Source: Powellomyces hirtus (Eukaryota > Chytridiomycota > Chytridiomycetes > Spizellomycetales > Powellomycetaceae). From it: 64,000 nucleotides of DNA. Position numbers and translations under genes: made by a program. Below, in pieces: positions 1-64,000 of this stretch. The stretch is from assembly GCA_025526995.1 (NCBI GenBank), contig JAHLKG010000008.1, forward strand, positions 310,001-374,000, read 5' to 3'. The notes beneath the pieces are model-generated. The model worked only from the letters and a program-made list of their open reading frames with translations. It made no database searches and was not told the origin of the DNA. Positions within the stretch are counted from its first letter, which is position 1. Every line of letters begins with the position of its first letter.

Positions 1-688
1 ACCAGTCTTTGTATTATGATACGCACATCGGCCTCTGAGCAGTGTCTTCGACTTTTCACGCGTTGTACCAGCTCACCACCTTTGCAGCTAAGATTGTGGG
101 GAAAAGGCGAAAAAAAGAGCGCAGGGATCTGCAGATCAACATAAAACCAAAACCGTCCGGGCGCACCACCTCCGCGCACACCGCGTCTCCAACCACCACT
201 CTTGTACTCACTACTCCATGATGAGGAAAAACTGTTTCGGGGTTTCAAACACCTCTTTGAGCTGTATGATGTGGGCATGTCGTACGCGCTTCATGATCGC
301 AACTTCACGCTGTATCTGCTCGTAGGCTCTCGGGTCGCCTCTTCGTTTTCGCATTATTTTGCATGCATAGGTAGTATTTGTTTCTTTATGTTGGACGAGC
401 CTTACTGTCCCAAAAGAGCCTCTGCATTGTGTAAAACAATCAATCAGATTGTTTACCGCAAGTTCCAAATCTCAGCAGAACCAGTCACACGTACTGTCCA
501 AGTTTAGCTCCCAAGCTGTAAGCAGCTTCCAGTGCAATAGAATCATCAGTCCTAGTGTGCGCAATGGAAGCTTTTATGTACGCTGAGGCGTCTGCCGCTG
601 CAGATTTGGGTGTGTTGATTGTAATGCGGGCGATCCGCGGTGATGCTAAAGCATGCCAAAAGAAGCCGTGTGTTAGGATATCAGTCAA
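1..688 (-). CDS. CaMK-type Ser/Thr protein kinase, N-terminal part (runs off window)
   Basis: The start of a eukaryotic protein kinase catalytic domain is assembled from three minus-strand exons: about 645-495, 421-212 and 87-1, with introns 422-494 (73 nt) and 88-211 (124 nt). The splice joins give a glycine-rich loop (KLGQGSFGTVRL), the ATP-anchoring lysine in YACKIM, an alpha-C region and the hinge LIMEYCKGGEL, in the right order and spacing. The style (GGEL after the hinge, compact N-lobe) fits the CaMK group (CaMK1/Rck-like); the subfamily is inferred. The catalytic loop, DFG motif and regulatory tail lie beyond position 1. The true start is unresolved: an in-frame leader is open to about 688 but has no convincing ATG, and a branch-point-like CTAAC followed by TTTAG near 645 suggests another intron upstream. 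Confidence 0.85.
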
Positions 689-1413
689 AGGGCCGGTGAA
701 ATGAATCGAGCGCGCTGACCACTGGCGGACATTATCGGCGCTTCGAAGTAAGTGGGCGGTTTTGCAGCGGCAGCAAGAGGACGGGGAGTGAGCTGCTGCG
801 AGGGAGCAGAAGAACGAGAAGCAACAAGACCGCTATATCTATCCACAAAGATATGTCCGCACGGCACGCGGTGAGTTATCAGTCAAAAATAAACGAACAG
901 GGAAACTCGGGAATGTTTGTTTAAACATGAAAAGTGACATGAATGAATAAATAGCCTCAACGCTTGGCTTTGACAAAGTACCCCGTCAATGTGAATCGGC
1001 GGAAAAGCGGCGCGCGTTCCTCACGTAAGCAAGCCTATGTCTAGCATGCATTTCATCATCGTTTCAACTCATCACTTCATTAATTCATTCAACGGAGGAG
1101 TCGCGGAGCCAACCGTCTCGATTTGGTACTCCGCCCCCATATAGACCTTCCCACCCACCGCCTCTCATCCCCCGGTTTCTTCGACGGTGCAAACCTTACC
1201 TTACAGCTATTTAAGTTTGTCTGTCTCGACAACAACCGCCCTTCCCTCGCTCAGTGTTAGGCACGAAGGACACAGCATCGATACGTCGAAAACCAATTTC
1301 TACCATCTTCTCCCTTCTGTGTCCCCTATCCTCAACACAACGCGGCACAATCTATAGACTTAGAGTCTGCCCTACCTCACACCGCTTTCAAGCAGCACTG
1401 ACCGACCCCAATC
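689..1413. other. Intergenic region between divergent kinase and oxysterol-binding genes
   Basis: No convincing gene was found. The stretch must hold the divergent promoters of both neighbours and the 5' UTR of the oxysterol-binding gene. It may also hold the first exon of the kinase gene, since a short minus-strand frame is open from about 867 to 685. I saw no repeats or RNA genes. Confidence 0.5.
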
Positions 1414-2789
1414 ATGGAATTACCGAAATCCGAGAGCGGAACATCCCTCGACTCCAGCGTGTCGATAAAAACTGAAAACATCGAACTTGCCGATGGCAGC
1501 AGCAAAGTCAAGATGGTATTTGGACTGCTGAAGAAGTTGGTTGGCGTCAAGGACATCTCCTCCATGAGGCTGTCTCTGCCGGCATCACTTTTGGAGCCCG
1601 AGTCAAATCTGGAATTTTGGAATTATATGGATCGTCCAGACTACTTTGTCAGCATCCCTGACGGTGACACGCCTGTGGAGCGCATGTTGCGCGTCATCAG
1701 ATGGTGGTTTGCCAAAGACACGAAATGGAAAGACCAAAGGCTGCGAAAACCCTATAACTCGGTCCTTGGTGAAAGATTCATCTGCTGGTGGGATGTGCCC
1801 GCTGACAACTCGACAGCTCCGCCCAAGGGTGACGCAGCAAACCCGATCGCTCCGTCTCCACCGTTGGGAAATCTTAGAGTAACATGTAAGATCCAAGTTG
1901 TTTTCTTCACACCTGCGCAAGTTTACTGATCAACTTCCTGATATCAGGCGTAACCGAGCAGATTTCCCATCATCCACCCGTTTCAGCATATTACTACGAA
2001 TGCAAGGATAAGAAAATAATAGGTCGCGGAGTCGACCATATAGCTGCTCGGTTCACAGGAACGAATATCAAGGTCGGACCGGGATCTCAAAACCAAGGCA
2101 TCTTCATTACCCTGCAGTCACACGATAACGAGGAATATAATATTCAACACCCGTGGGCATCCGTCACCGGCTGGTTATCCGGATCGCCGTATGTGGTCGT
2201 TGGCGAAAGGGCTGTCATCACTTGTCCAAAATCGGGATTGAAGGCTGTTTTGGAGTACAAGGACGAACCCACATTCGGTAAACCCAAATTTGCCGTCGAA
2301 GGAAAAATTTTCAAATACGATTTTGCTTCCGACAAGGCATATAGCGAAAAGGATCGTAAGGAGAGGGAGAAGATTGGGAAGATACCGGATGCAGAGGTAC
2401 TGTGTCGCCTCACCGGACAATGGAATGGGCAAATCACCGCAACCGAGGCGGGATCAACGGCCACTCGGTTGCTGTTCGATATGAACGAGTCAACGCCCGC
2501 GCCGAAACAGGTTCTTTCTTTGGATGATCAGCACCCCATGGAGTCGCGGAAAATATGGGCACCTGTGACAGCTGCGCTGCTGCAGAAAGACTCGAACACG
2601 GCTACTTCTGAAAAACGAATCATTGAGGACAGGCAACGCGCTGCAGCCGCCGAACTCGAGAAAGCCGGAAAGACGTTTGACAGTTGGTTCTTCGATTTCA
2701 AGGGTCCGAGGGACGCAAAGCCTGGGCCCCCTGTAGACATGGACTGCGGAAAACCTTTTATGAAGGAAGGCAGGGCGCCGGTACTATGA
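1414..2789 (+). CDS. Oxysterol-binding protein, Osh4/Kes1-like lipid-transfer protein
   Basis: Two exons, 1414-1885 and 1948-2789, are joined by a 62-nt intron and give about 437 aa, nearly the length of yeast Osh4/Kes1 and without room for PH or ankyrin domains. The family signature EQISHHPPVSAYY is at about residue 161, directly after the intron, and is preceded by the lid and beta-barrel entry segment (KPYNSVLGERF). In the Osh4 family these proteins exchange sterol for PI4P at ER-Golgi contacts; that role is inferred from family membership. The C-terminus carries the usual WFDFKGPRD-like segment and ends in a short Pro/Gly-rich tail. The start is the first ATG after an in-frame stop and is followed by an acidic, Ser-rich leader. 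No lesion is seen. Confidence 0.93.
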
Positions 2790-3187
2790 TGAGGTTGGCG
2801 CTTACGGACAGGTGACTTTGATCTGTAGTAGGAAATTCCGCCAGCAAATAGATTGTGTAATCTAGTAAAGAATCGGCAGACTATTAGCTGGGACACGATA
2901 TTGTTGCTGCGCAGCAATGTACGTCACGTGCTCATAACTGCGCAGCATTCGGACGTGTCCGGACTGGACTATCCATGATGCTCTCTGGATGTCCCAAACA
3001 ATAATTCTACAAATAATCAACGGTCTTAACTTGCGCATTTCGCACGGCTTGGACCAACACTATTTGCCATTTGCTGATTAGGGGCTATTTAGCAGTAGGA
3101 AATATAGTGGTGGCGGAAGGATCATATTAGCGAACCAGTTGACAAGTTTGCTGTTCACGTTCGCAATTCTCGTCCGGCGCGGCCCAA
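2790..3187. other. Intergenic spacer
   Basis: This 398-nt spacer between two co-directional genes contains the 3' end of the oxysterol-binding gene and the promoter of the Ctf4-like gene. I see no gene, repeat or clear regulatory motif. Confidence 0.5.
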
Positions 3188-6100
3188 ATGTCTGCACTTC
3201 TCAAACTTCGCCCTCGAGTGGTTCACGCACAAGGATTTACTGGTGTAGCCTTTTCACAGGACGGAGAGTACGCCTTCCTTTCTGATTATGCTTCAATGAC
3301 GCTGCCGTTCTCACCAAATATTTCTATGCAATTTCTTCTCGTCTCCTCATTCACACAGCCAGATATTGACAGCTGGAGACGACGCCACCTTGCGAATAGT
3401 AAAGACAGAGTCTGTGAGAGATGAGGAAGACGATGGTCTTGACCAGGCGATTACGTCTGATCGGCACAAGGCAGCTATCACCTGCATGAGTGTTCTCGGG
3501 AGCAACGTCGTGACGGGCTCAGAGGACCATAACGTCTGCCTGCACGACGTGACAAGTGGAGAGTTTAAGAGACTGGTTGTTAGATGCACATTGACGGTCC
3601 GAGCCGTGGCATTGCGACCTGGCCGACATGGTACAAGGAAAGCCACATGGGTAGCCGTTGCTTCAGACGAATTGGATATCCGAATGATTGACATTGAGGA
3701 CATCACCAACATCATCACGATCAAAGGTCATAAGCGTGGCCTCAAGTCGCTCGCATTTGATCCGACTGGTGAATATCTCGTGTCAGCTGATTCAGATGGG
3801 CAGTTGAATGTCTGGGATCTGCGCGCCGGGACACCGAAGCTGGCGCGCGCGTTCGGCAACACCATTACCAAGTCTGAACCCGAAGAAAACGAGTATTGCC
3901 AGATTGCATGGCATCCGGGAAAGAAAGTGTTTGCGGTACCCGGGAAACTTGGAGAGATTGCGGTAATCGAGGCGCACACTTGGAAACACCTGTATAATAT
4001 CAAAGAGGAGAATCGGAGCGACTGCGTAGCCCTGTTATCGTGGTCTCCAACAGGGTCTCATCTGGTGTCCGTGTCCGTCAAAGGCAGAATATGCTTTTGG
4101 AAACCGGAGGAAAGCAAAAGCGTCCCGCTTGCAAGCGAGCAGGCGAAGGCCCGTATCACTGGCATCGCCTGGCATCCCAAGCACTATGATCTATGCATTA
4201 CCGACGACATGGGCAGGTTGATGTACTGGCGGGATGCAGTGACGGCGTCCGAACAGGAAAGGGGCCAGCTATTCAAGCTGTTTGACGACGAAGCAATGGA
4301 ATCAGATAGCGCGGGTGAGGTGGGGCCTGGTCAGCGGCAGGGGCAAGATCATGACCTAGCAGCGTTTACCGCCGATCTTCTTGGCGATCTCGAGGATGAC
4401 GATGACGAGGGAGGAGACACGGGCGCAGCGGAGGATTTTGTGGTGGATGACGATGGTGCTGGTTACGCAGCTCCTTTGGAGAAACCTGGTGATCTTAGGC
4501 GATATCACGAAAAAGGGCGCAAACAAGCCGTCAAGGATCTTGACAAGGGTAAGGATTTGTTTCCCTTGCCGCAGCCCATGTGTTTCTTGCGCTGATTAGT
4601 TGTATTTGAATGCTTTCTAGAGAATGGCCACCGACGGCGCTTAGAGATGGGAACGCTGGATGCGCAGGAAGCGTTCCAGCCTGGTGCGACGCCCATGCGG
4701 AAAAGCAGAAGATATTTGGCTTTCAACATGGTCGGCGTGATTTACACAGTTGATGCCTCCACCCACAACAATGTCAACGTGGAATTTCATGACAGATCCA
4801 TCCGACCATTTCATTTCACTGACTACCACAATTACAGCATCGCAGCACTCTCCTCTTCCGGGGCATGCTTCGCCTCCGAAGAAACAGTTACGGACCGCAG
4901 CAGAATCTATTTCCGCGCGCTTGACACTTGGGCTACCAACGCGGATTGGACCATTGTTCTGGACAAAACTGAGAGTGTCAAATGCTTGGCCATCACTAAC
5001 AGAGGTCCTGTTGCGGCCACTGACAGCAGATTCTTGAGATTCTTCTCATACAGCGGTCTCCAAACTTTTATCCTGTCCATGCCGGGACCAGTCGTAACGA
5101 TGGCTGCTTCGGGTGACTGGCTGATCGTAATCTATCACGCCGGTGGCGTGTATCATGGAGATCAGAATCTTGCTTACATGCTGTACAACACAGCAACGAA
5201 GACGACGATCCGGAAGGATGGCGTGCCGCTTTCGCCGGGATCGACATTGATATGGGCTGGTATCTCAGAGTTAGGAATACCAGCGACATATGACTCCACA
5301 GGTGTACTCCGATCTCTCCTTCCGCATAGCGACTTTGCCTGGATCCCGGTATTGGATTCCCGCGCCGTCCGTGGCACAAAGCAAGAATGGTACTGGCCAG
5401 TTGAAGTTCTCGAAGACAAGCTGATGTGTGTGACTTGCAAAGCCGGTGATAAGATCCCCGGCCACCCGCGCCCGCTGCTCAGCGACATTCCTCTTCAAGC
5501 ACCGTTCCTGGAACTCCGATCCTCCACAACATCTGATGAATCTTCCGCTGCACCACCGGCCGAATCTTCTACTGCACAGCCAGGCGCACCTTCTACTACA
5601 CCTCCGACCACTTCTTCCGCTGCACTACCGGCCGCTCAAGAAGAGAAGCTGTTCCGGGCGGGATTGCTCGCAGCGCATTACCGCGCGCAGGCCATTGCTG
5701 CGGGCAAATTTGCCGAGAAGGAGAAGGAAATGCTCAAGCGCGATGTTGAGATTGACAAGATTGTTGTGCAGCTCATCCTGGTCGCGTGCAGAGCGGAGAA
5801 GGTTCAGCGCGCACTCGATCTGTGCAACACATTGCAAACCCTCCGTGCCATCGATGGCGCAATCAAGATTGCGGTCATGAACCACCTGCCTGCCCTCGCC
5901 GAGCGGATGAGCCTGGTGAAGGAGGAGCGCATGCGAAGTATTGCTGATGCTGCAGACAGGATGGTTGGACGTGAGCAAGAGAGCGAAACGCAGCGATCTG
6001 CCGTTCTGTTTGGTGAACCCGTGGCTCGCGACGAAACCCGATGGCGAGATGAACCGCTTCCTCATCGCCGTACTCATGGCGGCAGTAGGATCCCCGCATT

Positions 6101-7235
6101 ACGTAGCCCGGTCGTGACACCCCGCAAATCAGCGAGCGCAGTTGCAACACGTATGTCGTCGCCTGCGCCTCTTCCCAGACAGAAGCAGCAACAAGTGGGT
6201 AGAGTTGAGCCTGTAGACCAGGACGATTCCATGGGAGATGTTAATGTAATAGAAGCTGATGATGTGGATAGCAACGAATACGACGACAACAATGGACAAG
6301 GACGAGCGGCATCACCGCCGCCACTCCCACCACCGCTCCCTGCTACGCCTGCGGCCAAGAAGGGAAACCCATTCGCGGTGGGTGCTGGTGGAGCTGCGGC
6401 CACGCCCGGACGATCCACTATTACCCGACCTGCGGCCACCAGCTCGGGGAACACGAACGCCCATGCCTTCGAGGGACTTCGAGGAGCTACATCGCGGAAA
6501 GCAGTTGAAGGTGGGTAGTCAATGAGAACGGACATTTGATCCACAAATCAATGTTGAGCACGCCCATTCGTATTTCCAGAACCAAAACCAGTAGTACCGA
6601 AACGAAAACACAATCAAACGACCTTGCTTGGCGCAATCCAAGGCATCAAGAGTTCAGCACCCAGTTTGTCCAAAGCTCAGCGCAATACCACCAATGACGT
6701 AGCTGATGAAAATGGCGATAGTCCCGCTAAACGGAGACGAGCCAGCAAGGATGTGGCCGATGGCGAGGCAAGCAAGGAGAAGCCGGGTAGCCGCATAGGA
6801 CGTTTCTTTGCACGCGAGGACGAGGTAAGAGTGATGGATCTCCCGAGTGGCTTGCCACTGGCATCGTGAGCCCACGCTGAATAAGTTGCTTACCTTCTTC
6901 CTGGCACGTTCGCAGATGGATGTCGACAGCAACGAGTCCGCTACAATCGCCCTGACAGACACAGAGCTAGAAGATACTCCCCACAGCAATGTAAGCGTTG
7001 CGCCATTTGTTCGTATGTGAGATGGAATCTTTGCTGATGTGTGAACCTCCCGAAGCTGGTGGACGACGACGAGACACAACTCCTGGAAGACAAGGAGAAC
7101 GATGACACTGCGGCGGTTGAGGACGCTAGCGCGGAACCAGCAAATGAGAAGCGCTTTGCCGGGGCGGAAAAGATTCCTGCCGCAGGCGCAAGTGGGCTAG
7201 GACGATTCCGATTTTCAGGAACTTCTGGAGCTTGA
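3188..7235 (+). CDS. Ctf4/WDHD1-like replisome adaptor (WD40 + SepB domain)
   Basis: Six exons (3188-3267, 3359-4548, 4621-6510, 6580-6824, 6916-6990, 7056-7235) stay in phase at every junction and give about 1,219 aa. The N-terminal part is a WD40 propeller (repeats such as KSLAFDPTGEYLVSADSDGQ and IAWHPKHYDLCITDDMGR), followed by an acidic linker. A SepB/Mcl1-type second beta-propeller domain begins near QPGATPMRKSRRYLAFNM, and a helical segment follows at about residue 760 onward. The tail is Pro/Ala-rich, basic and disordered, with NGDSPAKRRRA resembling a nuclear localisation signal. Ctf4 trimers tether CMG helicase, DNA polymerase alpha and cohesion factors at the fork; that function is taken from the family. 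No HMG box is seen, as in other fungi. Exon 1 is short and its donor/acceptor pair was chosen because it restores an unbroken WD repeat. Confidence 0.93.
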
Positions 7236-7344
7236 GACGAGCGCATCAGACTCTGATGTTCTCACATAATACAGTGCAGTCCATCTATAGATGCTTAGCT
7301 ACTGCTACGGAACAGGGATTCTCTCATCTAGCAATTATCTGAAT

Positions 7345-8009
7345 CTAGTCTAGATCAACACAAAGCAGCGCTAGAGGAGTTCCATATATCCGTTGCGCAT
7401 CTTGCACCAGGTCGGGACAGAGCGAACGGAAGTACTGGAGGAGATAGTGCAAGCGCCGCGTATCTGCTGTTGTTCCTGCTGCGCCGTACTCGAACGTTGT
7501 GGCGAGGAACTGTAGATCTGTAGACACAATGAGAACAAGATGTAGCGAGGAAAGACCCTCACAGAATATTTAGCTGCAAACCTTGATCTTCCCCCAAAGC
7601 CGACTGCATCCGGATGTCAAACAAACGCTGCGCATTCTTGCTTTGGACGAGAGTGAGTTCATGAAGCTCCCACAGGAGCGGGAGGGCTGATGCGATCAAC
7701 TTCTTTCGCACTCGCGACCGCAGTGGGAGTGAGGGTATTGAGAGAACTTCTGAAAAATACAAACGAGAAGTTTGGTTACTGCGCTGTCGACTTTGAGACC
7801 GGCTTCACCATGGAATATGAGAGGCTCACTGTTGAGTAAGCGGGTAAAGCGGTATGGTCTGAGCAGTGAAGCGGGATGTTATGGAACTACCAAAAAGAAT
7901 TGGCGGAAGAGAAGGGAATGCAACATTACCGATACTCGGACAAAGCGCATCTGCATTCTCTGACGTCTGTTGAATCGAACAGCATTCCTGTCAGCAGCGT
8001 CATTGCCAT
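7345..8009 (-). CDS. Hypothetical protein, small spliced gene
   Basis: Four minus-strand exons (8009-7930, 7858-7830, 7749-7582, 7517-7345) join in phase with GTAATG, GTGAGC and GTTTGC donors and give about 149 aa. The two distal exons are the best supported: a helical segment (KKLIASALPLLWELHELTL) continues across the last intron into a further helical region. The first two exons are less certain, and the upstream start may differ. I do not recognise a family. There is no signal peptide, membrane segment or metal-binding pattern. It lies tail-to-tail with the Ctf4-like gene, 109 bp away, and just downstream of another unrecognised minus-strand gene, so the two could share a transcript or be misjoined. 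Confidence 0.5.
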
Positions 8010-8086
8010 GATGAGGTATCTGTCATGGATGTTTGAAAATGAGATCGAGGTCTACAGCAAAGTCACCAAAGGAAGACAATAGGCCA

Positions 8087-9419
8087 TTACTTCACCGCCG
8101 CTTGTTTCCTTTCTTTCGACACCGGCGGTGGTGGTGCCGGCGCAGTAGGGACTTCCACGACCGGCTTAGGAAGCGGGCATTCCGGCTTCAGCTCGGGAGC
8201 AAACGGCCACGGTAACTGCTTTGGCGCTGGGGTTGGCGGCTGCATCATCGGAACCTCTGCTACCGTCTTACTGAGATGCCCTGCGAGCACGCGATAGCTG
8301 GCATTGAATTCCTTCATCAGAGTCCGATACACTACCGGTGCCGTCCAGAATGCTCGCTTGACGTCCACGCTGAGGGGAGCAAGTAGCGCCATCTGGGAGA
8401 CAATGTAGAGATTTCGCGGGTTGTCGAGGAAAGCTGCTTCAAGCAGAATGTAGGTTTTTATCGCGCTGTGAATCGGCCCTTTGCTGGACAAATCCGGCAT
8501 CACATTAAACCCGGTGCGGATCCAAAGCTCTTTTCCTTAGCCTGACAGCGCTATCTCACCTCAGTTTGTCGCCCATATCTATCTGGATATCTACTTTTGG
8601 GAGCGCACTCCGCTGCACAGCTATCGTGTGAGTAACATACGATGACGACCAAAATGGCCCAAAGACTTGGGACATACAATGAAAGCAGTGCGCGCACCAC
8701 GTCGCAGCACAGACGGGAGTCTCCATGTTGGCGCGCATGTCGAAAGGCGGATTGATTCTACTCATAGAAGACGACGTTCGACAAGAGTGTCCTCTTTCCG
8801 TCGTTTGGCGATCGGCGAGGGTGCCCTTACCTACGCGGTTCCCATAACCGACGACTTGCGATGAATCCCGGTCAACGATAGCGCACCGATGAGTGATGGT
8901 GACCTGAGAGTAGCTCTGATCGGAATATAACCAGTTTGCGTCAGACACGTATCCAGGCTAATGTGGGAACAGCTTGCTTTGCTCATCTACCCCGAGATAG
9001 GTTGCGTGTGCGACAAGATCCTGCAAAGGGTTCCCTCAATTTGTATGTCACATCTGGCGAACAATGTAACAATTCAGTTCACACCTGCTCAATCCCGACA
9101 ATTTCCGCCAAGCGCAAACACACAGCCCACTTGACATCATCTAAAGAATATGATGTCGCCGGGTTTTTGACCGAAACAAACAGCGAGGTGGATGTGATCA
9201 CTACCCGACGGGTATCGACAAGAGCTTTACGTCTCACGGTCAATCACTGGCAGGATAATTTCCCATGCACGTACTTGTCGACGCACCTTTGTGCTCAGTT
9301 CCCGTAACAAGCACGCAGTCGCTGACGTACCGCACCGGCTGTCCCAAGATAAAATGGAATGCTGGTTTTCGTACATTCTCTGCATGGGCGTCTGAGAGCT
9401 CGTTGATCATCATCAACAT
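8087..9419 (-). CDS. Hypothetical multi-exon protein of unknown family
   Basis: The 5' half is well supported: exons 9419-9287, 9224-9085 and 9020-8991, followed by one starting at 8915, join in phase. They give a globular-looking sequence with VRYVSDCVLVTGTE, a beta-rich stretch (DTRRVVITSTSLFVSV), KWAVCLRLAEIVGIEQ and VTITHRCAIVDRDSS. The 3' end is a clear open exon, about 8533-8087, with helical text (AIKTYILLEAAFLDNP) and a Pro-rich C-terminus ending KERKQAAVK. Two or more introns between about 8850 and 8540 could not be resolved; every join I tried there needed an intron shorter than 35 nt or met a stop. It could therefore be a gene with unusual introns or one that is beginning to decay. 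I do not recognise the family, and no membrane helix is obvious. Confidence 0.5.
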
Positions 9420-10554
9420 GAACAGCGAGACATACAAATATTTTTGTCAGTTGGTTTGGACAACCGCCAGAATGTAGAATTGGGTCATTTGGGTTGAAGT
9501 TATGCCCAACAAGCTAACCGCAAAAATACCCCGAACCCCCGGTTTGTCAAAACTTTCTATGCACCGTGCATTTGGTAAATCTCCTGCCATTCACTGCAAC
9601 TTGTCAAATGCTCCGTGTAACGGCCTGGAGGTCACCATAATCAAAGCTGGGTCTGGGACCAGTGTTCAAAAGATAGATATCAATTGACATGGTATTGAAA
9701 AGTATGTAAATGGAGACATCCACGCATTGTCTTCACGGAAGTGAATGCAGAAAACGTCGCGACGAGAGTTCCCGATACGTTTCGCTCCAACATGGCATTC
9801 ATGTGCTCGAACTCTCGCAACTCTCGCATGAAATCACGATTGGCGGCAGCAGGATTAGCAGCCTTTGATTTGAGCGAGTGTACGATGCAAAGTTCCTTAC
9901 CAGTTGGAGCAATGGAGACTAGAGAGGCTTCGGATTCGCGCCGGCTTCCATGTCCCGAAATAGGTCATTAACCGTGCTTGTCTATGGAATGTGAAGCCTG
10001 GCCTGAGATATTGGTGGAAAGAGAAGGAATAGGAATGTCACTCCCCACACATTAAGCTTGTCAACGCCATGTGTTAAGCTTTCTTTGAGACGGGACTCCG
10101 ACGGTCCGACGCGTCTGGGTTCCGTACGCTACGGTAGCTGTATGTTCTCGTTCAAAGGCCCTCGGGGCCGTCGTTCTCCTCGATACAATATCCGATACGT
10201 TCGTGCGGCCGCAGTTAAAACTGAACTGGAATGAATCAGCACTTATGCATGTTGCACACGAGTTGGCCTCGAAAGGAGGTATCCTGCACATACTTAGTTC
10301 AGGCACTGAAAGCGCTCCCGGTCGATGCGGGCGTCATGAGTTGACCAATGTTGAGTGCCTTTGCAAATGTAGCTCTGGCTCGAGAAGTTTCGGTATGACT
10401 GAGATCACAATATGATTGATATACGAAAAGCAATGGGAATGTGAGAGGAAACAGGAACTAGATAGCTAATGATAGATGGGACTATGTACAGGTGGGTAGG
10501 CTATCTCACGAATTTAGTGGTGGCTGTCAAAACATATTCTTTTGGTCTTTGGTT
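9420..10554. other. Region without a supported gene model
   Basis: On the minus strand about 9,905-9,684 is open and encodes protein-like text (MRELREFEHMNAMLERNVSG), but I could not join it to a start or to the gene downstream. It may be an upstream exon of the gene that starts at 9,419 or part of a separate small gene. The remainder probably includes the 3' UTR of the homeobox gene, which ends at 10,555. No RNA gene or repeat was recognised. Confidence 0.35.
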
Positions 10555-12539
10555 CTACGTCACGAGTATAGATCCTTCGATGCCACCCATGTGTCCGCCA
10601 ATATCCGTTCCATCATGAGTGGACGTCAGGGTATCCAGGAACGTTTCGGGCAGTACGTCGAGGCCTCCATAGTGGCTATAGCTCGACATCCCGCCGTCCT
10701 GTTGGACTTGCATGAGTTGATGTTGGTGCTGCTGTTGTTGTTGTTGACGCTGTTGGTGGGATGGTTGGTTGGGTTCGAGCGAGATGAAGGACAGCTCGTC
10801 AAGCAGTCCTTCCGTTGACTGGTGCTGCTCCTGGTGGTATTGTTGCTGTTGTTGCTGCTGTTGCTGAAGTTGGAGGCTGTGCGCATGGCTGAGTGTGTCG
10901 ATTGACGACGACGGGGAGGCGAGAAGCTCTTCAGAATAGTTCTCTTCGGCGTACGCGGGAAGGCTGGGTTGATGGGTGAATTGTGAGACGAGCAAGGCGG
11001 GCGTCGAGTGACGTCGGAAAGGTGAAGGCGGCTGAGGGCCGGAAGGTGCTGTGGTCAATCCAGGTCCAGTCATCAAAGGATGAAGTCCCTGCATGGGGGA
11101 AGGTCGTTCCGGTCCTTTTGCCATCAACCTGGTGACCCGTTGCAGGTGTGGTGTGGATTGGCAAACCCGTCCCCACTCTGCAGCCAACGCTTGAGCATTG
11201 CCCTTGATGACGTGTCGCAGGACACATGTCGCTTGCATGTTCTCGGTGAAATCTCGGCACTGAGTCCATGTTGGCTGTGTCATACCGCCCGAGTTCTCCA
11301 TAAAGAAAACTGGTGGCATTGATATGTCGAGCAGAAGCTGTCCGTGGAAGGCATCTACCGCGTCAAACGAAACACTGACCAAAGCCGCAAAAGGGTACTC
11401 GATCTTGAATCGTGATGGACCTTCGGCAATCTCGTAGCGAATGGTTTGCGCGTCACTTTGGATAGTGCAAGACAGATCATTGCTGGCGATGGGAACACGT
11501 CGCCAGCTTCCGATGGAAAGCGACTCGGCACTAAGTTTCGTTGATGGAGGCAGAGACGAAGACAAGGAAGACGGCCACTGCCCCTGCTTGTGCACGGGAA
11601 GATTGCCGTAAGGCTCAGAGTTCTGACGCGGACGAGTAGTGGCCTGCTGTTGCTGCTGCGGCTGCTGCTGCATTTGCGGCATGGCTTGTCCTCCATTGAT
11701 CGCCCCAGCGAGATCGAGGGCGGCGTTGTTGCCTGGACCGGTCGTGGCTCGTACGGCGCCAGGCCCAGTAGCCATGCGCATACCCATGCCGATCGCGGAG
11801 AAATCGACACTGCTTGATCTGCCCATGGCAGGTCTTGGCTGAATAGCCTGTTGTCCATATGGCGAGAAGGGGAATCCGGTGCCGTAAGGGTTGTAATAAC
11901 CTCCGTGCATGCCATACGTTGCCGCCAGGTATGATTGGGCGCGATGTGCTTGTTCTTGTGCAGCGTGCTGAGCAGCTCGTTTCTGCATGAGCTTCACTTT
12001 CGCGCGACGATTTTGAAACCAGATCTGAATGGATCGCTCAGTCATGTTTACTTTGGAGGCGAGAATCTCGCGGAGTTTGGCGTTGGGTGAGGTTTGGGTA
12101 AGAAACGTCTCTTCGAGGATAGCAAGCTGCTCTGGCGTCGCTCTCGCGCGCTTCTTGGATGTTGTGGAACCGCTGCCATTCGCGTCCGCGTTCTGGCTTT
12201 GAGCTCCAGTAGTTCCACTATATAAGGATGATAATGTAAGCGTGGGAACAAGTATCTACCAATCTCTCCTAAAGCCTAAGCATACCTTGCGTTGTGAAAC
12301 TGTTTTGTGTCGTCGCTTGCATCATCGGAAGAGTCCGCTTCTTCGTGCATTGTCATGCGTTCATCACGGCCGACGCTTGTATCCGGAGTGCGGAAGGAAG
12401 CATTCGGTACATTTGCAGAGGTTTGTGAATGAACCGGGAAGTATGTTGCTGTCGTGGCATCATGCAGGATGTCGACGGAGAAGCGCCGCTTCGCTGGTCG
12501 CTCATCGTAGCCAAAGGAGCCGGAAACAGCAGCGGTCAT
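10555..12539 (-). CDS. Homeodomain transcription factor with polyglutamine tracts
   Basis: Two exons, 12539-12286 and 12217-10555, are separated by a 68-nt intron and give about 638 aa. The homeodomain lies at about residues 105-165, beginning KKRARATPEQLAIL and ending in the recognition helix IQIWFQNRRAKVKLMQKR, with the invariant W, F, N and R residues present. Basic residues on both sides give nuclear localisation. After it comes a conserved-looking mixed alpha/beta region (about residues 300-430, around FAALVSVSFDAVDAFHGQLL), which I take to be a fungal homeobox-associated domain, then Pro-rich and Gln-rich tracts typical of activation domains. Residues before the homeodomain are acidic/Ser-rich (EEADSSDDASDD). 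It is likely a DNA-binding regulator; targets are unknown. The start is the first true ATG in the frame; an upstream in-frame TTG is not used. Confidence 0.92.
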
Positions 12540-14381
12540 GACGGTATGGTATGTATGTGGTGGAAACGACGAAGGCAGCAAGCGTCTGAGCTGGGGATCT
12601 GTGGGTTGGGGTCAGCGCACAGGAAAAACCAGCGTGGGATTGCAGACAATGCTTTGGAGGGTTGTGGGGGCCTGAGAGCAATCAAACAAAGTTATTGCCG
12701 AGAAATGGAAGGAAGATTGGAGGGGATGCGGTAGGAGGGGGCGCCAATATTATATTGTCCCGCTGAGAGGTGCAGAGGCCAATTAACGCGGAAAGAAGGG
12801 GGTTGAAGGATGAAACGCAAGCAAACAAGAGAGGGAAGTCAAGTAGAAAGAGAGAGACGCGTTGAGGAGGAGGAGGGTGGCGTTCACGAGGGTTGCCAAT
12901 AATCCAAATTGAGGCGGTCGGGTTTTTTGTCTTACGGCAGCGCGCCTTCTGGCTCGTTAGTCTGCCGTGGGTCCTCTCATCATCCTTCACCCATTCCTTC
13001 ATCCATTCCCATCAGACAACTCCATCCATTCACATGGGAAAAATGACAACTTACGTATCCCACTTACGCCCCCTCCCACTCCGTTCCCACGCCGCACAGT
13101 CAATCGAGAGGATGGTCGGTTGGCCCTTTCTTTCTTTCCATCCATACTGAGCCGCCGCCGACAGAACAGGAAAGCGGCGTTCAGGGGAAACACACGCCTT
13201 CTGAAACACCAACCTGGGAATAGTTGTTTCCTTGGGTTGGCCCCGCAAGACACATCGGCTCTTCCCGGCTGTTAATTACCCCCTTCACTCCTCCTTACGT
13301 CAGCTCCGACATGCGGGCGCCACACGGGGTAGGTGGGCGCCACCACGGACTCCCCCCGTTTCATTTCCTAAATGGCCGCTGCGGCCAAGTTTCAGGGGTG
13401 TCCAGGCCGGTATTTGTGCTGACCTCAAACACATCCTTTCCACGTCATTACCCATCTGCCTGATTATTGGTGCGAAGTATATCATTGCCTAGCACATTTC
13501 CATCGTCGCACTTGACGGGAAGGTAGTTGGAATGGTTTTCTCCGATGGCCTGACAAGTAAGAGCACCAAATGTGGCGTTTCTTGTCATGTGCAACCTCTT
13601 TGGGAAGAACGAAAGACGGAGCACAAAAAAATTTTAATCGGCCGCGAGTCCCATGGAGCTTGCTATCAGCAGATTGAATCTGGCATTCGATCGATACTGT
13701 ACAAAGGCCGAGCCTGACAGTTGGAATCGAAAACGCCAAACGTGCGCCGACAGAGGTGAACGCTCTGGAGAAGCAATCGTCTGTGGATTTGTCAGTTCCT
13801 GTTCACCGGTATCATAAGATACCCGAGACGCTTATCTAATGCACAGCTAATGCCAGACTCGCCCCTCGCTTCATGTCATTGGCTTCTGGGTAGCGCTGAA
13901 GGTCGACGGGTGGGAGCTCGGCGTCATTTGCGGACAGGAGAACATTGCCGTTAACGTCACTAGGCAACTTCGAGGTGGGAACAGTACTGTGCCCTGGTCG
14001 TTAGCCGACGATGACCGTCCCCGTTCGCTCATTAGTTGTCATACCAGAGCGGTGAGCAATGACTGTAATGTTGGCAACTCTGGGAGACCTCAATATTCTG
14101 AAAGCCACCGAACAGTGGTGGAGTTCGTCAATTGACTAGCCCTGGACAGAAGTTGAGAATCATCTGAGTCCGTTACGTTCCCGGACGGTCTGTCTGCAGA
14201 CAAAACCGGGAGCGTGATTAGCATCACTTGACTGGCGAAGGGTTTCCCAACAGGGAATCCCTGGTTTGGGGAAGGCATCTAACCCTACTTGCTAATTGTA
14301 TGCAATTGATCAAAAGAGGGAGACTACGGAAACTGCAAAATTGTACACTCGGTGAGATGAGGAATGCCATCAAAAAGCTAT
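12540..14381. other. Long intergenic region upstream of the homeobox gene
   Basis: No gene is supported. Several short frames are open on both strands between about 12,890 and 13,490, but they are mutually overlapping, biased in composition and lack domain-like text. The interval probably contains the long promoter/5' UTR of the homeobox gene, which is common for developmental regulators. Pyrimidine-rich blocks occur around 12,970-13,060. Confidence 0.45.
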
Positions 14382-14452
14382 TCCCCGACAGGGAATCGAA
14401 CCCTGGCCATCACGGTGAGAGCGTGAGATCCTAACCACTGGACCATCGAGGA
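14382..14452 (-). tRNA. tRNA-Glu (anticodon CTC)
   Basis: Read on the minus strand, a 71-nt cloverleaf folds cleanly. The acceptor arm TCCTCGA pairs with TCGGGGA with one G-T wobble. The D arm is GTCC/GGAT. The anticodon stem TCACG/CGTGA encloses the loop CTCTCAC, placing CTC at positions 34-36. The T arm CAGGG/CCCTG encloses TTCGATT. The A and B boxes of the internal Pol III promoter are visible. There is no intron. The 3' CCA is not encoded, as expected for a eukaryotic nuclear tRNA. Confidence 0.95.
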
Positions 14453-14766
14453 CTTGATGAATGATCACGTAAGCGGGGATTACTCTGACTAGCTGCGCAG
14501 TCCCGAGTTTCTTTCCACATTCAGCGTGAGACCATTGAAGAAGACTAGCATCCAACTATGAATAAAGCACCAATGTAGCATGATATTGGAATCCCTTGCC
14601 ATTTCTAGTCATTATAGCATTAAAAAGCACGCTAAAGGTATGGCAAAGGAAGCAGAATGTAGTGTGTTTCGACAATGTTGATGGTCCAGCCGAACGCGCG
14701 AAACGGACGTGACGTCAAAACTCGTTGTTCTCGCTTTCCAAGGTGTTCTACTCAGAATTCAACAGC

Positions 14767-16598
14767 ATGCAAACTATCAGCAGGGATTACACTGCAGAAC
14801 ACACCGCCAACAGCGGTAAATCGACCAACGCGGTGGATCATAGCTCCCAGTCGGAGGTATGCAGGAAGAAATAGCTACGCAAATTGTGGAGGTCAAGAAA
14901 AGTAATCTGGTTTTTATTACGTATGATTCTTGTTTAGCACGAGGGCCTCTCCTATCATAAATGGTATAATGTGCCGTGCGGAGAGCTTCTGACTGCTGCG
15001 CATCAAAATGTGGTGGTTATTAATGGAGATGTTCCCGTTGAGTCTGCGTGCGAAGTAAGTAGATGGGGACGCGTGAAAGCCTCCCGTGTCGGAGTGGTAG
15101 TCCAGCGAGAATCTAGACGCTGAAAGAATGGTATTCCCAGACCTTGATCAACAATGGAATATCTTCCGCCCCAGTCTGGGACAAGGTACGTATCTGAGCT
15201 AGGTGTTGAGACCAAAAGGTGTCTCCCCATGCTGAATCGGACTCATTTGCAGGACCGCAATGTTTTTGTCGGCATGTTTGATTACCGGTACGGGGGTTGT
15301 TCCCAGCACATGTCTTGAATTTAGCGAAGCTATGCATGTGGACGTTGGTTCTTATTGGATCATTAGGGACGTTGTAACATACGTACTGGTGGGTTTGAGC
15401 AAGGACATGCCCCTCGACGAGTCAGCCTCCATGGAATTCAAAGAGCTCGTGAGACTTGCAAGAAGTCGTGAGCCGGTGCCCGTCAAATTGGCTGCTGGTA
15501 AGTCACGAATCTCGAAGACGATCGTTTTTTAGAGTATGTGCGTGCGGAAACACTCATCGCTGCTGCTGCGCATTCACAGACATATCCCACAAGAATCCAT
15601 TTTACTCCGTCCTTGAGCAGACACATCTATTGCAAGTGGTAAGAGAGTGGCAGTGTATAAGTGCGCTTCCGTCCCACGGATTTTTGACGCGACTTCATTC
15701 CTAAGGCGGAACTGTTCTCTAGCACAATTCACCGGGTGGCGGTGATGGATAGCAATGGACTGAAGGGGATCATTTCACAAAGCACAGTTATACAGTATCT
15801 GTACAAGAATGTATGATTGCAGTTATCGCCTTACGTGATCACAGGAATATCTGACTGTCTCTTGTATTGGTCACCTCAGATTGAGAAGTTCCCGGATGTG
15901 CAAGAAGTGTTTGCAAAGTCGGTAAGTCAATCGTCGACGTACCCTGATATTGACGACCTCAATATATGACGTTCTCATTGTATACTGCCTGGATGAACTT
16001 TCTTTGAATTAGATCAGAGAACTGGGCTTGGGCACCAAAGCAATCATTGCGGTTGAGGGGAGTGCAACAGTTCTGGATGCATTGAAGTTGATGGGTACGT
16101 GGTCCGGGTTTCATCGCGTTGACTCTCCGAAAGGAACAGCCGTTGACGCACATGTGGCTCTAGCAAAGCACGATGTATCATCCCTTGCCGTATTGAACGC
16201 GTCTGGCGGGATTGTTGCCAATCTGAGCATGTCTGACATCAAATGGGTGATGCGTTCTTTCAAATTCAACCTTCTGTGGCAGACATGCCTACACTTTGTT
16301 GGATTTATCGACTCAGAACAAGGAATAATGGATGGACGGGTATGCGATCTTGATTTGATACATTGTACTCTTTGGGATCGCACTGAAACTTGACGGTCGT
16401 GTGATCATTTAGGACAAATTACCTGTATTCGATGTTCTTGAAACGTCGACGCTTGGCTACGCGGTTGGCAAAATGATTGCCACGAAAGCGCATCGGGTAT
16501 GGGTGGTCGAACGTGCGACTGGACCACCGGTGTCGGTCGTGACGCTCACTGATGTGTTCAGGATGATTACACCTCATCTGAACCCGACCGAGGAGTAG
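14767..16598 (+). CDS. Four-CBS-domain protein, Snf4/AMPK-gamma type
   Basis: Eleven exons (14767-14856, 14938-15054, 15141-15185, 15253-15287, 15367-15497, 15580-15638, 15706-15810, 15880-15921, 16013-16094, 16140-16339, 16413-16598) join in phase and give about 363 aa. The product is essentially two Bateman modules. CBS1 runs through NVVVINGDVPVESACETLI and SSAPVWDKDRNVFVGMFDYR. CBS2 contains ELFSSTIHRVAVMDSNGLKG, CBS3 contains HDVSSLAVLNASGGIVANLS, and CBS4 contains THE HRVWVVERATGPPVSVVTLTD stretch. In Snf4/AMPK-gamma such modules bind adenine nucleotides and regulate the kinase; whether this is the true gamma subunit or a paralogous CBS protein is not settled by sequence. The segment 16240-16339 could be partly intronic but reads through open, and its WVMRSF-like text resembles related fungal CBS proteins. 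The 45-nt intron at 16095-16139 is the shortest seen here. Confidence 0.9.
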
Positions 16599-16943
16599 GG
16601 TGGATTTGTCACTCGACACCTTTGAGTTTGAGGCTCCTGCTTTCCTGTACCATAATGCCTTCTTTTGTAAGTAAATAAAGCCCACAATGCCGCTCGACCC
16701 GTTCACGCCGGGTTCACCGCTGGTACCACCATTGCACTGCGCCCACGTGAGTCTCCATGACGTCAGAAACTCAAACGTCATCTTAAACGCGGTGGGCTCC
16801 GCGTCAACGTTTCCCGTCTTCCCACCTCTCTCTTTTCGCCAATTCCGTTTCTTAACTTCAGTCAAACCCGACCACCACTTGATGCACAGCTTTCACTACC
16901 AGAACATAACGACTCGACAACCTCAGCCTTGAACTCAAACAAA
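16599..16943. other. Intergenic spacer and 5' UTR
   Basis: The spacer between two co-directional genes holds the 3' end of the CBS gene and a pyrimidine-rich leader (CCACCTCTCTCTTTTCGCC) just upstream of the phosphatase gene. A TGACGTCA-like site lies near 16,758 (ATGACGTCAG). No gene is seen. Confidence 0.4.
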
Positions 16944-18655
16944 ATGACGGACTCTACAGCGGACTCGCCAATTGCCGATAGCTCGCAGGCTTCTGTAGTC
17001 AAAACACCAGCGGTCACCACTGCAGCCGACGAGACGGCAGCTCCTCCCCCAGCTCAAGAGTCATCCACAGCTCCTCAAGTTTCCGAACCATCAGTATCAG
17101 GCGCCACCACAGAAGTACACGAGTTGAAACACGAAATTGCAAAGGGAGAGGCAGAGATAATCCTCAGTGAGGCGGACCGACCGGTGCCTGAGGTCTTGCA
17201 GAACATTGTCAACTTCCGAGATGTGGGCAAAAACTACAATATCGACATTGGGGAAACGTAAGCATCAGACAGTCGTGCGAGACTTGTCTCCAACAGACAG
17301 CTGCGGGCCTTTGATAGTTCTGATAACTTTCCTTTTGTATCACCTAGTATCTTCAAGACGGGTAACCTGTTCCGCTCGGGTCGTCTGGGTACGCATTGTA
17401 CCGTCCACATTTGGTTCCACCTCCTTGCTTATTTTCGCATCTCATTCTCCACAGATGACGCTACGACAGATGACTTGAAGCTGTTGACGGACATGTTCCA
17501 CATCAAAACCGTCATTGATCTGCGCTCCGAGTAAGCACTTGCCCCATCCTCGCCTTCTACTTATAACGGATATGCTGATCAATGATCTTCTTTCATGCAC
17601 TAACCAGAACTGAAGGCCGGATGGGCGAAGATCTCGTGAACACATTCCCGGCATCTGCTATCAACGAGGTGTTGTTCCCTTGTTGGATAGACTGCGCCAT
17701 TTGCGTCACAATTCACTAAATCGTAATCTGACTGTGACCGTATCTACAGACGAAGTTGGCAGAAATGGTTCTTTACCTGCCTGCTCCCGGCAGCAAGCGG
17801 GAAGAAAGCCAACCCGAGTATGATTCGGATGCCGAATCAGATATTGACGACGAACCGCCTTCTGCAGTGGACGCGGAGGCCCCTGCACCTCCCGCCACAA
17901 AGGAAGAAGCTGCCAACGCCAAGCCACGCGTAACATACTACATCAACTTTGCTGGGAGATCATTCCGCAGGCATTCGGTGTGGAAACCCCTGTCATTCAA
18001 ATCAAAATTGTAAAGTAGGCCTACCTGATGTGACTTGGTGGAAATTGGAGCTAACAGACAATTTGGTTTTGCAGAAAGGTGATTGGGCTGATGGCATCGC
18101 ATCAAAAGCCCCGCGTGATAGAACTGGTCGGCGCCGAAGTGTAAGGGGAGACCCAACCAGAGATCGTTTTACAATTCTTGCTTACATTCGACGTTTCTAT
18201 CTTGCAGTATCAACCCTGCAGGCCTTAAAGGCTTGAACGAAGCTTTCATCAAATACTGCGGTCCCGAAATCACGCACGCTCTCCGTCTCATGTCCGTTCC
18301 CTCCCACTACCCCCTCCTCGTCCACTGCACCCAAGGCAAAGATCGCACTGGACTCGTCATTGCACTGGCGCTGTATTGCGCAGGCGCCTCCATGGAGCTC
18401 ATTGTCCGCGACTACGCCCGCACCCAGCGCGGTCTCGAACGTCAGCGCGATATTATGGTTGAGGAGATGCGCAAGACTGGCCTGGATCCCGTTTTCTCGG
18501 ACGCCCCGCCGGAAGTCATCCGCCATGCCTTTGAGTTCTTGGATAAGGAGTATGGGGGTCCGAGCAAGTATCTGATCCTTCATGGATTTGATGAGCGACA
18601 CCAGAGGCGCTTGGGCGCTTGTTTGAAAGTTGTGCTCCAGCAGCCCAGTTTGTAG
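16944..18655 (+). CDS. Y_phosphatase3-family protein tyrosine/phosphoinositide phosphatase
   Basis: Seven exons (16944-17257, 17348-17388, 17455-17530, 17608-17668, 17750-18009, 18075-18140, 18208-18655) give about 421 aa. After a disordered Ala/Pro/Ser-rich N-terminus come NFRDVGKN, LFRSGRLDDAT and VIDLRSETEGR, the hallmark order of the tyrosine-phosphatase-family-3 fold. The catalytic P-loop HCTQGKDRTG is at about residue 311, with the nucleophilic Cys and the Arg intact. The HCxxGKDRTG form is shared with phosphoinositide phosphatases and bacterial LipA/MptpB-like enzymes, so the substrate may be phosphotyrosine or a phosphoinositide. An acidic insert (EYDSDAESDIDDEPP) sits between the N-terminal motifs and the catalytic half. 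The ATG at 16944 was chosen over an upstream in-frame TTG. It is convergent with the polyamine oxidase gene. Confidence 0.92.
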
Positions 18656-19786
18656 ATGATCCGCCTGCCACATATAGATATATACTGTACACTTTATCCT
18701 AAACAATCTGCAACTTTACATTCCACGCCCGCAAGGCTACTGTTTTCCAGAGGTCAGTCCTCTTGCGGCAACGCATGGCCTAGGAGGCATAGATGTACCG
18801 ATGCGGAGTGATTGCCGAAATCCATTTATAAAGCGACCCGCCTGCACTGTAGCTCCCACTTTTTCCTCATCTCCCTCTGCGTCCATACGTTACCGAAGTT
18901 TACTTTGGAGATTCGGTGCTTGCAGCGAGCCCCCACAACGCGAATGGTCATCATGTTGTCGAAGTGTAGATTGCAGTAAGGTAAGCGAAGTGTAGCTGTT
19001 CACTGAACTGCCCAGCTCAACACTGAAGTCCTCCACAACGACAAAAAGTTCACTCCCGCTGGTGGAACATGCCCCGCGGTGTCTACACACCCTCATGATG
19101 GACACTGACGCCTGTCCCCCACCGGATCTGTACCGTTTAATCGTGCAGCGGGGCGCCAACCTCAAAGTCTTATCTCTCCTCACCGTGCTCTCGCTGCCAT
19201 CCCACCACACTCTCGACCGACCACCTCCAGTCCTCCACGACGACACACTGACGCCTGTCCCCCACCGGATCTGTACCGTTTGATCGTGCACCGGAGCGTC
19301 GATCTCAAAGTCTTATCTCTCCTCACCGTGCTCTCACTGCAATCCCACCACCTCTCGACACCATCGCCACCACATGCCAGCAACTCAGGTACCCGCGACG
19401 ACCGAGAACGCAGAGATTGCGCGGTGCCCGATGAATGGATCGCGACGTTACAGCGGTGCCTGATGAGTTTTCCCCTTCACCGTGCTCTCGCTGCCATCCC
19501 ACCACACTCTCGACGTCATCGCCACGACATGCCAGCATTGCTCTGGCCGGGTAGCACCGTACTATCTCTGAATCCTACTTAAGACTGCCAACTAAGCTGC
19601 TTGCTTCAGACAGATGTTCGCGCAACACATCATACGGATATCAGTTAAGCAGTCTTGGCGGTGCCGATAACGTCCGTCAAAGATGTGAAATGAAGTTCTT
19701 ATGCACCTGATTGAATAAATAACATTGTTCTTCATTGAAAATTCTACCAGCTATCCATTCACACAGAGGTGGGGTATGCAGAATAT
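18656..19786. other. Convergent intergenic region
   Basis: This gap lies between the 3' ends of the phosphatase (+) and polyamine oxidase (-) genes. It contains the imperfect tandem repeat listed separately and 3' UTR sequence. Short open frames inside it are by-products of the repeat. No gene is supported. Confidence 0.5.
19103..19545. repeat. Imperfect tandem repeat, about 143-bp unit, ~2.5 copies
   Basis: The segment that starts CACTGACGCCTGTCCCCCAC at 19,103 recurs at 19,246, giving a 143-bp period. The block CACCGTGCTCTCGCTGCCAT with its flanks recurs a third time near 19,480. Units differ by scattered substitutions and end in a shared 'ATGCCAGCA' element. The array is not coding; it lies between two convergent genes. 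Confidence 0.75.
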
Positions 19787-21442
19787 CTAGCTCCGCTCGC
19801 CAACGTCGAAACCACGTTTCTTGAGAGAGCTGCCACAGTCTTCCTTGACGGTGGTGTGGATGGGCATGGAGGGGCATTTGCCCTTGATGCATTGAGCGAC
19901 GGAGCCACCAATGTCAAGGCCAGCAAGCCACGCACCGTGGACGTATCCAAAGTACTTCAACGAGGTGTGTTCACCGGTAAACCAGAGATTGCCGACGGGC
20001 GCACGCAAATTTTCAAACTCTTGCCTGACTTGACCGATGGGCCAGTTGGTGAACGTTCCACGGAACAAGGGGTCCGAGTGCCATCGGGGAACGTGGATGT
20101 GGGTGGCGCGGGGCGTGTTGGGTCCGTACGTCTTGCGGAGCACAACCATGATTTCATCGAGGGTGGCTTCGTCGGATTGCTGCTCAATGCGTTTGGCTTC
20201 GAGGTCGGTGACGGTGACGAAGAAGATGTTGGAATTGTCAGGGAAGAACTTTTTGTAGGGCTTCGCCTTGGTATTTTGCCAGTATCCAAAGTAACCACGC
20301 TTAGAGTCGGCATAGAGAGTGAACTCGGTGTCGGACCAGAACTTTTTGGGAAAGTTGAGGAAGATCTTGGTGTACGTCGCAATGTTGAACTCAAAGATGG
20401 ACTGGATCTTCCAGGGCGGCAGAGCAGGCGTGAACTTGATGTCGGGCGACTGCAACACCCCGAGAGAGGTGGAGGAAATGACATAGTCGGCAACGTAGGT
20501 CGTGCCGTCTTTAGTCTTCACGGTGACCTGAGGCGTCGGACTCACATTCGTGGTGGCCTTTGAGCTTCCAGTGTCCTTGGCCCACTGGATGCTGTTGACG
20601 ACCTTGCCGAGATGGAGCCGCTGGGAGCCGTAGCCCAAGCCAATTGCATTGGCCTCCTGCTCGATGATGGTCTTAAAGCCGCGCTTGTCTACCACAAACT
20701 CATAGTCTGGGCCGAACGAATGCATGTCGGCGGTGTACGCATGAGAAGAAACATCGGGTCGTTCGGCCTGCTCGGCATCAAATCCATTCCACTCGATCGC
20801 CATCTCGACGGGCGTGGTGGGGTTCCAGCCGAGCATCCTGTAGGCGGCACGCAGAGACATGTCCTGCAGCCCGTCCTGGACGCGCTGAGCAGCCATCTCA
20901 GCGGCCTCCTCGTACATGGCATCGAACTTTTCGGCGATGGGGCCCCAGACTTTCTCGGCAACGGCACCCCTGGCGTCCCGCACCGAAATGTCGTCCCAGT
21001 TGGTTGGCGTGCGGACGAGATTGTACTTGTTGGCCAGTTCAGTGATTGGGTTGATAGTGGGTCCGTTGACTCCCTCCACCCAGTTGGCGCCGAGCTCGAC
21101 CGTGCCGTTGGTGCCTGGTGGCCAGTTGATGTTGTGCATGCGTCCACCAATCACATCTTTGCGACCTTCAATAACAATGTAATCCGTGATGCCTTTGGCG
21201 GCAAGAGCCTTAGCAGCAGCGATGCCGGATGCTAATGACGGAGAGAAGTACATGAGCCTTTGATCGACATACGCAGGAAGATATGCATAGGTTCATGCGG
21301 ACGTACCACCAGCGCCAATGATGAGGACTTTCGACTTGTGCGTCTTGCTGGCACTGGCATTGGCAGTGGTCGTGTCAGCAGCGTACGCGCTTTGTCCAGC
21401 GAGAATCAGAGAAAACAATGTGGCTGCGGACGAAAGCTTCAT
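19787..21442 (-). CDS. Secreted FAD-dependent polyamine oxidase
   Basis: Two exons, 21442-21307 and 21231-19787, are joined across a 75-nt intron and give about 526 aa. Residues 1-21 form a signal peptide (hydrophobic core, cleavage after SAYA). The dinucleotide-binding motif IIGAGASGIAAAKAL is split by the intron and is restored only with this junction. The text that follows (GGRMHN, ELGANWVEG) is typical of flavin amine oxidases, and the C-terminal FAD motif NLWFTGEHTSLKYFGYVHGA is intact. The family (maize PAO/yeast Fms1 relatives) oxidises spermine or spermidine and releases H2O2; the signal peptide predicts an extracellular or vacuolar enzyme. Length and motifs are complete, and the ATG at 21442 is the one that fits the signal peptide. 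Confidence 0.93.
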
Positions 21443-22059
21443 GATGGGCAAAAGAAAGGTTTCCAGCAAAGAGAAGCCTGCTGGCAATCGGGGGGAGGAG
21501 CATTGACCATCAACGCTTTATACAACGGGGCGCGCTCCTGTTGCGCGTAGTCACAAAACTTCTCTCGGATGCTCGGATAATGCGCTTGTGGAATGTGCGT
21601 ACCACCTCGCCAAACGAGCATTGTCAGTGAGCCCAAATTTTGAATGGAGGAAGGATTAAAAACCGAGCTGCTTTTTTTAGCACCTTCCCCCGGTTTCAAG
21701 TTTGTCGAAGGCTACACCAGCGCCGGGACCCCGGGAGGGGACAAAAAACGACAAAAATGCGCTGAACTGCGAGTGGGGGCTCCGTCAATCTTTCAAAATC
21801 CCATGTTCTGGAACGGGTAGGCTAGTGCGCACTGCGTCGTAGTCATAACAAAAGCTGGGTAACAGGAACAGATATTCACTGGTAGATTTCCCAGACCAGC
21901 CACTTTCCAAGCCTCGCGTCGCGTCGGCTCTGGGAGGCACACAAGCCACACCAGTGTCTTTGGAGAAATTTCCATTCATGTTATTTAAATAGTCTCACTT
22001 GGGTCGTTTACTGTTGCTACCATTTTTCCTTTTCTTTCTCCTTCTAGCACCCGGTTCGT
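21443..22059. other. Intergenic region
   Basis: This region separates two minus-strand genes: the promoter of the polyamine oxidase gene and the 3' end of the ABC transporter gene. Short open frames around 21,785-21,979 have no recognisable content. Nothing else was seen. Confidence 0.45.
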
Positions 22060-25000
22060 TCATAACCATGGCCTGACCCCATCGTCCTCAAATTCGCCGT
22101 CAGCATCGGTGCGATCGTCTCCGACAACAGCTCGAGTGCTACCTTCTTCTGATTCGCCGTCCAAGACCAGTCTTCTCATGGCCGCGGAGGTCACCGCTGG
22201 CGGGCCATGAGGATCTGTTTCTTGAACCGCAGTCAGCGGAAGTTCGTCGTCGTCACTGTTTTCTGACGAGAATGACCCTGATTGTGCCCACGGAGTCCCC
22301 GGTTCAGCATCGGTATTCAGAGAGAGCGCGGACTCTGTCAGTGATGAGTTATCTTCCTCCTCATAATTGCGTGAAGAATCTTGGGTGACAGCTTTCTCAG
22401 CATGGTGACCCAACTCAGTGACTGCAGCGAATGGCCCGTTCTCGCCATCAGTTTCGGGTGGAGTTGCGCCATTGCTCTCGCCTGGCATCTGCTCGTCCTG
22501 TTCCGCATCCTGTTCAGAGGGCTCCTCGGCGGCAACTGCTGTCGTGGTATCGGCGACCCATCTCCCCACACTTTCCATCCTGGCCAATCCTCCCAGGCCC
22601 ATCTCGTCCTTGAGCTGCTTCATCCACATGTCAAAATACACCCCATTGTCCCTCATCCTCATCAGGGATTCGTGAGTGCCTCTCTCCACACATCGTCCAT
22701 CTTTGATGACCAAGATCTGATCTGCATTGACGATGGTTGAAAGTCTCTATAAACAGGACATGAGACCAGTGAGTTGGCGGTAGGTCGTAGGAAGCAAGCA
22801 GGAAGGACGTACATGCGCAATCACAATGGTTGTGCGTGACTTGCTCAGAAGAGACGTTTGGAGAGCAGCCTCCGCACGAGTATCTAGTGCCGAGGTAGCT
22901 GTAAAATGTCATTGATTGATTAGGTTGCTCGGAATGAGTATCACAATTTGCAGAGTGCAGCATACCTTCATCAAGCAGGATTATGGAAGGGTTTTTGAGT
23001 AACGTTCGAGCGATAGCTACACGCTATGATCATGACCGGCACATGAGTATCTTGTTCACGTATCTTGCTCGGTAGTTGATGAGTACCTGCTTCTCGCCGC
23101 CACTGATGCGCAGGCACAGCTGTGAGTATTCTATTTGTTTGCGAATTCAGATGAGAAAATCGAGAGTAGCATCAACATACCTCAGGCGCAACCCACGCTC
23201 CCCGACTTTGGTCTCGTATGCTACATTGAGTTTCCAACGGGTGAGACGTCTGGAACAAGCGACACTGCTCAGAACCTGATTTTTTACCATCCGGAAAAGT
23301 CAATATTCGGTCATGTATTTGCGCAGATTCTGACGCGGCCAAGACTTCCTCATCCGTAGCATCCGGGCGGCCGTACATGACATTGTACTTTATGGTGTCA
23401 TTGAACCTGATTTGGACAGCAGTTGTTAGTTCAGGTTCGCATTGCTGCTAAAGACACTTTGACGTATATCACTTACAGCACGGTGTCTTGCGGAACCACT
23501 CCGATCATGTGTCGAAGATCTTTCTGTTTCAGGTCTCGGATATCCACGCCGTCAATTCGAATGCTGCCTTCCTGGACATCATAGAACCGGAAAAGCCTAC
23601 GGATCATGTACGTTCCTTGTGAGCAGAAAGCAAGAAAGCCTGGCCTATTGCGACAGCGCTGATCTACTCACAGACGTAAAACGGTGGACTTTCCTGGATG
23701 ATGAAGCCAAATGTGGAGTCAGATCCTTCCGACTTGAGTCCCTGCTTTAGCAATAGCCACTTACCAGATCCGGATGGTCCAACCAGGGCAATGGTGGACC
23801 CCGCCTCAGCTTTGAATGATATGTTCTCCAGCACTGGTCGCCGAAGATCATACGCGAAGGACACATTGTCTTTTTGGTCGACGGAGCAACGATTAGCGGC
23901 CGACCTCAAAGATATTCGCAACGATCCGTGGACAATACCAAAAACAACTTCGCCCGCCTTGACATCTAAAGGGGTTGGCTCTGTCGGGTCCTTAACCTCG
24001 ATGGGTTCTTTAAATAGATCGAGCATTTTTTCCATGTCGACGAAATTCTTTTGGATGACCCGATAGTGGTTCTGGCAGTGATGGAGAGGCTCCTTCAGGG
24101 ATGAACGCCGGCGAACGAAAAGCATATTTTGTTGGAGCAGCTTACCCCGAACCAGTTCAAAGGCCCATATAGCTGCGTTATATAGCTTAGGTAAAGAACA
24201 AAGTCGCCCACAGTCATGGTCTTGTCGTGGATAATGCGTTTAGCACACAGTATGCAGCCAATCAAAAGCCCAAATTGTATAATCATGTTCTGCACGGTGT
24301 TGAGCGCCGAGAGAATCATGTTGGAGTAAAAGTCTGCTTTGTGATACTCCTTGACAGCTTTTGGTAGTCAGCAAAAGATGGCGCGGGAGATGAACATTGA
24401 GTGCGGCAGACTCACCTCTCTTGTACTGATATACTTCAAAGTCCTCGGCGCTGAAATATTTGACGGTTTCAACATTCAGAAGGGAGTCAATCATCTTGGC
24501 TTCCAGAGCATTGTCCAGGGCGTTGCTGATGCGGCGGTACTTTGTGCGATATTCTGTTATATATATTGTGCTGAAAATGTAAAGGCCCATGGTCGTGAAC
24601 ACTATCAGACCGAAGTACATGTCGAACTAGAAAACATGGCCCAAATCAGCAAGGGCACAAGGGATATAAAGGTTGCGCAAAACAGTACCTTAAGGGCGAA
24701 ATAGAAGCAGGCGATGGAGATATCGGCCAAAGTTGGTAAAATATTAAATATGATGGATGAAAAGATGGAAACAATGCTGGCAACTCCGCGGTCTATGGAA
24801 GCAGACACGCCCATGAGGACATGACTTGCAAAAAATCCAACCAAGCGGTAGCTACCACTCGTCAACACACCTTGCACTCTAAGAATCTCGCCAGTCTTGC
24901 GGTTCAGATGAAATCGGAGGGACAAACTGCATGGACGACCGTCTGTGAGAAATGCAAGCTATACCAGACCGACGATGACCAGGTAACGGAAATGGGCAAG

Positions 25001-25818
25001 CATCATTCCCACAATCAAGTCAAGACACACCAACGCACTTGTGAAGATGAGCAAACATCCTGACTGAGATTTCTCGGGTTGTGTACTGATAAGGTTACAA
25101 GGGTAACGAAACAGAGTTGAGCAGACGGTAAGCAGGGACTTGCACGTTCTGACATGCGGTTCAACATTGGCGGGGCACCACTTGTATAGATCGTCGATTG
25201 TCAGAATGCGGTCAAATAGAGCTGGCTCTGCTTGTTTCCACTTTTTCCAATCCTACATCACACGGATTGCCAACCCTCGATCCCGCCCTACTATGATCTG
25301 GTCGATCACCTTTCTTCCCTAAATGACATGTGTCGTACCTGTCCAACAGGGATCCACAGATACGCCTGAGCGGTGCTCAACAAGCCTCCACCACCAGAAA
25401 GGAACCTCAGAGCCACAAACATCAATATGTTCTTGTAAGGTATCTTGTCCGGTATTAGAACGTTGATCGCGCCATCAGTGGCAGCGGTGCTCAGTACTCC
25501 ACCGAGAGCATCGACAACGTTCTTGTATTGCATAGGTAGCATGAAGTTGATCCATCTCCCAGCCAGGAGCATTCCAAAACAGGCAGCAATAAGAAGCCGG
25601 AATTTGGTAGCATGCTTCCCGCGTGGAACAATGAAGGGGACGAGTTTCCGACAATGAGCTGAGAATTCGGAGAAAGTGGTGGGAGGCTTGTATAGGTCCG
25701 GTGCGGGGTCCTTTTTCCCTTGGGCGTCTGGCGATCGCGGCAGCAAAGGGGTAGTTGTCCGCGGGGATGCCTGCTTTTGTTCTTGCTGTTTTTGTTTGAA
25801 TCGCTTCTTGGAAGCCAT
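22060..25818 (-). CDS. ABC half-transporter, HMT1/ABCB6-type (TMD-NBD)
   Basis: Sixteen in-phase exons give about 831 aa: 25818-25339, 25085-25039, 24926-24871, 24792-24689, 24626-24416, 24357-24146, 24071-23939, 23869-23765, 23693-23672, 23596-23477, 23406-23288, 23220-23181, 23102-23087, 23023-22966, 22898-22813, 22746-22060. The membrane domain starts at residue ~74, followed by ABCB6/HMT1 signatures ([42 protein letters not shown]). The NBD is complete: Walker A GPSGSGKST (~444, split by an intron), Q-loop VVPQDTVL, signature LSGGEKQ (~551), Walker B IILLDEA and H-loop VIAH. HMT1 relatives move glutathione/phytochelatin conjugates or porphyrins in vacuole or mitochondria; the substrate is inferred. 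Two features are odd: the extra N-terminal TMD0 of HMT1/ABCB6 is missing, replaced by a ~70-residue basic/Pro-rich leader, and a ~185-residue acidic, disordered C-terminal tail follows the NBD. Confidence 0.93.
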
Positions 25819-26390
25819 GGTATATTTGTCAGATCCACAATCCACAATCAAAACAGTGATGATTATGGGAAGTTAAGTTGCCTTTTCACATCAAGAGAGA
25901 GCGATAAGAACGAAACGAACGCAAGAAGACGGGAGGGATAATGACTTCACTTTCAGCCGACTGATTACGTGTGCTCATAGTGTAGTACAAGGTTACACGT
26001 AGTCACACGAAGCACAGCATTTGGTAAGCGTGTTAGTGCGTGTTACACTGTGTCACCCGACCGCTCTCTCCTCTTTTGATTGGTCCTAGATCTATGCTGC
26101 TGCCGTGCGGTTGCGCGTGGCTTCTCTCTCTCTCTCTCTCTCTCTCCTTCCTTCCTTCTTTCCTTTCGCTTCTTGGCACACTTTCCTGCTTTGTCGCTTT
26201 TCATATCACTTAATATCAAAACAGAACGCACCCGCAGACGTTAACGCCCAATCGATCGCGTATCTCAGCGCTCATAAATAATAGCAAATTGTTGTGGACC
26301 TCGGTGGTTAGAACAGCAGACCGTATCAAAAAAGGACTGCTTGCCCGCCGACTTCTTTGGGTCTTGCCGCTTAGGTGATTGCCCTGCAAA
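25819..26390. other. Divergent intergenic region
   Basis: This shared upstream region of the ABC transporter (-) and coiled-coil (+) genes contains a cluster of GTGT/ACAC-rich direct repeats around 25,970-26,050 (variants of GTGTTACACTGTGTCACCCG) and the pyrimidine microsatellite listed separately. No gene is seen. Confidence 0.5.
26123..26172. repeat. CT/CCTT microsatellite
   Basis: About twelve CT dinucleotides are followed by CCTT/TTTC repeats, forming a pure pyrimidine tract on the plus strand, about 220 bp upstream of the coiled-coil gene. It may be a promoter or 5' UTR pyrimidine tract. Confidence 0.9.
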
Positions 26391-29300
26391 ATGTCGGCCA
26401 CGGATACAATGACGGCAGAGCAGCTGGCGCAAGCCGAGCTGGCCTTTGCAGATACCCTCAAAGAATGCGAGCGCAAAATGAAGGTCGAAATGCAGCTGCG
26501 ACAGAGCGCTATAGCTATAGCAAAGGCTCACACGGACAAGAAGGCCAGAAAGGATGCCGACTCTCAGGTTGCTGTAGCAAACAGAAATTTGGAGGATCTT
26601 TCCTTACAGGTTCTTTCGGTTCTGTCAAACTATCGCGCTGTCACCGAAAAGCTACGATCCAAGGAAAAGTGGGAGGTCAGAAAGAGAGAAGCTCAGGAAA
26701 AGGGTGAAAGCTTGCCACCCCAGCCACCACCACGATCGGATACTGCCGCGTTTCGCACGAGCGACTCGCACAAAAGCACCGCGGAACTTTATCGCCCAGT
26801 CAAGCGATCTTCTTTTCTCCCTCCGCGAACCGACTCTTCAATGCAATTACCGAGCGCCGCAGATGGCAGCTTTCTGATACCCACCACCCCCCCACGCGTT
26901 CCTCCCAAACCCGCCATATCGCGAACATCCTCCTCAAATACATTCAGCGACTATAACGACTCACCTGCCAGCTCACCGAGCTCGGCAGCTGCAGGCAGCG
27001 ATCTCTCTCGAAGCGATCTCAGTGAACGTCTCAGATGGCAAGCGTCCGAGATTGCTCGCAAGGATCGCGAGCTCGAAAGCATCACCAATCTTCTAAGAGA
27101 AGCCGAAGGACATCTGCGGCGGATGCAACAGCATCCTCCGCCAGTGCCTCCTCGTTCAGATTCAGAATCGCACAATCGTCTCATGGCGCTCACTCATGAA
27201 AATCAGCAGATGGGACGACAGCTTGCGGACGCGCACAATGCTCTTTCTCAGATCGACACCAAACACCGAGAACAGTTGCGTGCTCTCGCTGCTGAAAATG
27301 CTCATCTCGCTCATACTCTAGCTAGTGCTCAAAGTAATCACCGCAATTCGCGTGCTCCGACCAGTGATGGAAGTCCGTCGAAGCTAGAAGAGCGCATCAA
27401 GGTGGCCGAGATAGACGCCAGGAAAGCAGAGCGAGCTCAGCAGGAAATGCACCAAAAAATCTTGATGCTTGAAGCTCAGCTGCGGCAGCGCGGATATCCC
27501 CAGCCAGATTTTGACGCGTTGGAGGCTTCAAGCAGGAGCAACGCTTTGGTCGCGGATCTCGAACGCGATGTAAGCGACATCCTCATTCTCATTGATCTCC
27601 AGTTCGTTAATTGCAACGCTATTTTTCTCGTAGATGGAGTCAATGCAGAATCGGAATGCAGCTCTTGAAGCGGAAACCCGGCGAGTAAGTGCTACTGAAA
27701 ACATACACATTATCGCATCCTGTTTAACGATGATGTCGGAACTAGCTCGCAGAGCTGCTCGAGGCCCGACACAACAACGTGAGCGTGCTACCTCAATCTC
27801 AAGACGCTATCCTTATCGAAGGACTACAGGCAAAGATTACCGCGGTGGAGAACTCGTTACTCATGACGAAGGATAAGGCGGAACGAAAACGAAAGGCTCT
27901 CGAACAAGCTCTTGACGAATCGCAAAGAGAGCTCGCTTCTGTCCAAGCAGCGTATGATACCTTATTGAGCTCACTTGACTCGCGCGCGGGGTATGCGGCC
28001 GAAAACAATCCTCACGGTGAAGGCTCAAGCCGGGATGTTTCGCATCGTACACCTCCACAGAGGACGGTTGAGTCCCTGGAACATGAGCTTACTCGATCAA
28101 ACAAGGAACTGATACAAGCGCGTCAGGAAATTGCGGAGATGGAGAGTTCGTGGTCCCAGGCGTCTCGACAGCAGATGCAGGAATACCAGAACATGATTAG
28201 CGATCTGGAACGCAACATGACGGTCCTGGGGCGCGAAATTGAAAATATGCACCAGGAAAATGTCGAACTAAAACAGCGACTGGAACGCTCCGAAGCGCCA
28301 GCAGGCGATCGTACGGCTGATCTGAATGAATTGCGGACTTCCCACAAGAAGGAGATGGAAGCCCTTATTGCAGAATCTAAAGCCAAGAGATCTACTTTGG
28401 AAACCGAAATCAGAAAACTGAATGAGAACATCGAGGAATTGAAGCGAGAAAGGGACCGGATAAGGTCTGAAACTGAGGCCTCGAGCAAAACCGTGCAGAT
28501 TGTGGTGCAACAAGAAGTCTCGAGACTGGAAGAGGAAAAAAGGATGGCACAGGCAGAACTGAATCGTTTACATCTGGAGTTGGTTGAGACCCAGACCAAG
28601 CTTTCTGAGGTTGCTAGCCACCTAGAATCACTCCAAGCTGAAAAAGCGCAGGAAGGCCAACGACAATTCAGTGAGATCGAGGCCCTGCGACGAGAAATTG
28701 CTGATGTCAAAGCAAAGCATGCAGTAGAGCTCGAAGCCCTTGGACGGCACATTGAAGTAGTGCGCGCAGATGCTCGCAAAGCGGAAGCCGTTCTAGTGGC
28801 AGAACGCGACGCTCTTCGCGAGCAGGTTCAACAACTTGAAGGGGCGACTGCTGCGAACTCCGCCGCTCTCGACATTGCCGCAGCACACGCTGAAGAACTT
28901 CTGCAACTTCGAGCGACAGTCGCGGACAAGGAAGCTAACATGCAGACGCTGGAGGAGGCTGAACGGTCATTAAAACGGCAACTGGAAAAGGTGATGGAAG
29001 AGCTCGGGACTGCGCTTGAGGAGCGTGAGATTCGCGCCCAGGAGAGCGCCCGCACGCTGGATATTGCCGTCGATGAGCGCGACCTAGCTGTGAGACGTGT
29101 CACGCAGGACATGCGTCGGGAGTTAGACTCCGCACAATTGGAGCTAAAACAGTCTCAAGCTCGGTTTGATGTCGAGCTGCAGAACTTGGAGGATGTCATC
29201 GCCGGCTTGAGACAGGAGGTGAACAGCGAGCGCGAAAAAGGCCTTGCTGTTGTAGGATCCAGAGTTGCCGACCTGGAAAAGCTGCACGCCAAGGGTCTTG

Positions 29301-30550
29301 CGAAAGCCGATGCAACTATGGCGGAGGCCCTCCGGGCAGCCAAAGACTTGCATGAAACCGAGATACACCATCTACACGACCGCATTGCTGCTCTGGAGAA
29401 GAGCTTAAGCGATCTGACAATTGCGCTCGAGGATGCCCGGAATGACCAGACGCGCGCACTGGACTCGGAATCAACGTCTCTCAAGGCTGAGATCACTACG
29501 GCTAAGGCGCGCGTTCAGGAACTGGAGACGCTCAACAATACTTTATCGAAGAATGTAGCCTCGCAGTCCGAACTTGCGTCTGTGCAAGGGAAGAAGCTTT
29601 TGGAGCAGGCAACATCGCATCAGTCGGCATCGATGGCATCCAAGGCGCGCATACAGGAGCTGGAAGCGTTGAACGAGAAGCTCTCCGCAGATGTCGCGCG
29701 GCTGGACCGAGAACTTGTGCAAGCAAGAGAAGTGACCGCTGCCTCATCGCAGTCAGAGGCTGACCTGTCCGCGATACAAGCGCAGATGAAGGAGCTAGAA
29801 ATCTCGAACCAGAGGCTCTCTGAGAGCGTCGCCCAGGCGCGGAAGACGTCGTCGACATCCTTATCCCAATTGACAGCGATCCAATCTGAGTTGTCTACTG
29901 CCCAGACGCGGATATGCGAGTTGGAGACTCTGAATAAGGGCCTTTGCGCTAAAATTGCGCAGTTGGAGGAAGAACTTGCGCAGGCGAGAACAGTGTCGTC
30001 AAAGTTTTCTTCGCAGACCGAAGCCCTGCAGGCCGACCTATCGGCAATTCAAACGCAGACTCAAGACTTGGAGACCACGAACAGGAGACTTACTGCGAAT
30101 GTTGCACTACTGAAAGCAGAACTCGCTCAGGCTAAATCCTTATCATCGACGTCCTCGTCCCAATTCGTCGACGTCCAAGCCGAGCTCTCTGTTACGCGGA
30201 GTCGGACGCAAGAGCTCCAAATTCTGAACGAGAAGCTTTCTGCCGACGTTGCGCAGCTGGAAGCGGAACTGGCACAAGCCAGAGAAGCGCCATCAGCACC
30301 TTCGTCTTCCTCATCATCTCCTACACCTCGACAGGGTGACGATGAGGATACGCGTCACATGCAAGAGCTCATCGCCAAGAACATGGACATGGTTATGACT
30401 CTTGCGGAACAGCAGAGCCAGATACAGGGACTTGAGCGCCGGTTACGAGCTGCGACCGATGCCGCCGCTGCTGCTCAGGCAGAGTTGCACCAGGCGACAT
30501 CGCCCACGGCGCAGCGGAAATCTGCAGCCGGTACGGGATGGTGGGGTTAA
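26391..30550 (+). CDS. Large coiled-coil protein with HR1-like N-terminus
   Basis: Three exons (26391-27569, 27634-27684, 27746-30550) give about 1,344 aa. Residues ~10-90 form a helical hairpin (ECERKMKVEMQLRQSAIAIA ...) that resembles HR1 Rho-binding repeats; this is inference. Residues ~95-250 are disordered with Pro-rich SH3-ligand-like motifs (PPQPPPRSD, PRVPPKPA, PPPVPPRSD). From ~210 to the end almost the whole protein is heptad-rich coiled coil (Leu/Glu/Lys/Gln), broken by Ser/Thr-rich spacers. The last third contains five or six degenerate repeats of about 50 residues of the type 'QELETLN..L...VA.LE.ELAQAR', indicating internal duplication. It could be a cytoskeletal, septum or vesicle-tether scaffold; it matches no named family I can identify with confidence. 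The ATG at 26391 is preceded by an in-frame TTG that is not used. Confidence 0.85.
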
Positions 30551-31097
30551 GTAGATGCTGGGTGCTGACTCTTAATGGCAATAGTGTAGATAACTTACAA
30601 GTCCTTACCGTGTCTGATTTGCTATCGTCTGCTGCAAAATGTATACTGTGTCACTGAAGGGAATGGGCATGCAGAACCTGTAGAATGCAAATGTTAGAAA
30701 ATGGTTTGGAAAATAAATGGGAGTGCACTAAGTTCATCACAATCAGACTTTCAAAACTTCTTTCTGTGATCAAAGACTCCTTTTCACATATGGAAAAAAG
30801 TCAGAATCATCAGTTGTCTTTGGAAACACCAGAACTCTACATTGCTTATGCTTGGATGAGACAACTCAAAGCCGATTTATGCTAAGTCAGCGCTTCAAAG
30901 AGAAGATGATCAGGAAAGACCTTTTAAAGCAGCATTGTTTTGTGTATTGAAGGTATGGTGTGCATGAAGAGCTTTGCTTTCCATTTATTGTGTCAATCTT
31001 TTGGTGCCATTCAAAATTGGCCAATGGTTTGTATTATTGTAATAATGAAGACTCTGCCATCAATGTTTGTCTTCACAACTTTAACTTGTCAGAGAAT
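30551..31097. other. AT-rich spacer between gene and retrotransposon block
   Basis: About 550 nt, visibly more AT-rich than the genes to its left. It contains the 3' UTR of the coiled-coil gene and marks the boundary of the retrotransposon block. Short open frames (30,685-30,885 and 30,960-31,244) have no recognisable content, and the second runs into the LTR. It may be an older unrecognised repeat. Confidence 0.4.
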
Positions 31098-31116
31098 TGT
31101 ATTGGAATGTTGAGAC
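31098..31116 (+). repeat. 19-nt inverted remnant of copia A LTR start
   Basis: TGTATTGGAATGTTGAGAC is exactly the first 19 nt of the copia A LTR as seen after the polypurine tract at 56445, here in plus orientation directly beside the end of a minus-oriented LTR. The matching 19 nt are missing from the far LTR at its end near 51133, which suggests an inversion breakpoint. Confidence 0.8.
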
Positions 31117-31485
31117 TATTGGAGATATCGGCACTTCCAGTACTTTATCGGAATTGCAGAGGATTGGCCGAATTCGATGTGGCCTCCAGTATACTTCGTA
31201 AGAGGGGGTTACAGAGCTCTTCTGTGATGCAGTTGACGATGTAGCGTTGTCAGATGCACGGAGATGCAATGTATGTGAATGTATTTCTTGTTCTTAAAGT
31301 CTTATCGGTAATGTCTCGCTTCGAGCATTCTAATCTACTTTTTCTCCAATCACGTGATCACACGTGATCCAATTCAGCTCTTAGCGTTACCGGTATGGTG
31401 GTCACGCGTTCTAGTCGGAGAATCCAAGTAAGGATCTAATGTAAGGACCAAACGTTGAGTACGCAAGTCTCAACATTCCAATACA
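31117..31485 (-). repeat. copia A copy 1, 3' LTR
   Basis: This 369-bp LTR is homologous to those at 50764-51133, 51134-51479, 56445-56816 and 61822-62193. On the minus strand it follows the polypurine tract GGACAGGGGG and starts TGTATTGG. It contains two CACGTG palindromes (31351-31356 and 31361-31366) in its promoter half. Compared with the 5' LTR it has several substitutions and small indels, so it is relatively old. Confidence 0.9.
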
Positions 31486-31495
31486 CCCCCTGTCC
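31486..31495 (-). other. copia A polypurine tract
   Basis: On the minus strand the purine-rich GGACAGGGGG directly abuts the 3' LTR start TGTATTGG. The same tract precedes the LTRs at 56445 and 61822. It is the expected plus-strand primer site. Confidence 0.8.
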
Positions 31496-31522
31496 GAGCA
31501 ATCGATCCGCGATGATGGGATT

Positions 31523-34500
31523 TTACTCATTCAGGAGCTCCGTCATGGACGCTTTTGTCATTGGCGTGATGGTGTTGTCGTAGTGCTTGATGCACATGCT
31601 TTCGCGATGATATTTAAATGCCGGGGCCGGTAAAGGCTTCGTTAGTGAGTCAGCTACCATTTCAGCGGTGGGTAAGTACTCCAGGTGAATCTCCTGATCG
31701 ATGTGATCACGAATGAAGTGATGTCGAATGTTGATGTGCTTGGTACGGGCGTGATGCATGGGATTCATTGCCAACGAGATGCATGACTGATTGTCTTCGT
31801 AGATCGTTGTGGGTCGAGCATTTTCATCGAGATATTCAGGGATTTGGAGTTCTTGCAGAAGTGAGCGAAGCCAGATTGTCTCTTGAGTGGCGAATGAAAG
31901 TGCCATGTATTCAGCTTCGGTAGATGAGAGAGCAACGGTGGGTTGGCGCTTCGAAGCCCAAGTAACGGGGCCCGCATTTCCAATGTAGAAAAGGTAGCCA
32001 GTGATTGACCGTCGATCAATGATATTGTTTCCCCAATTGGCATTGCTGTAGCCGTGAAGGGTAACGTTATTTCCGCCGATGCAGAGGCTGTAATTTGATG
32101 TTCCGCGTAGGTAGCGAAGAACGCGCTTTGCAGCTTGCAGATGTTGAGGCGAAGGGTTGCTTGCAAAGCAAGGAAGCATACTGACCGCGACAGCGATCTC
32201 AGGGCATGTGCATATCATCAGGTACATGAGAGAACCAACGATTTCGCGATATTCTCCTTCTTGCGGGTTGGGTGAGGTCTTTGTATTTTCGACTTCATAG
32301 GGTTCGAGCTTGGTCTGGTCCATCGGAGTGTTGACGGGCTTGCAATCTTGCATACCAAAGCGCTCGAGGATGTCATTTACATATGACTCTTGATCGAGAT
32401 AGATGACGTGCCTTGAGTAATCGCGTCGAACTCTCATTCCTAGGTAGTGGTTGACTTCACCTAGGTCTGTCATGTTGAACTCATTGTGCAGGGATGCCTT
32501 GATTGACGAGATTTCCAATTCAGTCTTTGCAAAAATGAGGGGATTGTCGACGTAGATGGAGATGTACTGCGGTGATTCACTTCCAGGTAGAGTTCTGATG
32601 TAAATGGCATTGTCATTTGCCAGATGCTTGAATCCCAAGGATGTCAGTTCCTTGTGAAGTAGGGAGTACCATTCACATGGAGCTTGTTTCAGACCGTAAA
32701 GGGCCTTTCAAGGTCAAAGGATGGTCCCAGAAGGAAAGCCAGAGCCTTCAGGGGCATAGATTAGGATGGTCTCGGTAACTATCCCATTCAGGAATGCGGT
32801 TACTAATCCATTTGATGGCATTTCAAGCCTAGCCTGGCAGCAAGAACGAGAAGGACACGTTAAATAGCTATCTTGGCAACCGGAGCGTAGGTTTCATTGT
32901 AGTTGAAACCATAGCATCGTTCGAAGCCTTTCACAACAAGTCAGGCCTTGTAACATTGGGGTTGACCATTCAGGTCTCGCTTAATCTTGAATACCCATTT
33001 GGTGCGGATGGGCCGTTGATTGTGCGGTAAGGATTTGGGGTTAATGACTTCCCATGTTTCATTGGTATGAAGGGACTTCAATTCGGCATTTATGGCCTCG
33101 GTCCACTTCGGCGCGTCGCCTGATGAGAGCGCTTGTTTGTAGGTTTGGGGTTCTTCGGTACTTGCAGCCGAAAGAGCGATCGCCGTCTTCTCGTTGATGT
33201 AGTCAGCGACGACCGTCAAATGATTGACATTTTCGAGCGGTTCCCATGTATTATCTTCGTTTTCGAATCCTAGCCATTTGCAGAGGAATTCGGGGCCTTC
33301 CGGGCCTTCACGTGAGTCGAGAATCTCTTCGACTTTGTAGAGTTCTTCGGGCGGGATGTAGTCTTTCGCTAGTTCGAGTGCTGAGTTTTTGTCAAACGTT
33401 ACATCGCGACAAATGACTATTTCTTGACGGTTGTCATCCCAACAGCGGTAAGCGCCGTCAAATTCGTAACCAATGAGTTTGAGACGTGTGGCGCGCGGTG
33501 CCAACTTTGAGACTCGTTTTCTCTTGACGAGATGCACGAAGGCATCGGCCCAAATCACACGAAGGTGAGAGAGTGAGGGCTCTTTGCCGTTGAGCCGTTT
33601 GTACGGCGAAATGTTGTTATTGGACTTGTGGGGTAGGCGATTCCGTAAGTAGACTGATGTAGCCGCTAACTCGGTCCAGAGTTGTTTCGGGATGCCATAT
33701 GAGTGTTCCAATGAACGAATCGTGTCGAACAGGGTGAGGTTGAACCTTTCAGCTACACTGTTGGACTGTGGGGAATCTGCAGCGGTGAGTTCGTGCAGAA
33801 TGCCCTTTGTCAGAATGAATTCTTTCAGATTGTGATTGACAAACTCCCCCCTTTGATTGGAATGAAATGGTCTGACCCGTTCGTTGGTCTGATTTTCGAT
33901 GAAGTTGATGAATTCAATCAACTTTGCAGTAGATTCGCTCTTCGCCTTCAAGAAGAAAATCCATGTGAAGCGTGAATAGTCATCGATCACAACAAAGGCA
34001 TATTTCTCATCGCCAACTGCGGGTATGTGCAGACCGTTTAGGTCGAAGTGTAGGCGATCGAGTGGCGTCTTGGACCGTGTCATCGTACCGTTGAATGGTG
34101 AGTGCTTGTGCTTACCAAACTCGCAACCTTTGCAGATTTCGTTGGTCATTGGGACCTTGAGTTGCTTCATGATGTGAGTGCCAGGATGGTCCAATCGGTG
34201 ATGCCAGAGGGTTCCTTTGTTGACAGGAGAAGAGGGACCAGAACAAGCCCCAGAAGAAGCCACCGAAGCAGCAGCGGAGGCAGTGCTAAAGCTGCCGGCC
34301 CCCTCTGCAGGGGTGCGTGCCCGCCCCCCCTCCTTTCCGAGAGCACCGAGGGGGTGGTGCTCTGGGGGGGGCATCCTCAGTGAGGATGGGGCTGACGTTC
34401 CCCGATGGGGCTGACCAGTCCCGATTAGGGGCGGTCAGCCCCGACACTGAAATGGTCGGGTTTGTGGCTTGGAGCGGGGTAGAACGCGTGACCGAGATAC

Positions 34501-35391
34501 CGGTAGCGTCTGTCGACAGGTTGATTGCTTGAATCGATGTATCGGACACGTGTGTCGGTACATTGGACGCGTTTGTCCATTTTGTCGATTCGGTAGATGT
34601 ATTTTTTGACGCGTGTGTCGGTACATTGGACGCGTTTGTCCTTGTGCGAGTTTGAGTAGCGAAAGCCATCGGAGTTGGCGAGATGTGATACATTCCTCGA
34701 ACGAGAGGTATGGTGATGTCATTCGTAGTGCCATTGCAGTCTTGAATGACAGTGCTCTCATCTTCAAAGGTGACTCTCTTTTCATCTTTGGCGAGTGCGG
34801 AGACCGAGATGAGAGTCTTGGCGAGTTTCGGAACGTAGAGAACATCAGTGAGAGGTACATCTCCATCTGGAAGCTTCAAGATAGCGTTCCCTTTCGCTTC
34901 GGCATCGAGAAAGGCGTTGTTTCCAAATCTGACGCGCGTTGAGTGCTCTTCGTAGGATTCGAGAATGGAAATGTCTTTCGTCATGTGCTGTGAGCAGCCC
35001 GAATCCAAGTAAGCCAATGTAGTGGCGTTGTGTGCTTCTGCAATGTTGGCATTAGCAGCGGGTTTTAAGGCTTCGACTGCCTTGGCTTTGAGGGGACAAT
35101 TGAATGGGGTATGTTCATTCGAATTGCATAACCAACAGGGGAAGTTCTGTCTCTTCTTCGAGTCTGTGGTCTTCTTTGCGTCGGTCTTCTTGTGACTTGA
35201 GCCGTCTTTCTTTGAAGGTTGGGCTTCGAGCGCGATGTTTTCGCTCTTCTTGGCGAATCGGTTATTTTGGTTACTCTTGTTACTTCCGTTATCCAGACGC
35301 TTGGCAGCTGCCATGACGCCATGGAGATCCTTGAAACTTTGAGTTCTGACGAGCTCTGCATGATGTTCATTCATTCCGCGAAGGTAAAACC
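31523..35391 (-). pseudogene. copia A copy 1 pol remnant (gag C-term, protease, integrase, chromodomain, RT, RNase H)
   Basis: The open blocks are 35391-34286, 34374-32941 and 32638-31523. In order they carry the zinc knuckle CWLCNSNEHTPFNC, protease LDSGCSQHMT, pre-integrase LWHHRLDHPGTH, integrase (HFDLNGLH), the chromodomain-like YKVEEILDSREGPEGPEFL with NTWEPLENV, RT with a YVDN box, and RNase H (TEAEYMALSFA). There are frame breaks at about 34,290-34,370 in the variable linker, and stops between 32,941 and 32,640 inside RT. Integrase reads HSNQRGEF where copy 2 has HSDRGGEF. The 5' end is cut by copia B at 35392 and resumes at 41571. It is not expected to make an active enzyme. Confidence 0.9.
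35387..35391. other. Target-site duplication of copia B (AAACC), left
   Basis: AAACC immediately before the LTR start TGTTAGCG is repeated at 41571-41575 immediately after the other LTR end CCAACA. This is the 5-bp duplication expected from integrase-mediated insertion. Confidence 0.92.
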
Positions 35392-35630
35392 TGTTAGCGT
35401 GTACAGACTCTGTCATCGAGTCACGACTGCACCATCGCAGGGCGTATCACGCGATCACGTGAACCCACGTGATCCACTCCGATATAAGTAGTTTTCCTTA
35501 CATACTTAAAATATTGGTGGGACTTTTCTCTTTTTCTCCGATAGAGCGGGATTAAGTTACTTCGTTGTTCTGCTCAGTCAACTACCCTAAAGCTTCCTCA
35601 ACTATCTACCCAGATACTCTCAGACCAACA
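35392..35630 (+). repeat. copia B 5' LTR
   Basis: A 239-bp LTR, TGTTAGCG...CCAACA, with two CACGTG palindromes (35456-35461 and 35466-35471) and a TATAAG box at 35483-35488 in the promoter half. It is nearly identical to 41332-41570. Confidence 0.95.
35483..35488 (+). promoter_or_regulatory. copia B LTR TATA-like box
   Basis: TATAAG lies about 12 nt downstream of the second CACGTG palindrome and about 150 nt upstream of the gag-pol start, a plausible Pol II core promoter. It is conserved in the 3' LTR. Confidence 0.5.
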
Positions 35631-35644
35631 GGTTATGAGCCCTG
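35631..35644 (+). other. copia B primer-binding site
   Basis: GGTTATGAGCCCTG directly follows the LTR and is complementary to the anticodon arm of initiator tRNA-Met, implying half-tRNA priming as in Ty5/copia. The first ATG of the polyprotein (35635-35637) lies inside this site. Confidence 0.75.
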
Positions 35645-38600
35645 AAATGGTAGGCAACGAAACGAGCCCCCGGTACACTCGTAGTATGTTAAGACGCCTA
35701 ACGGGTCGACAGACCCCAGGGTCCAATACGCTACAACGAGCCGTAGAACGTGCAGCAAAGAAAAGCGCACGAGTGCCTGGTGAACGGACATCACCAGACA
35801 ATGGAGGGAAATCTGCCGGTAACGATACACTGGCAGAGCCAACGCCTTTAAGTGTTGACGCCAACGAGGGCGACGACGCATTGGAAGGGCGTACCCAAAA
35901 CATCGACCGACACGATGGCAAGGTCGATACCCGTCCCCTATCAAGCAGTACGGATGATCACAGAACGATCAACTACAGTACTCCAGCGGCATTCCCAAGT
36001 GGGGAATCAGCGAACACCGTGCATGTCCGCCCGCGTGAGGCGGACGTGGATAGGATAGATCGGCTTGAGAATTCTCTAGCCCAACTAACGGAAATGCTCC
36101 AAATGAAATGGCGCATGGATCAGGATATGAACATCCCGGTCAACCCTCAGGTACGTACGGCGCAACGCCGCGTACGCACACCATCACCCACTTGCAACGA
36201 CGGGTTCGCTGCACCGTGGACAGAGTACAATCAGGAGATTGGAGCTCAACAGGAATACCAACGTTCTCCATTCGAACGCTGCCCTACATCACCGACATCG
36301 AGCATACACAGCGTGACGACCAAAATCGTCAACAGTCGAGGTGCGAAGGCTTTCGTGGATGGAACGCTGAAAGATATTGGATCTTACAACGGGGAAGCCA
36401 ATATGGTCAAACTTCGAACGTTCATCGACAAGATTGAGACAGTTGTGAAGTACGAAATGGTTCCGCCCGAGTTTCTTGTAGATTTTGTGGCTACGAAACT
36501 CACAGGATGGACATACACTTGGTGGCAGTCGCTCTCCCCAAGTAAAAGGAACGAAATTACGACGTGGCATGACTTTGAAGACGTTGATTCAGGCAGAACC
36601 AACACCGGTCTTAGGTCCGCCCTTCTGGTGCGGTTCGCGCCACAAAACCACACTAGGGATTCGCTGCAGAAATTACGGGAATTGCGTCCCAAAGGCCGCA
36701 TGGATGAGTACATCACTCAGTTTAACATGCTGGCATTTTCTCTGCCGAAAACACCGGATTACGTCCTTCAGGATTACTTCATCAACGCGCTAACACCAGA
36801 CCTTGCGGCCTTGGTTCAGGCTAATGAAGAAAACATAACTGATTTGAGCAGTTTACAGGCCGCTGCATCCAGGATCGCCGCCAACATGGCTAAGAAACCT
36901 AGCGGGACCTCAACGGATACGCGACCAGGTGCCGCACACACTGACGCCTCTAAGAAACAAAAGGGTGGCAAGACCCACGGGGAGAAGTCAACGAACGGCA
37001 AGAAGGACAAGGAATCCACTCCACCAAACAAAGGTCAACAATCACAAAAGTCGGGTTGTTGGGCCTGTGGAGACCCTAAACACCGAACACAGGAGTGCAA
37101 AGTGTTAAAGAAGTTCAAATCCGAGATGGAGAAGAACAAGACGAAGCAGTGGTCTGATGGTGCTGTTAGCACAAATGCTGTGGAAGCATTACACGTCTGG
37201 ATCTGCCAAGAACAACCGTATGAAGCCCTCATCGACTCTGGCGCTACGGACCACATGACACCTCACAAAGCGACCTTGGATCACTCAACCGTGTACAGTG
37301 ATGTCAGAGCTGTTATGCTTGCTGACATAACATCACTACCCTCTACAGTTCGAGGTACGGTACAAGTAGAAGTTGACGACTATCCGAATCCGCTCGAGTT
37401 GGGCGGAGTCCTGCATGTGCCAGGATTACGACGAGATCTCATATCGGTAGCGAAATGCAACGACCAAGGCGTTGACGTGCTCTTCAAATCAAATGGAGAC
37501 GTCATTTTCATGCGAGACGGCAAAGAAATCGCCAAAGGCGTACGCCGCAACAACGCGTATTACCTGCAAGGTACGCTGCTGTCTGAAAGTCTGTGGTCAG
37601 ATTCAGAAGCATGCACTGTTGAAGTCTCTCCTACACTGGCTCATGCTCGTCTTGGACACGTTGGCAAACACGTCCTGGAGAAGATGGCATCGGTTACGGA
37701 CGGTTGGTCCGTAGTGGGGGATCTAAGTGACTTCAAAGATTGTGAAGCCTGCGTGCTAGGAAAAGCCGCTCGTCTTCCATTCTCCCCTGGTAATGTTGAA
37801 GCCAGGGAGATCTGTGAGCTGATTCATTCAGACCTACAAGGACCATTTCGCATCCCTGGTTACGAAGGATCACGCTATTCGCTGGAGTTCATTGAACACA
37901 CATCCAGGTACGTGACTGTTTTCCCTATTCCTTCAAAGGATTCAGCAGTCATACTCGACAAGTTTCTCATTTACAAGGCTTGGATTGAGAAACAGACTGA
38001 CCGACACATCAAGATTCTACGCACGGATCGAGGCACCGAATACTTTGGCGAGGTTCTAGAGTACCTATTGGAAAATGGTATCACTCATCAAAAGTCCGCG
38101 GCCTATTCGAGTCAGCAAAACGGGATTGCCGAACAATGGCATCGCACGGCGCTGGACAGGGTCCGCGCCACCTTCGCGGATACGAAACTACCCCAAAGAT
38201 TCTGGCCTGCTCTACTGATAGCGGCTGGATACATCTATTCCCTTACATACAACCGCATCAACAAGAAGACGCCGCATGAAATCTTATTTGGCCAGCATCC
38301 TGATGTCGCCCATCTTTGGCGTATCGGTTGCGTGGCGTATTCCGTTCTAACGAGCAAAGGACGCGATAAAATGGGGAATCGAGCAAAGAAGGCTTACTTG
38401 GTAGGCTATGCTCAACCCTCAGGTACCAAGGGGTATCTGGTATGGGATCCGATCACTGACAAGGTCGAAGTGTCACGAGACGTGATCTTCAAAGAAGACT
38501 TGGGACTCGAACCCAAATATCAGCAGGATCCAGCCCATCTTGACCTTCTAGATGAGGAGAGTCAGGAGGATGACGTCGAATACGCCGTGGAGGCGATTAT

Positions 38601-40923
38601 TGACGAGCGCCGCAGTAAGGCGCACACAAAAGAATACTTGGTTAAATGGGAGGGATATCAAGAACCTACGTGGGAGTCCCGACTTTCACTACTTGATACT
38701 ACCGCATTGGATGACTGGGAGAATCGAGTCGCCGCGTACGATGTCGGCACACGACGAAATGACCCCATCGCTGCATACGCCGCTCGCGCGCGGACTCAAG
38801 CAACGATCAACAAAGACGCCATGACATGGAAGCAAGCAATGAAAACCCCTCAGAAGGAGGAATTTCTCAAGGCTGCACGCACTGAGTACCAATCCCTGGT
38901 CGACAACGGTACATGGGAGCTCACCAAGCGTCCACGTAACAAGCGCGTGATCGGCACAACATGGGTCTTTCGAACGAAGGTCAATCCCGATGGCACCTTT
39001 AACAAGTTCAAAGCTAGAGCAGTGGCTCAAGACTTCTCTCAACAACCTGGTCGCGATTTTGGTGATACATACTCACCTACGCTACCATTCACAGCGCTAC
39101 GCCTCTTCTTGGCGTATTGTGTTCAGCACGGGTTGGACATCCACAGTATGGACGCTGTTACCGCCTTCCTGAACAGTGATATTGATAAAGATATCTATAT
39201 CGAGCAGTTTGAGGGATTCGAAGATCCGGATCACCCCAAAGGCGATTGGGTCCTGAAGCTACTGAAAGCTCTCTACGGCCTGAAGCAATCACCTCTTCTT
39301 TGGTATGAGACCTTGAAGACTGCACTGTTGAAGCTCGGCTACGAAGCGGTTTCTGTATGCCCGTGTATCTTTTTCAAGTACGCGACAGACGACCGTACAC
39401 CTCCGTCGAACGACAACTTGGTCCTTATTCTCGTCTTCGTTGACGATCTGCTTATTGCAGCGAAGGACCCGAAGATTCTGGCGAACAGCAAAATGGAACT
39501 ACATTCGAAGTTCAAGTTTACGGAACAAGGTTGCGTAACCAGTCACCTTGGTCTCGTCTACAAATATGACTTCGACTCTCCTGTTTGTACCCTCGAAGTC
39601 TCAAATGTCAAGTACATCGACGACGCTCTTGCACAATTCGGCATGAGCGACTGCCATCCTGTCTCCACCCCGTATGCCATGTCAGTGCGTAACCAACAAC
39701 CGGAGGATTCGACACCATTCACGAATCTCAAAATGTATCAGGAAGCAGTGGGGGTCCTCACTTGGGCCTCCATCACATGGCGATGGGATATCGCCACTGC
39801 AGTCGGTTACGTTGTGCGCCGCGTGGCCGCACCTACCAACTCCGACTGGGACAATGTTAAGCGCATTTTCCGCTATTTGAAGGGTACCCGCAATTATGCC
39901 CTCAAGTTCACATCCGAACAAAATGATCCGCGTGGCCTACGCGTATTCACGGATGCGGATTATGCAGGAGAACTCACCGACCGGACGTCCACTACAGGTA
40001 TTTTGGCCCTTTACAATGGGTTTCCTGTTCTGTGGAAAAGCAGCAAGCAGAAGTGCACCGCTCAAAGTACGACCGAAGCGGAGTACATAGCTGCCAGTAC
40101 CGGCCACAACGAAGCCAAATGGCTACGCCAACTCTTGGCGGAAGTTTTGGGACCTCAACCGGATTACAAATCTCGACCGGTCCCTCTCCATGTCGATAAT
40201 CAGAGCGCCAGGGCCTTGATTCAGTCTAAGGCTATCAACCAACGCACCAAACACATCAACGTTCGGTACCACGCTATACGCAATTCGTTCGCGAAGCAAA
40301 TTATCGAAATCATCGACACCAATACGGACGATCAACTGGCGGACATCTTTACGAAGCCTTTTCCCACTGTGAAACATAAGGACACTGTCCTGAGGATTAC
40401 AAATGGGACTCATATATTTGATGAACGCATACGCAATGAGGGCGCGCCTACGGAAGCACACCAAGCTCAAGTGTTACTCGCTGAATGTCAGGAGACTTAC
40501 TCACAACACTGGCTTACCTTGGCATCTACACCGCAATTGCGGAACCCGAAGCAATGCCCCCCAAGGAGGATGGGCCTGCCCCTCCTCCATCATCCTCATC
40601 GCTTGAGGGTGAGCGTCGGCTTGGAGAGACCGATGGTCCCTCCAACTCCTCGGCTGCCCCCTCCTCCTCCTCCTCTTCCTCATCATTATATGGAGCCTCC
40701 CGCTCCAGGATGTCCCACATCCTCTTCACCTCCGCTGCAGACTTCTTGTCCGCAGTCCTCTTCTTTGCCTGGGCTGTACCCTTGCCCTTCCCAACCGCCA
40801 GCTTCCGGCTTCGCCGGTCCTCTAGTATGGACCTCAGTCCATCAAGCATCCCGCTCGCCCGTGCGCGACCAAGAGGCGTACCGGACCTCACCCGGTCCTT
40901 CACCCGGTCTTTCGCCTGCTTGA
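35635..40923 (+). CDS. copia B gag-pol polyprotein with chromodomain-like module
   Basis: One uninterrupted frame of 1,762 codons. In order: gag core (~200-430), zinc knuckle CWACGDPKHRTQEC (~475), aspartic protease LIDSGATDHMT (~536), pre-integrase HARLGHVGKHVLEKM, integrase DDE residues in HSDLQGPF (~730), RTDRGTEYF (~797) and IAEQWHRT (~831), a chromodomain-like module (~981-1028; VEAIIDERR, EYLVKWEGYQEPTWE), RT with FVDDLL (~1268), and RNase H (TDADYAGELTDR ~1439; TEAEYIAAS). RNase H normally ends a copia pol; here about 160 more residues follow that are Pro/Ser-rich and lie antisense to another gene, so they may be translated only because that gene keeps the frame free of stops. The start could be the ATG at 35635 or 35647. 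Gag:Pol ratio must be set without a frameshift, by an unknown mechanism. Confidence 0.95.
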   Translation: MSPEMVGNETSPRYTRSMLRRLTGRQTPGSNTLQRAVERAAKKSARVPGERTSPDNGGKSAGNDTLAEPTPLSVDANEGDDALEGRTQNIDRHDGKVDTRPLSSSTDDHRTINYSTPAAFPSGESANTVHVRPREADVDRIDRLENSLAQLTEMLQMKWRMDQDMNIPVNPQVRTAQRRVRTPSPTCNDGFAAPWTEYNQEIGAQQEYQRSPFERCPTSPTSSIHSVTTKIVNSRGAKAFVDGTLKDIGSYNGEANMVKLRTFIDKIETVVKYEMVPPEFLVDFVATKLTGWTYTWWQSLSPSKRNEITTWHDFEDVDSGRTNTGLRSALLVRFAPQNHTRDSLQKLRELRPKGRMDEYITQFNMLAFSLPKTPDYVLQDYFINALTPDLAALVQANEENITDLSSLQAAASRIAANMAKKPSGTSTDTRPGAAHTDASKKQKGGKTHGEKSTNGKKDKESTPPNKGQQSQKSGCWACGDPKHRTQECKVLKKFKSEMEKNKTKQWSDGAVSTNAVEALHVWICQEQPYEALIDSGATDHMTPHKATLDHSTVYSDVRAVMLADITSLPSTVRGTVQVEVDDYPNPLELGGVLHVPGLRRDLISVAKCNDQGVDVLFKSNGDVIFMRDGKEIAKGVRRNNAYYLQGTLLSESLWSDSEACTVEVSPTLAHARLGHVGKHVLEKMASVTDGWSVVGDLSDFKDCEACVLGKAARLPFSPGNVEAREICELIHSDLQGPFRIPGYEGSRYSLEFIEHTSRYVTVFPIPSKDSAVILDKFLIYKAWIEKQTDRHIKILRTDRGTEYFGEVLEYLLENGITHQKSAAYSSQQNGIAEQWHRTALDRVRATFADTKLPQRFWPALLIAAGYIYSLTYNRINKKTPHEILFGQHPDVAHLWRIGCVAYSVLTSKGRDKMGNRAKKAYLVGYAQPSGTKGYLVWDPITDKVEVSRDVIFKEDLGLEPKYQQDPAHLDLLDEESQEDDVEYAVEAIIDERRSKAHTKEYLVKWEGYQEPTWESRLSLLDTTALDDWENRVAAYDVGTRRNDPIAAYAARARTQATINKDAMTWKQAMKTPQKEEFLKAARTEYQSLVDNGTWELTKRPRNKRVIGTTWVFRTKVNPDGTFNKFKARAVAQDFSQQPGRDFGDTYSPTLPFTALRLFLAYCVQHGLDIHSMDAVTAFLNSDIDKDIYIEQFEGFEDPDHPKGDWVLKLLKALYGLKQSPLLWYETLKTALLKLGYEAVSVCPCIFFKYATDDRTPPSNDNLVLILVFVDDLLIAAKDPKILANSKMELHSKFKFTEQGCVTSHLGLVYKYDFDSPVCTLEVSNVKYIDDALAQFGMSDCHPVSTPYAMSVRNQQPEDSTPFTNLKMYQEAVGVLTWASITWRWDIATAVGYVVRRVAAPTNSDWDNVKRIFRYLKGTRNYALKFTSEQNDPRGLRVFTDADYAGELTDRTSTTGILALYNGFPVLWKSSKQKCTAQSTTEAEYIAASTGHNEAKWLRQLLAEVLGPQPDYKSRPVPLHVDNQSARALIQSKAINQRTKHINVRYHAIRNSFAKQIIEIIDTNTDDQLADIFTKPFPTVKHKDTVLRITNGTHIFDERIRNEGAPTEAHQAQVLLAECQETYSQHWLTLASTPQLRNPKQCPPRRMGLPLLHHPHRLRVSVGLERPMVPPTPRLPPPPPPLPHHYMEPPAPGCPTSSSPPLQTSCPQSSSLPGLYPCPSQPPASGFAGPLVWTSVHQASRSPVRDQEAYRTSPGPSPGLSPA

Positions 40924-41215
40924 TGTGACGTTCAAGGACCCCTTGACGGTCCTTGCGGTGGAACTGTCGGGCATACGCTGCCGACATTGTTCGAATCTCC
41001 GCTCGGGACAACCCCGCAGCGGGTGCGCCTCCCACTGGCGCAGAGGGCACTACTGACGACGGCACAGCCGGAGCTGTGGTCGTCGCCGGAGCAGTTACCG
41101 GCGGTCCCATCTTTCTCGCCGTCTGCTTAGCCTTGCCCGAACCCGACAACTACACCGGCACATAGTTAGAGCTTACGCCTCATTTGCGCGGATCTCATAG
41201 ACGTACCCTCGCCAT
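40526..41215 (-). CDS. Antisense accessory gene of copia B (basic/acidic protein, H3-tail-like N-terminus)
   Basis: On the strand opposite to gag-pol, between RNase H and the 3' LTR, is a spliced gene: exon 1 41215-41207 (ATGGCGAGG), a 57-nt intron with GTACGT donor, CTAAC branch-like site and TAG acceptor, and exon 2 41149-40526, about 210 aa in total. Without splicing, the first ATG would be at 41110 (194 aa). The N-terminus reads MARLSGSGKAKQTARKMG; then comes an Ala/Pro/Val spacer, a highly charged helical region (RQGVLERHIKQAKDRVKDRV, KRMWDILEREAPYN), a run of eight Glu and a Ser/Gly-rich tail. KQTARK equals histone H3 residues 4-9. I recognise no family. Composition is far more protein-like than the Pro-rich sense frame it overlaps. 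Promoter and expression are unknown. Confidence 0.65.
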
Positions 41216-41243
41216 TCCTCGTATTCTTAAAAATGTAATAAAT

Positions 41244-41331
41244 GGGGGTGTTTGGGGGTGTGCGTGGGGGTGTGTAGTAAAAGTAGATAGAGCAACTCTC
41301 TCACTGACAGACTGACAGGTCTGAGTGGGGG
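41244..41331 (+). other. copia B polypurine tract and upstream G5 runs
   Basis: GAGTGGGGG (41323-41331) directly precedes the 3' LTR start TGTTAG, as expected for the plus-strand primer. Three more GGGGGTG units occur at 41244, 41254 and 41266, each resembling the tract-LTR junction. The group could form a G-quadruplex or serve as accessory priming sites. Confidence 0.6.
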
Positions 41332-41570
41332 TGTTAGCGTGTACAGACTCTGTCATCGAGTCACGACTGCGCCATCGCAGGGCGTATCACGCGATCACGT
41401 GAACCCACGTGATCCACTCCGATATAAGTAGTTTTCCTTACATACTTAATATATCGGTGGGACTTTTCTCTTTTTCTCCAATAGAGCGGGATTAAGTTAC
41501 TTCGTTGTTCTGCTCAGTCAACTACCCTAAAGCTTCCTCAACTATCTACCCAGATACTCTCAGACCAACA
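41332..41570 (+). repeat. copia B 3' LTR
   Basis: 239 bp, differing from the 5' LTR at about four positions (one A/G in the left third, two in the AATATAT region, one G/A before TAGAGCGG). It is followed by the target duplication AAACC. Confidence 0.95.
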
Positions 41571-41575
41571 AAACC
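41571..41575. other. Target-site duplication of copia B (AAACC), right
   Basis: Right copy of the AAACC duplication, directly after the 3' LTR. Confidence 0.92.
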
Positions 41576-41717
41576 ACTTGTAGATTTCGAACGGCACCTT
41601 CAAGGGGATTTGACTTGTGATCTTTTTGAATGAGGTATTGTACTGCAAGATGGAATGACTTCCTTGTCAGAGTCTTTCAAGTTGAGTGAGCAAAGTTTCT
41701 TCGTGATCGCTTGGTTG

Positions 41718-41722
41718 GTAAC
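41718..41722. other. Target-site duplication of gypsy element (GTAAC), left
   Basis: GTAAC directly before the LTR start TGTAATAATAC is repeated at 49812-49816 directly after the other LTR end CTCATTACA. Confidence 0.92.
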
Positions 41723-41995
41723 TGTAATAATACTAGGTCCGTTGCCAGAGTCTAGTCTTCTATTCGGGAATTCCCTATGTCTAATTCTACTGTAAGATCT
41801 CTAAGTTTTGAATGCGCCTTCGTCGGAGCATTCCTATTTCTTCTAGGCCGCGGAGCGGCCCTGGTCACGTGATGGCCATCCGTGGCCATCCCTGAGGTCT
41901 AGTACCCTTCGGGATGCTGACGCTAGCATCCATCTCGCGCGGGACCCTTCCCGACGCGTGTCTAGGCTTAGGCTGGTGAGCCACGCCTCATTACA
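41723..41995 (-). repeat. gypsy 3' LTR
   Basis: 273 bp bounded by TGTAATAATAC and CTCATTACA. It contains one CACGTG palindrome (41866-41871). On the minus strand it is preceded by the polypurine tract AAGGGGGG (41996-42003). Confidence 0.95.
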
Positions 41996-42003
41996 CCCCC
42001 CTT
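41996..42003 (-). other. gypsy polypurine tract
   Basis: AAGGGGGG on the minus strand directly abuts the LTR start TGTAATGAGG, as expected for plus-strand priming. Confidence 0.8.
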
Positions 42004-42442
42004 AGATTCGCGACTATCTCTTAGGCTCGAATCTCTTCAGCAAGGCGAAGCTTGCCTAAGCCGGGCGGCGGCGGGTTAACGGATGCTGACGTGGTTGTGG
42101 GAAGATGAGGCTGGGGAGGCGGCCCTGGCGCGGGTCGCGTCGCGGTAGTCTCCGACGGGTAGTCTCCGCCCTTCGTGGTGCGCGAAATCGTCGGAAAGTC
42201 TATTTCTCTCTTTGCAGGGGCCCTAGATGAATCACGCGTAGCTTCCTCCATGCGGATTTCGATAAGTAACATCTGCTGCGCTCCGTAGGGGATGAAACAC
42301 TAACACCTGAATTTCCGAGCGTTCCCAAGCAGGTCGAGCCTTTAAAAGGTACTGCCCGTTGAATCTCCCCCTCTCGCTCTTCTTTTCTTTGTAGCTCGAC
42401 GAACTCACACCACACACACACACATACGCACACACACACACC
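42004..42442 (+). other. Putative promoter/5' UTR of gypsy accessory gene
   Basis: The stretch upstream of the antisense gene contains a TTTAAAAGG TATA-like box near 42,340, a pyrimidine-rich segment (CTCCCCCTCTCGCTCTTCTT) at about 42,365, and a CA-dinucleotide microsatellite at 42,408-42,441 directly before ATG. This layout is what a Pol II promoter with leader would look like; it is not a remnant of gag or pol. Confidence 0.5.
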
Positions 42443-43190
42443 ATGGCTGACACCCCCAACAACTCTCCTCCCCCCCCCAACACCACCACCACCACCATGG
42501 GCAAGCGCCGGCCCGCCCAGCAACTTGCGAAAGGCGCAACCAAGCGGGTCCAGCCCGCCCGGGTGAGTAGGGGTCGGTGCTCGTCCTCGGCTGTGGCAAC
42601 TCGTCTCATGTTCCCCGTCTTTCCTTGTTGTCTACAGGACCCCTCGGTCCATGAAAAGTCCACCCCCGAGAGGTCGGCCGACTTGCCCTCTTGCTGGAAG
42701 TGCAACCAATTCCGCAAGAGCAAGATGTTCACATCGGAATGCCACCATTTGGTGTGCCGGCCCTGCATCGTGGCGGCGGCCGATGACACAGTATGTCCCC
42801 CCCCTTCGATGAGAGGCGGCCTGATGTCTTCCTAACGGTGTGGTTCCTTCGTTCCTTTGCTTTCCAGAACGACGGCCCTCAGGGCCAGTTGACGTGCGGC
42901 GCCCCCCACTGCGGCCGGGTTCTCTTCTTTGCGGCCATCCCCGCTGGGTGCCAGTTCGCTGGCTGCAACCATGTCGGAGCGGACCTCCGCATGTTTCCAT
43001 GCAACCATCTCCACTGCATGGGCCACGTCTGCGCGTAAGTAGTACTCTTCGGCCTGCTGCTGTCGTACCTGACTAACTCAGCTCTCTCCGCAGCGAGATG
43101 AACGTGGCAAATTACACCCCCCTCCGGTGCGGGTTGGGCGACCGGTGCCACGGCAACCGGTGCCAATTCTCCTTCACCAAGATTGGTTGA
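42443..43190 (+). CDS. Antisense spliced accessory gene of gypsy element, two RING-like zinc modules
   Basis: Four exons (42443-42562, 42638-42790, 42868-43034, 43094-43190) with GTGAGT, GTATGT and GTAAGT donors and CAG acceptors join in phase and give about 178 aa. After a basic Pro/Thr-rich N-terminus, module 1 has C-x2-C-x12-C-x-H-x2-C-x2-C (CWKCNQF ... CHHLVCRPC) and then TCGAPHCG. Module 2 repeats the pattern as GCQFAGCNH, CNHLHCMGHVC and RCGLGDRCHGNRC. The first set fits the first six to seven ligands of a RING finger; the modules look like an internal duplication. RING proteins are often E3 ubiquitin ligases, but that is only inference; it could also be a nucleic-acid-binding zinc protein. 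It lies opposite to gag-pol between pol and the 3' LTR. Confidence 0.85.
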
Positions 43191-43439
43191 TTAGTTCTCC
43201 CCCCCCTCCTTCTTGTACATACTTTCACTTGTTGTCTGTTGCTCCTTCGGGGCCTGGCCTTCGGCCCGTATAATCAAATTCAGTACCACAATCTCATCGC
43301 TGTACTTGCCTTCTCATCGCTGTGCTCCCTTGAGCCTTATAGCATTTCGTATGCGTCCGCTGTGTCCAATGTCACTCGGCTTCCTCCCGGCTATGGTGCT
43401 CATGGTAGATGCCCTGCATCACACTTCCCCGTTGGGAAG
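43191..43439. other. Spacer after gypsy accessory gene
   Basis: Non-coding; it starts with a C-rich run (about 43,197-43,208) and probably holds the 3' end of the accessory transcript. The repeat array starts near 43,400. Confidence 0.4.
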
Positions 43440-44330
43440 ACCGCCCAGCGGTTCCCCGGCCATCGTCCAACGATGCCGGTATCTCACCTAGTGAGGTCTA
43501 CTGCCTCGCAGTCTTCGGCTCATCGCCCAGCGATCCCGGCATCTCGCCCAGCGAGGTATGTCGCCCAGCGACCTTTGGCCCATCGTCAAACGATGCCGGC
43601 ATCTCACCTCGTGAGGTCTACTGCCTCGCAGTCTTCGGCTCATCGCCTAGCAATCCCGGCATCTCGCCCAGCGAGGTATGTCGCCCAGCGACCTTCGGCC
43701 CATCGTCAAACGATGCCGGCATCTCACCTCGTGAGGTCTACTGCCTCGCAGTCTTCGGCTCATCGCCCAGCGATCCCGGCATCTCGCCCAGCGAGGTATG
43801 TCGCCCAGCGACCTTCGGCCCATCGTCAAACGATGCCGGTATCTTGGCCGAAGCCCTTCTCTTCCCCTTTGCGTGGGTATGTACTACGGCCATGGTCCCC
43901 ACGGGTCTCGAGGTACGCTGCCATGCAAATCTGGTGCCGGTCACCTTGCATCGGCAGCCGGTCGATGCCCAGCATCACCCTTCTCACCCAGTGAGGTATG
44001 CCGCCCAGCGGCCTTCGGCCCATCGTCAAACGATGCCGGTATCTTGGCCGAAGCCCTTCTCTTCCCCTTCGCGTAGGTATGTACCACGGCCATGGTCCCC
44101 GCGGGTCTTGAGGTACGCCGCCATGCAAATCTGGTGCCGGTCACCTTGCATCGGCAAGCCGTCGGCTCATCGCCCAGCGATCCCGGCATCTCACCCAGTG
44201 AGGTATGCTGCCCAGCAGCCTTCGGCCATCGTCCAACGATGCCGGCATCTCGCCCAGCGAGGCATGCTGTCCAACAGCCTCCGGCCATCGTCCAACGATG
44301 CCGGAATCTCGCACTATAATGTCCTCTACC
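43440..44330. repeat. Hairpin-rich tandem repeat array in gypsy element
   Basis: A 120-bp unit recurs exactly three times (CATCGCCCAGCGATCCCGG-type words at 43,521, 43,641 and 43,761), flanked by variant units. A second repeat of about 200 bp (TATCTTGGCCGAAGCCC at about 43,840 and 44,040) follows. Within every unit short palindromes such as ATCGTCAAACGAT, CTCGCCCAGCGAG and CGCCCAGCG occur roughly every 20 nt. Long frames open through the array on both strands (for example 43,409-44,338) are repeat translations with no domain content. Confidence 0.85.
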
Positions 44331-44373
44331 TCAAGTAGCATCTCTCTTGTTAATTTACGGTACAGCTCACTAT

Positions 44374-47300
44374 CTAGGTTCTCTTACGTCGCCTGGCCGC
44401 TAGCCTTTGGCCGCGGTCCTCTCCGGGGTGCTCCCGGAGCCATTCTTCCAGCGCGGTCGTCCCCTTCACGTGTGCATACGGCTCCCACGTGTTCTGGGTG
44501 CTGTCGTAACCTGTCCACTTGACTAAGAACTGCTCGGTGTTCCTGTGCCATCTGGCATTTAGGATCTTATCCACTTGGTAGGTCTCCTGACCGTCTTCGT
44601 CCTTCTCGGGCTCAGGCGGAGCGGTGACCTGTCTGTACGGGGTATCGCCCGGGTCATGGTAACGTCTCAGAATGCTGACGTGAAAGACTGGGTGCAATCC
44701 GGTGAACTCCTTGGGTAGTTCGAGCTCGTAGGTGTCAGGATGCGGCCCCTTGCCGCGTACTGTGAATGGCCCAATCCATTGCTCAGCCAGCTTTTTGTTC
44801 CTTGTGGTGACGCTGGTAATCGCGATACCCTCACGATGGAGTAAGACCTTGTCACCCTCTCGGTATGCTTCCGTGTGCTTCTTGCGGTCGTAGTACTTTG
44901 CCTGCTGGTCCTGTGCATCTCGGAGCCGTTGCTGCACGATGCGACTCACGTCGGCGAATTCCTTAATCCGTCTCTCCACGGCGGTTCGTGCCGATTGCCT
45001 TATCATCTCTCCGGGGTTAGGTGCTACCCATTGGTTCGGTACCCGGGGAACGCGGCCTAGGTCAATCTCGAAAGGGGATAGTCCCGTCGACGTCTGCGGC
45101 GTTCGGTTGTAGTTGTACTCGAGTGTGGGGAGTAAACTCTTCCAGTTGGAGCCGGCATAGTCGAGAAAGGGGCCCATGATTCCCTTGATCGTCTTGATGG
45201 CGTTCTCCGCCTTGCCGTCGGTCTGTTGGTGTCGTGCCGACGAGAGTTCTTGCTTGACGTCGAGTGCCCGCATGAGGTACCGCCAGAATTCTGATAGCCA
45301 CTTGGGGTCCCGATCGCTCACGATGGTGTGGGGTAACCCCGTGTGGCGAAATGCCTGTTCCAGAAAGAGTTGAGCCGTCTCCTGAGCTGTAGCGCGTGTG
45401 TTAGTAGGTAGGAGTATCACGCGGCATGAAAGGTAGTCGACGATGAGGAGTACGGCGTCTGCCGTCTTGGTCAGTCTCTCGCCGGTGTGGTGCGGAGGGT
45501 TCTTCGTCACGTCGGGCTCTACCCGAGGTTCCCCCCCCTTAGGGTCTGACGTGGGGAAGAATATATCCATGCCGATTTGTTGCCAACGGGCGTCGGGGAT
45601 CGGTAAGCTGCGGAGGAAACCGATCGGCGCGGTTCGCTTGTGACGTTGGCAGGTAGGGCAGGTGCGGACATATTGGTACACATCACGCTCCATGTGGGGC
45701 CAGTAATACGACTCCAGAAGTTTGGCAAGCGTCCGTTGGACACCGGAGTGACCACCGTTCGCGAGGGAGTCGTGATGAATCTGAAGGAGTGGCCCCCGCA
45801 AGCTGTCGGGGACGTACCGACGGTCATGGTACATCAAGAATCGGTGCGGAGGGGAGTCCACTGTCCGGAATCGGCGTGCATGGCCGGATAGGTTCTCCGG
45901 GGGACTGTTGATGGTTAGTAAGATGTTTTGGCCGAAATCATCCGATGCGAGTGCCTGGGTCCAGTCCGCATCGGTCGGCATGTGCGTCGTGATGGGCTTC
46001 TCCGTCTGCACAATGGCGGTGACCACGTCGATCTTGGCCTGGCAGGTTGCACACTTGGGGGCGTAAGTCGGGTCGCGACTGAGGAAGTCGGCGATCGAAT
46101 TCCAGGTGCCGGGGAGGTATTCCACTGAGAAATCGAACTGTTGGAGGAACTCGACCCAGCCTGCTTGGCGACGTGACAGGTGGGGTTGTTCCTGGAGGTA
46201 GATCAGGGACTTGTGGTCAACAAACGCGCGGAATGGGCGGCCGATGAGGTAATGGCGGTTGGCGCGTATGGACTTGACTAATCCCAGTAGTTCTTGTTCA
46301 TGCACGGGGTATCGAGTCTCGGCGGGTTGCATCTTGCGGGAGTAGTATGTCACCGGGCGAAGTTGCGGGAGGTTGGCTAAGCCCGATTTGGTGGTTGGTA
46401 GTGGGTGAGGGTAAGGGAAATCCCCTTTGGCCGGCTGCGCCAGCCATCCGCCGTAGGCGTAGCCCGATGCGTCCGTGAACAAGTAGGTGTCGAGCGCCGG
46501 GTCGAAGTACGCTAGGGTGGGTGCCGAGGAGCATAATTCCTTTAAGCGATTGAACGCTCGATCTTCCTTGTCACCCCACTGCCATGGGCGGTTGCCGGAT
46601 TGCAGATTCGTTAGGGGTAGGGCAATCTGTGCATACTCGGGGATGTATTCCTTGACATAGTTGACGAGGCCCATGAAGCTAAGGAGCTCCAGGGAGTTGG
46701 TCGGGCGAGGTCGTTCCCGGACCGCGGTCACCTTGGAGGGGGCGATACTTAGGCCATCCTTGCCGACTCGGTGGCCGCAGAACTCGACTTCGTCAACCGC
46801 CCATTGACATTTGCTGGGTTTGACGTGGAGGCGATGTTCCGTCAAGGTCTTGAGGACCTCGTCGACGTGCTGAATGTGCGAACTCATGTCGGTGCTGAAT
46901 ATGAGGATATCGTCAAGGTATGAGATCACGTAGGCGTCGTACTTGTCGCCCAAGAGCTTGTTGGTTAGTCGCTGGAATGTAGCAGGTGCATTAGTTAAGC
47001 CGAAAGGTAGAACATTGTATTCTAAATGTCCAAAACGTGTTCGGAACGCTGTTTTCTCCCTATCTTCCGGTCGGATCATGATGCAGTGGTACGCGTCGCG
47101 GATGTCGATCGCGGTGAATACCCGCATGTTGACAAGCCTGTTGCGCAGCTCCGAGAGGTTCGGAAGTGGTGTGGCATCCTTGTGAGTCATCTTGTTCAGT
47201 GCCCGGTAGTCAATGCAGCAGCGTAGGCCGCCGTCCTTCTTTGGGGCAAATAGGACGGGCGCGCCCCACGGACTGCGAGAGTGTGAGATCCAACCCTTGT

Positions 47301-48303
47301 CCATTAAACGCTGCATCTGCTGGCCGAGCTCGTCCAGTTCGTCAGGGCTCAAATGCCGGAGTGGCTGCATCACGGGCTTCGAGCCGGGTTTGAGCCGAAT
47401 GGTGAAATTGTCCTCGCCTCGGTCCGGAGGCATGCCTGACTGCTCGGTGAATAGCGTCGTGACGTATTTTTCTAGGGTCAGTCGGAGTGGATGGTCGGCT
47501 GCCAGCGTCTCTAGCGGGTCTTCTTGATCTGCCGCCTTGGCTTCAGTATTGGTGTGGCGTCGTTCCTCCAAGATTGCCCTTTTCTTGGCGTCGACCGTCC
47601 GTACAAATTGAGCCTCTGCGACTGGAATCGCATCTACGATGTGTACCTCAAAGACTCCAGTGATCTCGCCCTTCTTCATCAAGCGTTTCCATTGCTTGGC
47701 CGTGTAGATTCCCTCTGCATTGAGTGCTGGCTTCGCCGGCTGGAATCTGCGGGGCCGTACCTCTCGTGGGGAGAGTAGACGGGCGGCGCACGCGGATGGT
47801 GCTTCCCAGTGGCGGTTGGTCGATTTGGCTCGAAGGCTGAGGGTCTGGCCGTCGTGGTAGAACGTCATCGTTGGAAAGCCCCCTTGGTCGAAAAGCCCTC
47901 GGACGTCCAGCCCCAATATGAATGGCAAGCCCAGTATGGCATCGACCCTGATCGGCGCGACCACGAACGGTACGGTATCCTCCCGGTAGATGATCTTCTC
48001 CTCGGTGAACACCGAGAGGTCCCCACAGGTCATCTTTGTTGCCCCGTAGTTTCCCGCTCTGTCGCCCCACCGGACCTCCAGCGGAGTTGGGGAGGTGTAG
48101 GTCCGGAGGCCGTGTTTGGCGGCCCAAGTGTCGCTGATGATCAGGGTGTTACATCCGGTATCGATTAGGATGCGGGCAAAGTGCCCTTGTACCTTCCCGT
48201 GGACCACAAATGTCTTCCTGTGAATGCGGGGTCCCGGTCTGTCCATGGGGATCTTGTCTTGCATTCGGGGTTGGGGTACTGAGACGGTGCAAGCGTTCAG
48301 CAC
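44374..48303 (-). CDS. gypsy Pol polyprotein (PR-RT-RH-IN-chromodomain)
   Basis: An uninterrupted frame of about 1,309 residues. Protease LIDTGCNTLI is at ~46-55; RT contains CCIDYRALNK, VLPFGLTNAPATFQ and the catalytic YLDDILIF (~459); RNase H contains FTDASGYAYGGWL; integrase has the HHCC zinc finger (HHDSLANGGHSG ... CPTCQRH, ~844) and the catalytic core (GMDIFFP, IVSDRDPKW, TDGKAENAI). A chromodomain closes it (YQVDKILNARWHR, FLVKWTGYDSTQNTWEP, ~1237-1290), which places it among chromoviruses. About 30 extra residues sit between GMDIFFP and LLIVDYLSC. The first sense codon near the overlap is GTG, not ATG, and pol lies in -1 frame relative to gag with a 7-nt overlap, so a -1 frameshift or reinitiation is needed. 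Confidence 0.95.
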   Translation of the reverse strand: MLNACTVSVPQPRMQDKIPMDRPGPRIHRKTFVVHGKVQGHFARILIDTGCNTLIISDTWAAKHGLRTYTSPTPLEVRWGDRAGNYGATKMTCGDLSVFTEEKIIYREDTVPFVVAPIRVDAILGLPFILGLDVRGLFDQGGFPTMTFYHDGQTLSLRAKSTNRHWEAPSACAARLLSPREVRPRRFQPAKPALNAEGIYTAKQWKRLMKKGEITGVFEVHIVDAIPVAEAQFVRTVDAKKRAILEERRHTNTEAKAADQEDPLETLAADHPLRLTLEKYVTTLFTEQSGMPPDRGEDNFTIRLKPGSKPVMQPLRHLSPDELDELGQQMQRLMDKGWISHSRSPWGAPVLFAPKKDGGLRCCIDYRALNKMTHKDATPLPNLSELRNRLVNMRVFTAIDIRDAYHCIMIRPEDREKTAFRTRFGHLEYNVLPFGLTNAPATFQRLTNKLLGDKYDAYVISYLDDILIFSTDMSSHIQHVDEVLKTLTEHRLHVKPSKCQWAVDEVEFCGHRVGKDGLSIAPSKVTAVRERPRPTNSLELLSFMGLVNYVKEYIPEYAQIALPLTNLQSGNRPWQWGDKEDRAFNRLKELCSSAPTLAYFDPALDTYLFTDASGYAYGGWLAQPAKGDFPYPHPLPTTKSGLANLPQLRPVTYYSRKMQPAETRYPVHEQELLGLVKSIRANRHYLIGRPFRAFVDHKSLIYLQEQPHLSRRQAGWVEFLQQFDFSVEYLPGTWNSIADFLSRDPTYAPKCATCQAKIDVVTAIVQTEKPITTHMPTDADWTQALASDDFGQNILLTINSPPENLSGHARRFRTVDSPPHRFLMYHDRRYVPDSLRGPLLQIHHDSLANGGHSGVQRTLAKLLESYYWPHMERDVYQYVRTCPTCQRHKRTAPIGFLRSLPIPDARWQQIGMDIFFPTSDPKGGEPRVEPDVTKNPPHHTGERLTKTADAVLLIVDYLSCRVILLPTNTRATAQETAQLFLEQAFRHTGLPHTIVSDRDPKWLSEFWRYLMRALDVKQELSSARHQQTDGKAENAIKTIKGIMGPFLDYAGSNWKSLLPTLEYNYNRTPQTSTGLSPFEIDLGRVPRVPNQWVAPNPGEMIRQSARTAVERRIKEFADVSRIVQQRLRDAQDQQAKYYDRKKHTEAYREGDKVLLHREGIAITSVTTRNKKLAEQWIGPFTVRGKGPHPDTYELELPKEFTGLHPVFHVSILRRYHDPGDTPYRQVTAPPEPEKDEDGQETYQVDKILNARWHRNTEQFLVKWTGYDSTQNTWEPYAHVKGTTALEEWLREHPGEDRGQRLAARRRKRT

Positions 48304-49508
48304 CCGGGGTGAAAATCCGAGCTGTTGACTGAGCCCCCGTCGCTGGCCGCCTCGTCTCCGGACCCTTCGGTGATCTCTACAGGGGCGGCGAACGTCCTAT
48401 GCTCACCGGTTTTACCTTTACTTGCTGGGCACCCACGGGCGTAATGCCCCTTGCCCCCGCAGTTGAAACATTCGTTGCGCTCACGGCGTTCGTCGTAGAT
48501 GGTGCGCTCACGGCGTGAAATCCCTTGGTAGTTGTCCATACCGCGTGTGGGACGACCTGAGCCATAGGGGGTGTGGCATCCCCTTTCTCGTGCTTGATAG
48601 TTCCCTCGATGTACCTGAGCCGGCTGGACTGCAGCGTACTGACGTCTCCTCCCGTCGGGGGTTACCCGCGCGACATCGTCCGCATAGCCTCGAATCCTGT
48701 AGCATAGTAGAGCTTCATTCTGTAGCTTGGTGATCGGGATCTCGGCGCCATTATTCCTCATGATTGCGGCATAGCAGTGGTCCCGAATGCGCTGGCCGAC
48801 ATGGTTGGTCGAGAATCCCGTCAAGAAATAGTCACGTTCTTGCCTTGGGGTAAGCCGCTCCTTGTCGTCAAGCGTCGCGATCTGGGCCCGAAGGGTATTG
48901 AACTTGGCGATATACTCCGATATGCTATTGGTGAAAACCAACCGCTTCATCTTTGCTTCTGCGGTGTTTCGTAAGTTGGTGGGGTAGAAGCGGATGCGGA
49001 GGATCCTCGTGAATTCTTCCAATGTCGTGGGCTGGTCGCCGGCATCTCTGAGCATTTGCCACCATTTGTCGGCGGTTTCCTTGAGGTACCCCGAGATGTG
49101 GTCGACGTCCCGGTGGTCCGTCCTGAAGTCGGTTGCCTCAAGGTAGTGCGTGTGGACCTTCAGGAACTCGTCGACCTTCGACACCATTTCTTCACTGTTC
49201 CCTTTTCCGTCGAAGTGTGTCAGCTGCTTGCGAAGGTTCTCGCGGCGTTCCTTCTCAGCTTGCATTCGTGCGCGGTTTTCTTCCGCCAGGATGATGTCGA
49301 CGTGCGGTGTTGCAACCGCTGGTTGGACTGGGGTCGGAATCCTTGAGAGAAGGGCTTCGAAGCGGGCCTCTCCCATTGCGATCTGTTCCTGCAGTAGGCG
49401 TTGGGTCTCCGCCAATTGTGCAGCTAACATTGCGACGGGGTTGTCGGTCGGTGTGTCGGCTTTGGGTTCTCCTACTGCCATTGGGCTGTTCCTGGTGCTA
49501 CGTGCCAT
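48297..49508 (-). CDS. gypsy Gag
   Basis: About 403 aa from the ATG at 49508, only 28 nt inside the 5' LTR. It has a helical retrotransposon gag core (SGYLKETADKWWQMLRDAG, RIRFYPTNLRNTAEAKMKR) and one CCHC knuckle, CFNCGGKGHYARGC, followed by an acidic Ser-rich end. The stop overlaps the 5' end of pol. No lesion is seen. Confidence 0.95.
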   Translation of the reverse strand: MARSTRNSPMAVGEPKADTPTDNPVAMLAAQLAETQRLLQEQIAMGEARFEALLSRIPTPVQPAVATPHVDIILAEENRARMQAEKERRENLRKQLTHFDGKGNSEEMVSKVDEFLKVHTHYLEATDFRTDHRDVDHISGYLKETADKWWQMLRDAGDQPTTLEEFTRILRIRFYPTNLRNTAEAKMKRLVFTNSISEYIAKFNTLRAQIATLDDKERLTPRQERDYFLTGFSTNHVGQRIRDHCYAAIMRNNGAEIPITKLQNEALLCYRIRGYADDVARVTPDGRRRQYAAVQPAQVHRGNYQARERGCHTPYGSGRPTRGMDNYQGISRRERTIYDERRERNECFNCGGKGHYARGCPASKGKTGEHRTFAAPVEITEGSGDEAASDGGSVNSSDFHPGC

Positions 49509-49536
49509 TGTTGTCGTCTACGGGGTGGTGCTACCA

Positions 49537-49811
49537 TGTAATAATACTAGGTCCGTTGCCAGAGTCTAGTCTTCTATTCGGGAATTCCCTATGTCTAATT
49601 CTACTGTAAGATCTCTAAGTTTTGAATGCGCCTTCGTCGGAGCATTCCTATTTTTCTTCTAGGCAGCGGAGCGGCCCTGGTCACGTGATGGCCATCCGTG
49701 GCCATCCCTGAGGTCTAGTACCCTTCGGGATGCTGACGCTAGCATCCATCTCGCGCGGGACCCTTCCCGACGCGTGTCTAGGCTTAGGCTGGTGAGCCAC
49801 GTCTCATTACA
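49537..49811 (-). repeat. gypsy 5' LTR
   Basis: 275 bp, nearly identical to 41723-41995. The inner end on the minus strand is followed by TGGTAGCACCACCCC, a TGG-starting primer-binding site complementary to the 3' end of an unidentified tRNA. Confidence 0.93.
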
Positions 49812-49816
49812 GTAAC
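49812..49816. other. Target-site duplication of gypsy element (GTAAC), right
   Basis: Right copy of the GTAAC duplication; copia A gag sequence continues from here. Confidence 0.92.
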
Positions 49817-50648
49817 GCGAGAGGAAGGGAGGCTTGAAGGATTCCCAATCCGTGATGGGCTCCACCATCCCTTGTTCGGCATCTTTCTGGTGATTACGAT
49901 ACCATTGTTTTGTTTCGCCAGAGAGCTTCGTGAAGATGAATGAGAGTTGTTCTTCTTCAGATACAGGTTTTAGGTGAAAGACTAGAGTAAGTTGATCGAC
50001 GAAGTCGGCGAGTTTTGAGAGATTTCCCGTCCCGTCGAATGTAGATACTGCATCGATCGCAGATTTGAAATATGTGAATGATGTACGTTGTGCGTCGCGA
50101 TCATCGCTCTTTCTGCTGCTCGTAGTTGTTGTGCTCTCCGTTGGGGAAGACGGACGAAAGTGAGGGGCAACTGGGGCTTCAACTTCGCCGTGAGTAATGT
50201 GTTGATGTAGAAAAGGGTACTCAAGGCCTGCTTTTGGGCTTCTCATTGGTGAAACGGCCATAGGATGACCACCGATATGAGACTTTTTGTACTTCTCAGG
50301 TTGTTGATGGGAAGTTGATGTAGCGAGAGGGTTTGAACTAGTCAATAAAGTCCTCTCCAACCTGTCCATCCGATGGTCGAGCTTTTCGTCGATTTCCATC
50401 TTGAACCTCTGCAGAATTTCCATGACAATGTCAGTCGGTACTTCGGACGGTACTATCGCCGAGTCTGCATGAATTTCTCCATGATTCATCTCATCCACAT
50501 CGGCATCTGCGTCGTGGGAATCATGGTAGATCGAGGCATCGATATTAACGTCTTCTTCAGCGTCAGGACCCCGTTGGGCTTCTCGTGTGGCTTGACGGGC
50601 TTGTTGGCGGGTCTGCACTCCTTGAATGGGAGATCTTGCAGTAGGCAT
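49812..50648 (-). pseudogene. copia A copy 1 gag, 5' part
   Basis: The gag start MPTARSPIQGVQTRQQ at 50648 stays open to the gypsy insertion, about 279 aa of copia A. It includes a gag core (FDGTGNLSKLADFVDQ, FTKLSGETKQWYRNH) of UBN2/retrotrans-gag type. The reading frame then runs into the gypsy LTR. Copies 2-4 carry the same region with stops; this is the least damaged gag of the family in the window. Confidence 0.9.
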
Positions 50649-50746
50649 CTTGACGGTGTGCTCGGTACTTTCTTGGCACTTGAATTTTGACGGAAGACTT
50701 GTAGTTTACAGGTTTTACGAAGGGAGAATGATTCGAATTCGACCGG

Positions 50747-50763
50747 TCTCAGGGCTCATAACC
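50747..50763 (-). other. copia A copy 1 primer-binding site
   Basis: On the minus strand GGTTATGAGCCCTGA directly follows the 5' LTR. It is complementary to the anticodon stem-loop of initiator tRNA-Met (CAGGGCUCAUAACC), as described for Drosophila copia and yeast Ty5, not to the tRNA 3' end. Confidence 0.75.
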
Positions 50764-51133
50764 TATTGGAGATATTGGCACTTCCAGTACTTTATCGGAA
50801 TTGCAGAGGATTGGCCGAATTCGATATGGCCTCCAGTATACTTCGTAAGAGGGGGTTACAGAGCTCTTCTGTGATGCAGTTGACGATGTAGCGTTGTCAG
50901 ATGCACGGAGATGCAATGTATGTGAAAGTATTTTATGTCTTAAAGTCTTATCAGTAATGTCTCGCTTGTCGAGCGTTCTAATCTACTTTTTCTCCAATCA
51001 CGTGATCACACGTGATCCAATTCAGCTCTTAGCGTTACCGGTATGGTGGTCACGCGTTCTAGTCGGAGAATCCAAGTAAGGATCTAATGCAAGGACCAAG
51101 ATCTAATGCAAGGACCAAACGTTGAGTACGCAA
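50764..51133 (-). repeat. copia A copy 1, 5' LTR (truncated at its start)
   Basis: It is homologous to 31117-31485 in the same orientation. The element-outer end stops at GTTGAGTACGCAA and lacks the first 19 nt of the LTR. A 19-nt direct duplication (GATCTAATGCAAGGACCAA, twice) lies at about 51081-51119. It abuts a plus-oriented LTR head-to-head, forming the palindrome listed separately. Confidence 0.85.
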
Positions 51134-51347
51134 ATTAGATCTTGGTCCTTGCATTAGATCCTTACTTGGATTCTCCGACTAGAACGCGTGACCACCATAC
51201 CGGTAACGCTAAGAGCTGAATTGGATCACGTGTGATCACGTGATTGGAGAAAAAGTAGATTAGAACGCTCGACAAGCGAGACATTACTGATAAGACTTTA
51301 AGACATAAAATACTTTCACATACATTACATCTCCGTGCATCTGACAA
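50894..51347. repeat. Near-perfect palindrome at head-to-head copia A LTRs
   Basis: The arms 50894-51107 and 51134-51347 are near-perfect reverse complements (both encode the same 61-codon frame), centred at 51120.5 with a 26-nt spacer (51108-51133). Weaker inverted similarity continues outward through PBS and gag of both elements. Such palindromes can extrude cruciforms and are hot spots for rearrangement. Confidence 0.9.
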
Positions 51348-51479
51348 CGCTACACCGTCATCTGCATCACAGAAGAGCTCTGTAAACCCCCCTTTACGTA
51401 GTTTACTGGAGGCCTACATCGAATTCGGCCAATCCTCTGCAATTCCGATAAAGTACTGGAAGTTCCGATATCTCCAATA
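51134..51479 (+). repeat. copia A copy 2, 5' LTR (truncated)
   Basis: 346 bp, homologous to 56445-56816 but lacking the first part of the LTR and carrying the 19-nt duplication in inverted form relative to the neighbouring copy. Confidence 0.85.
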
Positions 51480-51494
51480 GGTTATGAGCCCTGA
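51480..51494 (+). other. copia A copy 2 primer-binding site
   Basis: GGTTATGAGCCCTGA follows the LTR, the same half-tRNA-Met-type site as in copies 1, 3 and 4 and in copia B. Confidence 0.75.
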
Positions 51495-51594
51495 GACCGG
51501 TCGAATTCGAATCATTCTCCCTTCATAAAAACCTGAAAACTACCAGTCTTCCGTCGAATTCAAGTGCCAAGAAAGTACCAAGCACACCGTCAAG

Positions 51595-52517
51595 ATGCCT
51601 ACTGCAAGATCTCCCATTCACGGAGTGCAGACCCGCCAACAAGCCCGTCAAGTCATACAATAAGCCAAACGGAGTCCTGACGCTGAAGGAGACGTTAACA
51701 ATGATGCCTCAATCTACCATGATTCCCACGACACAGATGCTGATGTGGATGAGACGAATCCTGGAGAAATTGATGCAGAACTGGCGACAGAACTGACCAG
51801 ACCGCAGACTGACATAGTTATGCACTTCTGCAGAGGTTCAAGATGGAAATGGACGAAAAGTTCAACCATTGGATGGAGAAGTTGGAGAAGACTCTCTTTA
51901 CTAGGTCAGATCCTCTTGCTACATCACCTTCCCATCAATACGAAAAGTACGAAAACGGAAATCCTCACATCGGCGGTTATAATCCACCTACTTCACCGAT
52001 GAGAAGCCTAAAAGCGGCCCCAGAGTACCCTTTTCTACATCAACACATTACTCACGACGAAGTTGAAGCCCCAGTTGCCCCTCACTTTCGTCCGTCTTCC
52101 CCAACCGAGAGCACAACAACTACAAGCAGCAGAAAGAGTGATGACCGTGAAGCCCAGCGCACATCATTCACATTCTTTCAATCAGCGATTAATGCAGTCA
52201 TCACATTCGACGGAACGGGAAATCTCTCAAAGCTCGTCGACTTTGTTGATCAAATTGAAGTGGTCTTTCGTCTCAAATCTGTACCTGGAGAAGAACAACT
52301 TGCATTCATCTTCACCAAGCTCTCTGGCAATGCAAAACAGTGGTATCGGAACTACTGCAAAGAGGCTGAAAAGGGGAATACTGACCCCATCACAAATTGA
52401 CAAACTTTCAAGCGACCATTCCTCCGGCGTTATCACCCAACCGATCACGAGGAAGTCCTACTCACTCAGCTGGAAAGACTACGACAAGGAAGCCATACCA
52501 TCTCGCAGTACAATACC
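51595..52517 (+). pseudogene. copia A copy 2 gag remnant
   Basis: The start MPTARSPIHGVQTRQQ at 51595 is followed by an in-frame TAA at about 51660; later open blocks (51745-52002, 51843-52400) lie in different frames. The gag core text (FDGTGNLSKLVDFVDQ, TKLSGNAKQWYRNY) is recognisable. It is non-functional. Confidence 0.88.
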
Positions 52518-54989
52518 TTGTTCACGAAGATTACCAGTCAACTCGTCTCGGACATCCCGTTTCTAGTCTACAAATGGTTCTACCTTCAAGGCATGAACGA
52601 ACATCAAGCGGAGCTCGTCAGAACCCAAAGTTTCGATGATCTCAAAGGCCTACAAGCGGCTGCCAAACGTCTGGACAATGGAAGTACCAAGAGTAACCAA
52701 AATAACCGTTTCGCCAAGAAGAGCAAAAACATCACGCTCGAAGCCCAACCTTCAAAGAAAGACGGCTCAAGTCACAAGAAGACCGACACGAAGAAGACCA
52801 CAGACTCGAAGAAGAGACAGAACTTCCCCTGTTGGTTATGCAATTCGAATGAACATACCCCATTCAATTGTCCCCTCAAAGCCAAGGCAGTCGAAGCCTT
52901 AAAACCCGCTGCTAATGCCAACATTGCAGAAGCACATAACGCCACTACATTGGCTCATCTGGATTCGGGCTGCTCACTGCACATGACAAATGACATTTCC
53001 ATTCTTGAATCCTACGAAGAGCACTCAACGCGCGTCAGATTTGGAAATAACGCCTTTCTCAATGCTGAAGCGAAAGGGAATGCTATTTTGAAGCTTCCAG
53101 ATGGAGATGTACCTCTCACTGATGTTCTCTATGTTCCGAAACTCGCCAAAACTCTCATCTCGGTCTCCACTCTCGCCAAAGATGGAAAGAGAGTCACCTT
53201 TGAAGATGAGAGTGCTATCATTCAAGACTGCAATGGTACTACGAATGACATCACCATACCTCTCGTTCGAGGAATGTATCACATCTCGCCAACTCCAATG
53301 GCTTTCGCTACTCAAACTCGCTCAAGAACAAATGCGCCCAACCTGTCGACAGACGCTACCGGTATCTCGGTCACGCGTTCTGCTACATCCGCTCCGGTCG
53401 AGGGGCCAGCCGCCCCAAATCGGGGCTGGTCGGCCCCATCGGGGAACGTCGGCCCCATTCTTGCTGGGGGCTCCTCCCCCCAAGTTGAAGGGGAGGATGC
53501 CCTCCCCCCCCTCCAAGAGCACCGAGGGGTCCTCCCCGCCATCAACCAGAACGGCGGGGGGGCTCCCCCCTCGGTGCTCTCAGAAAGGAGGAGGGGGCGT
53601 GCCCCCCCGGCCAGTGCACAAGTGCCGGCCAGGGCAGGCAGCATTAGCACTGCCTCCACTGTTGCTGCGGCTTCTTCTGGGGCTGGCTCTGTTCCTTCTT
53701 CCCCTGTCAACGAAGGAATCCTCTGGCATCACCGATTGGACCATCCTGGCACTCACATCATGGAGCAACTCAAGCTCCCATTGATCAACAAGGTCTGCAA
53801 AGGTTGCGAGTTTGGTAAGCACAAGCACTCACCATTCAACGGTACGATGACACGGTCCAAGACGCCACTCGATCGCCTACACTTCGACCTAAACGGTCTG
53901 CACATACCCGCAGTTGGCAATGAGAAATATGCCTTCGTTGTGATCGATGACTATTCACGCTTCACATGGATTTTCTTCTTGAAGGCGAAGAGCGAATCTA
54001 CTGCAAAGTTGATTGAATTCATCAACTTCATCGAAAATCAGACCAACGAACGGGTCAGACGACTTCATTCCGATCGAGGGGGAGAGTTTGTCAATCACAA
54101 TCTGAAAGAATTCATTTCAAAAAAGGGCATCCTGCACGAACTCACCGCTGCAGATTCCCCACAGTCCAACAGTGTAGCTGAAAGGTTCAACCTCACCCTG
54201 TTTGACACCATTCGTTCATTGGAACACTCATACGGCATCCCGAAACAACTCTGGACTGAGTTAGCGGCTACATCAGTCTACTTACGGAATTGCCTCCCCC
54301 ACAAGTCCAATAACAACATTTCGCCGTACGAACGGCTTCACAGCAAAGAGCCCTCACTTTCTCATCTTTGTGTGATCTGGGCCGATGCTTTCGTGCATCT
54401 CGTCAAGAGAAAACAAGCCTCGAAGTTGGCACCGCACGCCACACGTCTCAAACTCATCGGTTACAAATTTGATGGCGCTTACCGCTGTTGGGATGACAAC
54501 CGTCAAGAAATAGTCATTTCTCGCGATGTAACGTTTGACGAAACCTCAACACTCGAACTTGCAAAATACTACATCCTGCCCGAAGATCTCTACAAAGTCG
54601 AAGAGATTCTCGACTCACGTGACAGCCCGGAAGGCCCCAAATTCCTCTGCAAATGGCTGCGATTCGAAGACAATGAAAATACATGGGAACTGATCAAAAA
54701 TGTCAATCATTTGACAGTCTTCACAGAGTACATCAATGAGAAGACGGCAATCGCTCTTTCAGCTGCAAGTACCGAAGAACCCCAAACCTACAAACAAGCG
54801 CTCTCATCAGATGACCCGCCAAAGTGGACCGAGGCCATAAATGCCAAGTTGAAGTCCCTTCATACCAATGAAACATGGGAAGTCATTAACCCCAAATCCT
54901 TACCGCACAATCAACGGCCCATCTGCACCAAATGGGTATTCAAGATTAAGCGAGACCTAAATGGTCAACCCCAATGTTACAAGGCCTGA
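52518..54989 (+). pseudogene. copia A copy 2 gag/protease/integrase/chromodomain block
   Basis: The longest intact block of the family (823 codons). Zinc knuckle CWLCNSNEHTPFNC is at ~105, protease LDSGCSLHMT at ~148, a GC-rich hypervariable linker at ~270-400, pre-integrase LWHHRLDHPG at ~402, integrase D (HFDLNGLH ~455), D (HSDRGGEF ~516, intact here) and E (SVAERFN ~552), and a chromodomain-like module at ~692-741 (YKVEEILDSRDSPEGPKFL, NTWEL). It ends at a TGA inside RT that is shared with copies 1 and 3, so no complete Pol can be made. Confidence 0.9.
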
Positions 54990-56407
54990 CTTGTTGTGAA
55001 AGGCTTCGAACGATGCTATGGTTTCAACTACAATGAAACCTACGCTCCGGTTGCCAAGATAGCTATTTAACGCGTCCTTCTCGTTCTTGCTGCCAGGCTA
55101 GGCTTGAAATGCCATCAAATGGATTAGTAACCGCATTCATGAATGGGATAGTTACCGAGACCATCCTAATCTATGCCCCTGAAGGCTCTGGCTTTCCTTC
55201 TGGGACCATCCTTTGACCTTGAAAGGCCCTTTACGGTCTGAAACAAGCTCCATGTGAATGGTACTCCCTACTTCACAAGGAACTGACATCCTTGGGATTC
55301 AAGCATCTGGCAAATGACAATGCCATTTACATCAGAACTCTACCTGGAAGTGAATCACCGCAGTACATCTCCATCTACGTCGACAATCCCCTCATTTTTG
55401 CAAAGACTGAATTGGAAATCTCGTCAATCAAGGCATTCCTGCACAACGAATTCAACATGACAGACCTAGATGAGGTCAACCACTACCTGGGGATGAGAGT
55501 TTGATGCAACTACTCACGGCATGTCATCTACCTTGATCAAGAGTCATATGTAATTGACATCTGCAAGCGCTTTGGTATGCAAGACTGCAAGCCTGTCAAT
55601 ACTCCAGTGGACCAGACCAAGCTCGAACACTACAAGGTCAAAAATACAAAGACTTTGCCCGACCCACACAAAGGAGAAGATTGCAAAATCGTTGGTTCTC
55701 TCATGTACCTGATGATATGCACATGCCCTGAGATCGCTGTCGCGGTCAGTATGCTTCCTTGCTTTGCAAGCAACCCCTCACCTCAACATCTGCAAGCTGC
55801 AAAGTGCATTCTTTGCTACCTATGGGGGACTTCCGCTTACAGCCTCTGCATTGGCGGAAACAATGTTACCCTTCACAGCTATAGCGACGCTGACTGGGGA
55901 AACAACATCATTGATTGACAGTCCATCACTGGCTACCTTTTCTACATTGGAAATGCGGGCCCCATCACTTGGGCTTCAAAGCACCAACCCACCATTGCCC
56001 TCTCATCTACCAAAGCTGAACACATGGCATTATCCTTTGCCACTCAAGAAACAATCTGGCTTTGCTCACTTCTGCAAGAACTCCAAATCCCCAAATATCT
56101 TGATGAAGATGCTCTACCCACAACGATCTACAAAGACAATCAGTCATGCATCTTGTTGGCAATGAACCCCATGCATCATGCCTGTACCAAGCACATTGAC
56201 ATCAGGCATCACTTCATTCGTGATCACATCAACAAGGAGATTCATCTGGAGTACTTCCCCACTGCTGAAATGGTTGCCGACTCACTTATGAAGCCCTTAC
56301 CGGCCTCGGCATTCAAGTACCATTGCAAAACCATGTGCATCAAGCACTACCACAATACCATCACACCAATGATGAAAGCATCCAAGACGGAGCTCCTGAA
56401 TGAGTAA
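54990..56407 (+). pseudogene. copia A copy 2 RT/RNase H remnant
   Basis: RT and RNase H text in scattered blocks (55292-55504, 55577-55918, 56024-56407) separated by stops such as TTTGATGCAAC at about 55,501, where copy 1 still has CGA. The RT box reads YVDNPLIF. It is 5,377 bp from an almost identical region in copy 3. Confidence 0.9.
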
Positions 56408-56444
56408 AATCCCATCACCGCGGATTGATTGCTTGGACAGGGGG

Positions 56445-56816
56445 TGTATTGGAATGTTGAGACTTGCGTACTCAACGTTTGGTCCTTACATTAGATCCTA
56501 ACTTGGATTCTCTGACTAGAACACGTGACCGTGATATCGGTAATGCTAAGAGCTGTTTTGGATCACGTGTGATCATGTGATTAAAGAAAAAGCAGATTAG
56601 AATGCTTGACAAATGAAACATTACCAATAAGATTTAAGACATAATAATACTTTCACATACATGACATCTCCATGCATCTGACAATGCTACACCGTCATCT
56701 GCATCACAGAGGAGCTCTGTAACCCCTTACAAAGGCAATACAAGCAGAGTGTCCCTTGAATTCGGCCAATCCTCTGCATTTCCGATAAAGTACTGGAAAA
56801 GCCAATATCTCCATTA
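56445..56816 (+). repeat. copia A LTR shared by copies 2 and 3
   Basis: A 372-bp LTR, beginning TGTATTGG after GGACAGGGGG and ending before GGTTATGAGCCC. It is the 3' LTR of copy 2 and the 5' LTR of copy 3 at once, the hallmark of an array made by LTR-LTR or unequal recombination. Many CpG sites found in other copies are TpG/CpA here. Confidence 0.9.
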
Positions 56817-56933
56817 GGTTATGAGCCCTGAGAACACCGGTCGAATTCAAATCATTCTCCGTTCATAAAACCTGATAACTACCAGTCTTCTGTCAAACTC
56901 AAGTGCCAAGAAAGTACCAAGCACACCGTCAAG

Positions 56934-58920
56934 GTGCCTACTGCAAGATCTCCCATTCAAGGAGTGCAGGCCCGTCAACAAGCCCGTCAAGCCATACAAG
57001 AAGCCAAACGGGGTTCTGACGCCAAAGGAGATGTTAACAATGAAGCCTCAATCTACCAGGATTCCCACAACGCAGATGCCGATGCTGATGTGGATGAGAT
57101 GAATCCTGGAGAAATTCATGCAGAACCGGCAACAGAACTGTCCAGAATGCAGACTCACATAGTCATGCACCTTCTGCAGAGGTTTAAGATGGCAATCGAC
57201 AAAAAGCTTGACCATTGGATGGAAAAGTTGGGAGAAAACTCTCTTGACTAAGTCAAATCCTCTTGCTACATCACCTTCCCATCAACATGAAAAGTTTGAA
57301 AATGGAAATGCTCACATCAGCAAGTACAATCTACCTGTTTCACCAATGAGAAGCCCAAAAGCGGGCCATGAGTACCTTTTTGCACAAAATCACGTTACTC
57401 ACGGCAAAGTTAAAGTTTCAGTTGCCCCTCACTTTCGTCTGCCTTCCCCAACGGAGAGCACTACAACTACACGCAGCCGAAAGAGCAAAGACCGTGAAGC
57501 TCAGTGCACATCATTCAAATTCTTTGGATCAGCAATTAATAAAGTCATGAAATTTGACGGAACGGGAAATCTCTCAAAACTTGTTGATTTCGTTGATTAA
57601 GTTGATGTGGTATTTCGCCTCAAATCTGTACCTGGGGAAGAACAACTCTCCTTCATATTCAGCAAGCTCACTGGCAATGCAAAGCAATGGTACCGGAACT
57701 ACTGCAGGAAGGCCGATGCAGGGAAATATCCTCCTATCACAAATTGGCAAACTTTCAAGCGACCTTTCCTCCAGCGTTACCAACTGACCGACCACAAGGA
57801 GACCCTACTCACTCAGCTCGAAAGACTATGACAAGGAAGTCATACCATCTCACAGTACAGCACCTCTTTCCCAAAGATAACCAGCCAGCTCATCATGGAC
57901 ATTCTGTTCCTGGTCTACAAGTGGTTCTACCTTTAAGGAATGAACAAGCATCAAGCTGAGGTCGTCAGAACCCAAAACTTTGATGATCTCAAAAGCTTCC
58001 AAGCAGCAGCCAAACGTTTGGATAATGGAAATAACAAGAGTAACCAGAACAACCGTTTTGCCAAGAAGAGCAAAAACATTGCGCTTGAAGCCCACCCTTC
58101 AAAGAAAGACCGCTCAAGTCACAAAAAGACTGACACAAAGAAGACCACAGACTCGAGGAAGAAGCAAAACTTCCCCTGTTGGTTATGCAATTTGAATGAA
58201 CATACTCCATTCAATTGTCCCTTCAAGACCAAGGCTGTCAAAGCTTTGAAACCCGCTGCCAATGCCAACATTGCAGAATTGCACAATGCCACTACATTGG
58301 TATACCTGGATTTGGGCTGCTCACAGCACATGACAAATGACATTTCCATTCTCAAATCCTACAAAGAGCATTCGACACGCATCAGATTTGGAAACAACGC
58401 CTTTCTGGATGCTGAAGCAAAAGGGAATGCTACCTTGAAGCTTTCAGATGGAGATGTACCTTTCACCGATGTTCTCTACGTATGAAAACTCGCCAAGACC
58501 CTTATCTCAGTCTCTGCACTTGCTAAAGATGCTAAGAGAGTTACCTTTGAAGATGAGAGCGCCGTCATTCAAGACTGCAATGGCACTATGAACGACATCA
58601 CCATACCTCTTGTTTGAGGAATGTATCACATTTCACCAACTCCAGTGGTTTTTGTCACCCAAACTCGCTCAAGGACAAACGCGTCAAGCTTACCGACACA
58701 CGCATCAAAAAATACATCTACCGAATTGAAGAAATGGACAAACGCGTCCAATGTAACAACAAACGCATCTGATACATTGATTCAAGCCACACTCACGGCC
58801 TTGTCACACCCATCTGCTCTAAGCAAGGGGCCGGCCGGCCCCAGCCACAACAGTGGCTTGGGGGAGGGCCACCTGGTTGTGCTTACGGCTTCCTGGGTGG
58901 CCCCCCGCCCCCCTCCTTGA
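56934..58920 (+). pseudogene. copia A copy 3 gag/protease remnant
   Basis: Gag and protease text in pieces (56934-57251, 57208-57600, 57607-57831, 57940-58485, 58621-58920) with several CGA-to-TGA changes compared with copy 2, e.g. at about 58,615 (GTTTGAGG against GTTCGAGG). The knuckle CWLCNLNEHTPFNC is recognisable and the protease reads YLDLGCSQHMT, losing the DSG motif. Confidence 0.88.
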
Positions 58921-58962
58921 GCTCGAGGAGGGGAGCGGGGACCATTAGCGACAGTTTCCATT

Positions 58963-61784
58963 GTGGCGCCCCCTGGGGGTCTGGCTGCCCTTGATGGGGT
59001 GGCTGGACCCCTTGCCGTCTCAGCTGCGGCATTGGCCATTTTGTCGGCCTCTTCTGGAGCTCGTTCTGGTCCCTCTTCCCCTGTCAACGAAAGAACCCTC
59101 TGGCATCACCGATTGGACCATCCTGGCACTCACATCATGGAGCAACTCAAGCTCCCAATGACCAACGAAATCTGCAAAGGTTGCGAGTTTGGTAAGCACA
59201 AGCACTCACCATTCAACGGTACAATGACACGGTCCAAGACGCCACTCGATCGCCTACACTTCGACCTAAACGGTCTGCACATACCCGCAGTTGGCGATGA
59301 GAAATATGCCTTCGTTGTGATCGATGACTATTCACGCTTCACATGGATTTTCTTCTTGAAGGCGAAGAGCGAATCTACTGCAAAGTTGATTGAATTCATC
59401 AACTTCATCGAAAATCAGACCAACGAACGGGTCAGACCATTTCATTCCAATCAAAGGGGGGAGTTTGTCAATCACAATCTGAAAGAATTCATTCTGACAA
59501 AGGGCATTCTGCACGAACTCACCGCTGCAGATTCCCCACAGTCCAACAGTGTAGCTGAAAGGTTCAACCTCACCCTGTTTGACACCATTCGTTCATTGGA
59601 ACACTTATACGGCATCCCGAAACAACTCTGGACTGAGTTAGCGGCTACATCAGTCTACTTACGGAATTGCCTCCCCCACAAGTCCAATAACAACATTTCG
59701 CCGTACGAACGGCTTCACAGCAAAGAGCCCTCACTTTCTCATCTTTGTGTGATCTGGGCCGATGCTTTCGTGCATCTCGTCAAGAGAAAACAAGCCTCGA
59801 AGTTGGCACCGCACGCCACACGTCTCAAACTCATCGGTTACAAATTTGATGGCGCTTACCGCTGTTGGGATGACAACCGTCAAGAAATAGTCATTTCTCG
59901 CGATGTAACGTTTGACGAAACCTCAACACTCGAACTTGCAAAATACTACATCCTGCCCGAAGATCTCTACAAAGTTGAAGAGATTCTCGACTCACGTGAC
60001 AGCCCGGAAGGCCCCAAATTCCTCTGCAAATGGCTGGGATTCGAAGACAATGAAAATACATGGGAACTGATCAAAAATGTCAATCATTTGACAGTCTTCA
60101 CAGAGTACATCAATGAGAAGACGGCAATCGCTCTTTCAGCTGCAAGTACCGAAGAACCCCAAACCTACAAACAAGCGCTCTCATCAGATGACCCGCCAAA
60201 GTGGACCGAGGCCATAAATGCCAAGTTGAAGTCCCTTCATACCAATGAAACATGGGAAGTCATTAACCCCAAATCCTTACCGCACAATCAACGGCCCATC
60301 TGCACCAAATGGGTATTCAAGATTAAGCGAGACCTAAATGGTCAACCCCAATGTTACAAGGCCTGACTTGTTGTGAAAGGCTTCGAACGATGCTATGGTT
60401 TCAACTACAATGAAACCTACGCTCCGGTTGCCAAGATAGCTATTTAACGCGTCCTTCTCGTTCTTGCTGCCAGGCTAGGCTTGAAATGCCATCAAATGGA
60501 TTAGTAACCGCATTCATGAATGGGATAGTTACCGAGACCATCCTAATCTATGCCCCTGAAGGCTCTGGCTTTCCTTCTGGGACCATCCTTTGACCTTGAA
60601 AGGCCCTTTACGGTCTGAAACAAGCTCCATGTGAATGGTACTCCCTACTTCACAAGGAACTGACATCCTTGGGATTCAAGCATCTGGCAAATGACAATGC
60701 CATTTACATCAGAACTCTACCTGGAAGTGAATCACCGCAGTACATCTCCATCTACGTCGACAATCCCCTCATTTTTGCAAAGACTGAATTGGAAATCTCG
60801 TCAATCAAGGCATTCCTGCACAACGAATTCAACATGACAGACCTAGATGAGGTCAACCACTACCTGGGGATGAGAGTTTGATGCAACTACTCACGGCATG
60901 TCATCTACCTTGATCAAGAGTCATATGTAATTGACATCTGCAAGCGCTTTGGTATGCAAGACTGCAAGCCTGTCAATACTCCAGTGGACCAGACCAAGCT
61001 CGAACACTACAAGGTCAAAAATACAAAGACTTTGCCCGACCCACACAAAGGAGAAGATTGCAAAATCGTTGGTTCTCTCATGTACCTGATGATATGCACA
61101 TGCCCTGAGATCGCTGTCGCGGTCAGTATGCTTCCTTGCTTTGCAAGCAACCCCTCACCTCAACATCTGCAAGCTGCAAAGTGCATTCTTTGCTACCTAT
61201 GGGGGACTTCCGCTTACAGCCTCTGCATTGGCGGAAACAATGTTACCCTTCACAGCTATAGCGACGCTGACTGGGGAAACAACATCATTGATTGACAGTC
61301 CATCACTGGCTACCTTTTCTACATTGGAAATGCGGGCCCCATCACTTGGGCTTCAAAGCACCAACCCACCATTGCCCTCTCATCTACCAAAGCTGAACAC
61401 ATGGCATTATCCTTTGCCACTCAAGAAACAATCTGGCTTTGCTCACTTCTGCAAGAACTCCAAATCCCCAAATATCTCGATGAAGATGCTCTACCCACAA
61501 CGATCTACAAAGACAATCAGTCATGCATCTTGTTGGCAATGAACCCCATGCATCATGCCTGTACCAAGCACATTGACATCAGGCATCACTTCATTCGTGA
61601 TCACATCAACAAGGAGATTCATCTGGAGTACTTCCCCACTGCTGAAATGGTTGCCGACTCACTTATGAAGCCCTTACCGGCCTCGGCATTCAAGTACCAT
61701 TGCAAAACCATGTGCATCAAGCACTACCACAATACCATCACACCAATGATGAAAGCATCCAAGACGGAGCTCCTGAATGAGTAA
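58963..61784 (+). pseudogene. copia A copy 3 integrase/chromodomain/RT/RNase H remnant
   Basis: An integrase and chromodomain-like block (58963-60366) followed by broken RT and RNase H (60669-60881, 60954-61295, 61401-61784). It has the same RT stops and YVDN box as copies 1 and 2. Beyond about 59,585 it differs from copy 2 at only a few positions (e.g. GTTGAAG for GTCGAAG near 59,970 and GGGATT for GCGATT near 60,038). Confidence 0.9.
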
Positions 61785-61821
61785 AATCCCATCACCGCGG
61801 ATTGATTGCTTGGACAGGGGG

Positions 61822-62193
61822 TGTATTGGAATGTTGAGACTTGCGTACTCAACGTTTGGTCCTTACATTAGATCCTAACTTGGATTCTCTGACTAGAACA
61901 CGTGACCGTGATATCGGTAATGCTAAGAGCTGTTTTGGATCACGTGTGATCATGTGATTAAAGAAAAAGCAGATTAGAATGCTTGACAAATGAAACATTA
62001 CCAATAAGATTTAAGACATAATAATACTTTCACATACATGACATCTCCATGCATCTGACAATGCTACACCGTCATCTGCATCACAGAGGAGCTCTGTAAC
62101 CCCTTACAAAGGCAATACAAGCAGAGTGTCCCTTGAATTCGGCCAATCCTCTGCATTTCCGATAAAGTACTGGAAAAGCCAATATCTCCATTA
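61822..62193 (+). repeat. copia A LTR shared by copies 3 and 4
   Basis: 372 bp, exactly 5,377 bp after and nearly identical to 56445-56816. Confidence 0.9.
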
Positions 62194-62310
62194 GGTTATG
62201 AGCCCTGAGAACACCGGTCGAATTCAAATCATTCTCCGTTCATAAAACCTGATAACTACCAGTCTTCTGTCAAACTCAAGTGCCAAGAAAGTACCAAGCA
62301 CACCGTCAAG

Positions 62311-64000
62311 GTGCCTACTGCAAGATCTCCCATTCAAGGAGTGCAGGCCCGTCAACAAGCCCGTCAAGCCATACAAGAAGCCAAACGGGGTTCTGACGCC
62401 AAAGGAGATGTTAACAATGAAGCCTCAATCTACCAGGATTCCCACAACGCAGATGCCGATGCTGATGTGGATGAGATGAATCCTGGAGAAATTCATGCAG
62501 AACCGGCAACAGAACTGTCCAGAATGCAGACTCACATAGTCATGCACCTTCTGCAGAGGTTTAAGATGGCAATCGACAAAAAGCTTGACCATTGGATGGA
62601 AAAGTTGGGAGAAAACTCTCTTGACTAAGTCAAATCCTCTTGCTACATCACCTTCCCATCAACATGAAAAGTTTGAAAATGGAAATGCTCACATCAGCAA
62701 GTACAATCTACCTGTTTCACCAATGAGAAGCCCAAAAGCGGGCCATGAGTACCTTTTTGCACAAAATCACGTTACTCACGGCAAAGTTAAAGTCTCAGTT
62801 GCCCCTCACTTTCGTCTGCCTTCCCCAACGGAGAGCACTACAACTACACGCAGCCGAAAGAGCAAAGACCGTGAAGCTCAGTGCACATCATTCAAATTCT
62901 TTGGATCAGCAATTAATAAAGTCATGAAATTTGACGGAACGGGAAATCTCTCAAAACTTGTTGATTTCGTTGATTAAGTTGATGTGGTATTTCGCCTCAA
63001 ATCTGTACCTGGGGAAGAACAACTCTCCTTCATATTCAGCAAGCTCACTGGCAATGCAAAGCAATGGTACCGGAACTACTGCAGGAAGGCCGATGCAGGG
63101 AAATATCCTCCTATCACAAATTGGCAAACTTTCAAGCGACCTTTCCTCCAGCGTTACCAACTGACCGACCACAAGGAGACCCTACTCACTCAGCTCGAAA
63201 GACTATGACAAGGAAGTCATACCATCTCACAGTACAGCACCTCTTTCCCAAAGATAACCAGCCAGCTCATCATGGACATTCTGTTCCTGGTCTACAAGTG
63301 GTTCTACCTTTAAGGAATGAACAAGCATCAAGCTGAGGTCGTCAGAACCCAAAACTTTGATGATCTCAAAAGCTTCCAAGCAGCAGCCAAACGTTTGGAT
63401 AATGGAAATAACAAGAGTAACCAGAACAACCGTTTTGCCAAGAAGAGCAAAAACATTGCGCTTGAAGCCCACCCTTCAAAGAAAGACCGCTCAAGTCACA
63501 AAAAGACTGACACAAAGAAGACCACAGACTCGAGGAAGAAGCAAAACTTCCCCTGTTGGTTATGCAATTTGAATGAACATACTCCATTCAATTGTCCCTT
63601 CAAGACCAAGGCTGTCAAAGCTTTGAAACCCGCTGCCAATGCCAACATTGCAGAATTGCACAATGCCACTACATTGGTATACCTGGATTTGGGCTGCTCA
63701 CAGCACATGACAAATGACATTTCCATTCTCAAATCCTACAAAGAGCATTCGACACGCATCAGATTTGGAAACAACGCCTTTCTGGATGCTGAAGCAAAAG
63801 GGAATGCTACCTTGAAGCTTTCAGATGGAGATGTACCTTTCACCGATGTTCTCTACGTATGAAAACTCGCCAAGACCCTTATCTCAGTCTCTGCACTTGC
63901 TAAAGATGCTAAGAGAGTTACCTTTGAAGATGAGAGCGCCGTCATTCAAGACTGCAATGGCACTATGAACGACATCACCATACCTCTTGTTTGAGGAATG
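62311..64000 (+). pseudogene. copia A copy 4 gag/protease remnant (partial)
   Basis: The same broken frames as copy 3 (62311-62628, 62585-62977, 62984-63208, 63317-63862), with the same lost ATG, the same stops and the same protease change. Near-identity of defects shows duplication of already dead DNA. Confidence 0.88.

Follow-up and report, generated by a model that had tools for sequence, protein, structure and literature searches.

The plant elements Grande, RIRE2, Retand and PvRetro13 and the fungal element Boty are known to carry antisense additional open reading frames (ORFs) between pol and the 3′ LTR (PMC7264820). In Retand, the antisense genes are of the TRP28 type, and about half of the elements also contain tandem repeats in the same region (PMC11963269). 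The function of antisense accessory genes is called unknown in both of these accounts (PMC7264820; PMC11963269). Splicing is mentioned in PMC7264820 for env-like transcripts, along with a call to search for antisense and spliced transcripts. Among retroviruses, spliced antisense transcripts are reported for the deltaretroviruses HTLV-2, -3 and -4 and the STLVs (PMC8622228), while the bdelloid third ORFs, as presented in PMC5408684, are of other kinds.

The window analysed here is a 64,000-nucleotide stretch of contig C8 (310001-374000) in the Powellomyces hirtus genome, and coordinates refer to it unless a contig is named. It contains a Ty3/gypsy chromovirus with a gene on the strand opposite gag-pol. 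We consider it likely that this is a true accessory gene of the element, antisense and built of four exons, which would encode a small zinc-binding protein and exist in two recombining versions. The original prediction regarded a spliced antisense gene in such an element as a type not known before, a view that the plant elements and fungal Boty do not bear out (PMC7264820). The antisense extra gene is a known category, and what is new here is the combination of three introns with a two-version structure, the two versions being unexpected. A literature search on antisense or spliced genes in LTR elements and on Powellomyces, with subscription papers (including the original brtn paper) outside its scope, returned no report of this gene.

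The plant aORF-3R genes (Grande gene23, RIRE2 and Retand TRP28) are likewise antisense, sit between pol and the 3′ LTR, and occur in most copies of their elements (PMC7264820; PMC11963269). For Grande gene23, an upstream promoter of its own has been shown (PMC7264820; PMC11963269), whereas the Powellomyces gene has a conserved leader block that is a candidate promoter. The Powellomyces element resembles about half of the Retand elements in its tandem repeats in the same region (PMC11963269). The Powellomyces gene differs from the plant genes in its three introns, its RING-like Cys/His protein, the lack of a TRP28 match and its two divergent versions, and the word “intron” is found in neither PMC7264820 nor PMC11963269. 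The brtn gene of Boty, from Botrytis cinerea and Sclerotinia, likewise lies antisense between pol and the 3′ LTR, in a fungal LTR element (PMC7264820); Boty is called BcGypsy1 in PMC8365987, and we liken brtn to the Powellomyces gene by position and strand alone. HBZ and APH-2 of the HTLVs are likewise antisense regulator genes of a retroelement, with spliced antisense transcripts (PMC8622228), but HBZ is a bZIP factor of a retrovirus and we claim no sequence relation. The public “oncoid” protein P0001 belongs to the same gene family, but is annotated as unspliced and as a viral gene.

Host Element Architecture

The Ty3/gypsy element spans 41723-49811, with the minus strand as its sense strand, and is flanked by the target-site duplication GTAAC on the left (41718-41722) and right (49812-49816). 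Its 3′ LTR (41723-41995) and 5′ LTR (49537-49811) are direct repeats with TG…CA ends and are 98.5% identical. An apparent polypurine tract, AAGGGGGG on the sense strand, adjoins the 3′ LTR (41996-42003), and an apparent primer-binding site that begins with TGG on the sense strand adjoins the 5′ LTR (49516-49536). The gag frame (48297-49508, minus strand) is open and includes a zinc knuckle. The pol frame (44374-48303, minus strand), also open, matches protease, RT, RNase H, integrase and chromodomain. These LTRs, the target-site duplication, gag, and the pol order PR-RT-RH-IN with a chromodomain identify the element as a Ty3/gypsy chromovirus, as complete as originally predicted. Between the antisense gene and pol lie tandem repeats with units of about 60 bp (43442-44332), spanning about 900 bp. 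The antisense gene itself (42443-43190) falls inside the GTAAC-flanked interval, as had been proposed.

The surroundings of the element have features of their own. Directly beyond it, nested long inverted repeats (49813-52432, with arms of 441, 261, 266, 113 and 113 nt) hold gag-like ORFs resembling those of a copia element that is nested in another copy of the gypsy element, L047. On the other side is a Ty1/copia element (35392-41570, plus strand) with an antisense 207-aa ORF at the 3′ end of its pol (40526-41149, minus strand), partly overlapping the copia pol ORF. This ORF has at least 128 genomic matches listed; by hand count, at least 197 of its 207 residues are covered in the first 100, of which 77 are free of stops. 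Against Pfam, it gave nothing above cut-off. The copia polyprotein (35635-40923, plus strand) matches a chromodomain (PF00385, residues 983-1031) between integrase and RT, an unusual feature for Ty1/copia.

Gene Structure and Predicted Splicing

The gene would be read from the strand opposite gag-pol, with a four-exon structure that we infer from comparison of its copies. Exon 1 (42443-42562, plus strand throughout) includes a poly-C run at 42470-42478 and is followed by intron 1 (42563-42637, 75 nt). Exon 2 (42638-42790) encodes the first six ligands of a RING-like Cys/His module, and intron 2 (42791-42867) is 77 nt in the window and 74-81 nt elsewhere. Exon 3 (42868-43034), intron 3 (43035-43093, 59 nt) and exon 4 with the stop codon (43094-43190) complete the gene. 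All three introns have GT-AG ends, and the joined exons make 537 nt, or 178 codons plus a stop. The four exons, canonical splice sites and in-phase 178-aa product have exactly the coordinates that the original prediction gave.

Comparison among copies, which fall into a type 1 (including the window copy) and a type 2, supports splicing in several ways. The three introns are present in all 77 aligned copies, and intron 2 ranges over 74-81 nt regardless of multiples of three. Intron lengths are 75, 77 and 59 nt in the type-1 reference copy and 59, 76 and 62 nt in the type-2 reference. Since intron 1 is 58 or 59 nt in 17/17 type-2 copies read, exons 1 and 2 of this type have no common frame unless spliced. 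Between the types, exons are 62-69% identical, compared to 44-51% for introns. Two public Powellomyces hirtus proteins also bear on the model: P0002 is the spliced product of the type-2 copy L047, letter for letter, and P0007 agrees with the spliced model over introns 1 and 2, then departs from it. From the sequence comparisons, the gene is almost certainly spliced, and it is real and under selection as an antisense accessory gene. A chance ORF is ruled out by the codon pattern and by the introns shared among copies.

Antisense placement would also allow the introns to persist through retrotransposition, because it is the sense RNA that is reverse transcribed, and on the sense strand of the genomic RNA these segments would not be introns. 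The retention of all three in 77/77 copies is consistent with this.

Copies Across the Genome

We searched the 29.26-Mb assembly for other copies, one of the checks that the original prediction had proposed. In the DNA search, the best 40 of 81 candidates were scored, and each is at least 92% identical over at least 746 of 748 bases; the protein search gave 153 matching pieces. The gene sequence was taken from 81 copies, including that of the window (82 extracted entries, with one copy present twice), and with the diverged or partial copies L048, L065, L066 and L067 left out, 77 were aligned, 60 of type 1 and 17 of type 2. Among these, 56/77 keep an uninterrupted spliced frame (type 1, 43/60; type 2, 13/17), and 44/77 combine a full frame with all six GT/AG ends (34/60 and 10/17), the remaining 33 having no full frame or a missing splice end. 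These counts are not all independent insertions, since some copies are segmental duplicates (L025/L026, L020/L021).

Twelve type-1 copies are frameshifted, and in 11 of them the off-frame exon is exon 1. The poly-C run in those 11 is 5 to 19 long, differing in each from the 9 of the window, and some need further changes in exon 1. Exon 4 of L070 is in addition lengthened by an 18-nt insertion, and in L084, the twelfth copy, the shift is in exon 3. The variation in poly-C length may reflect slippage, assembly error or a real length switch.

The association of the gene with the element was followed from both sides, by pairing matches by hand. Of 42 LTR-leader matches listed (40 nearly complete), 38 adjoin all or part of the gene. 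Of the other four, one is a leader on C9 that is truncated, one (on C1) consists of LTR alone, and two form a tandem pair, also on C1 (C1:128476-129494 and C1:136234-137252), with a leader-tail gap of 35 bp and with pol 3′ ends present. The gene is therefore not required in cis by every copy. Beyond the pol end, all or part of the gene is found at 32 of 35 scored pol loci; of the other three, the locus on C53 runs off the contig, and the gene side of C33:31113 and C56:8928 was not read. Both totals are samples, since the genome search scores best candidates only. The antisense gene is a regular component of the element and moves with it, as was first proposed. The outcome named as refuting, in which other copies lack the gene or show random stops, is seen in only a few copies with stops and one tandem pair without the gene.

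Leader and Candidate Promoter

Upstream of the antisense gene, a conserved block on the plus strand (42266-42325) is a candidate promoter region. It is 90-93% identical to the type-2 copies L047 and L049, while flanking 30-nt blocks are 67-70% and 80% identical, and its second half (42296-42325) matches the decayed copy L048 at 28 of 29 positions. Further downstream, about 100 nt before the ATG, is a putative TATA-like box, CCTTTAAAAGG (42339-42349, plus strand). The box follows a consensus of CCTT(T/C)AAAAGG, with one change in L047 and L049, and one change plus one extra A in L048. A CA-rich stretch (42407-42441, plus strand) lies between the box and the ATG, and the type-2 and L048 leaders are without it. 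The original prediction had given the gene its own candidate leader, with the TATA-like box and the CA microsatellite; the first is conserved in L047, L049 and L048, but the second is absent from type 2 and L048. We read the stretch at 42266-42349 as the likely promoter of the antisense gene, which would probably place a promoter of its own directly inside the 3′ LTR. The stretch may also have a sense-strand role.

Predicted Protein Product

At 14 Cys and 6 His positions, the residue is conserved in at least 52 of the 56 proteins from copies with a whole frame. Eight of the positions, Cys59, Cys62, Cys75, His77, Cys80, Cys83, Cys101 and Cys106, have C3HC4-like spacing and are kept in at least 53/56, and a second Cys/His cluster follows this module. 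Against Pfam RING models, the window protein scores below cut-off (16.3 bits, compared to 21 for PF00097). A sequence search of solved structures gave weak matches, the best being the RING of PCGF5 (E = 0.029 with the window protein and 0.018 with a profile), and AlphaFold modelling of P0002 with 12 other rows had a mean pLDDT of 33. As the Pfam matches are weak and the AlphaFold model is of low confidence, the RING-like assignment comes from the spacing. The TRP28 domain (PF04195) was absent from the Pfam matches of the window protein to E = 10 and from those of a set of five proteins (A1). Two protein searches, which reach relatives sharing short exact words, found no relative outside Powellomyces and matched P0001, P0002 and P0007 only.

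The gene probably encodes a zinc accessory factor of RING-like type. This protein would most likely be a RING-type regulator, E3-ligase-like or a transcription cofactor, that acts on a host or element protein in favour of the element, although a specific E3 or cofactor activity is a guess.

Purifying Selection on the Coding Sequence

The original prediction also proposed a dN/dS comparison across copies, and the result is purifying selection. For 54 distinct intact sequences, the codon model gives an omega of 0.247 (lnL −5069.07), a value somewhat lowered by taking intact copies only. With omega fixed at 1, the best lnL over four kappa values tried is −5222.01, at about the same kappa as in the free model. 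In pairwise comparisons, omega ranges over 0.30-0.39 for four pairs between the types and over 0.22-0.49 for seven pairs within a type. For pol, omega between copies is 0.15-0.48 in five usable pairs, with the window-L025 pair excluded for a shifted frame in its ungapped reading.

The called frame has the lowest omega of the six frames, and no stops, in the three pairs tested, the third being nearly tied. Between the window copy and L047, omega is 0.30 in the called frame and 0.54-1.33 in the other five, while between the window copy and L038, both type 1, it is 0.41, compared to 0.42 in one minus-strand frame that has stops. Exons and introns vary about equally within type 1 (0.23 and 0.26), so the selection signal rests on the codon pattern and on the deeper comparisons.

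A product of the sense strand was rejected. In the window-L047 pair, the other five frames have the higher omega values given above, 9 of their 10 frame-by-sequence counts contain stops, and the stop-free case (minus frame 0, window copy) has an omega of 1.12.

Two Gene Versions and a Mosaic History

The type-1 and type-2 proteins are 56-58% identical, and the elements that carry them are far more alike in their other parts. L047, which carries a type-2 gene, matches the window copy at 97.8% identity over the last 537 nt of pol and at 94-95% in the LTR, compared to 85-86% in the leader and 62-69% in the exons. Its tail is 84-86% identical to that of the window before the nested copia insertion and 96% after it. 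The dS of the gene between the window copy and L047 is 1.16, whereas the pol ends differ at 2.2%; with a dS of this size, a fast-evolving protein alone does not explain the contrast. Two further type-2 elements were followed into pol, a sister on C15 (by DNA) and one on C29 (by protein match). The pol end adjoining the C15 gene is 99% like that of L047, the figure for the pol end of the window being 98%, and the pol adjoining the C29 gene is 94% identical to that of the window in protein.

L048 (C16:595500-603400) is a decayed and more distant element, with 57% protein identity in pol across 278 residues. By eye, it looks strongly decayed by C-to-T/G-to-A changes, as through CpG loss. Its gene is nearer type 1, with an exon transversion distance of 0.119 between the window copy and L048 and 0.205 between the window copy and L047, but for the pol end the order is reversed (0.203 and 0.022, respectively). 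In an unrooted gene tree, a branch with 100% support separates L047, L062, L063 and L066 from the type-1 side, where L048 also falls.

Because gene and pol distances conflict for both L047 and L048, the gene with part of the leader has had a different history from the rest of the element. Recombination between lineages would be the simplest account, with approximate breakpoints. Two long-diverged versions would thus circulate within one element family, the gene module being exchanged through recombination. Two versions and module exchange together suggest target specificity or an arms race. Taken further, a family that keeps two ancient antisense RING-like versions, swapped by recombination in an otherwise nearly uniform element, could hold a specificity or immunity-type locus shaped by conflict with the host or with sibling elements, a tentative idea that we think somewhat doubtful.

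Alternative Explanations

Selection could act on the antisense RNA itself, for example as dsRNA that tunes silencing of the element, with the protein incidental. Antisense RNA roles have been proposed for such elements (PMC7264820) and the leader block is strongly conserved, but the low omega over 54 distinct coding sequences, the Cys/His positions kept across versions only 56-58% identical, and the introns that are less alike than exons between types all point to the protein. We find the RNA-only account improbable, although an RNA role may exist in addition to that of the protein. A protein product could also arise without splicing, as a read-through ORF of about 197 aa with introns retained, which is how the type-1 product appears in P0001. 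That record translates introns 1 and 2 in frame, and by hand count 27 genomic protein matches stay open across 188 or more of its 197 residues. The window copy, however, closes inside intron 2 (ORF 42443-42835), the 58- or 59-nt intron 1 in 17/17 type-2 copies leaves exons 1 and 2 out of frame with each other if it is not removed, intron 2 varies in length regardless of frame, and P0002 reads as spliced. Read-through as the general product is thus very unlikely, while some copies may have an intron-retained isoform.

The origin of the gene can be questioned as well. P0001 comes from a record of 21,205 bases and bears the name “oncoid” of Powellomyces chytrid fungus MELD virus 1, and the gene might be native to this midsize DNA virus and captured by the retrotransposon, or the reverse. 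Several genomic type-1 copies, however, have an unspliced frame that is 95-96% identical to P0001, which fits an element copy in or beside a viral contig. “Oncoid” is, in PMC11071296, defined solely by short linear motifs, and the word “chytrid” is absent from the main text of that paper. The MELD virus 1 record was not among the matches of a gag search, but gag may be unannotated there, and a search for the virus polymerase family PolB is uninformative, as it had no match anywhere, controls included. The MELD virus 1 record most likely contains a copy of the gene of this element, and a viral origin or transfer seems unlikely to us. Least probable of all, to the point of being hardly credible, is recent capture of a host gene fragment by one or a few copies. 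LTR elements are known to transduce genes (PMC7264820), but the gene adjoins nearly all of the listed leaders and scored pol loci (38/42 and 32/35), exists in two old versions and is also found in the distant element L048, and the protein searches, within their reach, gave only P0001, P0002 and P0007. A spliced, protein-coding accessory gene that belongs to the element remains the reading that we prefer.

Significance for Retrotransposon Biology

If the gene is spliced as the comparisons suggest, an LTR retrotransposon of an early-branching fungus keeps an intron-bearing gene through reverse transcription by means of its antisense placement. The mismatch between the histories of the gene and of pol suggests a testable selective conflict. 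With many natural copies and two versions, the Powellomyces element provides material for working out the role of antisense accessory genes in retrotransposons.
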